Shown: piece after piece, positions 1-64,000 of the stretch
How positions within the stretch are numbered: the first letter of the stretch is position 1
Layout: each line of letters opens with the position of its first letter
DNA from: Candidatus Fermentibacterota bacterium
Lineage (GTDB): Bacteria; JAFGKV01
Reading direction: 5' to 3'
Assembly: GCA_016928395.1 (NCBI GenBank)
Contig: JAFGKV010000063.1
Span: forward strand, 1-64,000
DNA length: 64,000 nt
Made by a program: the position numbers and the translations under genes
The notes under the pieces: generated by a model
Told to the model about the DNA's origin: nothing
The model's input: the letters and a program-made list of their open reading frames with translations, nothing else
The model's database searches: none

Positions 1-14
1 GAGAGACTGCACTG

Positions 15-34
15 ACCTGCCGTCCACGGCAGGT
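15..34. other. Inverted repeat / possible hairpin at window edge
   Basis: ACCTGCC, six-base loop, GGCAGGT: a perfect 7-bp stem. There is no T-run after it in either direction, so it is only a weak terminator candidate for a gene lying outside the window. Nothing else recognisable was seen between base 1 and the gene starting at 291. Confidence 0.35.
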
Positions 35-290
35 AGCCTACGAGGATGAGTTGTCGATAAACTGTCTGGTCGGCGGGTTGTCAATGCTCTTGATTCATTC
101 TTCACCATACGGTTGGGAATGGCTCGGAGACACCGGGGCAGGCACCGTCGGCTGCCGACTCGAAAAACGCGCCCGCCAGGGGGGAGTGGAGAACGGCCGC
201 GAGGATCGCCGGAAGCCCCGGTCGGTGTCGGTGCATGAATAGCGACAGGAGCACGCGGGTACTGGTTCTTGAGCACAGGAGGAAACGACC

Positions 291-797
291 ATGCGCAACG
301 CTCTGATCCTGGCCTTTGTCGCCAACATCATCCTGACAGTGGCATCGCTGGAGATACTTCCCGACCGAGTGGCCATCCATTTCGGCTCCGGCGGCAGAGC
401 CGACGGCTGGGGTTCCCGGGATTTCCATACCTTGCTCACCCTGATCATGCACGTGTTCTTCTTCTGCGTATTCTACTATGCGCCGCGGTGGGTCACGGCC
501 GTGCCGGCCAGTTGGGTGAACATCCCCAATAAGCGATTCTGGCTCTCCCCGGCCAAGAAGGAGCACACCAAAGAGAAGCTCGCCTCCCTCATGTGGCCCT
601 TCGGCACCGCGTTCTTCCTGTTCTTCCTCGTGACGGGCCTGCTGACGCTCCAGGCCAACCATACCGACCCGCCAAGGCTGGATGAACGCTCGTTTCTGGT
701 GGCACTCGCTCTCTTCCTCGTCTACACGGCGATCTGGGTCGTGGCATGGATCAAGGAGTTCAAGGTGCCTGAAGGAGAACGTCCCCCGCGAGCATAG
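291..797 (+). CDS. DUF1648-type integral membrane protein
   Basis: A 168-residue membrane protein. The N-terminus has a hydrophobic helix followed by LPDRVAIHFGSGGRADGW, the hallmark of DUF1648 (short proteins and SdpI N-termini share 'LP..ia.Hf...G.adg'). About four membrane segments are visible, near residues 5-22, 44-62, 100-120 and 135-153, and the tail is charged. The start is fixed by AGGAGG a few bases upstream of ATG 291. It stands alone and converges on the signalling gene on the other strand. A second member of the family lies at 22350-22997. Function is unknown; relatives include the SdpI immunity protein, but no toxin gene is adjacent. Confidence 0.75.
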   Translation: MRNALILAFVANIILTVASLEILPDRVAIHFGSGGRADGWGSRDFHTLLTLIMHVFFFCVFYYAPRWVTAVPASWVNIPNKRFWLSPAKKEHTKEKLASLMWPFGTAFFLFFLVTGLLTLQANHTDPPRLDERSFLVALALFLVYTAIWVVAWIKEFKVPEGERPPRA

Positions 798-895
798 CAC
801 TGCTCGTCCCCCGTGTGGGAGCACCGATATGTGGCCACGGCGTTTTCGTGAGAAACCGCCGGTATTGCGAAAGCGTACCCGCCGTGAGCCTTCAG

Positions 896-2554
896 TCACG
901 CACGCGGCGTGCCCGAGGAAGCGACCTGCGATGCCTGCGAGAGATTGGTCTGAGACTCTCCGGGCGTGGCTGATGCCTCCTGCAGCACATCGATCAGCGC
1001 CTGTACTACGTCCGGGTCGAACTGCGTGCCTGACTCTCTTTGTAGCTCCTCCAACGCCTCCTCGGAACTCATGGCGGTCCGGTAGGGCCTGTCATTGGTC
1101 ATTGCGTCATAGGCATCCACCACGGCGATAATGCGGGCCTCGTGGGGAATCTCCTCGCCCTTCAAGCCGAAGTAGCCAGGATAGCGGGCCTTGGTGTCAC
1201 CGTCCCACCGCTCCTGGTGGTACCGAATGAAGGGGATCGCCGGGCTCAGCAACCGCACGCCGTTTAAGATCTCCACACCGACACTGACATGCCGTTTCAC
1301 GACCGAGCGTTCCATGTCGGTCAAGAGAGTGCGTTTGTTCAGGACGTGCTCGGGGATGCCGATCTTACCCACATCATGGAGGATGGCCGCATACCGCAGG
1401 AGGATGAGCCTCCGACCTTCGATGCCCAAGCGCTTCCCGATGGCCACGGTTGTCTGGGCAACTCGCTGCACATGACCCTCCGTGCCTTTGTCCTTGGCCT
1501 CGATGGCAGCCGCCAGGGCCGTAACCACGTCTTCGAAACTCTCCTGAAGGAGCTTCTCGTGGGCGTGAAGGCCATCAACCAAGATGCGGATGCGACCCGC
1601 GTAGAACCCGGTAGTGATTGCGATGACCGTGAACAGCCCCAGATTGAGGTAGCTGGAAAACACGGCTGTGAACATCCCGTCCTCGGGAGATGGCTTCGCC
1701 AGGCGCAGTATCTGCACCAGATACACCAATCCCACAGCGCCATTGGCCACAAAGGCCCCGCCAATACCACCCATGGCGGCACTCAGCAGGACGGGACCCA
1801 CAAAAAAGGCGGCGATCCAGTGCAGGTTCACGCTCCATGACCGGTAGAGGCTCTCCATCGCCACCGCGATAACAATGGCCAGCAATCCCGTCAGCATGAG
1901 CATCCCACGACGCCTAGTCCAGCTGCGAAACAACTCGATGTCGGCTGGCCGCATGAAAAGACTGGGAGTCAGCACCACAAGCAGTGGCAGGCCAAGCACG
2001 ACCACGGTTATCAGATCACCCAGAAACCACGAGCCGAAGGCAAGGGCGATCTGAGAGGTCGTCATGGGGGGGTCGCTCAGGTACACTACACCAGGCACCC
2101 CAATGAGGGATGAGGCGAGCGTGTTCAGTACCATCGCACTGACAATGAGGCGGGTAGTTCGCTCCGTGGTCGTACCCCTGGGCCGGAGCCGGGCCGCTGC
2201 CGGCACCGCCGCCTCCAGGGATGCCGCGGTGGCGAAGAAGAGGATCCTGGGGAGCGTAGTCGAGAGCCCCCACGGAAGAAGCTGGTAGCCGACAAAGGCC
2301 GCCAACACGCCCCACCAGCGAAACAGCACTCCCGCCATCGCCGCAATAGCGGTGGCGGGGAATACCAGGGCCACCCCGGCCGGCACCTGGAATAGGGCGC
2401 CCACCCTGTTGAGCACGGCTATGGATAGCGCTGAGAGAAGGCAGCCGAATATCGTACCGCGCCGTGAACGAAAGAACTTCTCCAAACGACCAACCGGTTC
2501 CATCTCGCCCTGGGGATAGGAATCCACTACCTTGTCGGCCCCGGGCACACGCAT
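896..2554 (-). CDS. MASE1-like sensor with degenerate HD-GYP output domain
   Basis: About 552 residues. The N-terminal half is a multi-pass membrane region of MASE1 character (about eight hydrophobic helices). The C-terminal third is an HD-GYP-type domain: HDVGKIGIPEH, then HQERWDG, then GLKGEEIPHEARIIAVVDAYDAMTNDRPYR. In the family this domain hydrolyses cyclic di-GMP. Two hallmark positions deviate: the HHE motif reads HQE, and GYP is replaced by an insertion carrying RYP. Activity is therefore uncertain, although the HD pair is intact. I chose ATG 2554 because GAGGGG lies just upstream. The open frame continues to 2956, but that extension looks non-coding. No cognate diguanylate cyclase is in the window. 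Confidence 0.8.
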   Translation of the reverse strand: MRVPGADKVVDSYPQGEMEPVGRLEKFFRSRRGTIFGCLLSALSIAVLNRVGALFQVPAGVALVFPATAIAAMAGVLFRWWGVLAAFVGYQLLPWGLSTTLPRILFFATAASLEAAVPAAARLRPRGTTTERTTRLIVSAMVLNTLASSLIGVPGVVYLSDPPMTTSQIALAFGSWFLGDLITVVVLGLPLLVVLTPSLFMRPADIELFRSWTRRRGMLMLTGLLAIVIAVAMESLYRSWSVNLHWIAAFFVGPVLLSAAMGGIGGAFVANGAVGLVYLVQILRLAKPSPEDGMFTAVFSSYLNLGLFTVIAITTGFYAGRIRILVDGLHAHEKLLQESFEDVVTALAAAIEAKDKGTEGHVQRVAQTTVAIGKRLGIEGRRLILLRYAAILHDVGKIGIPEHVLNKRTLLTDMERSVVKRHVSVGVEILNGVRLLSPAIPFIRYHQERWDGDTKARYPGYFGLKGEEIPHEARIIAVVDAYDAMTNDRPYRTAMSSEEALEELQRESGTQFDPDVVQALIDVLQEASATPGESQTNLSQASQVASSGTPRA

Positions 2555-2963
2555 GAAGCACCCCTCGCCACTGGGATGAGAACAGCCACCGGGCAGTTCT
2601 TTGGAAACGCTATCAGTAAAGTGCAGCCGGCCCGTGCCAAATGCAAGGGCGAACGCGCTACAGTGAAAGTGCACGAGAAGGCCAAGTGTTGCACCGCGCG
2701 CCACGCGCTCGGCTTCTGGCTTGCTTCTCTCCGCATTGAGGGTGTTGCGTGCCCGATTGCCGCAAGCGAAACCAAGGCGAAGCGGCATCCGCTCCGGTGA
2801 ACAGCCCTTCCCTATGTGAGAGTGGATTTTCCTACGATCCATTGGCAATCGCTGGTGCACTCCGTTGCACAGTCGAATCTGCAGGTAATCGACCCAGAGA
2901 GCGCTGTTAAGAGCGGCACCGTGTTCTCCCGCCGGCGGGCGACCAGGGGCGAGCATGGACAGA

Positions 2964-3047
2964 GTAGGAGGGCCTCCAGGCCCGACAGGGGTGGCGTGTC
3001 GCGGCTGAAGCCGGTTGCCCCCGCACCGCTGGATGCGGGGCTCCTAC
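2964..3047. repeat. REP/MITE-like element with GTAGGAG terminal inverted repeats
   Basis: The element is bounded by GTAGGAG (2964-2970) and its inverse CTCCTAC (3041-3047). Inside are three nested inverted repeats: GGGCCT-CC-AGGCCC (2970-2983), CGGCT-GA-AGCCG (3002-3013) and CCCCGC-10 nt-GCGGGG (3019-3040). The layout of GTAGGAG ends with imperfect GCGGCTNAAGCCG stems resembles REP/BIME elements of gammaproteobacteria (inference from memory). No RAYT transposase is visible in this window. Confidence 0.6.
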
Positions 3048-3256
3048 AGAGAAGCCACGGGGCCAAGCTCTGCGGCATGCTCTCAGCCTCGGGCAATCTG
3101 AGTGCCCTTGCCTTTAGAGACCCGACTGAACCCTGGTGCCTGCTTGTCTAAGAGAACATGCAAAGCTCGCACTCGTGCTCGGCTGCCTCGGCTCGTCGAT
3201 CACGATTACGACGACGACAAGGGCAACGATATCGAGACCGATACCGACCCCGAGGC

Positions 3257-3278
3257 GGGCGGAGTCGGAGCTCCGCCC
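3257..3278. repeat. GC-rich hairpin GGGCGGAG/CTCCGCCC
   Basis: A perfect 8-bp stem with the six-base loop TCGGAG, followed by CTACGAGG. It looks like a fragment of an interspersed intergenic repeat. It lacks a T-run, so a terminator role is unlikely. Confidence 0.5.
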
Positions 3279-3540
3279 CTACGAGGCAACCGTTCCTCGC
3301 AGAGATCTGTAGTCGCCGGTCTATGTGCCCGCCCACTGCGCGGCGCACTCTCACCCCTGAAGAACCTGAGTACGCCCGCGCCCTCAGAGGCCCACCTGAA
3401 CCCTGCGACCTGAGTAGTCCATGCCCACTACCTCGTGGACCCAATCAACACCGTTGCGTGTTGGGATGAGGACATCACAGACTGCTGCCGCTGTGTTCAT
3501 CGCCTCCATAGACATCAGGCGGCGCTCCAGGGAGAACGAG

Positions 3541-6375
3541 GTGGATCCGAGAGAGTGGCTCATCGTCCGGAAAGCGGCGGTGCACAACCTGAAGAACATC
3601 GATGTGGCGATGCCCCGCGATCGGCTGGTGGTCATAACCGGGCCGTCGGGATCGGGCAAGAGCAGCCTAGCCTTCGACACGATCTACGCCGAGGGACAGC
3701 GCCGCTACGTCGAGTCGTTGTCTGCGTATGCGCGTCAGTTCCTGGGTCTCATGGACAAGCCCGATGTGGAGAGCATCGAGGGCCTGTCGCCCGCAATCAG
3801 CATCGAACAGCGCAAACCAGGCCATAATCCCCGCTCAACTGTCGGCACTACCACCGAGATTTTCGACTACCTCAGGCTCCTGTACGCGCGTCTCGGCGCG
3901 CAGCATTGCCCGCAGTGCGGCCGACCCGTGGAGCGCAGGACGGTGGAACAGATGGCTCAGCAGGTTCTCTCCTCCATGAGTGGCGCCCGCATCAGCGTTT
4001 TGGCGCCCGTGGTGCGAGGCCGCAAAGGCGAATACCGGGACCTGTTCGAGAGGCTTGCAGGGCAAGGGTTCGTTCGCGCCAGAGTGAACGGCGGGATACA
4101 CCGACTCGAGGAGATTCCTGGCCTCGCCAAGCACAAGAAACACACCATCGAAGTGGTCGTCGACCGGATTGCCGTGGATGGCGCGGTCAAGTCGCGGCTC
4201 GTCGAGTCGATGGAGACTGCTGCCGGCCTGTCCGGTGGCCTGGTGATCGTCGTGCCTGAGACGGGCGAGGAGGTGCTGTATAGTCGGAACAATGCCTGCG
4301 CCGTGTGCGAACTCTCCTTTGAGGAACTGCAGCCAAGGCTGTTCAGTTTTAACAGCCCCTATGGTGCATGCGACGAATGCAGCGGCCTTGGGGTCACCAC
4401 AGAAATCGATTCCCGTCTTGTCATACCGGATCAAGGGCTTTCACTGGCCAGAGGCGCCATCGCCCCATGGTGCACAAAAGATGGTGGGCTGGATCGGTTT
4501 CGCAGCCAGATGTTGCAGACTCTGGCTTCGGCTATGGGCTTCAGCCTCGAAACGCCCTTCGCCGAACTTCCGCCGGACGCGCAGCATGCGATTCTTCATG
4601 GCACCACCACCCCCCTACGGTTTTCCCTGGCCAGCGAGAGCGGACGGCAGCGGTGGGAGTGGACGGCGCCCTTCGAGGGGGTCATCCCCTTTCTCTCCCG
4701 GCGCTACCAGCAGTCTTCCCCGCGCAGGCGAGCCCTGCTGGAGAAGTACATGAGTATGCTCACCTGCGCCGCATGCGGCGGCACGAGGCTGCGCGCCCAG
4801 AGCCGGGCCGTGCTGCTCCGCGAGGTGCCCATCCACCGGCTGACCGGATGGAGCATCAGCCAGATCCGCGCCTTCTTTGAAGGCTTCTCGCCCGACGCGC
4901 GAGAGCATGCCATCGGAGGGCGGATCCTGACAGAAATTCAGCGTCGCCTTCGCTTTCTCGATGAACTCGGCATCGGCTATCTGACCTTGGACCGGGCCAC
5001 GGGCACCCTAGCTGGCGGCGAGGCCCAGCGGATCCGCCTTGCCAGCCAGCTCGGTTCAGGGCTCGTGGGGGTGCTCTACGTTCTTGATGAGCCTTCCATC
5101 GGCCTGCATGCCAGGGACCAGGACAGGCTCTTGGCCGCTCTTTGCAGCCTCCGCGACGCCGGTAACACCGTGCTGGTAGTCGAACATGATCGCCAGACAA
5201 TGCTCCTCAGCGACTGGGTGGTCGATCTAGGACCCGGAGCCGGGACCCATGGCGGGCACGTCATCTACGCCGGACCACCGGGTGGGTTGGCTGCCCAGGC
5301 AGGATCCCTGACCGGGGACTACCTGGCCGGCCGCCGGCAGATCTTCACACCGGACACGCGCCGCCAGGGAAGCGGCCAAGCCATCGAGGTGGTTGGTGCC
5401 GCGGAGCACAACCTGAAGGATATCACCGCGTGCTTCCCCCTGGGATGTTTCATCTGTGTCACCGGCGTCTCAGGCTCCGGCAAGAGCACGCTGGTGCACG
5501 AAATCCTGCACAAGTCTCTTGCACGAAGACTCCACGGCGCCCGGTCGGTACCGGGGGCCCACCACACGATCCGGGGCGCCGAACACATAGACGGCGTGGT
5601 ACTGGTCGACCAGGATCCTATAGGCCGCACGCCGCGTTCCAACCCGGCGACCTACGCCGGGGCCTTCGGCCCCATTCGCGACCTCTTCGCCAAACTGCCC
5701 GAGGCGCGGGCCCGCGGCTATGGGCCGGGGCGGTTCAGCTTCAATGTCGCCGGTGGGCGTTGTGAAGCCTGCCAGGGAGCGGGCGTGGTCAAGATCGAGA
5801 TGCATTTCCTGCCCGATGTCTATGTAACATGCGAACAGTGCGGCGGCCGTCGATTCGGCGAAGAAACCCTGGCAGTGAAGTACAAGGGCCTCTCCATTTC
5901 CGACATACTGAACACCACGGTGGAGGAAGCGGTCACGCTGTTCGGCTCCTTCCCGGCTATCATCCGGAAGATAGCGGCTCTCCGCGACGTGGGCCTTGGA
6001 TATCTCTCTTTGGGTCAACCAGCCACCACGCTGTCCGGAGGCGAGGCTCAACGGGTCAAGCTGGCCACCGAGCTATGCAAGGGCGGAAGCGGCCGAACGC
6101 TTTACATTCTGGACGAACCTACCACCGGCCTTCACTTCGAAGACATCCGGGTCCTACTCCAGGTGCTCTTCCGGCTGGTTTCCCGCGGGGATACGGTGGT
6201 CGTCATCGAGCACAGCCTGGATGTCATCAAGTGCGCCGACTGGATCATCGATCTGGGCCCTGAAGCAGGCGCAGAGGGAGGCCGCATCGTTGTTGCCGGG
6301 ACCCCGGAGGAGGTGGCCGAACACCCTCGGAGCTGTACTGGTAGATTCCTGAAGGCAGAGCTTGGAAGGGTATGA
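3541..6375 (+). CDS. uvrA: UvrABC excinuclease ATPase subunit UvrA
   Basis: The damage-recognition ATPase of nucleotide excision repair; it dimerises and loads UvrB onto lesions. About 944 residues, the normal family length. The first Walker A is GPSGSGKSS near residues 34-42. The zinc module has CAVC and CDEC separated by the conserved [12 protein letters not shown] second cysteine pair is at CAAC/GGTRL. The second Walker A is GVSGSGKST, followed by the C-terminal zinc finger CEAC...CEQC. Both signature/Walker B pairs are present ([15 protein letters not shown] with [24 protein letters not shown] with LDEPTTGLH). The start is GTG 3541 with GGGAG six bases upstream; the frame is open to 3421, but that part is not UvrA-like. 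No uvrB or uvrC is nearby. Confidence 0.97.
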
Positions 6376-6597
6376 CCCGGCGAAGAGGGGAATGGTGGAA
6401 GGACTAGCCGGCCGATAGAAAGCAGTCAGCAGTCTGGCCATGACCGAGAACTTGACGAGTAAGAGCTCCCCGCGAAGGAAGGGCCGGATCCGGAAAAGGT
6501 GGCTTCCGCGGGTTCGGTCTGTTACTTTGCGCGCCGCAACAACCATCTGAATAGTTGCGGTCATGCCCCCTGGCCTGATCGCGCATGGGAGGATGCG

Positions 6598-7701
6598 ATG
6601 TCACAGATCAAGAAGACCCAGCTGACTTCTGAACATGAGCGGCTGGGCGGTAAGATGGTGGAGTTCGGCGGCTGGTGGATGCCGGTCCGCTTTCGCGGCA
6701 TCGTAGAGGAGCATCAGGCGGTACGCTCCGGCGCCGGGCTCTTCGATGTGTCCCACATGGGCGAGATTCTCATCACCGGTCCGGATGCCCTCCGGTTCAC
6801 AAACACGATCGTGACCAACAACGTCGAGAAGCTCGAGCCGGATCAGGCACTGTATACCTGCATGTGCTATCAATCGGGAGGTATCGTGGACGACCTACTC
6901 GTCTACCGTCTCCCCGAAGGATACCTCCTTGTTGTCAATGCGGCGAACACTGAGAAAGACTATGGATGGATCGTGGAACATGCCGAGGGCGACATCCAGA
7001 TAGCGAACGAGAGTGACGACTATATCCAGATCGCCTTGCAGGGTCCCCGGGCAGCTGAGATCCTGGCGCCTCTGACCGATGAGAACCTCGATGCCATCCG
7101 TTTCTACCACTATGCCAAAGGCGATGTGACGGGCTTGCCCGCCATCATCTCGCGGACGGGATACACCGGCGAAGACGGTTTTGAGGTGTACCTGAAGGGT
7201 GGAGAGGCGGAGGCTGCCCGCGTGTGGCGCGCACTCTTGGAGCAGGGAAAGCCCTTTGGCCTGGTGCCGATCGGCCTGGGTGCCAGGGACACGCTGCGGC
7301 TGGAGATGGGGTACATGCTGTACGGTAACGACATCACCCAGGACACGACGCCTCTGGAGGCCGGGCTGGGCTGGGTAACCAAGCTCAAGAAGGGCCCGTT
7401 CATTGGCCGTGACGCGCTTCTACGGCAGAAAGAACAGGGCCTTCGAAAGAGTCTGATCGCGTTCACGGTGGAGGGCCGTAGCGCCCCACGCCACGGGTAC
7501 CCGCTCCTGCTGGACGGCGAGACCCACGGGGAGGTGACATCGGGTACGTTCTCACCGTCACTGGAACGAGGCATCGGCTTGGGATATCTCTCCACCGAAG
7601 CTCAGGCTCGCGAGGGGATACTCGCTGTGAACATTCGAGGGAAGTCAGTCCCTGCTTCCCGGGTTTCATTGCCTTTCTACAAGCAGGGCTCTCATCTGTA
7701 A
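6598..7701 (+). CDS. gcvT: Glycine cleavage system T protein (aminomethyltransferase)
   Basis: Transfers the methylene group from aminomethyl-lipoyl GcvH to tetrahydrofolate, releasing ammonia. 367 residues, typical length. Visible family blocks: KMVEFGGWWMPVRF near the N-terminus, GLFDVSHMGEI, SRTGYTGEDGFEVY, GARDTLRLEMGY. ATG 6598 is preceded by GGGAGG. It is the first gene of the glycine-cleavage operon and follows a 222-bp spacer after uvrA. That spacer holds an inverted repeat (CCGCAAC 6534-6540 / GTTGCGG 6554-6560); I found no convincing glycine-riboswitch core in it. Confidence 0.97.
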   Translation: MSQIKKTQLTSEHERLGGKMVEFGGWWMPVRFRGIVEEHQAVRSGAGLFDVSHMGEILITGPDALRFTNTIVTNNVEKLEPDQALYTCMCYQSGGIVDDLLVYRLPEGYLLVVNAANTEKDYGWIVEHAEGDIQIANESDDYIQIALQGPRAAEILAPLTDENLDAIRFYHYAKGDVTGLPAIISRTGYTGEDGFEVYLKGGEAEAARVWRALLEQGKPFGLVPIGLGARDTLRLEMGYMLYGNDITQDTTPLEAGLGWVTKLKKGPFIGRDALLRQKEQGLRKSLIAFTVEGRSAPRHGYPLLLDGETHGEVTSGTFSPSLERGIGLGYLSTEAQAREGILAVNIRGKSVPASRVSLPFYKQGSHL

Positions 7702-7739
7702 ATCATGCGTGGCACCAGCGGTGCCATCGAGGAGGAATC

Positions 7740-8126
7740 ATGGACGAAGCAATCCGCTGTACCAGCGAACATGAGTGGGTCCGCGCGGAGGAAGGGTTCG
7801 CGGTGGTGGGCCTGACCGACTACGCGCAAGGCGAGCTCGGCGACATAGTCTATGTCGAGCTTCCGGAGATCGGGGCGCGATTCGAGAAGGGAGAGGTGTT
7901 TGGCACCATCGAGTCGGTGAAGTCAGTCAGCGATATCTACTCGCCCATTTCTGGCGAGGTGCATGCGGTCAATCACGAGTTGGAGGCCCATCCGGAACTT
8001 GTGAACCAGGACTGCTATCATGCAGGTTGGATTGTCAAGCTCGACATGTCCGACCCGTCCGAACTGGATGACTTGATGACCGATGCGGAGTATGAAGAGT
8101 TCATTTCGGGAGGCGCTGAGGAGTGA
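7740..8126 (+). CDS. gcvH: Glycine cleavage system H protein (lipoyl carrier)
   Basis: Carries the aminomethyl group on a lipoyl arm between the P, T and L proteins. 128 residues. The lipoylation site is Lys61 in ESVKSVSDIYSP, the canonical context, and the conserved HEWV and GLTDYAQ..LGDIVYVELP blocks precede it. GAGGAGG lies just ahead of the ATG. Its stop overlaps the GTG start of gcvPA by four bases (GTGA), so the two are translationally coupled. Octanoylation is probably supplied by the lipM gene of the same operon; a lipoate synthase is not in the window. Confidence 0.97.
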   Translation: MDEAIRCTSEHEWVRAEEGFAVVGLTDYAQGELGDIVYVELPEIGARFEKGEVFGTIESVKSVSDIYSPISGEVHAVNHELEAHPELVNQDCYHAGWIVKLDMSDPSELDDLMTDAEYEEFISGGAEE

Positions 8127-9454
8127 GCCGGCTTCCGCTGACCACGCGCGACCGGGAACTGATGCTCTCCCGGATCGGTGTGGATCGCTTCGACGACTTG
8201 CTCCGTCCCATCCCTGAGACTGCGCGCTTCTCGGGGCTGCTTGACCTTCCGCCTTCCCTGGCGGAGGGCGCGCTGGCCCGGCATGTGAAGGAACTCTCAG
8301 AACGGAACGTGCCTGTGCTCAGCTTCATGGGTGCGGGATCCTACGAGCACTTCCGGCCGGCGGTGGTTGACTATGTCTGCGGGCGCCCCGAGTTCCGCAC
8401 CGCCTATACTCCCTACCAAGCCGAAGTGAGCCAGGGGACCCTCCAAACCATCTATGAGTTTCAGACGGCCATCGTGGAACTCACCGGCATGGAAGTCGCG
8501 AATGCGTCCATGTATGAGGGTGGAAGTGCCGTTGCAGAGGCGATGCTCATGGCCGTATCCGCCACCGGTAGATCCTCGATTCTCATCAGTGAGGGGGTCC
8601 ACCCGCTGGTTCGCAGGGTCGTGCATACCTATGCACGACCCAACGGCATCGCGGTGATTCCGGTACCGCTGCACCAGGGCACCACGCCCGACACCGCGGT
8701 TCGCGAACGAGCAGAAGGGGCAGCGGGACTCATCTATCAAGAGCCGAACTTCTTCGGCTGTATCGAGAACCAGCAACGTCTCATAGAGGCGTCCCATGCC
8801 GCGGGTGGCCTGGCCATCGCCAGCGTTGATCCGCTGTCTCTATCCGTTCTTGAGCCGCCCGGCGCTTTGGGTGCCGATATCGCGGCGGGAGAAGGGCAGG
8901 CCCTGGCCGCTCCCGTATCTTTCGGAGGCCCCGGGGTTGGGTTTCTCGCCTGTACTCAGCGACTGATCCGCAAGCTTCCGGGCAGGCTGGTCGGCGCAAC
9001 GGTAGACGGCCAAGGGAGGCGAGGCTTCGTGCTTACACTGCAGGCCCGGGAGCAGCATATCCGACGCCAAAAGGCTACCAGCAATATCTGCACGAACCAG
9101 GCTCTGGTCGCTTTGGGTTTCTTGGTAACGGTCTCGGCCCTGGGCCCCCACGGATTGGCCAACATGGCGAGCCAAGCGACTCAGAAAGCCCATTACTACC
9201 AGCACGCGCTTCAGAAGCGAGGGTTCCCCCTGGCGTTTGACGCGCCGTTCCTTTGGGAGTTCACGGTGCGCACCGGCATACCCGCCGCCACCTATGTGGA
9301 GGGGCTGCTCTCCCGTGGCGTGCTCCCGGGCCTTGATTTGGGCACAGTGTCTCCTGACCTGGCTGAGCGCCTTCTCGTCTACGTATCGGAAATGCGAACC
9401 CGCGAGGAGCTTGATCGTACCGCCGAGCTGATGGGGGAGGTGAGTCATGGCTGA
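8123..9454 (+). CDS. gcvPA: Glycine dehydrogenase (decarboxylating) subunit 1
   Basis: N-terminal half of the P protein, encoded as a separate gene (split type, as in Gram-positives and thermophiles rather than E. coli). 443 residues. Recognisable blocks: [39 protein letters not shown] and [14 protein letters not shown]. The GTG start overlaps gcvH by four bases, and the 3' end overlaps gcvPB by eight. Together with gcvPB it decarboxylates glycine with pyridoxal phosphate and passes the aminomethyl group to GcvH. Confidence 0.97.
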
Positions 9455-10904
9455 GAAGATCATCTACGAACTGGGCTCGCCCGGCCGCCAGTCGGTGGAT
9501 CTTCCTCCTCTGGACGTACCCTCCGAGGACGCGGGTGCCATGATCCCTGCGGGTACCCGGCGTGTGAAGCCGCCCATGCTCCCCGAGATCGACGAACTGG
9601 AGTTGATCCGCCACTTCGTCCGCTTGTCCGTACTGAATCATCATGTAGAGAAGGGGTTCTATCCCCTGGGATCGTGCACCATGAAGGCCAATCCACCGGT
9701 GAACGAGGTCTTGGCGGCCCTCCCCGGCTTTGCCTTGGCTCATCCGTGGTGGCCTGCACGTCTGGCGCAGGGATCATTGCGCCTCATGGCCGAACTGGAG
9801 GCAATGCTGGCGGAAATCTGTGGCCTCTCCGCCACGACGCTTCAGCCGGCCGCAGGCGCCCATGGCGAACTCACCGGCCTCATGGTGGTACGGGCCTATC
9901 ATGAGTCGCACGGCAATCCTCGCAAGCGGGTGATCGTGCCAGACTCGGCCCACGGCACCAACCCGGCCAGCGCATCGCTGGTGGGCTATGAGATCGTGGA
10001 GATCAAGTCTGACGGTGACGGCCTGGTGGACTTGGCCGCCTTGGAGAGGGCGTTGGACGAGGACACCGCCGTGTTCATGCTGACCAACCCGAACACGCTG
10101 GGCCTGTTCGAACGCCGCATCTGCCAGATCCAGCAGATGGTCCATGCGAAGGGCGCCCTGCTCTACATGGACGGCGCCAACATGAACGCCCTCCTGGGCA
10201 TCGTCCGCCCGGGTGACACCGGCTTTGACCTGGTGCACCTCAACCTGCACAAGACCTTCTCGACGCCCCACGGAGGCGGAGGACCGGGCGCGGGACCGCT
10301 GGTTGTAGCGGAGAAGTTGGCGCCATTCCTTCCTGTGCCTCGCATCGTTCAGGCAGAGGACGGATCCCTGCGGTGGGACTATGATAGGCCCCAATCAATC
10401 GGCAAGGTCATGACATGGTGGGGCAACTTCGGGGTGCTGGTGCGGGCGTATGCCTACATCCGTTCGCGGGGAGCCCGGGGCCTGGCTCAGGTGAGCGAAG
10501 CCGCCATACTCAATGCCAACTATCTTCTGGCGTTGGTACAGGATCGTTTCGATCTGCCCTACCCTGGCCCGTGCATGCACGAATTCGTGCTCAGCGGCGA
10601 CCGGCAGAAGAAGCGTGGCGTCCGCACACTAGACATGGCGAAACGACTCTTGGACAAGGGCATGCATGCACCAACCATCTACTTCCCGCTGATTGTCAGC
10701 GAAGCCATGATGATCGAGCCGACGGAGACGGAATCCCGGGAGAGCGTCGAGGAGTTCGCGCGCGCGCTCCTCGAGGTAGCCGATGAGGCGGAAGAGAACC
10801 CCGAGTTCGTTCATGCCGCGCCCCACTCGACCCCTGTGGGCCGTTTAGATGAAACCAGGGCAGCCCGCCAGCCTGACCTGGCCTTCAAACGGCCAAAGAC
10901 TTGA
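9447..10904 (+). CDS. gcvPB: Glycine dehydrogenase (decarboxylating) subunit 2
   Basis: C-terminal, catalytic half of the split P protein, 485 residues. The PLP lysine sits in [20 protein letters not shown]. Other family blocks are [24 protein letters not shown] and [12 protein letters not shown]. It begins inside the end of gcvPA (eight-base overlap), which favours equimolar synthesis. A 62-bp spacer separates it from lipM. Confidence 0.97.
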
Positions 10905-10966
10905 CGCAAACGGGGGATGGAAGGCAGGAACACTGCAGGCAGCCGCACCCGCGAGAACGAGGTCGG

Positions 10967-11764
10967 ATGAGCGAGACACGGTCTTCCTCACCTGCTGATC
11001 GGGCAGCTTCATGGCGAGTTATTCTTGATGGCGAGGCGTCACCGGGGTTCAACATGTCCTTGGATCAGGTCATCGCGGAATGTGTCGCCGGCGGCGAAAG
11101 CCCCCCGACCCTGCGGTTTTACGGATGGGATCGACCCGCGGTGTCCTTGGGCTACCACCAGAGTCCGGAGAAAGTATTGGACATGGCGGCCGTGAACGCA
11201 CATGCTCTGACGGTGGTGAAGAGACCGACGGGAGGCCGGGCGGTCTTGCATGGAGACGATTTGACCTATTCCGTGGCCTTGCCCGCGAATGGACCGTGGG
11301 CTGTCAGCGTGACCGAGGCGTACCGCATGCTCAGTGAGGCATTACAGCGAGGCTTCAGGCGAGCCGGTGTCGAGGTCACTCTCGCCCGGGGCCATCGTGG
11401 AGGACTCCGCCCGGGCCCGCTGCCCTGTTTCGCGAGCACCGCGCGCCACGAACTTGTGTGGAACGGCCGCAAGCTAGTGGGCAGCGCGCAGCGACGCCTT
11501 CGGGGGGGGTTGCTTCAGCAGGGGAGCATTCCTCTGGCGAGGGGCACCATCAGACTGGATGAACTGGTTCCTCCCGGCCAGAGAATCGAGGTTGAGGATC
11601 GATGGGCCACGGTGGAGGAGGCCGCCGGTCGCCCCGTGGACCGTCTACACCTGGCCCGCGAATTGGCCCATGGTTTCGGCGAGCAGTTCGGCGTTTCGTT
11701 GTGCTTCGAGTCGCCACGAATCGACGAGACCATTGCTGCCCAAAGGATTACGGCAACTCCATGA
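10967..11764 (+). CDS. lipM: Lipoyl-protein octanoyltransferase, LipM type
   Basis: 265 residues of the BPL/LplA/LipB fold. The substrate-binding block KRPTGGRAVLHGDDLTYS is present, and the LipM signature follows: a cysteine in PLPCFASTARHEL (Cys154), then GRKLVGSAQRR and LLQQGSIPL. LipM enzymes use that cysteine to move octanoate from acyl-ACP to GcvH, and its place directly after the gcv genes fits. An LplA-like lipoate ligase is the alternative, but the Cys-Phe block argues for LipM. ATG 10967 is preceded by GAGG; the open frame upstream (TTG 10901) has no ribosome site. Its stop overlaps the next start (ATGA). Confidence 0.88.
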   Translation: MSETRSSSPADRAASWRVILDGEASPGFNMSLDQVIAECVAGGESPPTLRFYGWDRPAVSLGYHQSPEKVLDMAAVNAHALTVVKRPTGGRAVLHGDDLTYSVALPANGPWAVSVTEAYRMLSEALQRGFRRAGVEVTLARGHRGGLRPGPLPCFASTARHELVWNGRKLVGSAQRRLRGGLLQQGSIPLARGTIRLDELVPPGQRIEVEDRWATVEEAAGRPVDRLHLARELAHGFGEQFGVSLCFESPRIDETIAAQRITATP

Positions 11765-12153
11765 ACGGATTCGACATACCCAACGATCCGCAGAGAGCCC
11801 CTGAAGTACCGCTCCTGCTATCACGTCTCGCGAAGGAGATCGTCGATCGCAGCCTCACCGCTCCGGCGATGATGTTCCTGGAGTCAACCAAGCCCTTGAG
11901 TTTCCTGGGAAGCCAGATTATGGTGTTCTTCTCCCCGTTCGTGAAGGCGTTCTGGGATGGCGCAAGCTACGATCAGCTTTCCGCCCTCCTGGAAGACCGG
12001 GCGAACATCGAGATCCTGCTCCAGGAGATGGAGCGTCTTGAGGCGGAACGCTCGGCGATCCGAAAGGAAGAGAAAGCACGACGCAAGGCGGAGAAAGACC
12101 GCGTGAAGGCTCAGAAGAAGGAGAGACGGTTATGGCCGAAGAACGACAACTGA
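11761..12153 (+). CDS. Small uncharacterised protein with basic coiled-coil tail
   Basis: 130 residues, family not recognised. The N-terminal 65 residues are mildly hydrophobic, with a possible amphipathic or membrane-associated segment around LGSQIMVFFSPFVKAF. The last about 45 residues are a strongly charged helix rich in Lys, Arg and Glu (LEAERSAIRKEEKARRKAEK), probably a coiled coil. The start overlaps lipM by four bases and the end overlaps the GlmL gene by 22 bases. It is thus translationally locked between a lipoylation enzyme and an ASKHA protein, which suggests it is a partner of one of them. Confidence 0.75.
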   Translation: MNGFDIPNDPQRAPEVPLLLSRLAKEIVDRSLTAPAMMFLESTKPLSFLGSQIMVFFSPFVKAFWDGASYDQLSALLEDRANIEILLQEMERLEAERSAIRKEEKARRKAEKDRVKAQKKERRLWPKNDN

Positions 12154-13964
12154 ACCTCGCGGAGCTGAGGAGCATCCTTGCCACCGATTGTGGCAGCACG
12201 ACCACCAAGGCGATCCTCATCGAGAAGGAAGCTGATGAGTACCGGCTGAAAGTGCGCGGCGAGGCGCCCACCACGGTGGAAAGGCCCGCCGAAGACGTGA
12301 CGAGGGGTGTGCTCAATGCCGTGAGCGAGGTGGAGGAGCTCACGAACCGCACCATCCTTGACGGCGAGATCATCATAAAACCCCGCACCGAAACGAAAGG
12401 AGTCGATATCTATATTTCGACCTCCAGCGCCGGGGGAGGGCTGCAGATGATGGTGGCGGGGGTGGTGAAGAGCATGACCGGGGAAAGCGCCCAGCGTGCC
12501 GCGCTGGGCGCTGGCGCCATCGTGATGGATGTACTCGCATCGAATGACGGCCGCCTGCCCCACCAGCAGATCGAGCGTATCCGCAATCTCAGACCTGACA
12601 TGATCCTCCTCTCCGGAGGAATTGACGGAGGGACAACCACCCATGTCGCGGAACTGGCGGAAATCATCTCCGCCGCAGATCCCAAGCCCCGGCTCGGCCA
12701 CGGCTACAAGCTTCCGGTGATCTATGCGGGAAATGCTCAGGCGCGCGACATCGTGCGGGATATTCTGGGCAACAAGGTCGAACTGTTCATCGTCGACAAT
12801 TTGAGACCGGTGTTGGAACGGGAGAATCTCGGCCCGGCCCGCGAGAAGATCCATGAGCTCTTCATGGAGCACGTCATGCAGCAGGCGCCTGGTTATGCCA
12901 AGCTCATGCAGTGGACCGATGTGCCCATCATGCCGACCCCAGGAGCCGTGGGCCTCATCATCCAGACCATCGCCCGCCAACACGGCATCGATGTCGTCGG
13001 AGTCGACATCGGCGGCGCCACCACCGATGTGTTCAGTGTGTTCTCGGACACGTTTAACCGCACAGTGAGCGCCAATCTCGGAATGAGCTACTCGGTCTCC
13101 AACGTATTCGCCGAGACGGGCCTGGACAATGTCATGCGCTGGGTCCCATTCGACATGGATGAACTGGATCTCCGTAACCGCATAAAGAACAAGATGATTA
13201 GACCGACCACCATCCCGCAGCTCATGGAGGAGTTGATCGTCGAGCAGGCCATCTCCCGGGAGGCGCTGCGGCTGGCGTTCATTCAGCACAAGTCATTTGC
13301 CGTGGGATTGAAAGGCGTCCAGCAGGAGCGGACGATCTCCGACACCTTCGAGCAGAAAGGCTCCGGCGAGACGCTGGTCAACATGATGAGCCTGAAACTC
13401 CTGGTCGGCTCCGGCGGCGTTCTCTCCCATGCCCCTCGACGCAACCAGGCTGCGATGATGCTCGTTGATGCCTTCCTGCCCGAGGGATTCACGCATCTGG
13501 CGGTTGACTCCATCTTCATGATGCCTCAGTTGGGCGTACTGTCAACGGTGCACCCGGATGCCGCGACCCAGGTGTTCGAGCGCGATTGCCTCATCCATTT
13601 GGGTACCTGCATCGCCCCGGTGGGCCCTGGCAAGCCTGGCAAGACGGCTCTGGAACTCGATATCGAGCTTCCCGGCGGTTCGACTCATGTCGAGATGGAG
13701 TATGGGAAGATGAAGCTGATCCCACTGGGGGTCGGCGAGAAGGCCATGGTGAGGGCCCGGCCCGGCAAGGGGCTGGACCTCGGTGCCGGCAGGGGCGCCG
13801 AGATGAGCGAGGAGGTCGAGGGTGGTGTCGTGGGCATCATTCTGGACACGCGGGGGAGGAATCCTTTCGTACTGCCCGTGGATGCCAAGGAACGGGTGCC
13901 GAAGCTCGTTGAATGGATCGCTGCCCTGGATGCCTATCCGGCGGCTGCGCTGCAGCGGCACTAA
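12132..13964 (+). CDS. GlmL/MutL-family ASKHA ATPase (cobalamin-mutase reactivase-like)
   Basis: 610 residues matching the GlmL (glutamate mutase MutL) family. An actin-like phosphate-1 loop ILATDCGSTTTKAILIE lies at the N-terminus, STSSAGGGLQMMV follows, and a second nucleotide site is GVDIGGATTDVFSVF. Characterised relatives accompany B12-dependent carbon-skeleton mutases and are thought to repair or assemble them. No glmE/glmS, ornithine aminomutase or other B12 enzyme is in this window, so the client is unknown. ATG 12132 has AGGAGAG upstream and lies inside the preceding gene. Confidence 0.85.
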   Translation: MAEERQLNLAELRSILATDCGSTTTKAILIEKEADEYRLKVRGEAPTTVERPAEDVTRGVLNAVSEVEELTNRTILDGEIIIKPRTETKGVDIYISTSSAGGGLQMMVAGVVKSMTGESAQRAALGAGAIVMDVLASNDGRLPHQQIERIRNLRPDMILLSGGIDGGTTTHVAELAEIISAADPKPRLGHGYKLPVIYAGNAQARDIVRDILGNKVELFIVDNLRPVLERENLGPAREKIHELFMEHVMQQAPGYAKLMQWTDVPIMPTPGAVGLIIQTIARQHGIDVVGVDIGGATTDVFSVFSDTFNRTVSANLGMSYSVSNVFAETGLDNVMRWVPFDMDELDLRNRIKNKMIRPTTIPQLMEELIVEQAISREALRLAFIQHKSFAVGLKGVQQERTISDTFEQKGSGETLVNMMSLKLLVGSGGVLSHAPRRNQAAMMLVDAFLPEGFTHLAVDSIFMMPQLGVLSTVHPDAATQVFERDCLIHLGTCIAPVGPGKPGKTALELDIELPGGSTHVEMEYGKMKLIPLGVGEKAMVRARPGKGLDLGAGRGAEMSEEVEGGVVGIILDTRGRNPFVLPVDAKERVPKLVEWIAALDAYPAAALQRH

Positions 13965-14011
13965 CGGCATGCACACCCATGGATACACAGTGCATCGATA
14001 GGAGGTGAGTC

Positions 14012-15139
14012 GTGGCTCATGCATATACACCAGGATTGAGGGTTGCCGACCTCACCATCGTCCAGAAGGAGCGCCGGCTGCCGTTACCCGGACAGGTGCT
14101 GGTGAATGTCGGCGACAGGGTGACTGCGACTCAGGTCGTAGCACGCACCGAGCTTCCGGGGAATGTCGAGAGTGTCAACGTCGCCAATCGTTTGGGCGTC
14201 CCCCCGGAAGATGTGCCCCACTGCATGCTGAAGAAGGAAGGCGACCCCGTCCAGAAGGGCGAAATCATGGCCCAGAGCAAGAGCTTCTTCGGCTTGTTCA
14301 AATCATCGTGCCAGGCAACGGTCGACGGCACCGTTGAGACAGTGTCCTCCGTAACGGGACAGGTACTCCTCCGAGAGCCCCCCATGCCGGTAGAAGTCCG
14401 GGCCTATGTAGATGGCGTCGTTACCGAGGTGCTGCCCCGGGAGGGTGTGATCGTCGAGACCCCCGCGACCTTCATCCAAGGAATCTTCGGCATCGGCGCT
14501 GAAACTCAAGGTGAACTGGTCATGGTAGCCAGTAGCTCGGATGAGGTGCTCGAGGCCGACCGCCTCACCGAGGCGGTACGCGGCAAGGTCGCGGTTGGCG
14601 GATCGCTGGTGACCGCGGCGGCCATCCGCAAGGCCATCGCCGTCGGCGCCAAAGGGATTATCGCCGGAGGCCTTCACGACAAAGACCTGCGGGAGTTTCT
14701 GGGATATGATCTCGGCGTCGCTATCACCGGTAACGAGGACAAGGGGATCACCCTGATTGTCACGGAAGGATTCGGCACTATCAGAATGGCAGAAGGGACT
14801 TTTGCATTGCTCAAGCGATGCGAGGGGATGGAATGCTCGATGAACGGGGCAACGCAAATTCGGGCCGGCGTGATCCGGCCGGAGGTCGTCATTCCCCGAC
14901 GCGACGAGCAGGTCGACGTCGATGGAGACGCCCGGGAGGGAGCCGGCAACATGGTGATCGGGAGCCCTGTCCGGGCTATTCGTGAGCCCTATTTCGGCCG
15001 CCTCGGCACAGTAAGTGCTCTGCCCTCAGAGCTGCAGCGTGTCGAATCCGAGACCATGGTGCGCGTCCTCGAGGTGCAGTTCGATGACGGCACCCGGGCC
15101 GTGGTCCCCCGCGCCAACGTGGAACTCATCGAGAAATAG
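14012..15139 (+). CDS. Uncharacterised barrel-sandwich / KOW-like protein, GlmL partner
   Basis: 375 residues, not assignable to a named family. Residues about 20-175 contain two stretches with lipoyl/biotinyl-type barrel-sandwich character (VLVNVGDRVTATQVVART, then CQATVDGTVETVSSVTGQVL). The middle has small-residue-rich segments (VGGSLVTAAAIRKAIAVGAKGIIAGG) suggesting an alpha/beta domain. The end (PYFGRLGTVSALP...RVLEVQFDDGTRAVVPRANVELIE) looks like a KOW/SH3 barrel. No lysine sits in a canonical lipoyl motif. GTG 14012 is preceded by AGGAGG. It follows the GlmL gene by 47 bp in the same direction and is probably functionally tied to it. Confidence 0.75.
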   Translation: MAHAYTPGLRVADLTIVQKERRLPLPGQVLVNVGDRVTATQVVARTELPGNVESVNVANRLGVPPEDVPHCMLKKEGDPVQKGEIMAQSKSFFGLFKSSCQATVDGTVETVSSVTGQVLLREPPMPVEVRAYVDGVVTEVLPREGVIVETPATFIQGIFGIGAETQGELVMVASSSDEVLEADRLTEAVRGKVAVGGSLVTAAAIRKAIAVGAKGIIAGGLHDKDLREFLGYDLGVAITGNEDKGITLIVTEGFGTIRMAEGTFALLKRCEGMECSMNGATQIRAGVIRPEVVIPRRDEQVDVDGDAREGAGNMVIGSPVRAIREPYFGRLGTVSALPSELQRVESETMVRVLEVQFDDGTRAVVPRANVELIEK

Positions 15140-15194
15140 GGCGAGCCTCCACGCATCTTGAACGAGACGCCTCCGGGCGTCATGGAGGGCCGGC

Positions 15195-16430
15195 ATGAGC
15201 CCGACGCTCATCTCCAGCCTCTTGGCAGGGTTCTTGGTTGGTGTGGTTCTCGGGCTCATCCTGCTGCGCGTAGGCCCACCGCGCCAGGCCAAAACGAGCC
15301 GTGAGGAAGACGCGGCAGCGTGGGCGTCGGTGCTCAATCAGGCCGTACGAGAGATGAAGACACGCCAGGTCACGGCGGACTCTCAGCGTGAGGATGCAGA
15401 GCACCGGGCAATACACACCGAAATGCTCTACCGGATGATCCTGGACGCGGTACCCAACGGAGTCGTAGCTTTCGACACCTCCGGTGCGGTGGTCACCGCC
15501 AATCCGGTGGCTCGCCGCCTCCTGGGGATAGACAAGACCAATGCGGTGGAGATGCCCCCCACTCTGGCGAGCTATCTCAGATCGGCTTTGAACGGGTCGA
15601 CTCCTCCCTACGTGGAAACCGACCTTTTGGTTGGGCATGCCGTCGTGCCTGTCGGCGTCCAGATCCGCCCGCTGTCCGTGAGTACGGCGACACCCGGCGC
15701 GGTTATGGTAGTCGCTGAACTGGCCGAACTCCGGCGGCTGCAAACCCGTGCCCGGCTCATGGAGGATCTGGCCGATCTGGGGCAGCTCACCGCGGGCATC
15801 GCCCATGAGTTTCGTAACGCCTCAGGAACCCTTCGGGCATCGGCCCAGTTTCTGGCAGACAAGGTCGACGGAGCGGCCAAGGAGGCGGTACACGATCTTC
15901 TTGAAGAGACAGACAAGCTCGCGCGTGTCACGACCGAGTTGCTTGATTTCGCGAAACCCTGGGACCGAGGCATCGAGTCGGTCGAGTTGGATCCCCTGAT
16001 TCGTCAGGTGTCCGGCCAGCTTGGGGCAGCCTTTCCCTCGCACCCGGTGGAACTGCGGCTCACCTGCCCCACACGTTCAGTGATGGGCAAAGGCACACTA
16101 CTGGCCCGAGTGATCGATAATCTCATTCGTAACGCCGCCGAAGCCAACCCGCCAGGTGCGCAGATCAGGGTGGAATCATCCTCGACCCGCGACGAAGGCG
16201 GCTCATGGCTCGTGGTGACGGTTATGGACCGCGGCTGCGGTCTTGCCTGGGGTGATGCGGAGGAGGCCTTCCTCCCCTTTCGAAGCACTAAGCCTGGCGG
16301 CACTGGCATGGGTCTAACTCTGGCGAGGAAGATAGCCCGCCTGCACGGCGGCACGCTGACCCTAACCAATCGTGATGGAGGCGGTGCCGTCGCGACGCTC
16401 AGGCTGCCATTCGGCGACGAAGAGGTATGA
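15195..16430 (+). CDS. Sensor histidine kinase (NtrB/PilS-like)
   Basis: 411 residues. One N-terminal membrane helix (about 5-25), a linker, and a PAS-like domain (about 75-180: MILDAVPNGVVAFDTSGAVVTANPVARRLLG). Then HisKA with the phospho-acceptor His204 in LTAGIAHEFRN, and a HATPase with N box NLIRNAAEA, DRGCGL and GGTGMGLTLA. It should phosphorylate the response regulator encoded at 17112, from which it is separated only by an oppositely oriented pilin gene. PilS proteins usually have more membrane segments, so the name is inference from context. GGAGGG precedes ATG 15195. Confidence 0.9.
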   Translation: MSPTLISSLLAGFLVGVVLGLILLRVGPPRQAKTSREEDAAAWASVLNQAVREMKTRQVTADSQREDAEHRAIHTEMLYRMILDAVPNGVVAFDTSGAVVTANPVARRLLGIDKTNAVEMPPTLASYLRSALNGSTPPYVETDLLVGHAVVPVGVQIRPLSVSTATPGAVMVVAELAELRRLQTRARLMEDLADLGQLTAGIAHEFRNASGTLRASAQFLADKVDGAAKEAVHDLLEETDKLARVTTELLDFAKPWDRGIESVELDPLIRQVSGQLGAAFPSHPVELRLTCPTRSVMGKGTLLARVIDNLIRNAAEANPPGAQIRVESSSTRDEGGSWLVVTVMDRGCGLAWGDAEEAFLPFRSTKPGGTGMGLTLARKIARLHGGTLTLTNRDGGGAVATLRLPFGDEEV

Positions 16431-16626
16431 CATATCACTCGGGCGAGGCCGACGGCATGCACATGCGCCGAGTGTTAAAGCGATACGACAATGGCAACGG
16501 CCGACGCACCTCTGCAACACGGAAAATCCCAGGGACGGGGCTCGCAGAGAGCGACGCGACGCCCCCCTGCGGCCGCGGGTATCGGGAAGTCACACGGGCG
16601 ATGGCCCACGCGTGGCTCAGCAAGGA

Positions 16627-16956
16627 TTAGTGGTCGTGGGCATTCAGGTTGATGATGCAATATCCGTCGAAATCGTAAGGAGCCCCAAACGGGCACGATG
16701 GAATGACCGGCACGAATTCCGGGGCCAAATCCTGCAACGAAGCGGCCACTTCTCCGTTGCCAGCCAAGTACATGGATGCCGCGCTGTTCAGGGTTGAGAT
16801 GTTCCCATGGCACTTGGCCAGCTTGGCAGTATCCGTCACTTCAAGATACCGGGGAAGCAACAGCGCCGTCAGAATCATGATGACGGCGCAGATCACCATC
16901 AGTTCAACCAGTGTGAACCCTTGTTGGCCACCTCTGCAAAAGGGCTGGAACATCAT
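16627..16956 (-). CDS. Type IV pilin-like / pseudopilin protein
   Basis: 109-residue prepilin. The leader ends in glycine and the mature protein starts FTLVELM, with the conserved Glu at mature position 5, followed by a hydrophobic helix. A prepilin peptidase would cut before this Phe. The mature part, about 96 residues, is short. It carries one cysteine after the helix (KCHGN) and a C-terminal CPFGAPYDFDGYC, an arrangement seen in GspG/ComGC-type major pseudopilins and short pilins. GGGAG on the minus strand precedes the ATG pair 16953/16956; the frame is open to 17001 without a ribosome site. It sits on the opposite strand between the kinase and the sigma-54 regulator. Confidence 0.85.
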   Translation of the reverse strand: MMFQPFCRGGQQGFTLVELMVICAVIMILTALLLPRYLEVTDTAKLAKCHGNISTLNSAASMYLAGNGEVAASLQDLAPEFVPVIPSCPFGAPYDFDGYCIINLNAHDH

Positions 16957-17044
16957 GTGGATCACTCCCATAGGTGAGAGGCACGAGACGACCGGCAGCA
17001 CATACCACGAACTCCGGAGACCTCACTGCGGTCAATGGTCCTCC

Positions 17045-17060
17045 TGCAATTCTCGGACCG
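17045..17060 (-). promoter_or_regulatory. Candidate sigma-54 (-24/-12) promoter for the pilin gene
   Basis: Reading the minus strand, CGGTCCGAGAATTGCA has GG and GC separated by exactly ten bases and a perfect TTGCA -12 box, against the consensus TGGCAC-N5-TTGCA. It lies about 90 bases upstream of the pilin start. The divergent gene next to it encodes a sigma-54 activator. Single-site matches of this kind occur by chance, so the context carries much of the weight. Confidence 0.45.
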
Positions 17061-17111
17061 CCTTCTTCGCAATGCCTTTTTCCCTTCGTGCAGCGATTTC
17101 GGAGGCTGGTC

Positions 17112-18518
17112 ATGAGTGATCGGTCGCAGAGTGCCCGGGCAAAAGTACTCCTGGTTGAGGATCGCGAGACCCTGCGAAGATCCTTCGCCCGCCTGCTGAC
17201 CGAACGCTCATACGAGGTCCAGGAAGCGCCCGATCTGGCCCGCGCCCGTGCCGAGTTGGAGAATCATCCCCCCGATGTGGTGCTCACTGATCTCAAGCTC
17301 CCCGACGGCGAGGGTACCGAACTACTCTCACTGTGCCAGCAACTCCCCAAGCCACCTCCGGTGATTCTCCTTACCGCGTACGGTTCAGTGGAAACCGCGG
17401 TGCAGGCAATGCGGCGGGGCGCATACGACTTTCTCACCAAGCCGGTAGACTCGGAGCACCTTCTGCTCGTGACCCAACGCGCACTGCAGGATTCCGCCCG
17501 CCGGTGGCGCCTGGAGGCCTTGGCTTCGGTAGAAGACGAACCCACCCTTCTCGGCGATAATGCTCCCTTCCGAGAAGTCGTGCATCGCGCGTGCACTGCT
17601 GCGGCGACCGACACCACCGTTCTCCTTCTGGGAGAGAGTGGCACTGGGAAGGAGCTGCTGGCGCGCCTTATTCACCAGCGCAGCACGCGAAAGGATGGTG
17701 TGTTTGTGCCGGTCAACTGCGCGGCTATATCGGCTTCTCTGGCCGAGAGCGCCCTCTTCGGCCATGAACGCGGCGCATTCACCGGAGCCCGTGAACGCCA
17801 CCGCGGCTGGTTCGAGCTCGCCCACGGAGGCACGCTCTTCCTCGATGAAATCGGCGACCTTGAGCATGGGCTCCAGGGCAAGTTCCTCCGTGTCTTGGAG
17901 GACGGGATGCTGCAGCGGGTGGGTGGTTCCCAGTGGCTGAAGGTCAATGTCCGCGTCATCGCGGCCAGCAACCGCGACCTCAGCACCGATGTTGCAGCGG
18001 GCCGGTTCCGTAGCGACCTCTACTACCGTCTCGCCGTATTCCCCCTGGTGTTGCCGCCTTTGCGAGAGCGCCTCGATGACATCCCGATCCTCGCGCTTCA
18101 TCTCCTGAACCGCCATTCCAAGGCCTTGGGACGAGGACAGCTCTCCCTGAGTGTCTCTGCGCTGGACGCATTGGCGCACTACCATTGGCCCGGGAACATA
18201 CGGGAGCTGGCCAATGTCCTGGAAAGAACTGCGATTCTCGCCCGGGAACCGCTAATCACCCCCGAGATGCTGCCGCCTCTGCAGCGGCTTTCCGTCGAGA
18301 CCGTTCCCGGGGAGGACCTGAGTCTGCCGCGCCAAGTTGCCGCCGTGGTCGAAAGAGTCGAGCGTGAGGCGATCACCCGCGCCCTGCGGAAGACCTCCGG
18401 TCGAAGAAGTGAGGCGGCGCGCCTGCTGGGAATCACCTATCGGACTTTGCTCAACAAACTCAACTCCTATGACATGGAATCCCCGAAGGGAGCCCCGCAT
18501 ACTCGTGGAGGAGAATGA
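17112..18518 (+). CDS. Sigma-54-dependent response regulator (NtrC/PilR-like)
   Basis: 468 residues in the standard three-domain order. A receiver domain has phospho-acceptor Asp60 in VVLTDLKLPDGEG. The AAA+ domain has Walker A GESGTGKE, the sigma-54-contact loop GAFTGA and Walker B GGTLFLDEIGDL. A Fis-type helix-turn-helix ends the protein (RRSEAARLLGITYRTLLNKL). It activates sigma-54 promoters on phosphorylation, presumably by the kinase at 15195. ATG 17112 has GGAGG upstream. Its stop overlaps the carbamoyltransferase start region. Confidence 0.95.
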   Translation: MSDRSQSARAKVLLVEDRETLRRSFARLLTERSYEVQEAPDLARARAELENHPPDVVLTDLKLPDGEGTELLSLCQQLPKPPPVILLTAYGSVETAVQAMRRGAYDFLTKPVDSEHLLLVTQRALQDSARRWRLEALASVEDEPTLLGDNAPFREVVHRACTAAATDTTVLLLGESGTGKELLARLIHQRSTRKDGVFVPVNCAAISASLAESALFGHERGAFTGARERHRGWFELAHGGTLFLDEIGDLEHGLQGKFLRVLEDGMLQRVGGSQWLKVNVRVIAASNRDLSTDVAAGRFRSDLYYRLAVFPLVLPPLRERLDDIPILALHLLNRHSKALGRGQLSLSVSALDALAHYHWPGNIRELANVLERTAILAREPLITPEMLPPLQRLSVETVPGEDLSLPRQVAAVVERVEREAITRALRKTSGRRSEAARLLGITYRTLLNKLNSYDMESPKGAPHTRGGE

Positions 18519-19507
18519 TGGCTGTTGATCCCGTGACCCTGAAGGGTCGTGACTACCTTCTCACTGCAGATTGGACCCGTGACGAACTGGATACTGCCCT
18601 GGAATGGTCGGGGCGCCTCAAGGAACTGCGCAGGGTGGCCTTGCCTCATCGAATGCTGGAGTCCAAGACCGTCTTTTTGCTCTTTTTCGACAAGTCAACC
18701 CGGACCAGGAACTCATTCGAGGCAGGAATCACCCAGCTGGGCGGCCATGCGCATTTCATCGCCGCCGAGACCTCGCAGATCGCCCATGGCGAGAGCCCGA
18801 AGGACATGGGGATCATCCTCTCCACCTACGGTGAGGCCATCGCGATTAGGCACGATCTTGTCCCGGGGGAGGGTCACTCCTACATGCGCGAAGTGGCCCA
18901 TTACGCCTCGATTCCGGTGCTCAACATGCAGTGTGATGTGGATCATCCGTTCCAGACCCTGGCAGACCTCATGACAATTCGGGAACATTTCGGCAGCGAT
19001 GTCCGCGGCCTCAGGGTCGCGGTGACCTGGGCCTACGCCCCTTCCTATGCCAAGCCACTCAGCGTGCCCCAGGGTTTGCTCATGTTGCTGCCTCGTTTCG
19101 GTATTGATGTGACTCTGGCCCACCCGCCCGAGTACACGCTGTTGCCTGAAGCCTTGGAACTGGCACACAAGGGCGCTGCCGAGGGTGGCGGCCGCATCAT
19201 CGTTGCCCCCTCCATGGAGGAGGCTGCCGAAGGTGCGCACGTGGTCTACGCCAAGAGCTGGGGTGCGGCCAACTTGATGAAACAACCCGACGAGGCCTTG
19301 GCACTTTCCAGGAAGTATGCCCACTGGATCTGTGATGAACGCATCATGTCCATAGCAGGTCCGGAATCCACCTATATGCACTGCCTACCCGCCGACCGAG
19401 GTAATGAAGTCACCGATGCAGTACTCGACGGCCCTCGATCACTCATCTACCCGGAAGCCGAGAATCGCTTGCACACCTGCAAAGCCATCATGGCACTGGT
19501 GATGTAG
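18518..19507 (+). CDS. Knotted carbamoyltransferase (YgeW / N-acetylornithine carbamoyltransferase-like)
   Basis: 329 residues of the aspartate/ornithine carbamoyltransferase fold. The carbamoyl-phosphate loop is FDKSTRTRNSFE, and HPFQTLADLMT is the second conserved block. The stretch TWAYAPSYAKPLSVPQG followed by YAKSWG matches the knotted YgeW/AOTC subgroup, and the end (NEVTDAVLDGP, EAENRLHTCKAIMA) resembles acetylornithine carbamoyltransferase. The catalytic HCLPA is intact. The substrate cannot be fixed from sequence: ornithine, an acylated ornithine or a ureido compound. ATG 18518 is spaced best from GGAGGAG; ATG 18515 is the alternative. Coupling to the sigma-54 regulator is unusual. 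Confidence 0.85.
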   Translation: MAVDPVTLKGRDYLLTADWTRDELDTALEWSGRLKELRRVALPHRMLESKTVFLLFFDKSTRTRNSFEAGITQLGGHAHFIAAETSQIAHGESPKDMGIILSTYGEAIAIRHDLVPGEGHSYMREVAHYASIPVLNMQCDVDHPFQTLADLMTIREHFGSDVRGLRVAVTWAYAPSYAKPLSVPQGLLMLLPRFGIDVTLAHPPEYTLLPEALELAHKGAAEGGGRIIVAPSMEEAAEGAHVVYAKSWGAANLMKQPDEALALSRKYAHWICDERIMSIAGPESTYMHCLPADRGNEVTDAVLDGPRSLIYPEAENRLHTCKAIMALVM

Positions 19508-19582
19508 ACTCGCGCGTGGTCTGGCGCCCGAGGCTCTTGTGCACCTGGGTCAAAGAACCTTTCGTTCTGGCTTGGGGTATCG

Positions 19583-20839
19583 TCAATCAGCGATATGGGG
19601 CGGCTGATAGTCGACGCAAGGATCCACCGATTCCGCGGAGGGGTTCGCCCATCCTGTCTCAAAATACCGGCCCACCATGTCAGGTAACGGCCCCCCGTCA
19701 ATGAACAGGCTGATATTGCGGGAGTCATTGAACCCGCCGTGCGTCCAGTTCGACGTGCCAATCCAGCAGCGCTGGTCATCCGCGATCGCATACTTGGGAT
19801 GCTCGACCCGGGCGAAGGGAATGAAGCCACCCGACCATTCAGGAAGGTTACTGAACCGCACCTCGATGCCCGGAGTCGCCGCGAGGCTCTTCACATAGGA
19901 GAGCGTGCCGGGGCGTTTGTTCCAATTGGAGAGTATGATACGCACCTGGACGCCGCGGGCTGCCGCCCGCTTCAGGGCGCACTCCAACGGCTCGTGGTAC
20001 CTACGCGAACCCACGGGATCAAAGGTCAGAACTTGTGCGCGCAGCATCTTCGCCGCCGAATCGATCAACTCAACAAGAAGCGGTTCGTCCCAAGGGATGC
20101 CCGGCGGCAACGCCTGAGAAGGACTTGCCGCGACGCGAACCACGGTCGATTCATTAGGGGAGGATTCAAGAACGAAAATGCTTCTACAAGCCGTCGTCAC
20201 TGCACGGCCGGGGCTTTGCGCTTCTGCACCGGGATCCCGGCCGGAGTTGCCACGGCGTCGGCCCAAGCTCCAATCCATCGCCATGATCTCCCCGACGGCT
20301 GAAACGATACCTGGATGGCGTACCCGTACGCCCAGTTCGCGGATATGCTCTAAGGATCGCCAGTCCCAGTTCTGTGACCCCACGACCAGGTCGTCATGGT
20401 CGACCACCATGCATTTGGCATGAAGCACTCCGCCCCAGAGCGCCTTCACATCCAATAGCCGTACCTCCGCATCGGGCCACGAGGCTATGGTGTCCAGCAT
20501 CTCGGGATAGGTGCGGGCGAACCCGGCATCCGCCAAGAGCCTGATGCGAACACCACGCTGCTGTGCCAGCTCCAGCTGTGCAAGCACCTCTGAAAATGCA
20601 TGCCCGGCAGTATCAACACTGACGTAGAAGGTCTCGATCTGGATAAGGGAATCCGCCCCGGCGATCATCTCACACCACACCTCAGGGGTGTTTCTCATCA
20701 TGGGATCATCCAGGAGCGTCTCCAGCGGGACGCTCTCCACCAGCTCAAGTGCCAGTGAGATCTCACTCTGCTGAGCATGGCCGCTCCTGGCAAGAACCGC
20801 GCACAGAGTGATGAACAGCACAACCGCGAGACGATTCAT
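19583..20839 (-). CDS. Secreted phospholipase D-fold protein
   Basis: 418 residues with a signal peptide (MNRLAVVLFITLCAVLARSGHA) and two HKD motifs: HAKCMVVDHDDLVVGSQNWD and HPKYAIADDQRCWIGTSNWT. Each PLD half supplies one His-Lys pair to a shared active site that cleaves phosphodiester bonds in phospholipid or nucleic acid. The first half resembles the short PLD/nuclease type. AGGAGG precedes ATG 20839. The methyltransferase gene ends eight bases upstream, so the two are probably co-transcribed. A larger two-HKD protein is encoded at 55970-58261. Confidence 0.85.
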   Translation of the reverse strand: MNRLAVVLFITLCAVLARSGHAQQSEISLALELVESVPLETLLDDPMMRNTPEVWCEMIAGADSLIQIETFYVSVDTAGHAFSEVLAQLELAQQRGVRIRLLADAGFARTYPEMLDTIASWPDAEVRLLDVKALWGGVLHAKCMVVDHDDLVVGSQNWDWRSLEHIRELGVRVRHPGIVSAVGEIMAMDWSLGRRRGNSGRDPGAEAQSPGRAVTTACRSIFVLESSPNESTVVRVAASPSQALPPGIPWDEPLLVELIDSAAKMLRAQVLTFDPVGSRRYHEPLECALKRAAARGVQVRIILSNWNKRPGTLSYVKSLAATPGIEVRFSNLPEWSGGFIPFARVEHPKYAIADDQRCWIGTSNWTHGGFNDSRNISLFIDGGPLPDMVGRYFETGWANPSAESVDPCVDYQPPHIAD

Positions 20840-20847
20840 GACTCCTC

Positions 20848-22017
20848 CTATTCCGTTACGAAGGCGATGTCGATGAGGCCCTTGCGCCACAGCCCCCGGA
20901 ACAGGCGCCTCGCAGACTCAGCCAACCCGCTGGGATTACCCTGAAGCGGGACTGCATCCAGGATCGCCGCGATGGTGCGCGTCCCGTCCATGAAGCGGAA
21001 CAGCGTAGAGTCGAGGGGATTCATGGAATCCAGCAGCCTGTGGCCGAAGCGTCGCAGCCTGCCCTGGTCCGGCAGAGGCACCATTTGCATGAACGAATCG
21101 TCGAAGAAATCAACACGGTAGTCATCGTCGGGCCTCACCGCGGGGCAGGCAATGACGTAGTGCTGGTTCGTGGCGTGGAAGAGCTCCATGGCGGCCCAGA
21201 CATCCGGTTCCGGAAGGGCCGCAACAGCTCTCGCCAGGGCGTGGCCCATGCCGAGGTGGGCGTCGGGATAGTACAGCTCATTGTTCGCCCACCGCTGAAA
21301 ACGAAGACCGCACCCGTCGAGCAGTTCGATAAGCGCACCTACAGTGTAGTCAATGTCTCGCCTGTTGAGAAAGGTGTCGACAAACACGGTATCGTGGGTG
21401 AACCCGAAGGCCGCGATGAAGCGTTGGGCTGGATGGTGTGGCCCTAAGGCCGCCACCGTGGATCGAACCAAGGCCAATCCTTCCTCGTCCTGCCCGACGC
21501 CCATCGATCGAAACAGCCCCGCCAGCATGCGGATCCCGGCCCGGCCGTGGGCGCCGTACACCATGAGGCTCAGGGACCCGTGCGGACGAAGGATTGTGGC
21601 AAGCTCCGCCAGGCCTGCGGCAGGATCCTCCAGATGATGGAGCACGCCGTGACACAAGATGAGATCAAATGAGACGTCAAGGGCGCTCGCCCTCTCAATA
21701 GGGAGGTGGTGGAGGCTGAGGTTGGAAAGACCATAGTCGGCCTTCAGCCTCCGCTGATGGCGAAGGCTTGTGGCGCTCACATCGATGCCGGTGACTCGCG
21801 CGTCGTGGTTGTAGTGTGCGATGAGGGCCGCCTCCCTGGTGCCGCATCCGGCCACCAGTATCTCGATGGGCCGGGCAGGGACGCGCCGCGGCCAGTATCG
21901 CTCCCACCGCAACCGTGCCTCCTCCAGCGACGGATGATCAAGACAGTAGAGAGGCGAAGGGTACGGCCAGCGTTCGTACTGCTGCGCGAGGCTGTCATTC
22001 ATCGGTTCATCCGTCAT
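20848..22017 (-). CDS. SAM-dependent class I methyltransferase
   Basis: 389 residues. The N-terminal part has a YERWPYPSPLY motif, then SAM motif I ILVAGCGTREAALIAHY, acidic motif II VTGIDVSATSL and motif IV FDLILCHGVLHHL. The C-terminal about 180 residues match no domain I know; they include HATNQHYVI and a region resembling the end of PqqD-like or winged-helix modules (FRFMDGTRTIAAIL). The YPSP-type N-terminus occurs in methyltransferases placed next to sulfotransferase or TPR domains. The substrate is unknown. ATG 22017 is the chosen start; a second ATG follows at 22002. Confidence 0.8.
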   Translation of the reverse strand: MTDEPMNDSLAQQYERWPYPSPLYCLDHPSLEEARLRWERYWPRRVPARPIEILVAGCGTREAALIAHYNHDARVTGIDVSATSLRHQRRLKADYGLSNLSLHHLPIERASALDVSFDLILCHGVLHHLEDPAAGLAELATILRPHGSLSLMVYGAHGRAGIRMLAGLFRSMGVGQDEEGLALVRSTVAALGPHHPAQRFIAAFGFTHDTVFVDTFLNRRDIDYTVGALIELLDGCGLRFQRWANNELYYPDAHLGMGHALARAVAALPEPDVWAAMELFHATNQHYVIACPAVRPDDDYRVDFFDDSFMQMVPLPDQGRLRRFGHRLLDSMNPLDSTLFRFMDGTRTIAAILDAVPLQGNPSGLAESARRLFRGLWRKGLIDIAFVTE

Positions 22018-22239
22018 GGACCCTCCCTATGCTCTGTGCCGCACCGCTCTCGTCACACTGGGTGCATTCGACTCAGTCAACATGGATCAAGATCACCAAA
22101 TCAGAGTCCTCCGAGAGAGGAAGGCAACAGGAACGACTCAGGTGGACGAAGGGAAGACCGGAATCATTGATGGAGGCGCGATGAGTCGGCAATCCGCAGG
22201 CAATCTCAACGTTCATGCCGGATGGCGTATACTCTCCCC

Positions 22240-22266
22240 GGGCGCGAGACTTCAGACCTCGCGCCC
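22240..22266. other. Perfect inverted repeat in a 332-bp intergenic gap
   Basis: GGGCGCGAG, nine-base loop, CTCGCGCCC: a perfect 9-bp stem about 85 bases past the stop of the SdpI-like gene on the minus strand. No T-run follows, so it may be a rho-independent-like or structural hairpin rather than a classical terminator. The rest of 22018-22349 shows no gene. Confidence 0.45.
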
Positions 22267-22349
22267 GCGACCCGAAATGGTCGAAAGCACCTGCGTGTGC
22301 CGGATTGAATCCTGTGGGCCTCTTCCTGAACCCCTGCCCAGAGCCCTAG

Positions 22350-22997
22350 TCATCCCTTCTGCTGCTCCTTTCGGAAGAGCGCGTATGAATACGTCACGGA
22401 AAACAGGGTGACCAGAATCAGGGGCGCCATGACACACCACAGCCAGCGGTCGCCAAAGGCGAAACCGATCACCGAGATGACGCCGCAGACACGGAACAAG
22501 GCGCCGGTGACTCGGTGGGTCTGATCCCACACGCGGTCACTGCGCAGAGTCCAGGGAGTGCGTACGCCGACAAACCAGTTGCGCTTTGCATGCTGAATGA
22601 GCACACCGGCATAGTAGATCAGGATGCCGAACGGAATGGGCAGAAGCCTGTTGGGGCTGATCTTCGTTCCCAGGTTCCAGAACAGGATCTGGAGTTGAAT
22701 CACCAGAAGAAACAGCAGGATTAGGATGAGAAAGGTGTCGTAGTATGGCCTGAACACGGCGATGTTGCGCTTCAGCGGATCGATCAGAGGCAGCAGCGTA
22801 CACAGAGCGGCCACTCCTAGCATGGTGACCGGAATGAGGAACACGCCGATAGCCTTGGCCATCCAGCCGTCGGCGTCTCCGGCGGCGTTCCAATGCGAGG
22901 CGATCCGGTCGGGAAGGCGGGGATAGGCCAGCATCGTGATGATGAACGCCAGGCCTATGACACCCACAATGAGCGTGATGGCACGGCCTGCGGGCAT
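22350..22997 (-). CDS. SdpI-family / DUF1648 membrane protein
   Basis: 215 residues, about six membrane segments. The N-terminal DUF1648 signature is LPDRIASHWNAAGDADGWM. The C-terminal SdpI block includes NWFVGVRTPWTLRSDRVWDQTHR, which is diagnostic for this family. SdpI confers immunity to the SdpC toxin in Bacillus subtilis, but most homologues, like this one, stand without a toxin gene and have unknown roles. The start has no strong ribosome site; GAGGAG lies close by on the minus strand (rc of 22999-23008). A 38-bp palindrome lies about 250 bp upstream. Confidence 0.85.
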   Translation of the reverse strand: MPAGRAITLIVGVIGLAFIITMLAYPRLPDRIASHWNAAGDADGWMAKAIGVFLIPVTMLGVAALCTLLPLIDPLKRNIAVFRPYYDTFLILILLFLLVIQLQILFWNLGTKISPNRLLPIPFGILIYYAGVLIQHAKRNWFVGVRTPWTLRSDRVWDQTHRVTGALFRVCGVISVIGFAFGDRWLWCVMAPLILVTLFSVTYSYALFRKEQQKG

Positions 22998-23242
22998 GGG
23001 TTCTCCTCATGATGAAGCCAAGAAGCGAGAATGCCTAAACGCAGCACAGGGTACAATCCTCGGCTCCGAAACGCTATCCCTTCGTCCCAGACCCAGCCGC
23101 CAGAGAGAATGGGAAGTGCACGAATGCCTGGGGAAAACCACACCACTGCATGCTGAGGAATACCCGGGGATCACGCATCACGCGGCAATACGATTCCATT
23201 CGTGCCTCGCATACCTGAACCTCGCAAGCGCGCCTTCCCGAC

Positions 23243-23280
23243 CATATAGGATCTGTCCTATATAGGACAGATCCTATATG
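23243..23280. repeat. Perfect 38-bp palindrome
   Basis: The 19-base arm CATATAGGATCTGTCCTAT is followed immediately by its exact reverse complement. Each arm is itself an imperfect hairpin (TATAGGA-TCTG-TCCTATA), so the site is two nested 18-bp dyads in tandem. It is markedly AT-richer than its surroundings. It lies in the 438-bp gap between maf (stop 23436) and the SdpI-like gene (start 22997), where no gene is visible. A double operator, a DNA-level cruciform or a mobile-element scar are the options. Confidence 0.9.
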
Positions 23281-23435
23281 AATCACAGAGAAATCAAGGC
23301 GAGTCGGGTGATGGATCGGCCTGGGAATGCAGGCCAGACGTCAAAGCCGTGTGGCAGACTCGATCCTGACAGGTAACCGATGGCGGAGGCAAAGGAAACA
23401 TCGCTCACGGGTCGCGGAACCGGGCGGGTTCCCGA

Positions 23436-24023
23436 TCAGGTCGTGCGGTACCCCAAGGATCTGAGACAATGCCCAAGACTCAGCATGGGCAGGCCCAGGA
23501 TGGCGGTGAAGTCGGGCGTGTCGATGGAGGAGAACAGACGGATGCCGAGACGCTCCAACTTGTAGCCACCCGCACAGCCGGCCGGGTGATCGGCCGCCAC
23601 GTATGCCCTGATCTCCTCGTCCGTGAGATCAGGGTGGATTCGCAGAGTGGAAACGACGACCTCCTCAAGGACCCAGCCTTCAATGGGGTAATGTACGAGT
23701 AGCGATGTGTAGAGCCGATGCGCAACGCCTCGCATCTGGGAGAGCAGCGCCGCTGCGTGGTCATCGGTGACAGGCTTGGCACGATGCTCACCGCGAAAGA
23801 CCAGAAGTTGATCCGATGCCACGATGGTGGCGTCCGCATGGATCGTGCACACGCTGACCGCCTTGCCGCGGGCCCGCTCCAGCGACTCTTCGCGGGGTGC
23901 AAGCCCGAGATTGTGTTCCACATACGCGGGGGCGACCATGGAGAACGGAACGCCGAGCGTGGCAAGCAGCTCGCGCCGGATAGAGGAGGTCGATGCCAAG
24001 ACAAGAGCCGGTAGCGCCGCCAT
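23436..24023 (-). CDS. maf: Maf-family nucleotide pyrophosphatase
   Basis: 195 residues. The N-terminal LVLASTSSIRRELLATLG is the Maf substrate loop, followed by IVASDQLL (catalytic Asp) and CAGGYKLERLGIRLF. Maf enzymes hydrolyse non-canonical nucleoside triphosphates to monophosphates. The SDQ motif, rather than ADT, places it nearer the YceF (m7GTP) branch than the YhdE (dTTP/UTP) branch, which is my inference. A 117-bp gap separates it from the M32 peptidase gene upstream on the same strand. Confidence 0.93.
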   Translation of the reverse strand: MAALPALVLASTSSIRRELLATLGVPFSMVAPAYVEHNLGLAPREESLERARGKAVSVCTIHADATIVASDQLLVFRGEHRAKPVTDDHAAALLSQMRGVAHRLYTSLLVHYPIEGWVLEEVVVSTLRIHPDLTDEEIRAYVAADHPAGCAGGYKLERLGIRLFSSIDTPDFTAILGLPMLSLGHCLRSLGYRTT

Positions 24024-24140
24024 TCAGGAACTCCTCGCCACTTCAAAGCCCACGCCCGTCACGCCACCATCTCCACGCCTATTCGGCCGCGTCCCAAGGC
24101 CCGGGCCTCTGACCGTTCTCCACCGGGTTCGCGGCGTACC

Positions 24141-25676
24141 TCAACTGGAAGGCCCAGGCACTGCAAGGTCTCCCACATTGTACAGCTCCCCGTACTTTGT
24201 GGCCAGATACCGCATATAAGGTCTGACGCTGAGCGGCGCGCCGGTTGCCCGCCGGATCAATTCCTCGGGCTGGAACTTCCGGCCATGACGATAGATGTGT
24301 TCGCCAAGCCAGCCCAGCAGCGTGTCACACCGGCCGTGCTCCATGTCATGCTCGATGTTTGGGTGGGCCGCCAGTGCCGCCCCGTGGATCTGGGCAGCCA
24401 TCACATTGCCCAAAGTGTAGCCCTGGAACGCGCCTCCGACGATGCCGCCGAACCAATGGACATCCTGAAGCACCCCCTCGCGATCTGAAGGCGGTGTGAC
24501 GCCAAGATCCTGTTCATACCGCGCATTCCACGCATCGGGCAGATCCAGGACGGAGAGCGAACCCTCCAGCAGTTGGCATTCGAGATCGAATCTGATCATG
24601 ACATGGAGGTTGTAGGTCAGTTCGTCGGCCTCGGTCCGGATGAGCGAGGGACGAACCGCATTGATCGCCCGGTAAAAGGTCTCTAGGGCAACATCGTCTA
24701 GCTGGCCGGGGAAGGCTCCCTGGAGTCGCGGGTAGAAGAATGCCCAGAAGGGCCGGCTGCGCCCGACGATGTTCTCCCACAGCCGCGATTGACTCTCGTG
24801 CATCCCCGATGAGACTCCCCCCGCAAGGAGACCACCGTCAAGATCGGGGCTGACGCCCATCTCATAGAGCGCATGCCCCGTCTCGTGAATGGCGGCGAAC
24901 AGAGCCTCGCCCAGGTCATCTTCCCGGATCCGCACCGTGAGCCGGACATCGTTCACCCCGAAACTGATGGTGAAGGGATGAGGGCTGATCTCCCGTCGCC
25001 CGCGAGAGAAGTCATACCCGATGCGTTTCTGGAGGAAGGTGCAGAACGCCGCCTGCTCGGCCCGCGGGTAGCCCAGATGCAGGCATGCCTCATCCGCGGG
25101 GTCACAGGCCGCGATTCTCTCCACCAGCGGCGCAAGCCCCATCCGCAGTTCGGCGAAAAGGGGCCGAAGCGTAGCCACGGTCATGCCCGGATCATGCTCT
25201 TCGATGAGCGGATCCACGATGTGATCGAACCCAGGGAAGAAGCCGGCAAGGCGTCGCGAGAGTTCCACGGTGCGCTTCAGGTGCTCGGCAACCCGCGGGA
25301 AATCTGCCGCCTCCTTGGCTCGTGACCACACCTCGTAGGTCTCCGACTGATGCGCGCTGAGTTCAGCGATGAAGGAGGAGGGCACCTTGGTGGCGCGATC
25401 CCAGTCTCGCCGGGCGACCCGGAGAAGACTGGCTTCGTCGCAGTCATGCGGCAGAGTCTCCCCATACGGCGCCAGCTCATCCAGGAGTCTGCCCACCTGC
25501 GGGCTGGTGAGCAGCTGGTGGCTCAGCCGCGAGAGGGTGGCCGACTGTCGGCCTCTGGCTGATGCACCCTGCGGCGGCATCTGGGTTACCTGATCCCAAT
25601 AGAGCACCGCTGCCGCGGCGTTCAGGTCGGACACCTCCCCCAGCAGTCTCTTCAGTTCCGCGAGCTTTTCCCGCAT
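24141..25676 (-). CDS. M32 family metallocarboxypeptidase (Taq type)
   Basis: 511 residues. The zinc site is IHETGHALYE (HExxH variant HETGH) with downstream GVSSGMHESQSRLWEN, both diagnostic for M32. The N-terminal block LYWDQVTQMPPQGASARG and the C-terminal RPYMRYLATKYGELY fit the family end to end. It removes C-terminal residues from peptides with broad specificity and is cytoplasmic in known members. ATG 25676 has GGAGG upstream; the frame is open to 25706 without support. Divergent from the glutaredoxin gene across about 175 bp. Confidence 0.95.
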   Translation of the reverse strand: MREKLAELKRLLGEVSDLNAAAAVLYWDQVTQMPPQGASARGRQSATLSRLSHQLLTSPQVGRLLDELAPYGETLPHDCDEASLLRVARRDWDRATKVPSSFIAELSAHQSETYEVWSRAKEAADFPRVAEHLKRTVELSRRLAGFFPGFDHIVDPLIEEHDPGMTVATLRPLFAELRMGLAPLVERIAACDPADEACLHLGYPRAEQAAFCTFLQKRIGYDFSRGRREISPHPFTISFGVNDVRLTVRIREDDLGEALFAAIHETGHALYEMGVSPDLDGGLLAGGVSSGMHESQSRLWENIVGRSRPFWAFFYPRLQGAFPGQLDDVALETFYRAINAVRPSLIRTEADELTYNLHVMIRFDLECQLLEGSLSVLDLPDAWNARYEQDLGVTPPSDREGVLQDVHWFGGIVGGAFQGYTLGNVMAAQIHGAALAAHPNIEHDMEHGRCDTLLGWLGEHIYRHGRKFQPEELIRRATGAPLSVRPYMRYLATKYGELYNVGDLAVPGPSS

Positions 25677-25850
25677 CTTCAGCCTCCAATGGCCAATGGT
25701 GTTCAATCCGCAGACCGGCCGGCACGCGATGTGCTACTCGAAGGTGAGACAAAGTGGTGAATCACCTCTCTTGTTGCGTCTATGTTTCTATCGCATACAT
25801 TCTGCAGTTGTAGATACGCTCATGCCAGCCTTTTGTGAGGTAGGATACCA

Positions 25851-26120
25851 ATGTACGACCATGAAATCGCCAGTCGAACCCCGCTTCTCTTCGCCATAAG
25901 CACGTGCCCCCGGTGCCAACGAGTGAAGTCGTTCCTGAAAGACCACGGGGTACACGCACACATAGTAGACGTCGATCTCCTTACCCTCTCCGAGAAACGA
26001 CAGCAGTTCGAGTTCGTACGCAGGGTCAACCCCGAAATCTCCTTCCCGACTTTGGTAGTAGGCGACACCGCGGTCTTGGGTGAAGACTACGATGGAATCA
26101 AGGAGGCGCTGAACCTGTGA
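25851..26120 (+). CDS. Glutaredoxin-like thiol-disulfide protein
   Basis: 89 residues of the thioredoxin fold: beta strand LLFAIST, active site CPRC (Cys19, Cys22), then the cis-proline strand ISFPTLVV and GEDYDGIKEAL. It is of the NrdH/YruB-like small glutaredoxin class. Its stop overlaps the GTG start of the next gene (four bases), which encodes a ferredoxin:thioredoxin reductase catalytic chain. It is therefore the likely electron acceptor or donor of that enzyme, rather than a glutathione-linked protein. Confidence 0.9.
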   Translation: MYDHEIASRTPLLFAISTCPRCQRVKSFLKDHGVHAHIVDVDLLTLSEKRQQFEFVRRVNPEISFPTLVVGDTAVLGEDYDGIKEALNL

Positions 26121-26455
26121 CATCCATCGACACGTACCAGGAGGTTCTCAAGAAGCACGCCGCTTCCCGGGGGCTGACCATGAACCCCGACGAGACAACG
26201 GTGCAGCCGCTATTGGAAGGGTTGCTCGCCAATGGCATGCGGCACGGCCTTCGGACCTGCCCATGCCGGCCCGCAGTGGGCACTGTCGAGGCAGACCGCG
26301 ATATCGTCTGCCCCTGCGTCTACGCCGAGGCTGACGTCGAGGAGTATGGAGCCTGCTACTGCTGGCTTTTTGTCTCAGAGGGGTGGGTTGACGGCACCGT
26401 GCCTCGCCGTCGCGTACCTGAACGCCGCCCACCGGAAAAGACCCTCGGTTTGTAG
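26117..26455 (+). CDS. Ferredoxin:thioredoxin reductase catalytic-chain homologue
   Basis: 112 residues. Six cysteines in three pairs: CPC (48/50), CPC (65/67) and CYC (80/82). In plant-type FTR these are CPC-X16-CPC-X8-CHC, holding a [4Fe-4S] cluster next to a redox-active disulfide. Here the spacers are 14 and 12, and the His of CHC, which interacts with the cluster, is Tyr. It probably moves electrons from ferredoxin to the coupled glutaredoxin. No FTR variable chain is present, as in other non-photosynthetic homologues. The GTG start overlaps the glutaredoxin stop. Confidence 0.88.
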   Translation: MTSIDTYQEVLKKHAASRGLTMNPDETTVQPLLEGLLANGMRHGLRTCPCRPAVGTVEADRDIVCPCVYAEADVEEYGACYCWLFVSEGWVDGTVPRRRVPERRPPEKTLGL

Positions 26456-26504
26456 ACCGCCAGGCTCCTACACCCACATCGCGCTCTCGAGCCGTGTGCC
26501 CCTG

Positions 26505-27626
26505 ATGATGCGAACTAAGCTGCTGCGCTTTGGCGGCATAGGCGTGCTGGTGGCCTCGTCTGTGCTGCTGGGGTTCGCGATCGTGGAAGTCGGGCTACGG
26601 TGGAGGTTCGGAAGACCCCTGCCGCTCCAGGACGAAGTGCTTGATCTCACCAAGCTAGGCTTCCGTTATGGCGTACACAGCATCCACAAAGACCCCTTTA
26701 CAATCAGAATCGTCGGCATTGGTGACTCCTTCGCATTCGGCCCGGTACAGCCTACGTACAACTACCATCACGTCATCGAGCAAGAGCTGCGCGTGAGGCT
26801 ACGCCGACCAGTGGAGGTGATCAATCTGGGGCGTCCGTCCATCGGTCCTGCGGCAGAACTGACCATTCTGAGGGATCTTGGGCTCCGGTTCCAGCCCGAT
26901 CTTGTCTTGTGGACATTCTTCGTGGGCAATGATTTCACCGACGATCCCCCGGGGGTAACCTATGACCTTGAGGATATCCTGGGAAGACGTCACTGGGAAC
27001 ATGGTCTCACGACGAGTACGCTGCCATGGTACGACCGTCTGCGTCTGTCGGGTTATGTGCGTTTCTTGCTGGCCTACCAACACCACGTGGAGTTGCCAGG
27101 AGAAGACCGCGAGGGCAGAATTACCATGGATGAGATCGCCTTTCAATGGGTGGAGAAACAACGGATGAGGCTTCTGCTCTCGGATGACAGCCTTTCAGAG
27201 GCCTATGTCCGGTCGGTGAAACCCAGACTCCAGGCCGCCATCAGACTGTGTGACGACCGTTCGATACCATTCGCTATGGCCATCGCTCCCGATCAGGCCC
27301 AAGTCGAGAAGGCGCTGGCAAGAGACGTGCTTCTTCACCTGCGCACGGCCAACGAACTCGATCCCGACGATCAGGACCGGTTCGAGGAGAGCCACCAAAG
27401 GGGAGACCTCTCGCCGCTGACCGTGGCCCATGATTCCCTGGCAACCCTGGCCCAGCGAGGCGCCATAGTGGTGGACTTGTACGAACCATTCCGAAGGGAG
27501 GGTGCCCAGGGCGGGTTGTACATTGAGCGTCACACCCATTGGAACCGGGCGGGCAATCAGCTCGCCGCCGACGCCCTTGCCGATACCCTGGCCATGATCC
27601 TGCGCACGACGGGGCGTGGCCGATGA
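26505..27626 (+). CDS. SGNH-hydrolase-fold membrane-anchored protein (AlgX/AlgJ-like)
   Basis: About 373 residues. An N-terminal membrane helix (about 8-28) is followed by an extracytoplasmic SGNH domain: block I GIGDSFAFG (Ser nucleophile), block III FVGNDF, and the catalytic Asp/His in the C-terminal HTHWNRAGN. Such proteins often O-acetylate or deacetylate exported glycans, but no MBOAT partner is seen here. ATG 26505 begins the hydrophobic helix; a GTG nine bases upstream is possible and the ribosome site is weak. Its last base triplet overlaps the next start (ATGA). Confidence 0.75.
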   Translation: MMRTKLLRFGGIGVLVASSVLLGFAIVEVGLRWRFGRPLPLQDEVLDLTKLGFRYGVHSIHKDPFTIRIVGIGDSFAFGPVQPTYNYHHVIEQELRVRLRRPVEVINLGRPSIGPAAELTILRDLGLRFQPDLVLWTFFVGNDFTDDPPGVTYDLEDILGRRHWEHGLTTSTLPWYDRLRLSGYVRFLLAYQHHVELPGEDREGRITMDEIAFQWVEKQRMRLLLSDDSLSEAYVRSVKPRLQAAIRLCDDRSIPFAMAIAPDQAQVEKALARDVLLHLRTANELDPDDQDRFEESHQRGDLSPLTVAHDSLATLAQRGAIVVDLYEPFRREGAQGGLYIERHTHWNRAGNQLAADALADTLAMILRTTGRGR

Positions 27627-28180
27627 AAGCCCTGCAATGCCATGGCCCGCATCGAGGGTTTGTGCGTGCCCTTTTCCTCTCGCGCCTCCCACCGGCGGCC
27701 TTGATACTGGGACTGGCCTGGTTACCGACACTGACACGCGGGTGCAGCTGCGCTCCAATGCCGCGCCCGCTGGCCGTAGAGCTCGCCCGTCCCACTGATA
27801 GCGCTCACGTCGACGGATCGACGAGGCGTGCTCTCGTGACGGTTGAAAGCCCGACGGGCATTGGTTCGGCACGCATTGTAAGGGCAGGCACGTCCTGGCC
27901 TGAGACTATCATCCTGGGCCTCTGCTATGCCGATGGCCGACCGTTCTCGCGCCTGGAATCTCTGCGAATCGAGACGGGAGAATGCTCCTGGAGCACCTTC
28001 CTCGGAAATGCCGACACCGTGGCATGCACCGGAGGGAGTGATGCGTCTGCCGAGGGCTCGTTGATCTACGTGCCTGTTCGACGGGGAGAACAAGCCCTCT
28101 CGGTGGAAATCCCCGCTCAGTCTCTTGGCTCCACATGCGACACGCTCCGCGTGTCGTGGATCGACGTCTACCGTCACTGA
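27623..28180 (+). CDS. Uncharacterised secreted protein
   Basis: 185 residues, family not recognised. An N-terminal hydrophobic segment (about 17-36) ends in LTRGCSCAP, so it could be a signal peptide or an atypical lipobox. The mature part is beta-strand-like with scattered cysteines (GECSWSTF, VACTGG, STCDTLRVSW) that could form disulfides outside the cytoplasm. The start overlaps the SGNH gene stop by four bases, which suggests the two exported proteins act together. Confidence 0.65.
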   Translation: MKALQCHGPHRGFVRALFLSRLPPAALILGLAWLPTLTRGCSCAPMPRPLAVELARPTDSAHVDGSTRRALVTVESPTGIGSARIVRAGTSWPETIILGLCYADGRPFSRLESLRIETGECSWSTFLGNADTVACTGGSDASAEGSLIYVPVRRGEQALSVEIPAQSLGSTCDTLRVSWIDVYRH

Positions 28181-28188
28181 GTGGGCCG

Positions 28189-28228
28189 CGCCCCCGGCGT
28201 ACGGCTCATCCCCTCAGCGCCGGGGGCG
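28189..28228. terminator. Bidirectional hairpin terminator candidate
   Basis: CGCCCCCGGCG (28189-28199) and CGCCGGGGGCG (28218-28228) form a perfect 11-bp GC stem with an 18-base loop. It sits exactly where two genes converge, and the MFS stop codon lies within the loop. Only short T/A runs flank it. Confidence 0.6.
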
Positions 28229-29671
28229 AAGCAAAAGATCCGAGATCCACTCAACGCGCACCTTGGCGAACTGCCATAGGTAGAGCAGAGTCTTCTCACG
28301 GCGTCTCACCAGCGGTTCTGAGATCCACGAAAGCGGTATCAATGTGGTCCACCTCAGCACCCCAGTGAGGGCGAACAGGGTCTGCTCAGGCTCGAAGATC
28401 CGCCCACCGAACTCCAGGCCTGGCGGGAGCAGAGCACCTGAGAGGAGCATGGTGGTCATCATGGCCAGACCGGTGCATGCGCCGTACACGCCGGAGTAGA
28501 TCTGCTTCCTATCCTCAGGAGCGATGGAGAGAACGAAATTCATGGCGATGAGCCCGGCACCGGCCCACATGATTCCGGAGGTCACCGCCTCCAGGTAGAG
28601 GACTCCGTGGTGTTGCGATGTCACGAAGACCCAGACCAGAGGATTGATGCCCCCCAGTACGATGGCTATGCGCATACACGCCTTGTTGCCCAAACGATCG
28701 ATCAGAACGCCCCAAGGGCGGAGCACGGCAAGCGAGGCCAGCGTGCTGACCAGACCGTACATCTGTATGTCAACCAACGACATGTGAAGTGTGGTGATCA
28801 TGAATGGTTGCCAGAAGGGCGAACCGATGCCGACGGTCAGCATCCACCAGCACCCATAGGCAAGCAGCATCCTGAAGTTGCGGTCCCGAAACGGCCCTGC
28901 AACAAGCTGGGCGGCCCCGATGCGCTCCAGAGGCTTCTGTCGCTCAGGCTGCGTAACGAGGATTCTCAGCCCGATGAGACCTACCACCGAGGACAAAGCG
29001 AAAAGAGCAGCGAAGCAGTACGGCAGGTTGAGCGGGGCAAAGGTCGATGAGGATGCAAAGATCTTCTTCACCACCCCCGTGATTGCTCCTGTCCCGTGTT
29101 CAAAGGCATCGATAACGGATCCCAGGAGCACGCCGGTGGCGAGGCCCGCCGCTAAGAGGATCTGCGCCCTCCGCGCAAGAAAGCGTGCCCTGATCTCGCG
29201 AGGAATCATGTCGCTGATCCATGCGATCCACGCATTGCCGGCCACCGACTGGAGGGTGGTGCTGAGCAGAAACACCACGAGCACTGCGATAATGGCCAAA
29301 GGAGGCTCAAGCACGAGCGGAACCAGCCCATAGAACACGACAAGGACTCTCGCTATCCCCGACAGGGTCACCACGATTCCCTTTCGGGAGGTGACCTTCC
29401 GGGTAACCACCGCTCCCAGTGGCTGGAACACCTGGGAGAACTGTCCGATGGCCGCTAGGAGTCCGAACTGAAATGGCGTTGCCCCGAGCATGACCAGGAG
29501 TTTGGAGAGGAAGACACTGCCGGGCCACGCGATACTGGCGTGAACCTGCGCGTAGACTCCCTCGACGATGGAGACGTGCATGGTGCGTCGGATGGCCGAG
29601 GCAAGACGCGGCTGCCGCAGGGAATCGCGTGATACGGGTGCACTGGGATGAGGAGAATTGCTCTTGAGCAA
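28214..29671 (-). CDS. Major facilitator superfamily transporter
   Basis: About 485 residues with twelve or so hydrophobic segments. The first helix pair is followed by a loop with VTRKVTSRKGIV, similar to the MFS motif between helices 2 and 3. A long central cytoplasmic region precedes the second half (IRILVTQPERQKPLERIG). The start is uncertain: TTG 29671 has AAGGTG upstream, and ATG 29581 is an alternative. Substrate unknown. It converges on the exported-protein pair and diverges from the glutathione peroxidase gene. Confidence 0.8.
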   Translation of the reverse strand: MLKSNSPHPSAPVSRDSLRQPRLASAIRRTMHVSIVEGVYAQVHASIAWPGSVFLSKLLVMLGATPFQFGLLAAIGQFSQVFQPLGAVVTRKVTSRKGIVVTLSGIARVLVVFYGLVPLVLEPPLAIIAVLVVFLLSTTLQSVAGNAWIAWISDMIPREIRARFLARRAQILLAAGLATGVLLGSVIDAFEHGTGAITGVVKKIFASSSTFAPLNLPYCFAALFALSSVVGLIGLRILVTQPERQKPLERIGAAQLVAGPFRDRNFRMLLAYGCWWMLTVGIGSPFWQPFMITTLHMSLVDIQMYGLVSTLASLAVLRPWGVLIDRLGNKACMRIAIVLGGINPLVWVFVTSQHHGVLYLEAVTSGIMWAGAGLIAMNFVLSIAPEDRKQIYSGVYGACTGLAMMTTMLLSGALLPPGLEFGGRIFEPEQTLFALTGVLRWTTLIPLSWISEPLVRRREKTLLYLWQFAKVRVEWISDLLLRPRR

Positions 29672-29929
29672 ATGCACCTTCCGGCTCCTGGAACAACGGG
29701 CTTCGGGTTGAAGGCATGGAGGAAGCTGCAAAGGTACAACATCGATGTCCTATGTTCCATCTACGCGCAACCCGCTCCCCGGTGTTTCATGCGATCACCG
29801 CGTGGTCGAGTGCGTGGGGCCAGAATCCAATGGCCAGGCTGCTCCCATGACACCTTTTCCCGCACTCGGGGTATGAGTGAGAAGTGCCGCTGTGGCAAGG
29901 ACGGAAGCGCGCCTTCTGCGTGAGTGGGC

Positions 29930-29947
29930 GGGGACTGCAAAGTCCCC
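29930..29947 (+). other. Hairpin with GCAA tetraloop in a 386-bp divergent gap
   Basis: GGGGACT-GCAA-AGTCCCC: a perfect 7-bp stem capped by a GNRA-type loop. A second small stem (CTGCG-6 nt-CGCAG) follows about 20 bases later. Both lie 110-130 bases upstream of the glutathione peroxidase gene, so its leader may be structured. The rest of 29672-30057 shows no gene. Confidence 0.4.
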
Positions 29948-30057
29948 AGTGGAGTGACCCTCTGCGGGCCGGCGCAGGATCGCGCTGCCCGGGTGTGGCG
30001 CGCACTCGGCGGAGTCTTCGTTCCTGGAATCCATCGGAGTATGCGAGGGAGGCCACG

Positions 30058-30642
30058 ATGAGATCCAATGTCCTGATAGTTCTCAGTTCGGTGCTGCTGG
30101 TGAATGCACGGCTTACAGCGGGGGAATGCGCCGCTGGGGATAGTCTCGTCACCGGCGGCGTATACGCCTTCACCGTTCACGGGGTCGACGGGAGAGATGT
30201 TGATCTGGCAGAGTACAAGGGTCACGTTTCGCTTATCGTGAATGTGGCAACCAGATGCGGCTTCACCCCTCAACTCGAGGGCCTCGAACGCCTGTATAAG
30301 CGGTATCGGGATGACGGGTTTGTGGTTCTTGGCTTTCCGGCAAACAACTTCATGAACCAGGCTCCGGGGTCCGATGAACAGATTCTCGAGTTCTGCACAA
30401 GGGATTTCAGCGTGACGTTCCCTCTATTCTCGAAAATCTCCGTCAAGGGCGATAACCGGCATCCACTTTACGACTATCTCAGCTCCAAGGAAACCAATCC
30501 TGAGTTCGGTGGCGAAATCACCTGGAACTTCAACAAATTCCTGATCGATCGCGCCGGCAGGGTCGTGGATCGGTTTGGGAGCGCTACGAACCCTGACAGC
30601 CCCTCGGTAGCCCAGGCAATCGAGGCCGCGTTGAAGCGCTGA
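30058..30642 (+). CDS. Exported glutathione/thioredoxin peroxidase family protein
   Basis: 194 residues. An N-terminal signal peptide (MRSNVLIVLSSVLLVNARLTAG) is followed by the GPx fold. The peroxidatic Cys67 lies in NVATRCGFTPQ, and WNFNKFLID supplies the Trp and Asn of the catalytic site. The usual FPCNQF reads FPANNF: the resolving-region Cys is Ala and the tetrad Gln is Asn, as in many bacterial Cys-GPx. It reduces peroxides in the periplasm or outside. ATG 30058 is preceded by GGAGG; the open frame further upstream is unsupported. Confidence 0.92.
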   Translation: MRSNVLIVLSSVLLVNARLTAGECAAGDSLVTGGVYAFTVHGVDGRDVDLAEYKGHVSLIVNVATRCGFTPQLEGLERLYKRYRDDGFVVLGFPANNFMNQAPGSDEQILEFCTRDFSVTFPLFSKISVKGDNRHPLYDYLSSKETNPEFGGEITWNFNKFLIDRAGRVVDRFGSATNPDSPSVAQAIEAALKR

Positions 30643-31166
30643 CGGTCGGTCCATTAGGGTACACCCCGCGCCAGGCGCGCCCCAGGATCAGTCTCCCACG
30701 CACTACCGAACCTCAACACACCACCCCTGCGGACAGGGTGGCACATTGGCGGCCATGCGTGCCACCAAGGTGCCTGCGACGGGCGATCACGACAGATACG
30801 GCGGTTTTCGGAGAGGGAGTAGCCCTTCGCAAGGGTAGCGTCAGAATGTTCGCAGGCGCAGTGGCGCAAGAGGGCTCGGGTAGGTACCTTTCCTGTGCCG
30901 TTCTCTCGTGTTCTGTTCCGGCGCTATATTCCGGCACCGGTCGTACGAGGGCCTCCTCCTCCCCGGCGCAAGGAGGGAAGGTAGCAGTACTGTTCGCGTG
31001 CCGACGAGCAATGCGGGTGGTGGAGACCCATCGTTCGCAGAATGCAGGGGTAGTCCCGGTAGAGAGCACTGGCTGAAGGTCACAGTGAACGGGGCTTTGG
31101 TGTACAGCTCCGCTTGCCTGGCCACCGAATTCTACACACTGGCCTCATCCTCGCGGGAGGTTTGTC
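30643..31166. other. 524-bp gap without a recognisable gene
   Basis: No frame with family similarity or a ribosome site. A small hairpin CCCTT-CGC-AAGGG and a CCTCCT/AGGAGG inverted repeat are visible. Codon-like periodicity is absent. It may carry the terminator of the peroxidase gene and the promoter of the stress-protein gene, neither of which I can place. Confidence 0.5.
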
Positions 31167-31658
31167 ATGGAGATGTTCCGCACGATCGTGTGTCCTGTTG
31201 ATTTCAGCGATGCCTCGTATGCCGCGTTGGAGACGGCTCAAGGCCTGGCCCGGCATTTCGGCGGCGAGCTGATAGTCATACACGTCGTGGAGCCCATACC
31301 GCCGGTACCTGTCGATACCGACGGCTCAATGCGGTTTGATGTGTTCCAGTATGAGGACGAGTTGATGACATCGGCCGACAGGCTGCTCCAGGAGACCATG
31401 GCAGAGCGCCTGACGGATGATGTGAAGACCCGCCTGGTAGTGGTCGGTGGCGTGCCGTGGGAGGAGGTGGTTCGGGTTGCCGCAGAGGAGAATGCCGGCC
31501 TCCTGGTCATCGCAACCCACGGGCGGGCCGGATGGAAGCATCTACTCTTCGGGTCAGTGACCGAAAAGGTAATCCGCGTGGCTCCGTGCCCCGTGCTGGT
31601 CATCCGCGCGCCAAAGGATTCGGAGACGCCACCCGAACACGATCAGGCCTCGGGCTGA
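31167..31658 (+). CDS. Universal stress protein (UspA family)
   Basis: 163 residues, one Usp domain. N-terminal IVCPVDFSDASYAALE with the ATP-contact Asp, and C-terminal ATHGRAGWKHLLFGSVTEKVIRVAPCPVLVIR, the G-2x-G-9x-G(S/T) ATP-binding motif. The motif places it in the ATP-binding UspFG-like class. GGGAGG precedes the ATG. About 100 bp separates it from the RsbU-type phosphatase, so the two may form a stress-response unit. Confidence 0.93.
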   Translation: MEMFRTIVCPVDFSDASYAALETAQGLARHFGGELIVIHVVEPIPPVPVDTDGSMRFDVFQYEDELMTSADRLLQETMAERLTDDVKTRLVVVGGVPWEEVVRVAAEENAGLLVIATHGRAGWKHLLFGSVTEKVIRVAPCPVLVIRAPKDSETPPEHDQASG

Positions 31659-31756
31659 AACAGATTCGGCGGGCTTTCCCTCCGTTGCAGACCCCACCTG
31701 CGGTCACACATTTCGGGATTCGGCCACACGACGGCCCGTGAATGATAGGATCGGGA

Positions 31757-32986
31757 ATGTTTCAGGCGAAGCGCTTCTACCGGAAACTCGAGACGCTGTT
31801 TCATGCAATCGACGCCGCCAAGGAGGGGGATCGGCTTCTCGGCACCGTGCTCAACGATGTGGTTGGGGTCTTGGGGGATGAACTGCGCATCTCGCGTGGC
31901 GCCATCTATCTCTTGATCGAGGGCTCCTACCAAATGGCGGATTCGGTCCCCCCCGACGGCACGAGGCAGCCCATTGCGGCAAGCCATGAGGGGCTGCACC
32001 TCATCTTCCAGCATGGCACCTATATTTTCGAGGCGGATGGCTCGCCCCATCACATCCCGGGATGGTCGGGTGCGGTCTTGGGTCTCGCTCTCGGTCCCGA
32101 TCGATCCAGCGTCATGCTGTTCGGTCTGGAGGGCGGTTGGGAACGCGAACAGCTTGAGTTTTCGTTCAACACGCTGCGCACCTATATCAATCAGCGTCTC
32201 GCCTCCGCCCAGATGCAGCATGACCTATTCGAGGCCCATGACGTCCAGACAAGCCTCTTGCCGAGGACGCCGCCTGCCTTGAAGGGCTTTCGCTCCGCCG
32301 CACGTTCGGTTCCCGCGGAGGTGGTCGGCGGCGATTTCTACGATTGGGTACAACTCTCTGGTGAATCCATCCTCCTCGCCGTGGGTGATGCCAGCGGCCA
32401 CGGGATTCCCGCGGCCTTGCAGGTTCGCGACGTGGTGACGGGTCTGCGAATGGGGGTTGGCATGGAGTTCCGCCTGACAAACATCGCAGCGCGCCTTAAC
32501 CAGGTTGTGTACGCCAGTGCCCTCTCTACACGGTTCGTCTCAGCCTTCCTTGGTGAACTAGAGACCAATGGCGACCTGCTCTACGTCAACGCCGGACATG
32601 TCGCTCCTCTGGTGATTCGCCGACGGGGCGTCGAAGCCTTGTCGTCCACGGGACTCGTTCTTGGCCCGACGCGGGAGGCGCACTACAGGAGGGGCTATAC
32701 GCGGCTGCGTCCGGGAGACCTACTTGTCCTGTACACCGACGGTATCACCGAACGAGCGGCCTCTGATGACAGCCAGTTCGGCGACGGGTCGTTCCTCCAG
32801 CTCCTGAGAGAAGGCCGCTCCGACAACCCAGAACAACTCATAGAGGCTCTGTTCGATGCGGCCGGGGCCTACGGTCACGGACCGTGGAAGGATGACGCCA
32901 CCCTTGTGCTGGTGCAACGGCTCCCGACGGACGCGGCTGCCGCACGACAGACGGCCATCGTGAGAAAACCCGGACGCCGACTCTGA
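31757..32986 (+). CDS. PP2C-type serine phosphatase (RsbU/SpoIIE) with sensory domain
   Basis: About 409 residues. Residues about 10-165 resemble a GAF sensor (GDELRISRGAIYLLIEGSYQMAD). The SpoIIE-type PP2M domain follows: SVPAEVVGGDFYDW with metal-binding Asp, VGDASGHGIPAAL, and the late LYTDGITERA and KDDATLVLVQR. Such enzymes dephosphorylate anti-anti-sigma factors and so control a sigma factor or other partner switch. No STAS or RsbW gene is in the window. ATG 31757 has AGGA at good spacing; ATG 31742 is an alternative. It converges on the RluD-like gene. Confidence 0.9.
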   Translation: MFQAKRFYRKLETLFHAIDAAKEGDRLLGTVLNDVVGVLGDELRISRGAIYLLIEGSYQMADSVPPDGTRQPIAASHEGLHLIFQHGTYIFEADGSPHHIPGWSGAVLGLALGPDRSSVMLFGLEGGWEREQLEFSFNTLRTYINQRLASAQMQHDLFEAHDVQTSLLPRTPPALKGFRSAARSVPAEVVGGDFYDWVQLSGESILLAVGDASGHGIPAALQVRDVVTGLRMGVGMEFRLTNIAARLNQVVYASALSTRFVSAFLGELETNGDLLYVNAGHVAPLVIRRRGVEALSSTGLVLGPTREAHYRRGYTRLRPGDLLVLYTDGITERAASDDSQFGDGSFLQLLREGRSDNPEQLIEALFDAAGAYGHGPWKDDATLVLVQRLPTDAAAARQTAIVRKPGRRL

Positions 32987-33069
32987 TCTTTCCCGGGTCG
33001 CGTCTGACCATCACGCGCATCGCGACGAAACAGGAAAGCCTCGGATGCCACGCGCAAGCGGGGCCACCC

Positions 33070-34062
33070 TCACCTCTGACCTCGTGAGCCATCCATGGGA
33101 AGGAACAGCCGATCAAGGGTTCCAACTGCCGCCTGGTAGTCCTCCGGGGGGTTCGCTTCGAACTCCAGTCGCCCTCCGTTGACAGGGTGCGTAAACGCGA
33201 GACGCCATGCATGAAGCGCCGGCCGCTGGATGACGCCCAACAGTAACTGCGCGGCCGCTCGTCTCGCCGGTGCCAGGCCAAGAACCGCAGAACGCCTTCC
33301 GCCGTAGTCTCCATCCCCCACCACTGGGTGACCCAACCACGACATGTGCACCCTGATCTGATGAGTGCGGCCTGTATGCAGCGAAACCTCCAGTTCACTC
33401 GCCATATCCCAGGAGCGTCGGAGAGCGTACGAGGTAAGTGCGGGCTTCCCTTCAGGAACGACCGCCATCTTCTTGCGGTCCCGGTGGCTTCGGCCAATGG
33501 GTCGGTCGATGCTCCCGCGGGCGTCGAGGAGCGTTCCCCAGATTATGGCACGATAGGTGCGCGAGACCTTTCGCGTAGCGATCTGCGTGACCATGTTCAG
33601 ATATGCAGGCTCCGATCGGGCAACCACCATCAACCCACTGGTGCCCTTGTCCAACCGGTGGACGATGCCGGGACGATCCGGCGCGCCGGGAGCGGCAATC
33701 GGGCCGTACCGATGCTGAAGCGCATTCACCAATGTGCCCGCGCGGAGCGGACCGGCGGGATGAACGACCATGCCGGCAGGCTTGTTCAGTACCACGATGT
33801 GCCCATCCTCGAACACGACCTCCAGCACAACGGCTTCGGGGACGATATCGCTGCGGGGAGGCTCTGGAACAGAGTAGAGGACTACCTGGCCCGCCCGCAC
33901 CCTATACCCGGGTTTGTGGTGGCGCCCGTCCACGGTGACGCATTCTCGAAGGATCCAATTCTGCACGGCACAGCGGCTGAGGTCGGGATGTCGCCGGTGA
34001 AGAACATGATCAACGCGGACACCAGCCTCGGATTCGCTCACCGTGAACTCCAGGGCGCGCAT
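33070..34062 (-). CDS. RluA/RluD-family pseudouridine synthase
   Basis: 330 residues. An N-terminal S4-like RNA-binding domain (about 1-70: VRVDHVLHRRHPDLSRCAVQNWI, VTVDGRHHKPGYRVRAGQ) is followed by the catalytic domain with HRLDKGTSG, where Asp138 is the nucleophile, and later HTGRTHQIRVHM. The S4 domain suggests the RluD type, acting on helix 69 of 23S rRNA. ATG 34062 has AAAGGA upstream. Downstream of lspA in the same direction, a common arrangement. Confidence 0.93.
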   Translation of the reverse strand: MRALEFTVSESEAGVRVDHVLHRRHPDLSRCAVQNWILRECVTVDGRHHKPGYRVRAGQVVLYSVPEPPRSDIVPEAVVLEVVFEDGHIVVLNKPAGMVVHPAGPLRAGTLVNALQHRYGPIAAPGAPDRPGIVHRLDKGTSGLMVVARSEPAYLNMVTQIATRKVSRTYRAIIWGTLLDARGSIDRPIGRSHRDRKKMAVVPEGKPALTSYALRRSWDMASELEVSLHTGRTHQIRVHMSWLGHPVVGDGDYGGRRSAVLGLAPARRAAAQLLLGVIQRPALHAWRLAFTHPVNGGRLEFEANPPEDYQAAVGTLDRLFLPMDGSRGQR

Positions 34063-34231
34063 CGTGACAGTCCTTTGGTCACGCCTCCCGATTTGAGAAT
34101 CCCGCACTCGAATATGTCGGCCCTCCATGGCATGGATTCATCTTGATAGGCTGGGGGATGTGGGCCAGGTCTGGGTCGCTGTGGGCGCCCATGAGAGCCC
34201 GCTGTCAACCGCCAGCGTGTGGCGTGCCCCG

Positions 34232-34765
34232 CTATGGCCCAACGGATGCGCGGGGGCTAGAGTCGGCCGGTTTTTCACCGGTCTCGCTCTCACGGGCCTC
34301 TGCATGCTCGATCAGCAACAGGAGCACGACTCCCACCACCACCACGCTGTCTGCGACATTGAATACCGGCCAGCGATAGCGGGCCAGGCCTATGTCGAGA
34401 AAGTCGACCACTTCACCCCAGCGAAGCCGATCGATGAGATTCCCGATGGCGCCACCCAGGATGAGACCCATCATAACCGACCGCCTCCATCCCAGTGGAC
34501 TCTGCCGAACCAAATAGATCGTGATGGCGACGACGCCGCACACGGTGACCGCAGTGAGAAACCACCCACTCAGGATTCCGAACGAGACGCCGAAGGCAAT
34601 CCCCGGATTGCGGGTGTGGGTGATCCGCACCACATGGCCGATTACCGGGATGCTGTCATACAACGGCAACCGGGAGTTGACCAGGGCTTTCGTGCCTTGG
34701 TCGAGCAGCAACGCCAACCCGGCAGTGATGGCGCCTGGCAGCCAGGGAAGTCTCTTGGTCAGCAT
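34232..34765 (-). CDS. lspA: Lipoprotein signal peptidase (SPase II)
   Basis: 177 residues, four membrane helices. It cleaves the signal peptide of diacylglyceryl prolipoproteins at the inner membrane. Family blocks: DQGTKALV in helix 1, TRNPGIAFG, GNLIDRL, and the catalytic aspartates Asp121 (VVDF) and Asp139 (NVADS). The hydrophilic tail is longer than usual. Client lipoproteins in this window include those at 51543 and 55535. ileS, often between divIVA and lspA, is absent here. Confidence 0.95.
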   Translation of the reverse strand: MLTKRLPWLPGAITAGLALLLDQGTKALVNSRLPLYDSIPVIGHVVRITHTRNPGIAFGVSFGILSGWFLTAVTVCGVVAITIYLVRQSPLGWRRSVMMGLILGGAIGNLIDRLRWGEVVDFLDIGLARYRWPVFNVADSVVVVGVVLLLLIEHAEARESETGEKPADSSPRASVGP

Positions 34766-34872
34766 TATCGTTTCATGGGTCGCGGGAGACGTCTCTCAAG
34801 GGGCTCGATGAGGCCAGGGACCACACATTTCACAGCCCGACGCTGTGGTGGAAGGATGCGAACTCCCATTTC

Positions 34873-34889
34873 GGCTTCGTGGCGAAGCC
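34873..34889. terminator. Short hairpin between divIVA and lspA
   Basis: GGCTTCG-TGG-CGAAGCC, a perfect 7-bp stem 45-60 bases past the DivIVA stop on the minus strand. It has no long T-run; on the plus strand it is followed by CTTGT. A weak terminator or processing hairpin. Confidence 0.35.
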
Positions 34890-34934
34890 CTTGTAGCCCA
34901 ACGAGCCTGTCGCCACAAAGGCTGTACCGCGGCA

Positions 34935-35399
34935 CTACGTGCTCACCGGGCCTTGCACATCCTCGTAGAACCGTAGAATGCTGAGCTGACGCTCGGCAAG
35001 GCTTCGGAGTTTCTCGATGTAATCCAGCCGCCTGCGTTCCAGGTCCTCCGTTTCCCGGCTGAGCTTGGAGACCGCCATCTGCACCACCATTACTCGTTGC
35101 CTGGCATCCTGCTCTGCCTTTTCCAACACGAGTTCCGCCTCCTTCTCCGCGGCCTTGCGCATCATCTCGGCGTTCCTCTTTGTCTCCACCAGCGTCTCCT
35201 GAAGGGCGCTCTCGACGCGCTGGTACTTGCGAAGCTCCGACTTCAGGCTCTCGTTCTCACGCCGAAGCCCATCAAGCTCTTTCTGCAGGTTGTGGACCCG
35301 ATGGTCGATCAATTCAAGATAGCTATCGACCTCATCCGGATTGTAGCCGCGCAGGCTCTTACGGAAGCTATGAAGGGACAGTTCAGAAAGTGTTTCCAC
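34935..35399 (-). CDS. DivIVA-domain coiled-coil protein
   Basis: 154 residues. The N-terminal lipid-binding DivIVA motif is FRKSLRGYNPDEVDSYLELI, followed by a continuous coiled coil to the end. DivIVA proteins mark curved membrane at poles and septa. This short form lacks a long C-terminal domain. GTG 35399 has GGGGAG upstream. Fifteen bases separate it from the YggS gene, and the yggS-divIVA-lspA-rluD order is conserved in many bacteria. Confidence 0.9.
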   Translation of the reverse strand: METLSELSLHSFRKSLRGYNPDEVDSYLELIDHRVHNLQKELDGLRRENESLKSELRKYQRVESALQETLVETKRNAEMMRKAAEKEAELVLEKAEQDARQRVMVVQMAVSKLSRETEDLERRRLDYIEKLRSLAERQLSILRFYEDVQGPVST

Positions 35400-35414
35400 T
35401 GTGTTCTCCCCGTT

Positions 35415-36104
35415 CTATTCCGTCCGTGGACCAAAGAGGACCGTTCCGATGCGCACCATCGTAGCACCTTCCTCCACGGCCACCGCATAATCTGAGGACA
35501 TACCCATGGACAAATGACGAATCCCAGGATGCTCCTTGGCAAGACCATCTCGCAGCTCTCGGAGAGCCCGGAAATGGGGCCTCGATTCTTCCGGGGTAGC
35601 CAGCGGACCTATCGTCATAAGGCCAACAACCCGAATCCCGGGCAACGGTTCCAGTCTTGACAGAAGCCGTCGGACATCGGCATCACCGATGCCGTGTTTG
35701 GCCGGGTCCAGAGCGACATTGACCTGCAGCAGCACATCTACCACGCGGCTGGCGTGAGCCGCGGCGGATGATAGCCGACTCGCCAGTTCCTCGCTGGCCA
35801 CAGAGTGTATAACGTCAAACATACCAGCCGCCTTGGCCGCCTTGTTTCGCTGCAGATGGCCAACCAGATGAAACCGAGTTTCCGGAGTCAATGCCGCGAT
35901 CTTGGCGGCAGCCTCCTGCACACGATTCTCACCTATGTCAGTCAGGCCCGCCTCAATAGCCATCCGGACCGCCTCTGCGGGCCAGTTCTTGGTCACGGCC
36001 ACGACAGTGACGTCCCTGGGGTCGCGATTCACTCTGTGGGCAGCCTGCGCGATGCTCTCACGTACCAAAACGACACGATGATGAAGGTCGCCAAGGGTGA
36101 CCAT
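35415..36104 (-). CDS. YggS/PLPBP pyridoxal-phosphate homeostasis protein
   Basis: 229 residues. Alanine-racemase-type barrel with the PLP lysine Lys39 in VVAVTKNWP, then IGENRVQEA, FHLVGHLQRNK and LSMGMSSDYAVAVEEGATMVRIGTVLFG, all signature blocks. It binds PLP without known catalysis and keeps vitamin B6 and amino-acid pools balanced. It is the first gene of the yggS-divIVA pair; the end of the secreted repeat protein's gene lies 54 bp upstream. Confidence 0.95.
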   Translation of the reverse strand: MVTLGDLHHRVVLVRESIAQAAHRVNRDPRDVTVVAVTKNWPAEAVRMAIEAGLTDIGENRVQEAAAKIAALTPETRFHLVGHLQRNKAAKAAGMFDVIHSVASEELASRLSSAAAHASRVVDVLLQVNVALDPAKHGIGDADVRRLLSRLEPLPGIRVVGLMTIGPLATPEESRPHFRALRELRDGLAKEHPGIRHLSMGMSSDYAVAVEEGATMVRIGTVLFGPRTE

Positions 36105-36158
36105 GTCAGCCCAAGGCGGGCGTTCGGCCCGTGCAGACAGCCTGCAGTGCGGGAATCC

Positions 36159-37967
36159 TCACCGGATACGCACCGTTCGATGCACCGCCCGGCCACCCTC
36201 GTCATCAATGACCATCAGCATGTAAGTCCCCGCGGGAAGCGTTCCCGGCTGCAGCCACCCTCCACAGGAGGGAAGATGCCATTGTCCGACTACCCGTCCG
36301 GCCACGTCGTACAGAGCGGCCTCTCCATTGGAATGGGCTCCTCGGAGCGCTACCCAAAACCCCGTGTGCCACGGATTGGGAGCAGTATCAATGCGAAGCA
36401 CGGCAGGAGAACGGTCTGCTCCGAGCCCACCATACGCGACCCAGATACACGATCCACTGCTCTCCAAATGGACGGCCGACTCCCGGAACCGGACATTCAA
36501 CCCGAATGCAGGCCCCGATCCGGTCAGCAACCATCGCGTTGCCTGGCCGGAAACCCCCGCCCCCGAAGCACCCACGGCATACCCGTACATGCCCGCAGGA
36601 GTGCCGCAGGCCCCCGCCCCTGCGGCATACCCCGCCGTGTCGGCATCCACGGGATTCAGGCTGCTCAGCACCGCGACGGCCTCTTCCAATTCACCCGGAG
36701 GCACCAGGGCCGGTGACGAGCCATCGGCCAACAGTACCGGCGATGCAAGGCCGTCAGCGGCGATAACGTAGACGCCGTCACGGCAGAAGGCAAAGGGCCG
36801 TGACGCGCCGGTCAGATCCGAACCGACCACAATGCCCAGCACGCCATTGAGGGGTTCCCCCTCTACCGTCCAGCACGCCGTTGCCGGTTGCCTGAGCACC
36901 CAGGCGCCTTCGGGATTCCATGAAACCCAAATGCCGTTGGTCCAGATGACGCCCATCATTTCGTCGAGCGCCTCGTCCGTGGCCGTGCGATACTCAATGG
37001 ATGTGCCCGCAAGGCGGTAGACGCCATCCCGAGTCCACGCGACGGTGGTGGTCGAATTGGCCACTACGCCCCGCACGCCGCATAAGGATGATCCATCTGA
37101 GTGCAAGTACTCCACGGCCGGGGTCGTCAGTTGCCAGGCACTGGAATCGGACCATGCCACTGGCGCACCCAGGCCGGACACCACGCCTCGGATGCCCTTC
37201 AAGGACGCTCCATCCACCGTCACACACTGCTCGCATGGACGACCCACACGCCAGACCGCGCTATCCGTCCACGCAATGGCGTACTCCCCTGCCGACACAA
37301 GACCTCGGACCCCCGCGAGTGGATCTCCTCCGGGAAGCGACGCCTCCTGCGAAACCGGCGCAAGGTAGTACACACGATCGCCGGACCAGCCGAACGCCGT
37401 GGAAGCAACGCCGACTACCGCATACACACCGGGGATTGACTGCCCCGCGGTGTCTCTATACTCCAGAGCGGTGACTCCCGACAGTTGAAAGACCCCTTCA
37501 CCGGTCCAGCCAAGCACGCTGCCGCTCACCTGCGTTGCTCCCCGGAGACCGACGATCGAGTCACCCGAGGGAAGCCGATACTCCCGGCACTCCTGACCCA
37601 GTGCCCACACTGCCTCTGCCGTCCATCCCACGGGGTCTCCGGGCGAGAGGGCGACACCCCGAAGGCCCGCCAAGGGAAGGCCTTCGGGAAGAAGATAAGA
37701 GATAGCGGGTGATGTGAGCAGATAGGCAGCAGAGTCAGTCCATGCGATGGTTCCGTTGCGGGCCCTGCACCCGGCCTCTACCCCGCGGATTGCCTCCCCG
37801 GATGGGCCAAGAACCTCAACAAGGCCCGGGCCGATTCTCCACACATGATCAGCGTTCCACACGAAGCCCTGCTCTGCACTCACCACGCCTCCGCTGATAC
37901 CCGCACTCGCACCGGCTGCGCAGAGGATGACAATTGAGAAGAGAACTGTGGCCAATCTGCAGTACAT
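36159..37967 (-). CDS. Secreted protein of ten ~39-residue repeats with C-terminal sorting-like domain
   Basis: 602 residues. A signal peptide (LATVLFSIVILCAAGASA) is followed from about residue 35 to 420 by ten tandem units of about 39 residues. Each follows the pattern hydrophobic-hydrophobic-W-T/S-D-x-(A/V)-(W/Y)-x-L...E-Y...G-x-x-L-x-G-(V/I)-R-G-V. Examples begin IAWTDSAAYLL, VGWTAEAVWAL, VAWSDSSAWQL and VAWTRDGVYRL; the last unit is partial. The end (DTAPNPWHTGFWVAL, LYDVAGRVVGQW, LPAGTYMLMVIDD) is an FlgD-Ig/type-A-sorting-like beta domain. The repeats may form a propeller or solenoid; I do not recognise the family. GGAGG precedes ATG 37967. Confidence 0.8.
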   Translation of the reverse strand: MYCRLATVLFSIVILCAAGASAGISGGVVSAEQGFVWNADHVWRIGPGLVEVLGPSGEAIRGVEAGCRARNGTIAWTDSAAYLLTSPAISYLLPEGLPLAGLRGVALSPGDPVGWTAEAVWALGQECREYRLPSGDSIVGLRGATQVSGSVLGWTGEGVFQLSGVTALEYRDTAGQSIPGVYAVVGVASTAFGWSGDRVYYLAPVSQEASLPGGDPLAGVRGLVSAGEYAIAWTDSAVWRVGRPCEQCVTVDGASLKGIRGVVSGLGAPVAWSDSSAWQLTTPAVEYLHSDGSSLCGVRGVVANSTTTVAWTRDGVYRLAGTSIEYRTATDEALDEMMGVIWTNGIWVSWNPEGAWVLRQPATACWTVEGEPLNGVLGIVVGSDLTGASRPFAFCRDGVYVIAADGLASPVLLADGSSPALVPPGELEEAVAVLSSLNPVDADTAGYAAGAGACGTPAGMYGYAVGASGAGVSGQATRWLLTGSGPAFGLNVRFRESAVHLESSGSCIWVAYGGLGADRSPAVLRIDTAPNPWHTGFWVALRGAHSNGEAALYDVAGRVVGQWHLPSCGGWLQPGTLPAGTYMLMVIDDEGGRAVHRTVRIR

Positions 37968-38299
37968 GGTTTGCCTCCGGCTTTGATCCCAACACGGCAC
38001 TCCTCAGCGTTGGCTCAATATAGCCTCCGACAGCCCCGTCACAAGGGGCTACTACTCAGACCCATCAGGGTTCAGCCTTCAGACAGCGACGCGTACCCGG
38101 GCGTGTCACCGTCCGCGTGCTTCATTCCGTGCTCGGGATTCCTGCGGCGATTCCCGCTCAGGAAAGGCGAATCGTCGAGTGCTGAGTGCCGACCGCACGC
38201 GTAGCGGGCGCGCTCCACACCGTGCCAGATCACTCAGCCCCGAACCAAGGCCGACCGGACAGTTGCCGTGGCAGGGTCGCGCCGTCGACGGGAGAGAAA
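37968..38299. other. 332-bp gap with one hairpin
   Basis: AGCCCC-7 nt-GGGGCT (38032-38050) is the only structure seen, about 70 bases upstream of the secreted repeat protein gene on the minus strand. No gene or clear promoter was recognised. Confidence 0.45.
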
Positions 38300-39262
38300 C
38301 TAAAGAAGCCTGGCCTCCCGGTACCATTGTGCCGTTCGTTCCATGCCGGCGTGAACCTGGACCGACGGCGCAAACCCCAAGATTGTTCGGGCCTTGGCGA
38401 TGGAGAACTCCCTGTTCTTGGTGAAAAAGTCCATGCGCCGCTTGAAGATGGGAGGGGTAAGCCCTAGGAGAGGACACAGTCGCTCGGCCACGGAAGCCGC
38501 AGCCATGAACGGCCATACGGGGAGGTGTAGCCGGGGTGCGGCAGCTCCCAGTACGTCGGCAACGGTGGCGGCCCACTCATTCAGGGTCGGCGCATGAGGG
38601 CCGGCCAGGATGAAAACCTCACCCGCCGCCTGGGGTAGCCGGCCGCACAGAAGAATGCCCTCGATCAGATCATCTATGTAGGTAAGATGATACCTCGGCG
38701 TGCCATCGCCGATCATGAAGAACCGGCCCCGGGCGATGAGCCTGAAGAACTTCAGGAGGCGCCGATCGCCAGGACCGTAGATGCCGGATGGTCTGAAGAT
38801 GACCAGCTCCATGGATGATGACTGCCGCTGTAAGTACTCCTCGGCGGCACACTTGCTCGCCTGATACGGATCCGTTGGTGCAAAGGGCGAGTCTTCTGCG
38901 GCGGCGGCCCCGTGGATTTCCCCGTGAACCCCCACCGTACTGCAGTACACGAAGCGCCGCACGCCGGCATTCCGGGCCGCGGCGTACATATGCTCGGTAC
39001 CGTGGAGATTGGCGGCCATGTGATCCGCTTCACCGAACCCCGTGTCACGGTACGAGGCAGCGAGGTGATAGACAGTGTCGATGCCCTCTACGGCCCGGGC
39101 GCAGGCTGCCGGGTCACGAACATCCCCCGTGGTGATCTCGCTCATGAACCTCGCGGCGGGCGCCCGTCTGAGCATGGCGCGCACCGACTCCCCCTCGCGT
39201 ACGAGCCGGGCGACCAGGTGGCCCCCGGTGAACCCTCCGGCACCGGTTACAAGTACAGCCAC
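38300..39262 (-). CDS. NAD-dependent epimerase/dehydratase (extended SDR)
   Basis: About 320 residues. N-terminal NAD-binding VLVTGAGGFTGGHLVARL (GxxGxxG), then DVRD, HLAA, YCSTVGVHG (catalytic Ser/Thr region) and YQASK (Tyr and Lys of the active site). FRPSGIYGPGD and the long C-terminal part suit the 3-beta-HSD/NSDHL-like or sugar-epimerase group; the substrate is not clear. GTG 39262 begins right at the first strand but its ribosome site is weak. It lies 25 bp after the four-gene membrane cassette and could belong to the same transcript. Confidence 0.88.
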   Translation of the reverse strand: MAVLVTGAGGFTGGHLVARLVREGESVRAMLRRAPAARFMSEITTGDVRDPAACARAVEGIDTVYHLAASYRDTGFGEADHMAANLHGTEHMYAAARNAGVRRFVYCSTVGVHGEIHGAAAAEDSPFAPTDPYQASKCAAEEYLQRQSSSMELVIFRPSGIYGPGDRRLLKFFRLIARGRFFMIGDGTPRYHLTYIDDLIEGILLCGRLPQAAGEVFILAGPHAPTLNEWAATVADVLGAAAPRLHLPVWPFMAAASVAERLCPLLGLTPPIFKRRMDFFTKNREFSIAKARTILGFAPSVQVHAGMERTAQWYREARLL

Positions 39263-39287
39263 GAGAGAAGAAACCCGGCCGCGAATC

Positions 39288-39923
39288 TCAACCGAGAATC
39301 GCAGCCAGGGTAGGACGAACCCAATCGTCGACCAAAAAGGTGAGCCGGCCAACCAACAGCGAGATGCGTGCCATCACGGTGTAGCCGAAGCTCGCGCCGA
39401 AACAGACCATGATAAACCATATGCCGAGCCGGCTGACAGGCCTGAGTATCCCCGTATGAGGCCGGGAGAAGTAGAAATAGACCAACACCGAAAGCACGCC
39501 CACCAGCACCAGCAGATTCTGCACACTGGCCAGGGAAAGGGGCAGAAGAGGCAGCATGGTATCCTTCACTTGGGGGAGTACATCCCCGTGCAGCCGTTGC
39601 ATGAGCTCCACACCGACGAAGTATCCCATGTAGACGGCCAAAGCCCAACGGCCCAGGAACGAGACACGCTGTACATACCGGAGGTAGAGCATGATGCCCA
39701 ACACGCCGCCGATGACAAGATACCAGTTCCTGCCGGGATCCGCGGCCAGCTTCTGGAAAAGATTGGGTATGATGGTTCGGTGGAGGACGATGCCGATCTC
39801 ATATCCCAGGGAGAGTCCGACGAAGAGACTCTCTGCGAACCGGTAGAGGGGGTTATCCTTGTAGAGGAAGCTGTAGATCGCCAGCGTGAGAAACGCAGCA
39901 ACCCAGGCACTAACGAGGTCCAA
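39288..39923 (-). CDS. Uncharacterised multi-pass membrane protein (cassette gene 4)
   Basis: 211 residues, about six membrane segments. Not a family I can name. A motif FLYKDNPLYRFAESLFVGLS lies between the first two helices, and YFYFSRPHTG precedes the last pair. The TTG start at 39923 is chosen because GGGAGGAAG lies at ideal spacing. It overlaps the end of the previous gene by 14 bases, so its translation depends on that gene. Last of four consecutive membrane genes transcribed from 42440 leftward. Confidence 0.75.
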   Translation of the reverse strand: MDLVSAWVAAFLTLAIYSFLYKDNPLYRFAESLFVGLSLGYEIGIVLHRTIIPNLFQKLAADPGRNWYLVIGGVLGIMLYLRYVQRVSFLGRWALAVYMGYFVGVELMQRLHGDVLPQVKDTMLPLLPLSLASVQNLLVLVGVLSVLVYFYFSRPHTGILRPVSRLGIWFIMVCFGASFGYTVMARISLLVGRLTFLVDDWVRPTLAAILG

Positions 39924-40785
39924 GTCTTCCTCCCGCGCGGGTGCGCTCACTTCGCGAGAGCACGTAGAAGACATTACCAAGAAGGATGAACACGATGATG
40001 ATGAGGTGAACTATGGACTGCACATCCATGCCCCTCCTGGCAACCCGAGCCCTGTCTCGCAACTCAGGGTAGGCACTGGCAAGGAGCTCCTCGTACTCGG
40101 CCGCCCCCTTCAGCCCACCCAGAAGCCCGATCATCTGGCCGGCCTTCAGATAAGTATAGTACTTGGGCGCGGAGACCGCGGTGGCCCCGACGGCCACCGT
40201 CTGCCCAAACTGGGCATTGACGAGGTTTGCCCAATACTCGCCCAGAATGCCGGTTGCCAGGCTTACGGCCACGCCGATCTGCGGATAGCCTCTCACCTCC
40301 TGCATGAGAGGAATCTCTTTTAGAGGAATGCCCCGATGATCCCGGGGAAACGCTGCCGAGATATCTTCCGCCATCCTGCGCATCACCGCCTGGGCGCCGT
40401 CTTTGTAGCCCAGGTAGACGAAATCGCGGCCCTCTTCAACGGAGAACTCACCAGTCACTCGATCCAGGCTTCCCTGGGCCATGTTGGGCCCACCCAACGG
40501 AAACAACGCCAGCACGACCACCCTGACACCACGCGTGAAGCAATGGCGTAGAATCGCATCGGCCATGGGATCTAGCTCAGGAGCCGAGCTGGGGCCGTAG
40601 TCGAATGAGAGCATGAGAACATCCTGCGGGCCAAACGACTCAACCCGCTGGAACAGGGCTTCCACGGCGGGGGTGGTCAGGATTGGCAGGCCCATGGGGA
40701 TGAGGACCGGGAGCAAGGCGCCCACGGCAACCAGGAGATAGACCCAACGCCGGTCAATACCGCCTACCTGTTGTGCATCCGACAT
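39910..40785 (-). CDS. Uncharacterised protein anchored at both ends (cassette gene 3)
   Basis: 291 residues. One membrane helix near the N-terminus (VYLLVAVGALLPVLIPMGLPI), about 200 soluble residues, and one helix near the C-terminus (VHLIIIVFILLGNVFYVL). The soluble part looks alpha/beta (VLMLSFDYGPSSAPELDP, GVRVVVLALFPLGGP, RDFVYLGYKDGAQAV, TVAVGATAVSAPKYYTYL) and presumably lies outside the inner membrane. No family recognised. ATG 40785 has GGGAG upstream, within the end of the preceding gene region. Confidence 0.75.
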   Translation of the reverse strand: MSDAQQVGGIDRRWVYLLVAVGALLPVLIPMGLPILTTPAVEALFQRVESFGPQDVLMLSFDYGPSSAPELDPMADAILRHCFTRGVRVVVLALFPLGGPNMAQGSLDRVTGEFSVEEGRDFVYLGYKDGAQAVMRRMAEDISAAFPRDHRGIPLKEIPLMQEVRGYPQIGVAVSLATGILGEYWANLVNAQFGQTVAVGATAVSAPKYYTYLKAGQMIGLLGGLKGAAEYEELLASAYPELRDRARVARRGMDVQSIVHLIIIVFILLGNVFYVLSRSERTRAGGRLGPR

Positions 40786-40786
40786 C

Positions 40787-41425
40787 TTACTCTCCCGCCC
40801 CACCCATATATGGGCGCTCGATGCCGAGAATGATCCTGATGGCCATGGATGCAGCTCCCAAGGCCGCACCGATGAGGATGCCCCGCTGCGCGGCAAGGTT
40901 GGGGACATTCATGATCCACTCGGTCAGTGCGGCGCTGGGCGGGAGCACGAACTTTCCGATGGGCACCCGGCCCAGCATGACGATGACAGCCGAGATCATC
41001 AGGATTGCAGCCTCGAGGTTCTTGACCCGGAAGGCCCGGAAGGCCGCCGAGGCAATCATGAAGGCGAGGAGGCTGAACATCGTGGCCTGCAAAGGAGTGA
41101 AGACGGTGTCGAAGAGCCAGTTGAAACCGACGGCCCTGCCCTGGGCCGATACAAACGGCTCCACAATGCCTAAAGAAGCCATGACCGCGAATGACGCGAC
41201 ACTCACGATGGAGTTACGCCACCCGATGCTGCGCCGTCCAATCTTCTTGGAATGGTGCTGCAAAAAGCTGACGACGCCCAACGGCAAGGCGAACGCGGTC
41301 ACGATCATGAGGAGTTCATCCAGCTTCTCGTTGAGCCCCACCACCACTGGAGCGCTAACGAAGAAGGCGACGACGACGAAGGTGCCGGTGAGAAACGCGA
41401 GTAGAACCGGTATTTGCCGCTTCAA
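40787..41425 (-). CDS. Uncharacterised multi-pass membrane protein (cassette gene 2)
   Basis: 212 residues, about six membrane helices, starting with KRQIPVLLAFLTGTFVVVAFFV. A basic cytoplasmic loop (QHHSKKIGRRSIGWRNS) follows helix 2 or 3. Its stop is one base from the next gene's start, and its start lies four bases after the stop of cassette gene 1. It gives no family match that I recognise. Confidence 0.75.
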   Translation of the reverse strand: MKRQIPVLLAFLTGTFVVVAFFVSAPVVVGLNEKLDELLMIVTAFALPLGVVSFLQHHSKKIGRRSIGWRNSIVSVASFAVMASLGIVEPFVSAQGRAVGFNWLFDTVFTPLQATMFSLLAFMIASAAFRAFRVKNLEAAILMISAVIVMLGRVPIGKFVLPPSAALTEWIMNVPNLAAQRGILIGAALGAASMAIRIILGIERPYMGGAGE

Positions 41426-41429
41426 GGGT

Positions 41430-42440
41430 TCACTCCTGGGTGAAGAAGTCGGCGAACTCGCCGATTCCGAGAGATGACAAGACCATCCCCACCACGATGA
41501 GGACGATCAGCGCCGCCTTGACGAGATCCTGACCTTTGATAGAGCCAAGGATCAGCGGTTCCCGCGATAGGTACGCGCTGGCAGCGTACAGCTCTTCTCC
41601 GATGAGCGTGTAGTCACACGCCACCACGAAAAACGGGAGCTGCGCCAGCTCCGCGGTGCCGGCTACCTGGATGGCCCCTGCCGCATTGCCGGCCTCCGCC
41701 ATAATCAACGATTCGGCGTAGAATGAACCGATGAGGAAGTTGGTGGCAGGCTTTTCCCTGGTCATGAGCCCCTGAATCGCGGCCGTATAGGCGAACTGGT
41801 CATACGTTACATAGTTGACCATGTCTTCCTGGAAATAGTCAGGCCGGCCGGCCTTCATGTACGCTTCCTTCACGACCTCACGCGCCGTGGCCAGGACAAG
41901 GGGATCCTTGTTCGGCACCTCCAGCTGCGTACCATAGGCGGCTGTTCGTTCTGCAACATACCCAAGGATCGACATGGAGGCCACAGTCTGGATATTGTCC
42001 ACAGACATGATCCCCGGAATGTAGAGCACCTTGCGGCCCATCTCGGTAGCGCGGCCCACGGCCTCATCAACAGCGTCTAAACCAGCAATCTTCCGGATGA
42101 AGAGCGGCGCTCCCTTCTTGGCCAGACCAATGTACGCCAGTATCGCACCAGCAAAGAAGGTGAAGAGTAGCAATGCGTTCAGCCGCTCCTCTCGGAAAAA
42201 CCTGGAGGGTGTAGCTGTGGTCTCCATGCCGCTCAGGGTGACCAAGGCTATGGCGGAGTCTGCCGAGGCGCCGGCCAGATCCGACATGCAGGGTGTCGCC
42301 GACACGCACAGCATCAGCAGGGCCCCGCCGAACAGAACACTTGCCGCCCGCGCCGCCCGATGGACGGCAGAACATCGCCGCGACAACCACGGCACGAAGA
42401 CCCTGGCTTTATCCCACCACCCAACGGTCATCGAGCCCAC
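41430..42440 (-). CDS. Uncharacterised membrane protein, possibly DUF6754 (cassette gene 1)
   Basis: About 336 residues. A signal-like hydrophobic segment (ASVLFGGALLMLCVSATP), a second helix (LNALLLFTFFAGAILAYIGLAKKG), a conserved-looking soluble domain and a C-terminal helix (LIVLIVVGMVLSSLGIG). Domain motifs include FIRKIAGLDAVDEAVGRATEMGRKVLYIPGI, quoted here as FIRKIAGLDAVDEAVGR then ATEMGRKVLYIPGI. I associate these with Pfam DUF6754, from memory. The start GTG 42440 has AAGGAG six bases upstream, placed inside the last codons of rplI. The stop of rplI is only six bases away. Confidence 0.78.
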   Translation of the reverse strand: MGSMTVGWWDKARVFVPWLSRRCSAVHRAARAASVLFGGALLMLCVSATPCMSDLAGASADSAIALVTLSGMETTATPSRFFREERLNALLLFTFFAGAILAYIGLAKKGAPLFIRKIAGLDAVDEAVGRATEMGRKVLYIPGIMSVDNIQTVASMSILGYVAERTAAYGTQLEVPNKDPLVLATAREVVKEAYMKAGRPDYFQEDMVNYVTYDQFAYTAAIQGLMTREKPATNFLIGSFYAESLIMAEAGNAAGAIQVAGTAELAQLPFFVVACDYTLIGEELYAASAYLSREPLILGSIKGQDLVKAALIVLIVVGMVLSSLGIGEFADFFTQE

Positions 42441-42445
42441 ACCGT

Positions 42446-42889
42446 CTACTCCTTCACGACCCACAATTTGATCCGGGTAGTAACATCAGCGTGAAGCCTC
42501 AGTTCAACAGCGAAGATGCCCAAGGTATTGATGGGATCATCGAGGACGATCTTCTTCTTGTCAATATCGAATCCCTTTTCCTTGAGAAGGCCGGCAATGT
42601 CCGCGGTAGTCACCCGGCCAAAAATCCTATCCTCTTCGCCGACTTTGACTCGGGCGGTCAAGGACACCCGCCGCAACTGATTGGCGAGGTGTTGTGCCTC
42701 TCGACGTGAGCGGCTCTCGGCCATCTGGGCCTGCTTGTCGCGCTCCATAAGCTGGTTCCGCGCGGCATCGCTGGCTGGAAGCCCCGTGCCGCGGGGAATC
42801 AGGAAGTTGCGGGCGTATCCATCGGCGACCTTGACCACATCGCCGCGTTTGCCCAGCGTAGGCATATCCTGCATCAGAATAAGGTCCAT
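42446..42889 (-). CDS. rplI: Ribosomal protein bL9
   Basis: 147 residues. The N-terminal rRNA-binding domain MDLILMQDMPTLGKRGDVVKVADGYARNFLIP is cut here into MDLILMQDMPTLGKRG and VADGYARNFLIPRG; a long helix and the C-terminal domain (IFGRVTTADIA, VELRLHADVT) follow. ATG 42889 has GAGAGAGG upstream. It follows the ssb gene by 28 bp. The last codons contain the ribosome site of the downstream membrane cassette. Confidence 0.97.
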   Translation of the reverse strand: MDLILMQDMPTLGKRGDVVKVADGYARNFLIPRGTGLPASDAARNQLMERDKQAQMAESRSRREAQHLANQLRRVSLTARVKVGEEDRIFGRVTTADIAGLLKEKGFDIDKKKIVLDDPINTLGIFAVELRLHADVTTRIKLWVVKE

Positions 42890-42917
42890 AACCTCTCTCT
42901 CCTCTCGCCGTCTCGGC

Positions 42918-43343
42918 TCAGAAGGGCATCTCGTCGTCCACCGGTTCGTCAAATGCCTCCCGCTCAGGGGGCGGGGGGGCGTACTCGCGATCACCCTCGG
43001 CCTTGCTGAGCATCTGCAGTCGTTGTGCGTGAATCTCAATGACACTGTGGCGCTGACCATCGGAGCTCTCCCAGGTCCGAGAATGGAGTCTCCCTTCAAC
43101 CAACACCGAAGAGCCCTTATGGGCCAGCTCTGCGACGCGCTCCGCAAGCTTCTGCCAGGCGACGATGGTGAAAAAGCTGGTTTCTTCTCGTGATTCGCCG
43201 CTGGAGTCCTTATAGTAGCGGTTCACCGCAATGCCAAAGGTCGCGACGGCTACTCCGGAGGGCGTGTACCGCATCTCGGGATCGCGGGTCAACCTCCCGG
43301 TGAGCTGCACGAAATTGAGGCTGGGCAGTCTCAGGTCCGCCAT
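42918..43343 (-). CDS. ssb: Single-stranded DNA-binding protein, copy 1
   Basis: 141 residues. OB-fold with LTGRLTRDPEMRYTPSG, then FFTIVAWQKLAERVAE and GSSVLVEGRLHSRTW; acidic linker and the partner-binding tail DDEMPF. It coats single-stranded DNA in replication and repair. GAGAGGAG lies upstream of ATG 43343. It occupies the place normally held by rpsR, between an ssb gene and rplI. Confidence 0.95.
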   Translation of the reverse strand: MADLRLPSLNFVQLTGRLTRDPEMRYTPSGVAVATFGIAVNRYYKDSSGESREETSFFTIVAWQKLAERVAELAHKGSSVLVEGRLHSRTWESSDGQRHSVIEIHAQRLQMLSKAEGDREYAPPPPEREAFDEPVDDEMPF

Positions 43344-43398
43344 GTCATGCTCCTCTCCACCCTACCAGACCCTGGGGGCGTTGGATCTCCATCGGATG

Positions 43399-43842
43399 TT
43401 AGAATGGGAGATCATCCACCAGGTCGTCAACCTGCACGATGCTCTCCTCCTCATCGAGCCCTTCCGAACCGTGGGATTGATCGGTACGCGACTCGTCCAT
43501 TCGGTTGAGGAACTGGACACGAAACGCTCGGATCTCCACCACAGTTCGCCGGGCACCGCCCTCTGTCTCCCACTGGCGGCTTTGCATCTCTCCCTCGATC
43601 AGGACGGCGCTACCCTTCCGGAGGCGTTCACCTACGAGTTCGGCCAGGCGCTGCCAGGCTACGATATTCACATAACACACGTCCTCGCGCCGCTCACCGT
43701 CAGGCGAGCGATACCATCGATTCGACGCAATCCGAAAGTTGGCCACGGGCACGCCCGACGCGGTGTACCGCAGTTCAGGATCCCGCGTGAGATTTCCCGC
43801 AATAAACACTCTGTTCAACGCGGGCAAGCGGAACTCAGCCAT
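43399..43842 (-). CDS. Single-stranded DNA-binding protein, copy 2
   Basis: 147 residues, paralogous to the neighbouring copy but clearly diverged. It shares IAGNLTRDPELRYTASG, YVNIVAWQRLAELVGE and GSAVLIEGEMQSRQW, and the tail DDLPF. The linker is acidic and lacks the proline run of copy 1. GGGAGG precedes ATG 43842. The two may form mixed tetramers or serve different processes (replication versus competence or repair); sequence alone does not decide. Confidence 0.95.
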   Translation of the reverse strand: MAEFRLPALNRVFIAGNLTRDPELRYTASGVPVANFRIASNRWYRSPDGERREDVCYVNIVAWQRLAELVGERLRKGSAVLIEGEMQSRQWETEGGARRTVVEIRAFRVQFLNRMDESRTDQSHGSEGLDEEESIVQVDDLVDDLPF

Positions 43843-43924
43843 ATCGGTGCCCTCCCTATGTCAGAGCTCTTGGTCGGTGGCGGCTGGCCGGCTGATTGGA
43901 TGGGGGCCGGACTACTGCTCACGC

Positions 43925-44371
43925 TCAGGTGTCATCCTCGACATTGTCGGCTCGCACGTCGCTGTCGTCAAGTTCGTTCTCATGCTCATCCCGATGGCTG
44001 TCGTCGGGTTCTGCCACCGGATGCTCCGCGGCCTCAGCCTGGCCCTGTTCCATAGCGACAGGAGAGATCATGCCTTCAGGCGAGGGAGCTTCCCGAACGA
44101 TGGTGAGATACCGCAGAACCGATTCCTGCATTCGGTAGTACTGGTCGAGGGCCGCTACCGTCTCACCCTGCGCCTCAAACTCCACCAGGAAGTAGATCCC
44201 GTCACGGCGATGCTTGATTGAATACGCGAGCTTGCGCTTTCCCCACTCCTCGATCTTGAGGATTCTCCCGCCTCGTGACTCGATCTGCTCCTTGACCCTG
44301 TCCATGTGCTTCTCGAACGCATCTTCGGAAGCCAGGGGGTCGACAACTACCACGGTTTCGTAAAACGCCAC
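43925..44371 (-). CDS. rpsF: Ribosomal protein bS6
   Basis: 148 residues. The core fits S6: AFYETVVVVDPLASEDAFEKH, then WGKRKLAYSIKHRRDGIYFLVEF cut as GKRKLAYSIKHRRDG, and YYRMQESVLRYLTI. The C-terminal about 45 residues are a long acidic extension (EPDDSHRDEHENELDDSD), beyond the usual S6 length. In other bacteria S6 pairs with S18, but no rpsR is present in this operon. GTG 44371 has AAGGAGG upstream. First gene of the S6-SSB-SSB-L9 unit. Confidence 0.96.
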   Translation of the reverse strand: MAFYETVVVVDPLASEDAFEKHMDRVKEQIESRGGRILKIEEWGKRKLAYSIKHRRDGIYFLVEFEAQGETVAALDQYYRMQESVLRYLTIVREAPSPEGMISPVAMEQGQAEAAEHPVAEPDDSHRDEHENELDDSDVRADNVEDDT

Positions 44372-44546
44372 GCTATCCTCCTTGTATTCCCCTGCGCCCG
44401 CCTTGACCGGGCGCCGCAGCCTCTCTGCCTCAGGCGACCGCCATGGGCGACGGCGGTGTCGAGACGAAGCTCCAATGAGTGTGCCTCACCATCCATGCTC
44501 AGCCAGATCGAGACCCCTGGCAGCATCTCTGGACCCAAGACCATGT

Positions 44547-46706
44547 TTACCGCAACAATGTGTACTTCACTACGAGCCCCGCAAACACAATGGATACCAT
44601 CGACATGAGCTTCAACAGGATGTTGAGCGAAGGCCCTGAGGTATCCTTGAACGGGTCTCCCACCGTATCGCCCACCACGGCGGCTTTGTGCGCGGGAGAC
44701 CCCTTTCCACCGTGATGACCTCTTTCAATGAACTTCTTTGCATTGTCCCATGCGCCACCCGAATTGGCCATCATCACCGCCAGCACAAATCCGCTGACCA
44801 AAGAACCCGCCAGCAGGCCGATTACCGCCTCGGCCCCCATGGCCACACCCACCACTATGGGGGCCAGTATGGCCACCAACGATGGAGCAATCATCTCCTT
44901 CTGCGCACCGGCGGTGGCTATGCTCACGCATCGGGCATAATCCGGTTTCCCTTCGCCAGTCATGATTCCCGCGATCTCACGGAACTGACGGCGCACTTCC
45001 GTCACGATGCTCTGAGCGGCCCGCCCCACAGCCCGCATGGTGAGTGAACAGAAGAAGAACGGCATCATGCCCCCGACAAAAAGCCCCGCGATGATCTTGG
45101 GGTTCATCAGATGCAGCCCCTTATCGACATCAAGGATCATGCCCATACGCTGCGCGACAATGGAAAGCTGATCACGATACGCCGCGATGAGGGCCAGGGC
45201 AGTCAGAGCGGCCGATCCGATGGCGAACCCTTTGCCGGTGGCCGCAGTGGTATTCCCCAAAGCATCCAATGCATCGGTGCGCCGCCGGACCTCCGGCTCC
45301 AGATGGCTCATCTCTGCGTTACCGCCGGCATTATCCGCCACCGGGCCATAGGCATCGGTCGCCAATGTGATGCCCAGAGTGGACAGCATACCCACGGCGG
45401 CGGCGGCCACACCGTAGAGGCCTGTGTTGATCGTCTGTTCGGGCGACAGCACCACGCCCGCGGCCAGAGCGAGCTTAATGGGAAGGAAGTAGGACAGCAG
45501 GATGGCTACTCCCACGACCAACACCGGCAATCCGGTGGACATCATGCCCACGGCGATGCCGCTGATGATCACCGTCGCCGGGCCGGTGACCGACGCGTCA
45601 GCAATCGTCCGCGTGGGGCCATAGCGGTCCGACGTGTAGTACTCTGTGCTGAGACCGATGATGACGCCCGCGGCAAGCCCGGTGAGCACAGCCCAGTACA
45701 CGCCGATATAGTCCATGCCCAGTGATGCCCGAATAAGGAAGTACGCAGCGACGGCGACAAGGCCTGCGCTGACGAACACGCCGCGGCGAAGCGCCGCCAG
45801 AAGTGCCCCCTGCTCAGCCTGCTCGCCGGAACGAACGAAGAAGGTGCCGATGATGGAGGCAAGCACGCCGACGGCGGCCATGCTCATGGGAACCGTCACG
45901 CCTTTGACGCCCAATCCGGCCGCAGCAGCCAACGCGCCGGTGGCGACGATTGAGCCGACGTATGACTCGTACAAGTCAGCCCCCATTCCCGCGACGTCAC
46001 CCACATTGTCACCCACATTATCGGCGATGACCGCGGGATTCCTCGGATCATCCTCGGGTATGCCTGCTTCGACCTTGCCGACCAAGTCCGCGCCGACATC
46101 AGCGGCCTTGGTGAAGATGCCGCCTCCGACGCGGGCAAACAGCGCCTGCGATGAGGCCCCCATACCGAAGCAGAGCATGGTCGAGGTAATGGCGCCTATC
46201 TTGTCTGCGACGCCTCCCGGCAGCGGATGTGAGCCATAATACCAGTCGAGGAAGTAGTACCAGATGGACAGGTCAAGCAGCCCCAGTCCTACGACCGTAA
46301 GCCCCATCACGGCTCCGCTGGAGAAGGCAACCCTGAGCCCGGAATTGAGGCTTCGCCGGGCGGCATTGGCGGTTCGGGCACTGGAGTGGGTCGCGACCGT
46401 CATGCCGATGAATCCACTGAGCCCGGAGAAGAACCCACCGCTGATGAAGGCGAACGGCACAAAGATGACCACGAGCTCAAGTCTGGCCAGGAGAAGGAGG
46501 ACGAGGAACATAAAGACAAAGTAAATCGTAACTACCGTATACTGGCGCTTGATGTAGGCGCGAGCGCCCTCGCGAACCGCGGCTGCGATCTCTTTCATGC
46601 GGTCCGTGCCCTCATCAAGCTTCATGATCCTCACCGCGAGATAGAAGGCAAAGCCGAGTGCGACGATGGATCCGACCGGCGCCAGCCACAGCAGATCACT
46701 GAACAT
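44547..46706 (-). CDS. hppA: Membrane-bound proton/sodium-translocating pyrophosphatase
   Basis: 719 residues, about sixteen membrane helices. It couples pyrophosphate hydrolysis to cation export. The substrate site DVGADLVGKVEAGIPEDDPRNPAVIADNVGDNVGD is visible (DVGADLVGKVE, then DDPRNPAVIADNVGDNVGD), with GDTVGDPFKDTSGP near the C-terminus. The determinant motif reads GNTTAATGKG: Ala here, rather than Lys, marks the K+-dependent class, which includes Na+ pumps. Whether it pumps Na+, H+ or both cannot be read safely. GGGAG precedes ATG 46706. Confidence 0.96.
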   Translation of the reverse strand: MFSDLLWLAPVGSIVALGFAFYLAVRIMKLDEGTDRMKEIAAAVREGARAYIKRQYTVVTIYFVFMFLVLLLLARLELVVIFVPFAFISGGFFSGLSGFIGMTVATHSSARTANAARRSLNSGLRVAFSSGAVMGLTVVGLGLLDLSIWYYFLDWYYGSHPLPGGVADKIGAITSTMLCFGMGASSQALFARVGGGIFTKAADVGADLVGKVEAGIPEDDPRNPAVIADNVGDNVGDVAGMGADLYESYVGSIVATGALAAAAGLGVKGVTVPMSMAAVGVLASIIGTFFVRSGEQAEQGALLAALRRGVFVSAGLVAVAAYFLIRASLGMDYIGVYWAVLTGLAAGVIIGLSTEYYTSDRYGPTRTIADASVTGPATVIISGIAVGMMSTGLPVLVVGVAILLSYFLPIKLALAAGVVLSPEQTINTGLYGVAAAAVGMLSTLGITLATDAYGPVADNAGGNAEMSHLEPEVRRRTDALDALGNTTAATGKGFAIGSAALTALALIAAYRDQLSIVAQRMGMILDVDKGLHLMNPKIIAGLFVGGMMPFFFCSLTMRAVGRAAQSIVTEVRRQFREIAGIMTGEGKPDYARCVSIATAGAQKEMIAPSLVAILAPIVVGVAMGAEAVIGLLAGSLVSGFVLAVMMANSGGAWDNAKKFIERGHHGGKGSPAHKAAVVGDTVGDPFKDTSGPSLNILLKLMSMVSIVFAGLVVKYTLLR

Positions 46707-46754
46707 GGTGTCTCCCTTCCACGGTTCTCGATGTTCCTACTCTGGGCCGATACC

Positions 46755-46777
46755 CGTGCCGGCGGTGCCCCGGCACG
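46755..46777. terminator. GC hairpin between pth and hppA
   Basis: CGTGCCGG-7 nt-CCGGCACG, a perfect 8-bp stem about 70 bases past the pth stop and 50 bases before hppA on the minus strand. No T-run follows; possible terminator, or leader hairpin of hppA. Confidence 0.4.
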
Positions 46778-46846
46778 ACCGAAATAGCGCAAGGCGTCTG
46801 TGCCCGATCCTCGGACTCCTTGACAGGTGGCCGCGGTCCCATGGTG

Positions 46847-47491
46847 CTACGAGAGCCCAGCCCCTCCGGGCGAATCCTCTCCCTCCGGCGCGAGTCGCGC
46901 CCTCATGGAATCCAGGGTCATTGCCGAGAACGCGCCCTGTTGAACGCAAGACTCAATCATCTCAGCGGCCTGCCTGCAGGCAAGTACAAAGCCTCTCTGC
47001 TCATCCCCCGTAAGCGGCCTCAGCACAAAATCACTGAGATCATCCTCCCCTGTGCGGAAACTGCCGACTCCGATACGAACCCTCACAAACTCATCTGTTC
47101 CAACAGCCTCGATGATGGAAGCCAGTCCTTTGTGCCCGCCGGAGGATCCACCCGTCCTCATCCGGATTCGGCCATCCGGCAGTGCGACATCATCGCACAC
47201 CACCACTAGCCGCTCGGGCGGAAGCCCCGTCGAGGACAAGGCCGAACTGACTGCCCCGCCACTCCTGTTCATCCATCCGAGAGGCTTGACAAGCATCACC
47301 GCCGTGGCACCTATCTGTGCCGGTGCGCGGGCCATCATGACGCTATTCTCCCAGAGAGAGACGCCGGCTCGATCCGCGATTTCCTCGATGACCCAGAATC
47401 CAAGGTTGTGTCGCGTTGTGTGATACGCCCCGCCGGGGTTTCCCAATCCCACCATGAGCCAGGCAGGCGACGCACACACACGACCCGACAT
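46847..47491 (-). CDS. pth: Peptidyl-tRNA hydrolase
   Basis: 214 residues. It frees tRNA from peptidyl-tRNA that drops off the ribosome. Signature VGLGNPGGAYHTTRHNLGF with catalytic His28, then KPLGWMNRSGGAV, VCDDVALPDGRIRMRTGGSSGGHKGL split as VCDDVALPDGRIRM and GSSGGHKGLASI, and RIGVGSF. GTG 47479 is a possible later start. It follows rplY by nine bases, the classic rplY-pth pairing. Confidence 0.96.
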   Translation of the reverse strand: MSGRVCASPAWLMVGLGNPGGAYHTTRHNLGFWVIEEIADRAGVSLWENSVMMARAPAQIGATAVMLVKPLGWMNRSGGAVSSALSSTGLPPERLVVVCDDVALPDGRIRMRTGGSSGGHKGLASIIEAVGTDEFVRVRIGVGSFRTGEDDLSDFVLRPLTGDEQRGFVLACRQAAEMIESCVQQGAFSAMTLDSMRARLAPEGEDSPGGAGLS

Positions 47492-47500
47492 GAGGGCCGG

Positions 47501-48136
47501 CTACGAGCCTTGGACCGATTCCGTCTCCTCTGTGACCGCCTGTTCGCCCTCCTCCGCGGTCGCCGCAACTGCCTCGATGCGCGGCCTCGCCACACTTGCC
47601 ACTGCCAGCGTGGGGTCACTGAGGATGGCGCCGTCGGTCCAGGCGATATCGGAGACGTGGAGCGAACTCCCCGCCCGAAGCCCACCGACGTCAAGCACGA
47701 GGTGATCCGGTATGTGGTGGGGCAGGCTTTTGATCTTCAGCCGCCACACGTGCTGCTCGAGATGGCCGCTTTCCTCCCGCACGCCGACAGGGATACCCTG
47801 AAGTTCCAACGGCACATCGACGACAAGCTCCTGCGTGGCCAAGACGACCTGGAAATCAAGATGAACGGGCCGGCCGGTCACGGGGTCTCGCTGCATCTCT
47901 CTCAGCAACGCCACTGACGGCGTGCGTTCGGTACCCACCGACAACTCGACCAACCGCCCCAGCCGCAGGCCCTTGCGGAGGGCTGATCGCAAGGCCTTCT
48001 CCTCCAGGGAGACTGACTCAGGATCGGTTTCCTTACCATAGACGATCGCAGGTACAAACCCCTGCCGCCGAAGCTTCCCTGCATTGCCCTTACCCAGCCC
48101 GGTCCGCGGCTGTACCTCCAGTGAAATCCTCTCCAT
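47501..48136 (-). CDS. rplY: Ribosomal protein bL25 (CTC/TL5 type)
   Basis: 211 residues, the longer two-domain form with a C-terminal TL5 domain. The N-terminal 5S rRNA-binding part includes RTGLGKGNAGKLRRQGFVPAIVYG, here given as GKGNAGKLRRQGFVPAIVYG. The middle HLDFQVV and the C-terminal LPHHIPDHLVLDVGGLRAG fit the CTC family. ATG 48136 has GGTTGGAA upstream; an ATG at 48151 is an alternative. prs, often upstream, is not here. Confidence 0.95.
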   Translation of the reverse strand: MERISLEVQPRTGLGKGNAGKLRRQGFVPAIVYGKETDPESVSLEEKALRSALRKGLRLGRLVELSVGTERTPSVALLREMQRDPVTGRPVHLDFQVVLATQELVVDVPLELQGIPVGVREESGHLEQHVWRLKIKSLPHHIPDHLVLDVGGLRAGSSLHVSDIAWTDGAILSDPTLAVASVARPRIEAVAATAEEGEQAVTEETESVQGS

Positions 48137-48364
48137 GTTCCAACCTTCCATGTGGTGCAGACAGGTACCGCTACCCCAGTATGGCGCGTGCCATCGTTGC
48201 GTCGGCCCTGCTGAACGGAAATGACGCGGTGTGGCCGACCGTCGATCTCGTACGAATCCGGTCTCCTATCGACACCCGTGCGACTGAGTGGTGCACAGGG
48301 ATGCGGCACACCATCGCTCTCATGAGATCGCGCGATGCCAAGTGGCCTTATGGATAGCCGCTCC

Positions 48365-48394
48365 AAAAAAGGGTACTTGACTGTACCGTCAAGT
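48365..48394 (-). terminator. Rho-independent terminator
   Basis: On the minus strand, ACTTGAC-6 nt-GTCAAGT is followed by ACCC and six T residues. It lies about 70 bases past the stop of the GAF-domain sulfoxide reductase gene and is the clearest intrinsic terminator in the window. It separates that gene from rplY-pth. No gene was recognised in 48137-48461 apart from this. Confidence 0.8.
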
Positions 48395-48461
48395 CTAGAG
48401 AACCACGCACGCACCGCGACGAAGTGCGGTGTGACCATGAAAGCCCCCACGCCAGTGAACA

Positions 48462-48992
48462 TCAACCCGTCTTCGTCGGAGTGCCGTGCCCAGTCGTGGC
48501 CGACGAAGCGTCAATGAGGGTCAGGCGGAATCGGTCAACGGCTCCCGCTGCGGTGGCGGCGATTGCCTCCAGAAGTTCCCTGTCCCGGTCTCCGAACCGT
48601 CGAGGCTGATGCGAGTCGATGTCGAGTTCTCCTACGATGTGTCCGGCCGCCCGTACTGGTACTACGATCTCTGACTTCACCGCGAAACTGCAGGCGAGGT
48701 AGTTGCACTCCCGTGCTACATCATACACTACCACCGTGCGGGACTCGGCGGCTGCCTGCCCACAGATACCATGGCCGAAGGGGATGCGGGTGTGCTCGGT
48801 TGGTTCGCCCACAAACGGCCCCAGGACCAGCTCCCGCGGATGGAGCGGGTCGACCACATAGAACCCCACCCAGTCATAGCCATCACACTGTGCAGCCAGA
48901 ATACGGCAGATCTCCAAGAGTTGCTCCACGGCGGAGGAGTTCTCGGAGGCAATCTCATCGATGCTCCGCAAGAGACCCGCGTCATGCCCCAT
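48462..48992 (-). CDS. GAF-domain free-methionine (R)-sulfoxide reductase-like protein
   Basis: 176 residues. The layout matches fRMsr: YDWVGFYVVD, LGPFVGEP, IPFGHGICGQAA, CSFAVKSEIVVPV, GELDIDSHQ. Cys77 (in GICG) and Cys101 are 24 residues apart, as are the resolving and catalytic cysteines of E. coli YebR. The third YebR cysteine, ten residues earlier, is missing (His67), and an extra Cys96 lies near the catalytic one. Cysteine chemistry may therefore differ. ATG 48992 has GGGAGG upstream. Confidence 0.85.
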   Translation of the reverse strand: MGHDAGLLRSIDEIASENSSAVEQLLEICRILAAQCDGYDWVGFYVVDPLHPRELVLGPFVGEPTEHTRIPFGHGICGQAAAESRTVVVYDVARECNYLACSFAVKSEIVVPVRAAGHIVGELDIDSHQPRRFGDRDRELLEAIAATAAGAVDRFRLTLIDASSATTGHGTPTKTG

Positions 48993-49250
48993 TGTTAACC
49001 TCCCGCGCAATGCTTCATGACGGCTCAGCTTTCGGATTCGGTATCGGTAATGGACAGACAATGGTAAAGGACTGAAGGACGCATGTCGTGTGCCCGGTCA
49101 TCCAAACACGGAGTGCGCAAAGTGGGATCCCTGCCCACCAACGGTGAACTGGGGAACAACAGAGACAAAGAACCCCGGCGCGATGGCAGTATGCGCATGT
49201 TCCTTACCACGCAATCCGAATTAGGAAGCCCAACTCTGGGGTACAGGGCA

Positions 49251-51518
49251 CTAGCGCGCAATGACCCTGACCTCGGCAGATGACTCGTTGCCCACCCGGT
49301 CGTGCGCCGTGATGCGAATCAGATGCTCCCCACGCTCCAACCCCTTGGTCGCCCTGTGAATCCACGTGATCCCCTCCGGGCACGCTGGTACCGGAACACC
49401 ATCAATGTGCATCTGGACGGAGGCGGGATCCACACCCGATCCCCGGTCGCGAACCTGCGCACGGATCACTGCCTTGTTCCGATTGATGACGGCGCGGTCG
49501 CCGTATAGGAGGCTCACCTCCGGAGCCTCCGGATCGTGCAGAAGCACAAAGGTCCCCAGCCTATCCGTGGATCCCACCATAGCGCGAGAGACCTCATCGC
49601 GGGTCGAGGGCACAAAGTGGTAGCCACTCTCGTGATCCCAACGGAACATGCCGACGCCCCGTATGTCTTCGCTGCCATCCGGAAGTGTGATACCGATCAC
49701 CACAGGCCGCTTCAGCGGTGCATTCTCGGGACTGAACTGGTATCCTATACTAAGAGGTGCCATCGCCGAAGGCGGGTGAAGCACCTGAGCATCCACCTTC
49801 ACATAGAGGTCGCTGAACACCGCATCGGGACCGGATGAAAGCCACGCGACGCCATCGTCGCTGCTGACCGAAGACTGACCATCCATTGCCAGAGGAGCTA
49901 CTGGCACAAACAGCTCCGCTCTCCCCGATCCTCCCTCCAGACAATCCACCATGAAGATAATCCGGAACCCAGGGGATGCCTGAGGGAACAGAAGTAAATC
50001 CATACTATAGGTCCGTTCGTCGTCTGCCCTCATGACGGCCCGGCTATATCCCAGGCCGCCGGGGGCGACAAAGGCATGGGGAGCCTGGGATAGATCGTGG
50101 GAAGAGGTGAGGATGATTCGCACGTAGCCATCCACCAGCTCGTGCGAAGCGTCCACATGCACGATACTGGCATCTGTGCCGGGGTCTCCCCGGAAAAATG
50201 GCTTGGAGGCCGCACCCAGTGTATCCTTGGCAAGCACCGACAGCAAAACCCCGGGAGCCGGCCGCCGCACGTGCCAGCGCCGGCCACCCAGCGCGCGGGA
50301 TTCCAACCCGGCCCAACGCCCACCCTTCTTCTGCGAGAAGGACAGCACGCACGAGCCGGGTTCTTCGTCCCCAATGTCCACCTCAAGAGTATCCTCTGAA
50401 ACCCAGGTGAGGCCGACGATCTCCGGTGGATGGTTCACCGTCAAAGGAAGAGTGATCGTCGCGCAGTTCCCCGCGATGTCTCCCAGTTGGATCTCAACTG
50501 TGTGTGCGCCATAGTCAAGCCCGCCCAGCCCCGCCCTGATGACCCCATCTCCGGGAGAGTTGTCGTGGAAGCTCAAATGATCTCCCGGCAATCGGTACAA
50601 ACGCTCGCACCTGCCGAAGCCGCGCCGGAGAAGATCAGCATCGTACACCAGATGAAGCAGACGAAATTGGGCCTCCGGGAAGCTGTCGTATTCGCGGCGG
50701 AAGATCTCCTCGCCGTCGATGAAGGTCTGCAAGCGGTACAAGCCCACCTGGTCACCGCCATTGTTGATCCGGTCTCTGGCACGAACGGCCACACCGATTT
50801 CTCCCCACACCTGCAGACTCCCCAGGGCTTCCCATCTGTCGGAACCGCTCACCTTCCGCACCCTGACCGAGAGTGGCTTTGATCGACCATTGATAGAAGC
50901 AGTGGCGGTGAGTGGTGACAGCACCAGCCGGTACACGGTCGGCGCCACTGTATCCGGTACCGCGTACCAGTGGAGCAGGGGATTGATGGCCTCGCCCTCG
51001 GGCGAATGCACCTCCATGTGCAGATGAGGCGGGCCCGCGCCCGTCCCTCCCGACCGCCCGACCGCATCTCCCCTGGCGACCCTAACTCGGTGTGGCTCCA
51101 AGAAGAAGTCCACCATACAGTGACCGAGTTCATCCTGCATTTCCCTCACGACTGCCTCTACTTGGGGCGCGAATCGCTTCATATGGGCATAGGTCACGAT
51201 ATGGCCATCGTCCAGGCGGAGAGACAGTGTCCTGCCGTAGCCCCGAGGATCGACACGGACGCGCCACACTGAACCCGAACCCACCGCGGTCAGGACATGG
51301 CCGGACGTCCCGTAGGTCGAAAGATCGATGCCTGCGTGAAAATGATCGCGACGATACTCGCCAAAGGTGGATGTCACCTTGGTGGGAAACGACAGAGGCC
51401 ACGGTCGCTCGTCGGCCGTGTGCTGTGGATCCCCACCACCCGAGGAAGAGGCCAGATTCACTGCGAGGAGAAGCCCGATACCGCCGATACCGAGGGATGA
51501 GCCTGACGGGACAAGCAT
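49251..51518 (-). CDS. Secreted M23 metallopeptidase with Ig-like C-terminal region
   Basis: 755 residues. After an N-terminal hydrophobic segment, a LytM/M23 domain occupies about 40-190: TSTFGEYRRDHFHAGIDL (zinc His and Asp) and PPHLHMEVHSPEG (HxH motif). It would cut peptidoglycan cross-bridges. The remaining about 550 residues look like tandem beta-sandwich (Ig-like) domains; the last ends in the Y-G-x-x-x-x-x-x-x-x-I-R motifs RDRGSGVDPASVQMHIDG and GEHLIRITAHDRVGN. ATG 51518 has GAGG upstream. The TPR lipoprotein gene lies 24 bp upstream. Confidence 0.9.
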   Translation of the reverse strand: MLVPSGSSLGIGGIGLLLAVNLASSSGGGDPQHTADERPWPLSFPTKVTSTFGEYRRDHFHAGIDLSTYGTSGHVLTAVGSGSVWRVRVDPRGYGRTLSLRLDDGHIVTYAHMKRFAPQVEAVVREMQDELGHCMVDFFLEPHRVRVARGDAVGRSGGTGAGPPHLHMEVHSPEGEAINPLLHWYAVPDTVAPTVYRLVLSPLTATASINGRSKPLSVRVRKVSGSDRWEALGSLQVWGEIGVAVRARDRINNGGDQVGLYRLQTFIDGEEIFRREYDSFPEAQFRLLHLVYDADLLRRGFGRCERLYRLPGDHLSFHDNSPGDGVIRAGLGGLDYGAHTVEIQLGDIAGNCATITLPLTVNHPPEIVGLTWVSEDTLEVDIGDEEPGSCVLSFSQKKGGRWAGLESRALGGRRWHVRRPAPGVLLSVLAKDTLGAASKPFFRGDPGTDASIVHVDASHELVDGYVRIILTSSHDLSQAPHAFVAPGGLGYSRAVMRADDERTYSMDLLLFPQASPGFRIIFMVDCLEGGSGRAELFVPVAPLAMDGQSSVSSDDGVAWLSSGPDAVFSDLYVKVDAQVLHPPSAMAPLSIGYQFSPENAPLKRPVVIGITLPDGSEDIRGVGMFRWDHESGYHFVPSTRDEVSRAMVGSTDRLGTFVLLHDPEAPEVSLLYGDRAVINRNKAVIRAQVRDRGSGVDPASVQMHIDGVPVPACPEGITWIHRATKGLERGEHLIRITAHDRVGNESSAEVRVIAR

Positions 51519-51542
51519 CGAAGGGCCTCGCGTCACCGTACG

Positions 51543-53510
51543 CTATGCACTGGTGTCACGGTGAGCCGGCATGAACGGAACGCTCACTTCCAGCCAGGCT
51601 TCAACTCGATCCGCTCCCTTCTGCGCGCTGACGTAATCCGCGGTGCGAGCAGCCACCAGGGCAGCATCGTCGCACAGCAGTGATCCGGTTCCCTTCAGCA
51701 GTTCTACTTCCCTGGCATTGCCTGACGTATCGACCAGCACCTTCACCATGACGGCTCCCAGCTTGAGGAGGGAATCCACCGGCGCGATCTCATGGCAGGT
51801 AATCGTGTCGATGCGCACCACGTGCGGGAGCACATCAATGGCCCTGCCATACGGGGTGGCTCCCATCCCGAAGGCCAGGGAAGCCCATTGTGCGGGTTCT
51901 GTGTCCGGATAGCGTTCGAGGGCTGTCTGAAGAGTGGCCCGGGCCGTGGCGGTATCCCCGAAGGTCTCTGAGGCAATCCACGCCAAGGAAAGAAGCGCCT
52001 TGGGCGCTTGCGCAGACGAGGGAAACGAATCTACCACGGTCTGGAACAGAGTCCTGGCGCTCTGCGGGTCAGCTTCCTGCAACCAGGCCCTCTCTGCGAG
52101 GAGGTACGTCCACTCCGGGGTACTCAAAGTCCCGGATTCGGGAGGGATCTCGCCCCAGAGCGCGCGCACCGAACGGGCCTGGCGTGAGTGAGAGTACCTC
52201 CCCACCAGCTCACGATGCAGGCTGTCGGCCTCAGCAGAATCACCACGGGAATTATACACTGTGGCCGCGGCGTACAGCGCTCTGGGGGCCCACACGCTGT
52301 CCGCGTGCTCCGCGCTGGCCAGCAGCAGCAGCGGTAGGGCACTGTCGGGAAGCTGCAGCCGCAGGAGGAACAACTCTGCCAGTTCCATCAGAGCCGACGC
52401 CGCGACACCGTCTGAGTCTGCCACGGCTGCCCGGAGACGCTCGACATCTCGCAAGGCCTTGGCCCGGCGCCCGGCATCCTCGACCAGAAGGCGTGGCGTC
52501 CCCTGTTTCGACAGATCCTCATACTCGGCCAGAGCACGGGTGAAATCCCGGAGGTCCTTCTCGAGCATAGTCGCCAGCGCCATGCGCGCCCGCTTGGAAA
52601 CATCTTCCCTCGGATAGGCCTGTATCACGTCACGCCACGCGTCCTCCGCAGCGGAGAAGTCACCCAGAGCCCGCTGGCTGGATCCGACCGCAAGCCCGAC
52701 CAACGCGAGTTCGGAATCAGCCCGGGCAATCTGCCGCAAGCGGCCAAACGCTTCCAACGCCTCCTCGCCTCTGCCCATGCGGGCCAGGGCCTCGCCCATG
52801 AGAAGCCGAGCCTGGAAGCGGAGATTACGGTTGGGGGCGACCCGATCGCCCTCCTGGAACCATCGGAACGCCTGATCGTCGTCTCCTCCGGCAGCCAGGC
52901 AACGACCGCGAAGAAGGTGGGCAACACTCAGAATGTCCCGCCGATGTGACCTGGAGAGGAGGGTGTCCAGTCGCGCCAGAGCATCGGCACACGATCCTCG
53001 GCTTTCCCCTATTTCAGCGTAGAGCAGGGCTGCACGCTCATGCCATTGGCTCCATGACCCGGCGGCGCCAAGATGTTCCTCGATGACGCTCTCGGCTACC
53101 TCGAACTGGCCCAGCTTCGCACGTGCCTGCGCTTCGTGATACATTGAGGCCGCGGCATACTCCGTGGAGGGGAAGAACCGTCTAAGCTCCGCATACTTCT
53201 CGGCCGCCGCATTGTGCTGTTCCTTGAGGGCCAGCGCCCGGGCCATGAGAAAGAGCGCGTCATCGGCCAGGCCGCTCCCGGGATGACGGGCAAGGATGAC
53301 GGCACACTTCTCCAGGCATTGCTCAAGATAGGCCAGCTCCTGCGAACTCGGGGAACTCCCCGGTGCCCTCTGAGCGCGCAGCTCCTCCGCACCGCGGAAT
53401 GCACGACGGGCATTGTAGTAGGTGTTGAAGCGCACACACGCGACCGACACCAGTGCACTTGCCAGGATCACAGGCGCCGCAAGACGGAGACAGCGATGTG
53501 TGCGTGTCAC
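51543..53510 (-). CDS. TPR-repeat lipoprotein with TonB-like C-terminal domain
   Basis: 655 residues. Lipobox LVSVAC, so lipid-anchored after SPase II cleavage. About residues 60-520 are tetratricopeptide-type helical hairpins (for example DDALFLMARALALKEQHNAAAEKYAEL). The last about 85 residues (VDSLLKLGAVMVKVLVDTSGNAREVELLKGTG, here VKVLVDTSGNAREVELLKG) are a TonB C-terminal-like domain. Similar proteins sit in FCB genomes next to secreted peptidases, where they may organise envelope complexes. GTG 53510 has GGAG upstream. Confidence 0.85.
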   Translation of the reverse strand: MTRTHRCLRLAAPVILASALVSVACVRFNTYYNARRAFRGAEELRAQRAPGSSPSSQELAYLEQCLEKCAVILARHPGSGLADDALFLMARALALKEQHNAAAEKYAELRRFFPSTEYAAASMYHEAQARAKLGQFEVAESVIEEHLGAAGSWSQWHERAALLYAEIGESRGSCADALARLDTLLSRSHRRDILSVAHLLRGRCLAAGGDDDQAFRWFQEGDRVAPNRNLRFQARLLMGEALARMGRGEEALEAFGRLRQIARADSELALVGLAVGSSQRALGDFSAAEDAWRDVIQAYPREDVSKRARMALATMLEKDLRDFTRALAEYEDLSKQGTPRLLVEDAGRRAKALRDVERLRAAVADSDGVAASALMELAELFLLRLQLPDSALPLLLLASAEHADSVWAPRALYAAATVYNSRGDSAEADSLHRELVGRYSHSRQARSVRALWGEIPPESGTLSTPEWTYLLAERAWLQEADPQSARTLFQTVVDSFPSSAQAPKALLSLAWIASETFGDTATARATLQTALERYPDTEPAQWASLAFGMGATPYGRAIDVLPHVVRIDTITCHEIAPVDSLLKLGAVMVKVLVDTSGNAREVELLKGTGSLLCDDAALVAARTADYVSAQKGADRVEAWLEVSVPFMPAHRDTSA

Positions 53511-53517
53511 GCTCCAA

Positions 53518-54945
53518 CTATCCCTTGAGGCAACCCAGCGGCTTCACGCGTGCGACCGTGGTGCAGATGCCGGCCCCGGTCACGGCCTCCACCACGGTTG
53601 ACACATCCTTGTATGCCTCAGGCATCTCTTCCTCCAGGGTACCCCTACCGGTGGCGATGACATACACGCCCTGTCGAGCCAGTTCCTGGGCGATGGATCT
53701 GCCCCGAGCCCGCTGCACGGCCTTCTTGCGGCTCAACATGCGGCCGGCCCCGTGACACGCGGACCCAAAAGTCTCCGTCATGGCTTTCTGGGTACCCAGC
53801 AAGACATAGGAGTACCGACCCATGTCGCCGGGCACCAAAACTGGCTGGCCGTAGTCTCGGTACCGGGCGGGCACCTCCGCCCGATGTGGCCCAAAGGCTC
53901 TGGTTGCACCCTTTCGATGGACACACACTGTCGTCGGCACAGCGTCCACCACGTGCTCCTCCATCTTGGCGATGTTGTGGGCAACCTCATAGACCGTCCA
54001 GATCTCTACACGACGTTCGCCGAAGAGCGTGCCGATGGCCGTCCGGCTTCCGTGAGCGAGGAGTTGCCGGTTGGCAAAGGCATAGTTCACTGCCGCGCCC
54101 ATCGCGCCCACATAGGCCTGCCCTTCAGGGGACTTCACCGGGGCACAGCACAACTGCCGGTCAGGAAGGGCAATGCCGTATTTCGCCGATGCCTTGAGCA
54201 TGATGTGGATGTAATCATCACACACCTGATACCCAAGCCCTCGCGATCCTGAGTGAATGCACAAGGTCACTGATCCGGGAGTCAGGCCCATGCTCGCCGC
54301 CGCGTCGACATCAGCGATTTCGTCCACATAGCCCACCTCCACAAAGTGATTACCCGAACCCAGCGTGCCAAGCTGAGGTCGCCCGCGATCCAACGCCCGC
54401 GGGCTCAGTCGGCCGGGATCCGCCCCGGCCATACAACCGCCCTCCTCGATGGCATCAAGATCGTCCGGTTGGCCGTAGCCCGCCTCGATGGCCCACTGAG
54501 CGCCCTCCACCAGCACCCGGCGCTCGTCCGCCTTTGACAGCCGCATCGTCGACATTGATCCAACCCCACTGGGGATGACTGCGGCCAAGGCGGTGATGAC
54601 CTCGCGTATTCGCGGCTCCACTTCCTCGCGGGAGAGATTCGTCCCCATCAGCCGGACGCCGCAGTTGATGTCATACCCCACCCCTCCGGGCGATATCACG
54701 CCGGTATCGACGTCAAAGGCTGCAACACCGCCGATGGGAAAACCATAGCCCCAATGGATATCAGGCATGGCGAGGCTTCTACCGACAATACCAGGCAGCG
54801 TGGCGACGTTCTGAACCTGCTCGGCCGCCTTGTCACCCACGATCTGGGGCAGAAGCTCCTCGGAAGCGTAGATCAAACCTGGGACCCGCATACTGCCGGT
54901 TCTGGGGATCTCCCAGCGATAGGCATCGATGCGATGAAGGTGCAT
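53518..54945 (-). CDS. rtcB: RtcB-family RNA ligase
   Basis: 475 residues. It joins RNA 2',3'-cyclic phosphate (or 3'-phosphate) ends to 5'-hydroxyl ends with GTP. Metal and GMP-site blocks: MPDIHWGYGFPIGGVAAFD, GGVGYDINCGVRL (metal Cys95), LGSGNHFVEV, HSGSRGLG and, near the end, SACHGAGRMLSRKKA (guanylylated His). AAGGA precedes ATG 54945. No archease gene (its usual activator) is adjacent, and no rtcA or rtcR. It is the first gene of the rtcB-TPR-M23 run. Confidence 0.96.
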   Translation of the reverse strand: MHLHRIDAYRWEIPRTGSMRVPGLIYASEELLPQIVGDKAAEQVQNVATLPGIVGRSLAMPDIHWGYGFPIGGVAAFDVDTGVISPGGVGYDINCGVRLMGTNLSREEVEPRIREVITALAAVIPSGVGSMSTMRLSKADERRVLVEGAQWAIEAGYGQPDDLDAIEEGGCMAGADPGRLSPRALDRGRPQLGTLGSGNHFVEVGYVDEIADVDAAASMGLTPGSVTLCIHSGSRGLGYQVCDDYIHIMLKASAKYGIALPDRQLCCAPVKSPEGQAYVGAMGAAVNYAFANRQLLAHGSRTAIGTLFGERRVEIWTVYEVAHNIAKMEEHVVDAVPTTVCVHRKGATRAFGPHRAEVPARYRDYGQPVLVPGDMGRYSYVLLGTQKAMTETFGSACHGAGRMLSRKKAVQRARGRSIAQELARQGVYVIATGRGTLEEEMPEAYKDVSTVVEAVTGAGICTTVARVKPLGCLKG

Positions 54946-55534
54946 GTACTATCCTTCGGCAGGCGAAGTGGTGGTCACGGTGAATGCCTTGACCCGCCAA
55001 GCAAGAGTCTGTGACACCGGGACGTCAAGGGTCGAATTGGTCCGTTCAGGTAAGAACCCGTAGCATCTCCACAGGATCCCATGAAGGTGATCTTCTGGAC
55101 TCGATCGCACGAAAAACAACTGTCCTACGACGTCACGGACGGCAGGATGGAATGGCCGTCCTTACGGTGCTGGTTGCCATCAGGCCGAACTCAGAGCCCC
55201 GAAAGACATGACGGCGCTCGGTGCCCTCACCGGCCGGCTTGAACCCTTGGATCCTATTCCCTCCACCTTGGCCATCTCCGTCTGAAGTGAGTATGGTTCC
55301 CCTCTGCTACGGGTAGATCAGCGTCGTTGCGCTGGGCCGCGTGTCATCACATGACCATAAGGATTATCGCATGGGACACTCGAGTTGCGCGAGTGTCAGT
55401 CGTCGTATCGACGCGAGGGTCTGGTTGACGAGAGAGCTTCATTGTGCTATTCTGCAGGGGTTAGGCCTTTCCATCGGTTCCGTACACGACGGTGTCGGTG
55501 GTCAGGTCCGGGTTTTTGTCGAAGGAGACCCTAA
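54946..55534. other. 589-bp divergent gap between rtcB and a small lipoprotein gene
   Basis: No gene of known family. The 3' part carries a good promoter (55425-55453). A minus-strand reading frame close to rtcB (55107 to 54949, GTG start) would encode about 52 residues, but it has no ribosome site and unlike codon use, so it is not annotated. Confidence 0.6.
55425..55453 (+). promoter_or_regulatory. Sigma-70-like promoter for the small lipoprotein gene
   Basis: TTGACG (-35), 17-base spacer, TATTCT (-10). Transcription would start near 55460, giving an untranslated leader of about 75 bases. This is the best housekeeping-type promoter I saw in the window. Confidence 0.65.
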
Positions 55535-55810
55535 ATGCTCGTTCGATTCATCATGGTCGCATTCATGGCTATCGCCATCGTGGCCGCCTGTCAGCCCAAA
55601 TCCCAGGAACAAGTGCCGCCGACCCCCAGCCCCGCGCTTCAGGTGGCTCCCCGCGTCGCGCCGGATACGGCCGACGTCGCGGCAGATACCGTGGAGGGCA
55701 TCGCCAGTGATGCTGCTGATGCGGCAGAAGAAGCAGCCAGTGATGCTGCTGATGCGGCAGAGGAAGCAGCCAGTGATGCTGCTGATGCCGTGAAGGAAGC
55801 TACCGACTAG
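55535..55810 (+). CDS. Small alanine-rich repeat lipoprotein
   Basis: 91 residues. Hydrophobic signal segment with lipobox IVAAC (Cys at about 19), a Pro-rich spacer (QVPPTPSPALQVAP), and a helix made of an 11-residue unit ASDAADAAEEA repeated three times, the last diverged. Hendecad repeats of this kind form right-handed coiled coils or lie on lipid or peptidoglycan. AAGGAG precedes the ATG. It has its own promoter and terminator, so it is a monocistronic unit; a structural envelope lipoprotein is my guess. Confidence 0.8.
   Translation: MLVRFIMVAFMAIAIVAACQPKSQEQVPPTPSPALQVAPRVAPDTADVAADTVEGIASDAADAAEEAASDAADAAEEAASDAADAVKEATD
55703..55801 (+). repeat. Three in-frame 33-bp tandem repeats
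   Basis: Units at 55703-55735, 55736-55768 and 55769-55801, inside the small lipoprotein gene. The first two differ at a single base (AAGAAGC versus AGGAAGC); the third differs mostly in its second half. The near-identity at DNA level indicates recent duplication or slippage and a likely variable repeat number. Confidence 0.9.
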
Positions 55811-55836
55811 CCTACGAGTCGCCCGCGATCCCCTGG

Positions 55837-55873
55837 GTGGAACCGCTGGTGTGGCGGTTCCACTCATTCATTT
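55837..55873 (+). terminator. Terminator hairpin after the small lipoprotein gene
   Basis: GTGGAACCGC-7 nt-GCGGTTCCAC, a perfect 10-bp stem, followed by TCATTCATTT. It lies 27 bases past the stop codon. The T-rich tail is interrupted but the stem is strong. It could also serve the convergent gene ending at 55970. Confidence 0.7.
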
Positions 55874-55969
55874 CCGCCAGTCCCGACGACCGGGGCCAGG
55901 AAATGCCATGCGGTCTGACGTAGAATGGCTGCCTCGCGGCCCAGCTCGACCCCTGCGTTCTCGTTCGCC

Positions 55970-58261
55970 CTATGGACCCGTGTAGACTATCCGCTGCGAC
56001 CGTGTACCCCATGGCCCTGATCCCGTGATGACAAACGCCCCGGCAGGCAGTGAGGGAACATACAAGCGCAGCGAAGCGGCCGGCATCCGGCTGGCGGCAC
56101 GGCCTAGCACACGCCCCGATAGATCATAGATAGCGGCCTCCTGGATACCCGGAGCAGAAATCGTCAACCTCGGGCTGCCAAGCCATGGGCACGGACCCAC
56201 TACCAGTTCAAGGGTGCGGGTCTGAGGCCACACCGCCGCGTCCAGTGCCAAGGTGTCGCATCCTCCTGACTCGTGGTACCGGGCCATGAACTCCTGCAGG
56301 AACAAGTTGGCCACTCGCGGATCGTGGATCACCAGAGTGTTCTCGTCGTTCGATCCTTCCGCGGAGTAGGACCAGTTGTAGCTGCCCGTGATCACTGCCG
56401 CATCGTAGGCGCTGTTGTCCGCGTCGATGAGAAGGTACTTGTGATGCATCGAGGGATACGATCCAAGCAGATGTACGTCGGCTGGCGGATTCCACGCATT
56501 GCCGCCCACGCCGCTCATGGGCCAGTACCTGCTGCTGCTCGTGGCCTGGCCGGCATCGAAGACGCCCGCGACGCGCACGCCATGATAGTCGCGTGCCGCG
56601 TGCAAGGCTTCATCGACTGCTTCATTGGTGAACCCGAAGATGGAAAAGTATAGCCCGCGCGTGGCCTCCCCGATAGCTTCGACCAGATGCGTCACACACC
56701 CATCACTGGGACTCATATAGAGCTCCGCCGGGTGTGCGCCGATGAGAAACCGGTGGGGCGTATTGTCTCGTTTGCGGGCCCCGAATCGCGCCTCAGTGGG
56801 CTCCGGCAGGGGCCCCGATGATCCCCACATCTCCTCGAACTCGGCCGTGTATGCACCCGCGAGGGCCTGATCTTGAACGAGGACGACGTTCTCCGCGTTG
56901 TGATAGAACCCATTGTACGTGACGTTGGCGCTCCCGGTCCACACGAAATCGTCTGCGGCCGATGACCGGTCGGCGAAATCAAACACGAGGAACTTGTTGT
57001 GCATGTAGGCTGCGCCGTCGTTGACGCCTGCTGTGTCGGCGAGTACCGGGATACCGGCTGCCATCAATCTGAGCATCTCCGTACCGATGTTCTCCGCCTC
57101 AGCGATAACGCGAACTCGTACACCCCGGTTCTTTGCGACTATCAGGGCGTTGGTGATTTCGGACACCGTGAGGTTGTAGAGACAAGCATCTATGGAGAAA
57201 GCGGCGCCGTTGATGCGGTCCAGAAGCCGCCGCTCAAGAAGGGCGTCGCCATTGGCCTGTTCCATCGTAGCATACTGATGCTCTACCGATTGTGTGAAGA
57301 ACGCAGTGATGCCCCCGGTGCAGTCAGGAGCCGACGAGGTGGATGCCGACCACACAGGGCTGCGGTTCTCCCCCTCGGCATTCCAGATCACGGCCTGAAG
57401 CCGGTAGATGGTGGCGGGCTCCAGGCCATGGACTAGCAGCGTATGGGATAGGGCCATGGTCGAATCCGTCACGAAGCCGAGATCTCCCGGATTCAGCACA
57501 CCATAGAGAACGCCGGCCCCGGCGGGAACGTCAGTACTCCACTCGACGGTGAATCCGGTGGGAGTGAAGCTCCCCTCGATGGGGTCGGTGATAAACTGCG
57601 GCCCTGCAACGGCCTGGATATCGGAAGAAAATCGCGGCACGAGCTCGTAGGAGTCTACATACGGTAGCGTCAAATCCCACTGGCGCACGACACCCGTGAT
57701 GTCATAGAGCCCAGTCTGGAGAGAGATCCCCGTGTCGGTGTCGATATGCAGCGTGCAAGATCCAGAAGTGTCGGTGATGATGCCCGAGGCGGCGTCATAC
57801 CAGGCGAATACCACGCGAACCAGTCGGCTCTCATCTGGCTCGCTGAAGTCGGGGTGGAAGGCGTCGGCGATGGCCGCACAAGTCAGCATACGGGGCTCCG
57901 ACGGAGAGCCTGCATGACCGGCGATGGCGACATTGCTGGGGACGATTCGAGTGGTTCCGAAGTACTGGTCAATGGTACCATGGACCACCACGGAGTCTCC
58001 CAGGACGACCTGGTGGGTGTGATCGCTGCGATAGACCAGAATGCCTCCGGTCGCATCCTCCACGTAGATCTCGGTTCGAATGGCGCTGAACACACCGGTC
58101 GGCACCGTCACGATGCCGCCGATCTGAACCTGGGCCCCAACGCCATACGGCTCGGCAGGCAGGCCTTGCGCATCGTTGCGGTGGAGATCGCCGATGGGAA
58201 CGTGCGCCTCCGTCACGACGACGAGGAGAGCCAGCGTGCCGGCGACGGCGCGGACCGCCAT
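55970..58261 (-). CDS. Secreted two-HKD phospholipase D/nuclease-like protein
   Basis: 763 residues. Signal peptide, then an OB-fold-like domain of the kind found in secreted nucleases (about 35-210: IYVEDATGGILVYRS, VHGTIDQYFGTTRI). A fibronectin-III-like region follows (about 215-310). The first PLD half has HNKFLVFDF...TGSANVT, the second HHKYLLIDA...TGSYNWS. The C-terminal beta domain (AAIYDLSGRVLGRA, LPAGAFVITG) is FlgD-Ig/sorting-like, suggesting export to the surface or medium. The start ATG 58261 overlaps the upstream stop (TGATG). Confidence 0.85.
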   Translation of the reverse strand: MAVRAVAGTLALLVVVTEAHVPIGDLHRNDAQGLPAEPYGVGAQVQIGGIVTVPTGVFSAIRTEIYVEDATGGILVYRSDHTHQVVLGDSVVVHGTIDQYFGTTRIVPSNVAIAGHAGSPSEPRMLTCAAIADAFHPDFSEPDESRLVRVVFAWYDAASGIITDTSGSCTLHIDTDTGISLQTGLYDITGVVRQWDLTLPYVDSYELVPRFSSDIQAVAGPQFITDPIEGSFTPTGFTVEWSTDVPAGAGVLYGVLNPGDLGFVTDSTMALSHTLLVHGLEPATIYRLQAVIWNAEGENRSPVWSASTSSAPDCTGGITAFFTQSVEHQYATMEQANGDALLERRLLDRINGAAFSIDACLYNLTVSEITNALIVAKNRGVRVRVIAEAENIGTEMLRLMAAGIPVLADTAGVNDGAAYMHNKFLVFDFADRSSAADDFVWTGSANVTYNGFYHNAENVVLVQDQALAGAYTAEFEEMWGSSGPLPEPTEARFGARKRDNTPHRFLIGAHPAELYMSPSDGCVTHLVEAIGEATRGLYFSIFGFTNEAVDEALHAARDYHGVRVAGVFDAGQATSSSRYWPMSGVGGNAWNPPADVHLLGSYPSMHHKYLLIDADNSAYDAAVITGSYNWSYSAEGSNDENTLVIHDPRVANLFLQEFMARYHESGGCDTLALDAAVWPQTRTLELVVGPCPWLGSPRLTISAPGIQEAAIYDLSGRVLGRAASRMPAASLRLYVPSLPAGAFVITGSGPWGTRSQRIVYTGP

Positions 58262-58626
58262 CACGCGACCCAGACCCGATGCGGGGCGAGGCGGGCCAGC
58301 CCTTCCAGGCGGGTTCGGGCAATCACCTCCTTGTTCCAGATGAAGACGAATCCACCGATGCCCAGAGGCACCGGGTACCGGCACGTCACCTCGTAGCCAG
58401 CGGCGCGGGGCAAAATGAGAATGGCGCCCGGAGGGACGTTAACTCCCACGTCAGCAGCGATCTCGCGTATCCTATGCTCCAGCTCGTGGGGAGGAACTCT
58501 CACGGCGTTTTGCACATACCCCGAGACCTTGCTGTCGAAATCCATCGAACGCCACAGAGCGCCACCCACCGAAAACACAAGCGCGATTGCCAAAGCGAGC
58601 AGTGCCCATCCGAAAAGCCTTTTCAT
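58261..58626 (-). CDS. Small membrane-anchored protein of unknown function
   Basis: 121 residues. One N-terminal membrane helix (LFGWALLALAIALVFSVGGALW), then about 95 residues outside with VSGYVQNAVRVPPHELEHRIREIA and PVPLGIGGFVFIWNKEVIAR. Short proteins of this build (one helix plus a small alpha/beta part) are common and unassigned. Its ATG overlaps the GT-C gene stop by four bases and its stop overlaps the next start, so it is translationally coupled on both sides. AGGAGG precedes ATG 58626. Confidence 0.75.
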   Translation of the reverse strand: MKRLFGWALLALAIALVFSVGGALWRSMDFDSKVSGYVQNAVRVPPHELEHRIREIAADVGVNVPPGAILILPRAAGYEVTCRYPVPLGIGGFVFIWNKEVIARTRLEGLARLAPHRVWVA

Positions 58627-60347
58627 GGCGTAACCTCCTGGGCCTTGTCGGCCCATGTCACGAATCTCAGATCACCTTCGCGAGGCACTCCCGCCACATG
58701 CAGGGCGCCGTCCAAATACGTATCACCCAATGCAAACCAGAGAGATAGTGTGCCTTCAGGGTCTTGCTCGGCAAGCCGTACGGTGAAACGAAGCAGCCGA
58801 TTCCCTGACTTCATGACCGGGGCGAAATAAAACCGGTGATATCGCCTTGGCACAACCAGCTTCGATGGTACCGTGACGTCCCTAAGAACCCGGCTCGAAG
58901 CCTCATCGCGGAGAGTCATCACGATATCTGAGGCAGCCACCGTGCGACCCTCGAACACCAGATCCACAGCCCGCAGGCCCGGATGCGTACAATGAAATGT
59001 CTGCCCGACCTCAGCCCCGTGGGACAGCGTCTCCAGAACAATGCGGTCCGCAGAGCACTGGTGCGCATCCATCAGCAGTTCATCGGGCCACTCCGCGGGC
59101 CGGTAGTCCCCATGCAGTTGGCAGAGGGATACCACGTTGGATCCAACCAGCGCGATGGGTATCACAACCCCGAGACCAGGCAGGGGAAGCACGCCGATTC
59201 CGCGGGCCACGAGCAGGGAGATAACCCCTGCGAACGGGAAGAGGAACCTCCCCTGCACCTGGTGTGATGAAGAAAGAGTCAGCATCCAGCCGAGTACCGC
59301 GGCGATGAGCATGGGCCACAGAGACAACCACTGCCGGCCTGCGGCATGCGAACGCGCCATCCATCCCAGGGTGGCCAACACCAGTATCACGAGCCAGACT
59401 ATCTTCACCGCTGTTGCCGGCTCGATATCCATCCATCCGAAGCGAGCCCAGTATGAAGAGAAAAGGTCAGGGATCGCGGACAGATAGTCCTTGGAGAGCG
59501 TGTCAGGCAGCACTGCAATCCGCCCGATGAAGCCTCGCTGATCAACCCAGGCATGCCACCGGTGCAGAAGAACACCGGGTGCGGCCACGGCCGCCACACC
59601 CACGACAAACATGCCCAGAGCGCGTCCTGGTCGCCGTGGGCGAGCCGCAACCATGAGCAGAGGCGCACCGGCAAGATAGGGCGCCAGATTGAGCTTGACT
59701 CCGAAGCCGAGCACGGCCAAAGCTCCGGCAGCGCAAGCCCAGACACCACCGGCGGCGCCGGCGTGCACCGCCAGTGCGAGAACAAGACTCCCCATCACGA
59801 GCGCAAGAGTGTCATTGGTGACGCTGCTAGCGATGAACAACACTTGGGGAGTAAGCAGTGAGAGCCCTGTCGCCAGTATGACCTGGCTTTGCGTTCCCCC
59901 CAGCATCCGCGCCGTGAGGAACACGAGCACGCCCGATCCCATGGCGCAGGCAAGCCCGAGCAGCCTGAGCAGTGTCGCATGAAGAGGAGGATCAGAGGGC
60001 GCATCCAGCGTGAATCGCCGTGAACGTTCGACACAGCCCACGAACCGGGCAGGGCTGATGCTCCACTCGATGTCAGGGAGACGGCGCACAACCCATGTCG
60101 CCAGCCAGTAGTAGAACGGCGGCTGGACGGCCTCGTAGGTGACCACATTGGGAAACACGGGAGCACTGGCTACCGGCGGTGTCCGACCGAATCTCGCCTC
60201 ATACACGATCCGCGCCATATGACTTGGCTCATCGGGCTTTTCTCCAAACGGGACCACCATCGCGTAGCCCACGCCCAGCCCTAGGGCCGCAGCCACCAGC
60301 AGGGTGAGGCCGATCACAGAATGATCCCGGGGAATGCGTCTGGCCAC
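58623..60347 (-). CDS. GT-C-fold membrane glycosyltransferase-like protein (DUF2142-like)
   Basis: 574 residues, about ten membrane helices. The first periplasmic loop contains EKPDEPSHMARIVYEARFG; the Asp-Glu pair at this place is the catalytic feature of GT-C transferases, and the DEPSH form is characteristic of DUF2142. QPPFYYWLATWVVRRLP follows. The C-terminal about 150 residues form a soluble beta-rich domain. It presumably uses a lipid-linked sugar to decorate an envelope polymer; acceptor unknown. The GTG start at 60347 has only a weak GAGA upstream. Confidence 0.8.
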   Translation of the reverse strand: MARRIPRDHSVIGLTLLVAAALGLGVGYAMVVPFGEKPDEPSHMARIVYEARFGRTPPVASAPVFPNVVTYEAVQPPFYYWLATWVVRRLPDIEWSISPARFVGCVERSRRFTLDAPSDPPLHATLLRLLGLACAMGSGVLVFLTARMLGGTQSQVILATGLSLLTPQVLFIASSVTNDTLALVMGSLVLALAVHAGAAGGVWACAAGALAVLGFGVKLNLAPYLAGAPLLMVAARPRRPGRALGMFVVGVAAVAAPGVLLHRWHAWVDQRGFIGRIAVLPDTLSKDYLSAIPDLFSSYWARFGWMDIEPATAVKIVWLVILVLATLGWMARSHAAGRQWLSLWPMLIAAVLGWMLTLSSSHQVQGRFLFPFAGVISLLVARGIGVLPLPGLGVVIPIALVGSNVVSLCQLHGDYRPAEWPDELLMDAHQCSADRIVLETLSHGAEVGQTFHCTHPGLRAVDLVFEGRTVAASDIVMTLRDEASSRVLRDVTVPSKLVVPRRYHRFYFAPVMKSGNRLLRFTVRLAEQDPEGTLSLWFALGDTYLDGALHVAGVPREGDLRFVTWADKAQEVTP

Positions 60348-60576
60348 TCTGGTCTCAGGTGTGGGGATGGGAAGGGCGAATCCGGCTCACACACAGAGCA
60401 TCCAGCCCAAAGAAAGGGGCGAGGGTCAGAATCAGGGGTTGTATCAGGAACGTGCACTCGTGTCCGTGCGCCTCTTCACCGTGTGGCTCGCTCGGCGTTC
60501 CAGCCGCCTGCTTCGCATATGCGGCGGCCCGTCGACACACCCGACCACCATTCCATGCACTCATCGTTGCGTTTTC

Positions 60577-61653
60577 CTACTTCCGTACCTTCGCAAGGAC
60601 CACAAGCCCGGCCGCAAGAAACACGATATCGGGCAGCCATGCCGCCACAACAGGCGGGAGACTCTGGTGATGGCCCATGGCCTGACATGCCCGGACGCTC
60701 CCGAAAAACGCGAAGCTGATGGCAATAGAGATACCAAAACTCAACGCCAGGCCCGAGCGTCGGGGTGTCGAAGCCAACGGCGCGCCGATGAGTACCATGA
60801 GGAGATTGGCCAAAGGAAAACTGAATCGGATGTGAAGCTCAACCTGCTGCTTTGCCGTAGGCAGACCCGAGCGACTTAGAGTGCGGATCAGGCGTCTCAG
60901 ATCGGCAACGCCCAGCTCTTCCGGCTGCCTGGGTTTCCTGAGCAACTCCTCGGGCGAGGCCGAGAGCCCGGTCGATCGAAAGGTGACAAAAGGAGCGACA
61001 TGCTCCCTGATCGGCGTGAAGACCCGCAGGTACCCGTGGCCCCAGTTCCATGATCCATCCCGGAACTGGGCATTGCCCGCATCCAACCGCCAGGCAACAA
61101 CCCCATCCTTCTCGGCAACGACGCCCATCCTCTCAGCCACTCCCCGCTCGGGATACAGCACGCCCAGATGATAGATTAGGCCGTCGCTTTGATGCACCAG
61201 GCTCCGCTCCGGCTCCGTCCCCAAGGCGGGCCGGTGTTCAATCTCGAATCGTCTAATGCGCCGGGCCCTGGCGTTGGTCTCCGGAAGGAGCCAGCCTCCC
61301 CCGAGGACAACCAGAAGGCTCAGCAGTATTCCGATCGCCCACAGGGGGAGCAGAAGCCGGTACAGGCTGACCCCGCTTGTCTTCATGGCAACCAGTTCGT
61401 TGTTCCTGGCCAATGATCCAACCGCCAGCATGGATGCAAGTAGCGTGGACATGGGCAGCGTCAGGATTATGATGTAGGGGCAGAGGTTCACATAGTAGAG
61501 AACGACGCGGTCAAGGGGTGCATCTCGATCGATGAACGTGTCGATATTGTCGAAGATATCCACCAGGAGGTACACAAAGACGAACCCCGCCAGCGTAATG
61601 GCGAGCACCCGCAGGAACTCCCTCCCGATGTATCGGTCGAAGACGGTACTCAT
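60577..61653 (-). CDS. lptG: LPS export permease LptG-like (YjgP/YjgQ family)
   Basis: 358 residues. It has the LptF/G layout: N-terminal FDRYIGREFLRVLAITLAGFVFVYL (coupling helix and membrane helix 1), three N-terminal helices, a periplasmic beta-jellyroll (about 130-260), and three C-terminal helices. The GSLARNNELVAMKTSGVS loop is the family signature. With LptF and LptB it extracts lipopolysaccharide from the inner membrane. It lies seven bases after the lptF gene. ATG 61653 was chosen at the start of the conserved region. LptB is not in the window. Confidence 0.9.
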   Translation of the reverse strand: MSTVFDRYIGREFLRVLAITLAGFVFVYLLVDIFDNIDTFIDRDAPLDRVVLYYVNLCPYIIILTLPMSTLLASMLAVGSLARNNELVAMKTSGVSLYRLLLPLWAIGILLSLLVVLGGGWLLPETNARARRIRRFEIEHRPALGTEPERSLVHQSDGLIYHLGVLYPERGVAERMGVVAEKDGVVAWRLDAGNAQFRDGSWNWGHGYLRVFTPIREHVAPFVTFRSTGLSASPEELLRKPRQPEELGVADLRRLIRTLSRSGLPTAKQQVELHIRFSFPLANLLMVLIGAPLASTPRRSGLALSFGISIAISFAFFGSVRACQAMGHHQSLPPVVAAWLPDIVFLAAGLVVLAKVRK

Positions 61654-61660
61654 GCCGCCG

Positions 61661-62992
61661 TCAACTGGCCTTCTTCGAGTCGATTGCGGGAAGACGAAGC
61701 CTTGGGCGCCACTCCAGCATGACCACACCGACAAGATACAAGCCCACCGAGCCGACGATGGCATTGGCTGCCCACATGGCCACCGCAGGAGAGATGAAGC
61801 GTCGATCAGCGAGTTCCTCGCCGCCGATGAGGAATACGTAGTATACCACGAAGAAGATGAGACTCATGCCGAACCCCGTGCCCAGACCGCCGCGCCGCGT
61901 GATAACACCTATGGGCGCGCCGATTACCACGAACACCAGGCATGACACCGCGACACTAAACTTCTTCTGGATCTCCACGGCATAGCGACTGACATCCCTC
62001 TCCTTGTATTCGATGGTCTGCACTTCGTTCTGCAGCTTCATGGACATCCGAAGTTCGGCTGGGCCTCCCCATGCTGGTTCGGCATGCACCGTTCCCGTCA
62101 TCGGCCACAGCGGGCCCAGCGTGAAACTCAGGCGACTGTCCACCATATCAGTGATACGGCCGGTAAGCCCGTTGATCTCCTCGCGGAATCCTGCGATACG
62201 CTGTCGTATCTCTCGAGTCGTCATCTCCCGGTCGCTCTTGTAGCTGCGCTGCCGCTGCTCTAGCTGCAAATGGAGCCCGGCCAGGTTGAGGCTTGTCGTC
62301 TGAAACTGAAGGCGCAGATACCGGTCAGGAGTGGTCGGATCGATCTGGTGCATCTCTCCCTCATAGAGGTGCAGGGTGAGCATGTCCTCATCTGGTCGCG
62401 ACTCCAGCCGCCCGCGCTGGGCCAGGATGGTGCGGGGGCCTTCGTCCCCCTTGGCATCCTCGTACACCGTCACCCCGTGCAGGAGCCCTGTCTTTTCATC
62501 TTCCGAACGAATCAGAATGTGGTAGCCGGGAAAGTCATTGATGAATACCCCTGCCCGTATGTGCACCGCCGGCTTCTTGCGGCTGATGTCTGCGTACAGT
62601 GCCGCATACTCATGGTTCACCTGGGGCAGAATGACGTTGTTGAAGTACATCATGGCGGCAGAAAGAAGCCCGGCCGCCACCAGAGCCGGAAAGAGGAGAC
62701 GCCCCAAGCTGATGCCGCTGGTCTGTACCGCTACTGTCTCATTGTCGGCGCTCAACCTGCCGAACGCCATCAGCGTCGCCACCAAAGTCGACATGGGCAC
62801 GGTGAGCGCGAAGGTAAACGGCAGCATGAGGAATAGGAGCTTGGCCACGGCCCACAACGGCACGCCGCGCCCCAGCAGCATGTCGAACACCTTGAGGAGG
62901 TGGTTCATGATCAAGATGAACGTCAAAACCGTGAGGGCGCCCACAAAGGGCAATGCAAGCTCCTTTAGGACATAGCGGCTGAGAACGCGCAT
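61661..62992 (-). CDS. lptF: LPS export permease LptF-like (YjgP/YjgQ family)
   Basis: 443 residues, longer than LptG because of an enlarged periplasmic part with a helical insertion (REIRQRIAGFREEINGLTGRITDMV, quoted as REIRQRIAGFREEINGL). Begins MRVLSRYVLKELALPF, and the FGRLSADNETVAVQTSGIS loop is the family signature. The C-terminal helices contain VIGAPIGVITRRGGLGTGFG, the conserved end. ATG 62992 overlaps the end of the DUF362 gene by a few bases. Confidence 0.9.
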   Translation of the reverse strand: MRVLSRYVLKELALPFVGALTVLTFILIMNHLLKVFDMLLGRGVPLWAVAKLLFLMLPFTFALTVPMSTLVATLMAFGRLSADNETVAVQTSGISLGRLLFPALVAAGLLSAAMMYFNNVILPQVNHEYAALYADISRKKPAVHIRAGVFINDFPGYHILIRSEDEKTGLLHGVTVYEDAKGDEGPRTILAQRGRLESRPDEDMLTLHLYEGEMHQIDPTTPDRYLRLQFQTTSLNLAGLHLQLEQRQRSYKSDREMTTREIRQRIAGFREEINGLTGRITDMVDSRLSFTLGPLWPMTGTVHAEPAWGGPAELRMSMKLQNEVQTIEYKERDVSRYAVEIQKKFSVAVSCLVFVVIGAPIGVITRRGGLGTGFGMSLIFFVVYYVFLIGGEELADRRFISPAVAMWAANAIVGSVGLYLVGVVMLEWRPRLRLPAIDSKKAS

Positions 62993-62994
62993 AC

Positions 62995-64000
62995 TTACGG
63001 GAGGGTAATGAGGCGATAGGCGCGAGATCCGAGACCTATTGCCTCTGCGTGGAGGAGTTGAACGGTCGGATCGATCTGCCGGTAGCCCCACTCTTGTAGC
63101 GGCCTGCCGGTGCGCTCCTTGATGAGATCCAGAGCGGCCTGGTCGATGGCCACCGGATCGCGGGAGGCCAAAAGCCCGATGTCGCCAAAAAGCGGAGGTC
63201 CGGGGTCCTCGATGCAGTCACAGTCCTTGGTGATTCGCAGGGCGATGACGACATAGCCGAATCGTGCTTCTCGGCCAAAAACCACCGCCAGCGCATGTTC
63301 GGCAATCTTCTGCTGCAGGGCTTGGGACGAGGCCTTCCAGTCAAACCCAACGGCGCCGAACCGGCACACGGCCAAGCACTCCCCGCATCCGATGCAGCGA
63401 GCCTGGTCGATGCTCGCCCGTTCTGTCACAGTGATGGCATCCTCCGGGCACCACAGGGCGCATTCTCCGCACGCGGTACAGACCTTCGCTCGGATGAACG
63501 GCTTGGACACCGAGTGCATGGCCAGTTTGCCCTTGCGCGCCGCGAGCCCCATGCCCAGGCTCTTGATGACGCCGCCGAATCCCGTGGCGAGGTGGCCGGT
63601 GGCATGCGCGATGACGAGAACGCCGTGGGCTCTCCTTGCCATGCCGGCCACCGCGATGGGCGCGGGTCCCACTGCGGGCACGGCGACGGGTTCTTCGTCG
63701 GTGCCAAGCAAACCGTCAGCCACCAAGAATGGCGCCCCCGCCCTTTCCACCGAGTACCCGTGCTCGTGGGCGAGGATGGTGTGGTTCACCGCGTCGTCCC
63801 TGCGGGACTTGTACAGGACGCAGGTGTCCGTGAAAAACGGGTGCGCCCCCCTGGCATGGGTCTCGCTGGCGCACTCAGCCGCCAGTTCCTGACCCAGAAA
63901 CTGTCGCTTCCGCGTCTCTCCGATATGCACCTTGATGCCCACCAGGTCTCCATGCCCGAGGCGGGAGAGGATGCCTGACGCGCCAAGCAGAGCTCGCATA
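62995..64000 (-). CDS. DUF362 / 4Fe-4S ferredoxin-domain protein, 5' end beyond window
   Basis: At least 334 residues; the visible ATG at 63999 is the window edge, and homologues usually begin 20-25 residues earlier, so it is probably partial. GDLVGIKVHIGETRKRQFLG is the DUF362 N-terminal block, and VLVIAHATGHLATGFGGVIKSLGMG is here given as GHLATGFGGVIKSLGMG. Two ferredoxin clusters follow: CTACGECALWCP and CIGCGECLAVC. The C-terminal part ends in DPVAIDQAALDLI. It is probably an electron-transfer or metal-handling protein; reaction unknown. Its stop overlaps the lptF start. Confidence 0.88.
   Translation of the reverse strand, partial: MRALLGASGILSRLGHGDLVGIKVHIGETRKRQFLGQELAAECASETHARGAHPFFTDTCVLYKSRRDDAVNHTILAHEHGYSVERAGAPFLVADGLLGTDEEPVAVPAVGPAPIAVAGMARRAHGVLVIAHATGHLATGFGGVIKSLGMGLAARKGKLAMHSVSKPFIRAKVCTACGECALWCPEDAITVTERASIDQARCIGCGECLAVCRFGAVGFDWKASSQALQQKIAEHALAVVFGREARFGYVVIALRITKDCDCIEDPGPPLFGDIGLLASRDPVAIDQAALDLIKERTGRPLQEWGYRQIDPTVQLLHAEAIGLGSRAYRLITLP

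Follow-up and report, generated by a model that had tools for sequence, protein, structure and literature searches.

A conserved four-gene membrane unit containing DUF6754 and its genomic association with a GlmL-related module

The window, meaning the whole stretch of 64,000 nt of a Candidatus Fermentibacterota contig (JAFGKV010000063.1) analysed here, contains four consecutive genes for membrane proteins directly behind rplI, the gene of ribosomal protein L9. This raises the question of whether the four genes form a unit, and what such a unit might do. The original prediction had regarded them as a candidate four-gene envelope complex of unrecognised function, carrying external domains and tied to the ribosomal operon.

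The quartet as a gene unit

The open reading frames confirmed four consecutive genes at 39288-42440 on the minus strand, which we denote P1 (41430..42440, 336 aa, GTG start), P2 (40787..41425, 212 aa, TTG start), P3 (39910..40785, 291 aa, ATG start) and P4 (39288..39923, 211 aa, TTG start). The upstream rplI (42446..42889, minus strand) ends 5 bp before P1 and not 6 as first proposed, while the other predicted spacings were found unchanged, with 4 bp between P1 and P2, 1 bp between P2 and P3, and a 14-bp overlap of P3 and P4. As also foreseen, a ribosome site (AAGGAG) lies within the final rplI codons, 6 bp ahead of the P1 GTG at 42440, and an SDR-family epimerase gene (38300..39262, minus strand; PF01370, E=7e-40) starts about 25 bp past P4.

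G002, another genome from this family, has at locus L152 the order HppA-rpsF-ssb-ssb-rplI-P1-P2-P3-P4-SDR, in accordance with rpsF-ssb-ssb-rplI-P1-P2-P3-P4-SDR in the window. The four proteins share 71-80% identity between the two genomes, with pN of 0.13-0.19 against pS of 0.66-0.74. The kept synteny, the identity and pN values well below pS together indicate that P1-P4 are real genes under purifying selection. The closest out-of-family relatives among the matches listed (L028, L029 and L031) carry quartets that do not follow rplI, hence the linkage to rplI is local and, as far as observed, confined to this bacterial family. The suggested tie to the ribosomal operon thus holds for the synteny in G002, but was seen in this family only. 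Within the window, two ssb paralogues but no rpsR lie between rpsF and rplI (42446-44371), S18 being encoded on contig C188, and the two-ssb arrangement is common to the window and G002. On the other side of the locus, the tail of a 613-aa repeat protein (36159-38000) weakly resembles a type IX secretion sorting domain (TIGR04183, with 20 bits against a cut-off of 23).

A scan of named genomes gave at least 566 P1 relatives, and the loci studied are the best 80 of these, a selection biased towards relatives of the window copy. They come from Zixibacteria, WOR-3/Stahlbacteria, Fermentibacteria, Latescibacterota, Eisenbacteria, Edwardsbacteria, Cloacimonadota, Marinimicrobia, a Gemmatimonadetes bin and others. 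Among these best 80 of at least 566 loci, 66 held complete P1-P2-P3-P4 sets, 90 in all and in identical order, with median gaps of 10, 2 and 1.5 bp, and 17 of the 80 carried two or three quartets in tandem. Of the 14 loci without a complete quartet, six stop after P1-P2 or P1-P2-P3 with the contig end reached or close by, three have P3 split in two ORFs and five contain P1 only. The pairwise distance matrices of P1-P4 from 117 quartets correlate with rho of 0.52-0.63, against a permutation maximum of 0.15. We consider it well supported that P1-P4 are one conserved, co-inherited gene unit. The neighbourhood search proposed with the original prediction thus recovered the quartet as such, and the homologues were not mostly scattered single genes, the outcome named beforehand as speaking against it.

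The genome under study contains DUF6754, the P1 domain, six times. Whole quartets lie on C93, C183, C104, C187 and C91, and one quartet is split, with P1 alone on C212 (near the contig end) and P2-P4 on C262. P1 stands alone in L009, in L145 of G001 and in L149 of G002, and P2-P4 stand alone in L025 and in L156 of G002; both halves of the split quartet are present in G000 and G002, and the P1 half in G001. It looks as if these loci are pieces of one split, retained quartet. In L042, L071, L074, L075 and similar loci a quartet with a short P1 stands between PTS enzyme I- or sugar-phosphate isomerase-like genes and nucleotidyltransferase-, metK- and ahcY-like genes, where "-like" marks neighbour genes identified by reading the sequence, without a family search.

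Families, folds and predicted topology

P1 is a full-length member of DUF6754 (PF20539, E=9e-116), scoring 386 bits against a gathering cut-off of 27 over profile positions 4-256 of 257. The Pfam entry describes a domain of unknown function only, and in the literature searched we found no paper on DUF6754, PF20539 or PF13941 (the family of c0, below) and no description of DUF6754 partners. Window P2, P3 and P4 matched no Pfam or NCBIfam family and gave no significant PDB match by sequence, and their surveyed relatives showed sporadic weak family matches and nothing more. The claim of unrecognised function was accordingly right for P2-P4; P1 does belong to a family, though a function-less one. 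No function of the P1-P4 system has been described.

P1 consists of a signal/TM segment, a TM segment at 89-107, a Rossmann-like domain at about 110-300 and a TM segment at 306-324. AlphaFold2 models were made for P1 and P3. The P1 model is confident from about residue 80, with pLDDT above 90 in most blocks, and shows a TM helix, alternating helices and strands, and a second TM helix. P3 (mean pLDDT 95.9) has the same general build, with one TM segment at each end around a Rossmann-like domain. A search of both models against PDB by Foldseek, as had been suggested, gave no match at E<1e-3, and since the matches obtained were weak and generically Rossmann-like, the fold search leaves a ligand or enzyme role unsupported. 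Many of the most conserved residues of both domains are near the C-terminal ends of the strands, which is where Rossmann-like proteins bind their ligands. By profile comparison P1 and P3 did not come out as homologues (hhalign probability 2%), yet both give weak matches of the MCP/eIF2B Rossmann type; a homology of P2 and P4 was likewise dismissed (0.4%).

P2 appears as a six-TM protein with both termini inside, and P4, with the N-terminus outside, has about six TM segments, of which four exceed the hydropathy threshold and two are weaker, as well as the conserved motif GFGASFGYTVMARxSLLIGR. Loop charges agree with this N-in P2 and N-out P4. The loop after the first TM segment of P1 carries 4.4 K/R, which places the domain inside, hence the Rossmann-like domain of P1 is most likely cytoplasmic. 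The P3 tails carry 3.8 and 4.2 K/R, placing them inside and the acidic P3 domain outside, so that the P3 domain is predicted to be extracytoplasmic and the sole external conserved domain of the P1/P3 pair. An FN3 domain, usual in the external part of P1 and apparently present outside the membrane in the P1 of L152, is absent from the window copy. The external domains originally suggested are thus retained for P3, but for P1 the conserved domain most likely lies on the other side.

Natural inserts occur in some relatives, with beta-propeller-like repeats inside P2 in L078 (18705-20480) and HEAT-like repeats inside P3 in L084 (4075-6009). The beta-repeat of L078 P2 and a beta-rich-looking insert in L058 P4 are in loops predicted to be external, and the HEAT-like insert, unusual in a periplasmic domain, is the one misfit to the external topology. 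An SppA-like fusion to P1 in L046 was discarded as a run of N lies in between, and the long "P1" ORFs of L061 and L067 were discarded as their weak matches are apparently to the FN3 part only and not to DUF6754.

A search of Pfam, NCBIfam, PDB, Foldseek and PADLOC did not assign all four proteins to any characterised transporter or secretion complex. PADLOC models matched none of the seven proteins (P1-P4 and the three described below) and thus gave no sign of anti-phage defence; three weak PHROG matches (E 0.001-0.006), which might have hinted at a phage origin, were judged to be chance.

A partner module related to GlmL

The original prediction of a four-gene cassette was correct as to the unit but incomplete, as three further partners lie 25 kb away in the window. 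They form one block on the plus strand (11.8-15.1 kb), downstream of glycine-cleavage P genes and a lipoate ligase gene: c2 (11761..12153), a protein of about 130 aa without known family that was detected by an HMM of our own (E=3e-37); c0 (12132..13964), a 610-aa GlmL/MutL-family ASKHA protein and probable ATPase (PF13941, E=6e-128) whose gene overlaps c2; and c1 (14012..15139), a 375-aa protein with weak similarity to the RnfC/NqrA barrel-sandwich (biotinyl) domains (E about 2e-4, below cut-off). Among P1-P4 there was no match to any further Rnf/Nqr subunit family. Directly after c1 come a PAS histidine kinase (15195-16430, plus strand) and then an NtrC-type response regulator (16974-18518, plus strand), whose link to the system is uncertain.

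Among the best 80 loci, c0 (22 loci), c1 (20 loci, 22 by HMM) and c2 (12 loci) were the commonest quartet neighbours. Fermentibacteria have an arrangement like that of the window block with the quartet following directly. L169 and L170 hold c2-c0-c1-P1-P2-P3-P4 as one contiguous seven-gene block, L168 holds the seven genes contiguously as P1-P4-c2-c0-c1, L157 has a contiguous P1-P4-c0-c1 without c2, and L158 reads c2-P1-P4-c0. Often, as in the window, c0-c1 and the quartet are unlinked.

Presence and absence were compared in a sample of 192 genomes from 184 genera, each genome at least 80% complete, with c0 counted at E<1e-60. P1 was found in 51 genomes, P3 in 52, c1 in 48 and c0 in 46. All 51 P1 genomes contain P3, with one occurrence elsewhere (Fisher p 4e-46), c1 is present in 48 of the 51 and in none elsewhere (p=4e-42), and c0 in 45 of the 51 and one elsewhere (p 5e-36); these p-values are uncorrected for shared ancestry and hence too small, yet most carriers are from different families. 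Of the 51 genomes, three carry the quartet but neither c1 nor c0, and in three others c0 is missing. P1 varies from one to seven copies per genome, whereas nearly every genome has just one full-length c1 that stands alone, also alongside up to seven P1 copies, and c0 usually occurs once, not counting long paralogues in which c0 and c1 are fused.

Both phosphate motifs of c0 (DCGSTTTK and DIGGATTD) are intact, and with 428 bits against a cut-off of 27 for PF13941 the protein belongs to the GlmL/MutL superfamily. It differs from GlmL/MutL in scoring below all three NCBIfam cut-offs (TIGR01319, 176/204 bits; NF040745, 229/475, the score that separates it from the GlmL equivalogs; NF040744, 219/600), in its longer C-terminus, in its pairing with c1 and in occurring without a glutamate mutase. 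GlmL has been described as the reactivation chaperone of glutamate mutase (PMC4682846). Glutamate mutase E (PF06368) was strong in only 3 of the 192 genomes, one of them with the module, and absent from the genome under study, so we discarded a glutamate-mutase accessory role for c0. As c0 falls below the GlmL cut-offs and nearly all its carriers lack this mutase, it is probably a GlmL relative serving another client, which, to judge from the co-occurrence, would be the quartet. Proteins of about 1000 aa that fuse c0 and c1, which supply many of the extra c1 signals, also speak for joint action of c0 and c1. Such fusions were located in L141 (492-3527), L142 (3826-6663) and L143 (3878-6925), the last starting with a domain that looks like an XRE-type helix-turn-helix. 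Adjoining the fusions no cobalamin enzyme was seen by eye; a lysine 2,3-aminomutase-like gene lies about 13 kb off.

Possible workings of the system

Beside the observed gene unit, its order, the co-occurrence and the single-copy c0-c1 next to multi-copy quartets, we infer a physical P1-P4 complex, ATP coupling and a ligand relay. The reading we prefer, which we believe about as much as we doubt it, is one inner-membrane complex that has one pocket on the cytoplasmic side and another on the external side, in which one c0-c1-c2 module services every quartet and a ligand or signal is relayed. Given the predicted folds and topology, P2 and P4 together would supply the roughly 12 helices of a membrane core, P1 would offer a Rossmann-like pocket to the cytoplasm, usually plus an external FN3 domain, and P3 would offer one to the periplasm. 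The single module per genome, with c0 as the ATPase, would service all quartets and in doing so would most likely use ATP to remodel or energise the cytoplasmic P1 domain, in the way described for GlmL and glutamate mutase. Paralogous quartets might bind different things, each relaying a small ligand or signal across the membrane.

In group II ECF transporters, several membrane modules encoded in a genome share a single ATPase module, and an ATP-powered transporter of this kind, in which P2/P4 would be the channel, P3 the external binding domain, P1 the coupling element and c0-c1-c2 the shared motor, would account for the two polytopic subunits, the pocketed domain on each side and the one ATPase module beside many quartets. 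The likeness is in logic only, as the window system has no ABC ATPases and no ECF-T or S component families; P4 matches no transporter family and P2 does so sporadically and weakly, no consistent substrate genes stand beside the quartets, and we know of no ASKHA ATPase powering transport. We regard this as unlikely. Still harder to favour is a trans-membrane sensor whose external FN3 and P3 domains bind a ligand while P1 signals to cytoplasmic regulators. It fits the variable external P1 domain, the kinase-NtrC pair after c1 in the window and two quartets of this genome whose immediately following gene is histidine-kinase-like (L011) or encodes a HAMP-SpoIIE phosphatase (L008), but in other phyla regulators do not recur beside the quartet and the window copy is conserved despite its lost FN3. 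As between transport, sensing and modification, the regulator-adjacent quartets of this genome favour sensing, yet this does not recur elsewhere, and one ATPase module shared by all quartets would be in keeping with transport or maintenance.

We think it very improbable that c0-c1 serve a cobalamin mutase, with the quartet linked by shared ancestry only. It is true that c0 is in PF13941, whose GlmL members are reactivation chaperones of glutamate mutase (PMC4682846), but the rarity of this mutase noted above (among cobalamin mutases the search covered glutamate mutase E) and the presence of c0 and/or c1 beside quartets in more than 20 loci speak against it. Operons can gather unrelated genes; that unrelated membrane genes came to share the rplI operon by chance is nevertheless so improbable that we rule it out, given the constant order over many phyla, the tandem duplication as a block and the co-inheritance.

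Returning to the serviced complex, we suggest tentatively, and with more doubt than belief, that P1-P4 and c0-c1-c2 represent a new class of ATP-coupled membrane machine, in which an ASKHA ATPase, and not an ABC or AAA+ one, would drive or remodel a membrane complex that has one Rossmann-like domain facing either side, with up to seven such complexes encoded per genome and a spread over about ten bacterial phyla. Should c0 act on the quartet, this would link a GlmL-family ATPase to a membrane complex for the first time, going by the literature searched. For DUF6754, so far an orphan domain, the analysis provides a defined set of partners that can be tested. As the system is present in 51 of the 192 genomes sampled around this one (about a quarter), is kept in two genomes of only 1.3-1.4 Mb and reaches seven copies elsewhere, it is probably of importance for the cell envelope in a large part of bacterial diversity, most of it uncultured. 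In the phylum of G138, with single-contig genomes of 4-8 Mb, DUF6754 was detected in 29 of 118; in G138 itself P1 adjoins c1 (L164), and P3 lies about 3.2 Mb away.
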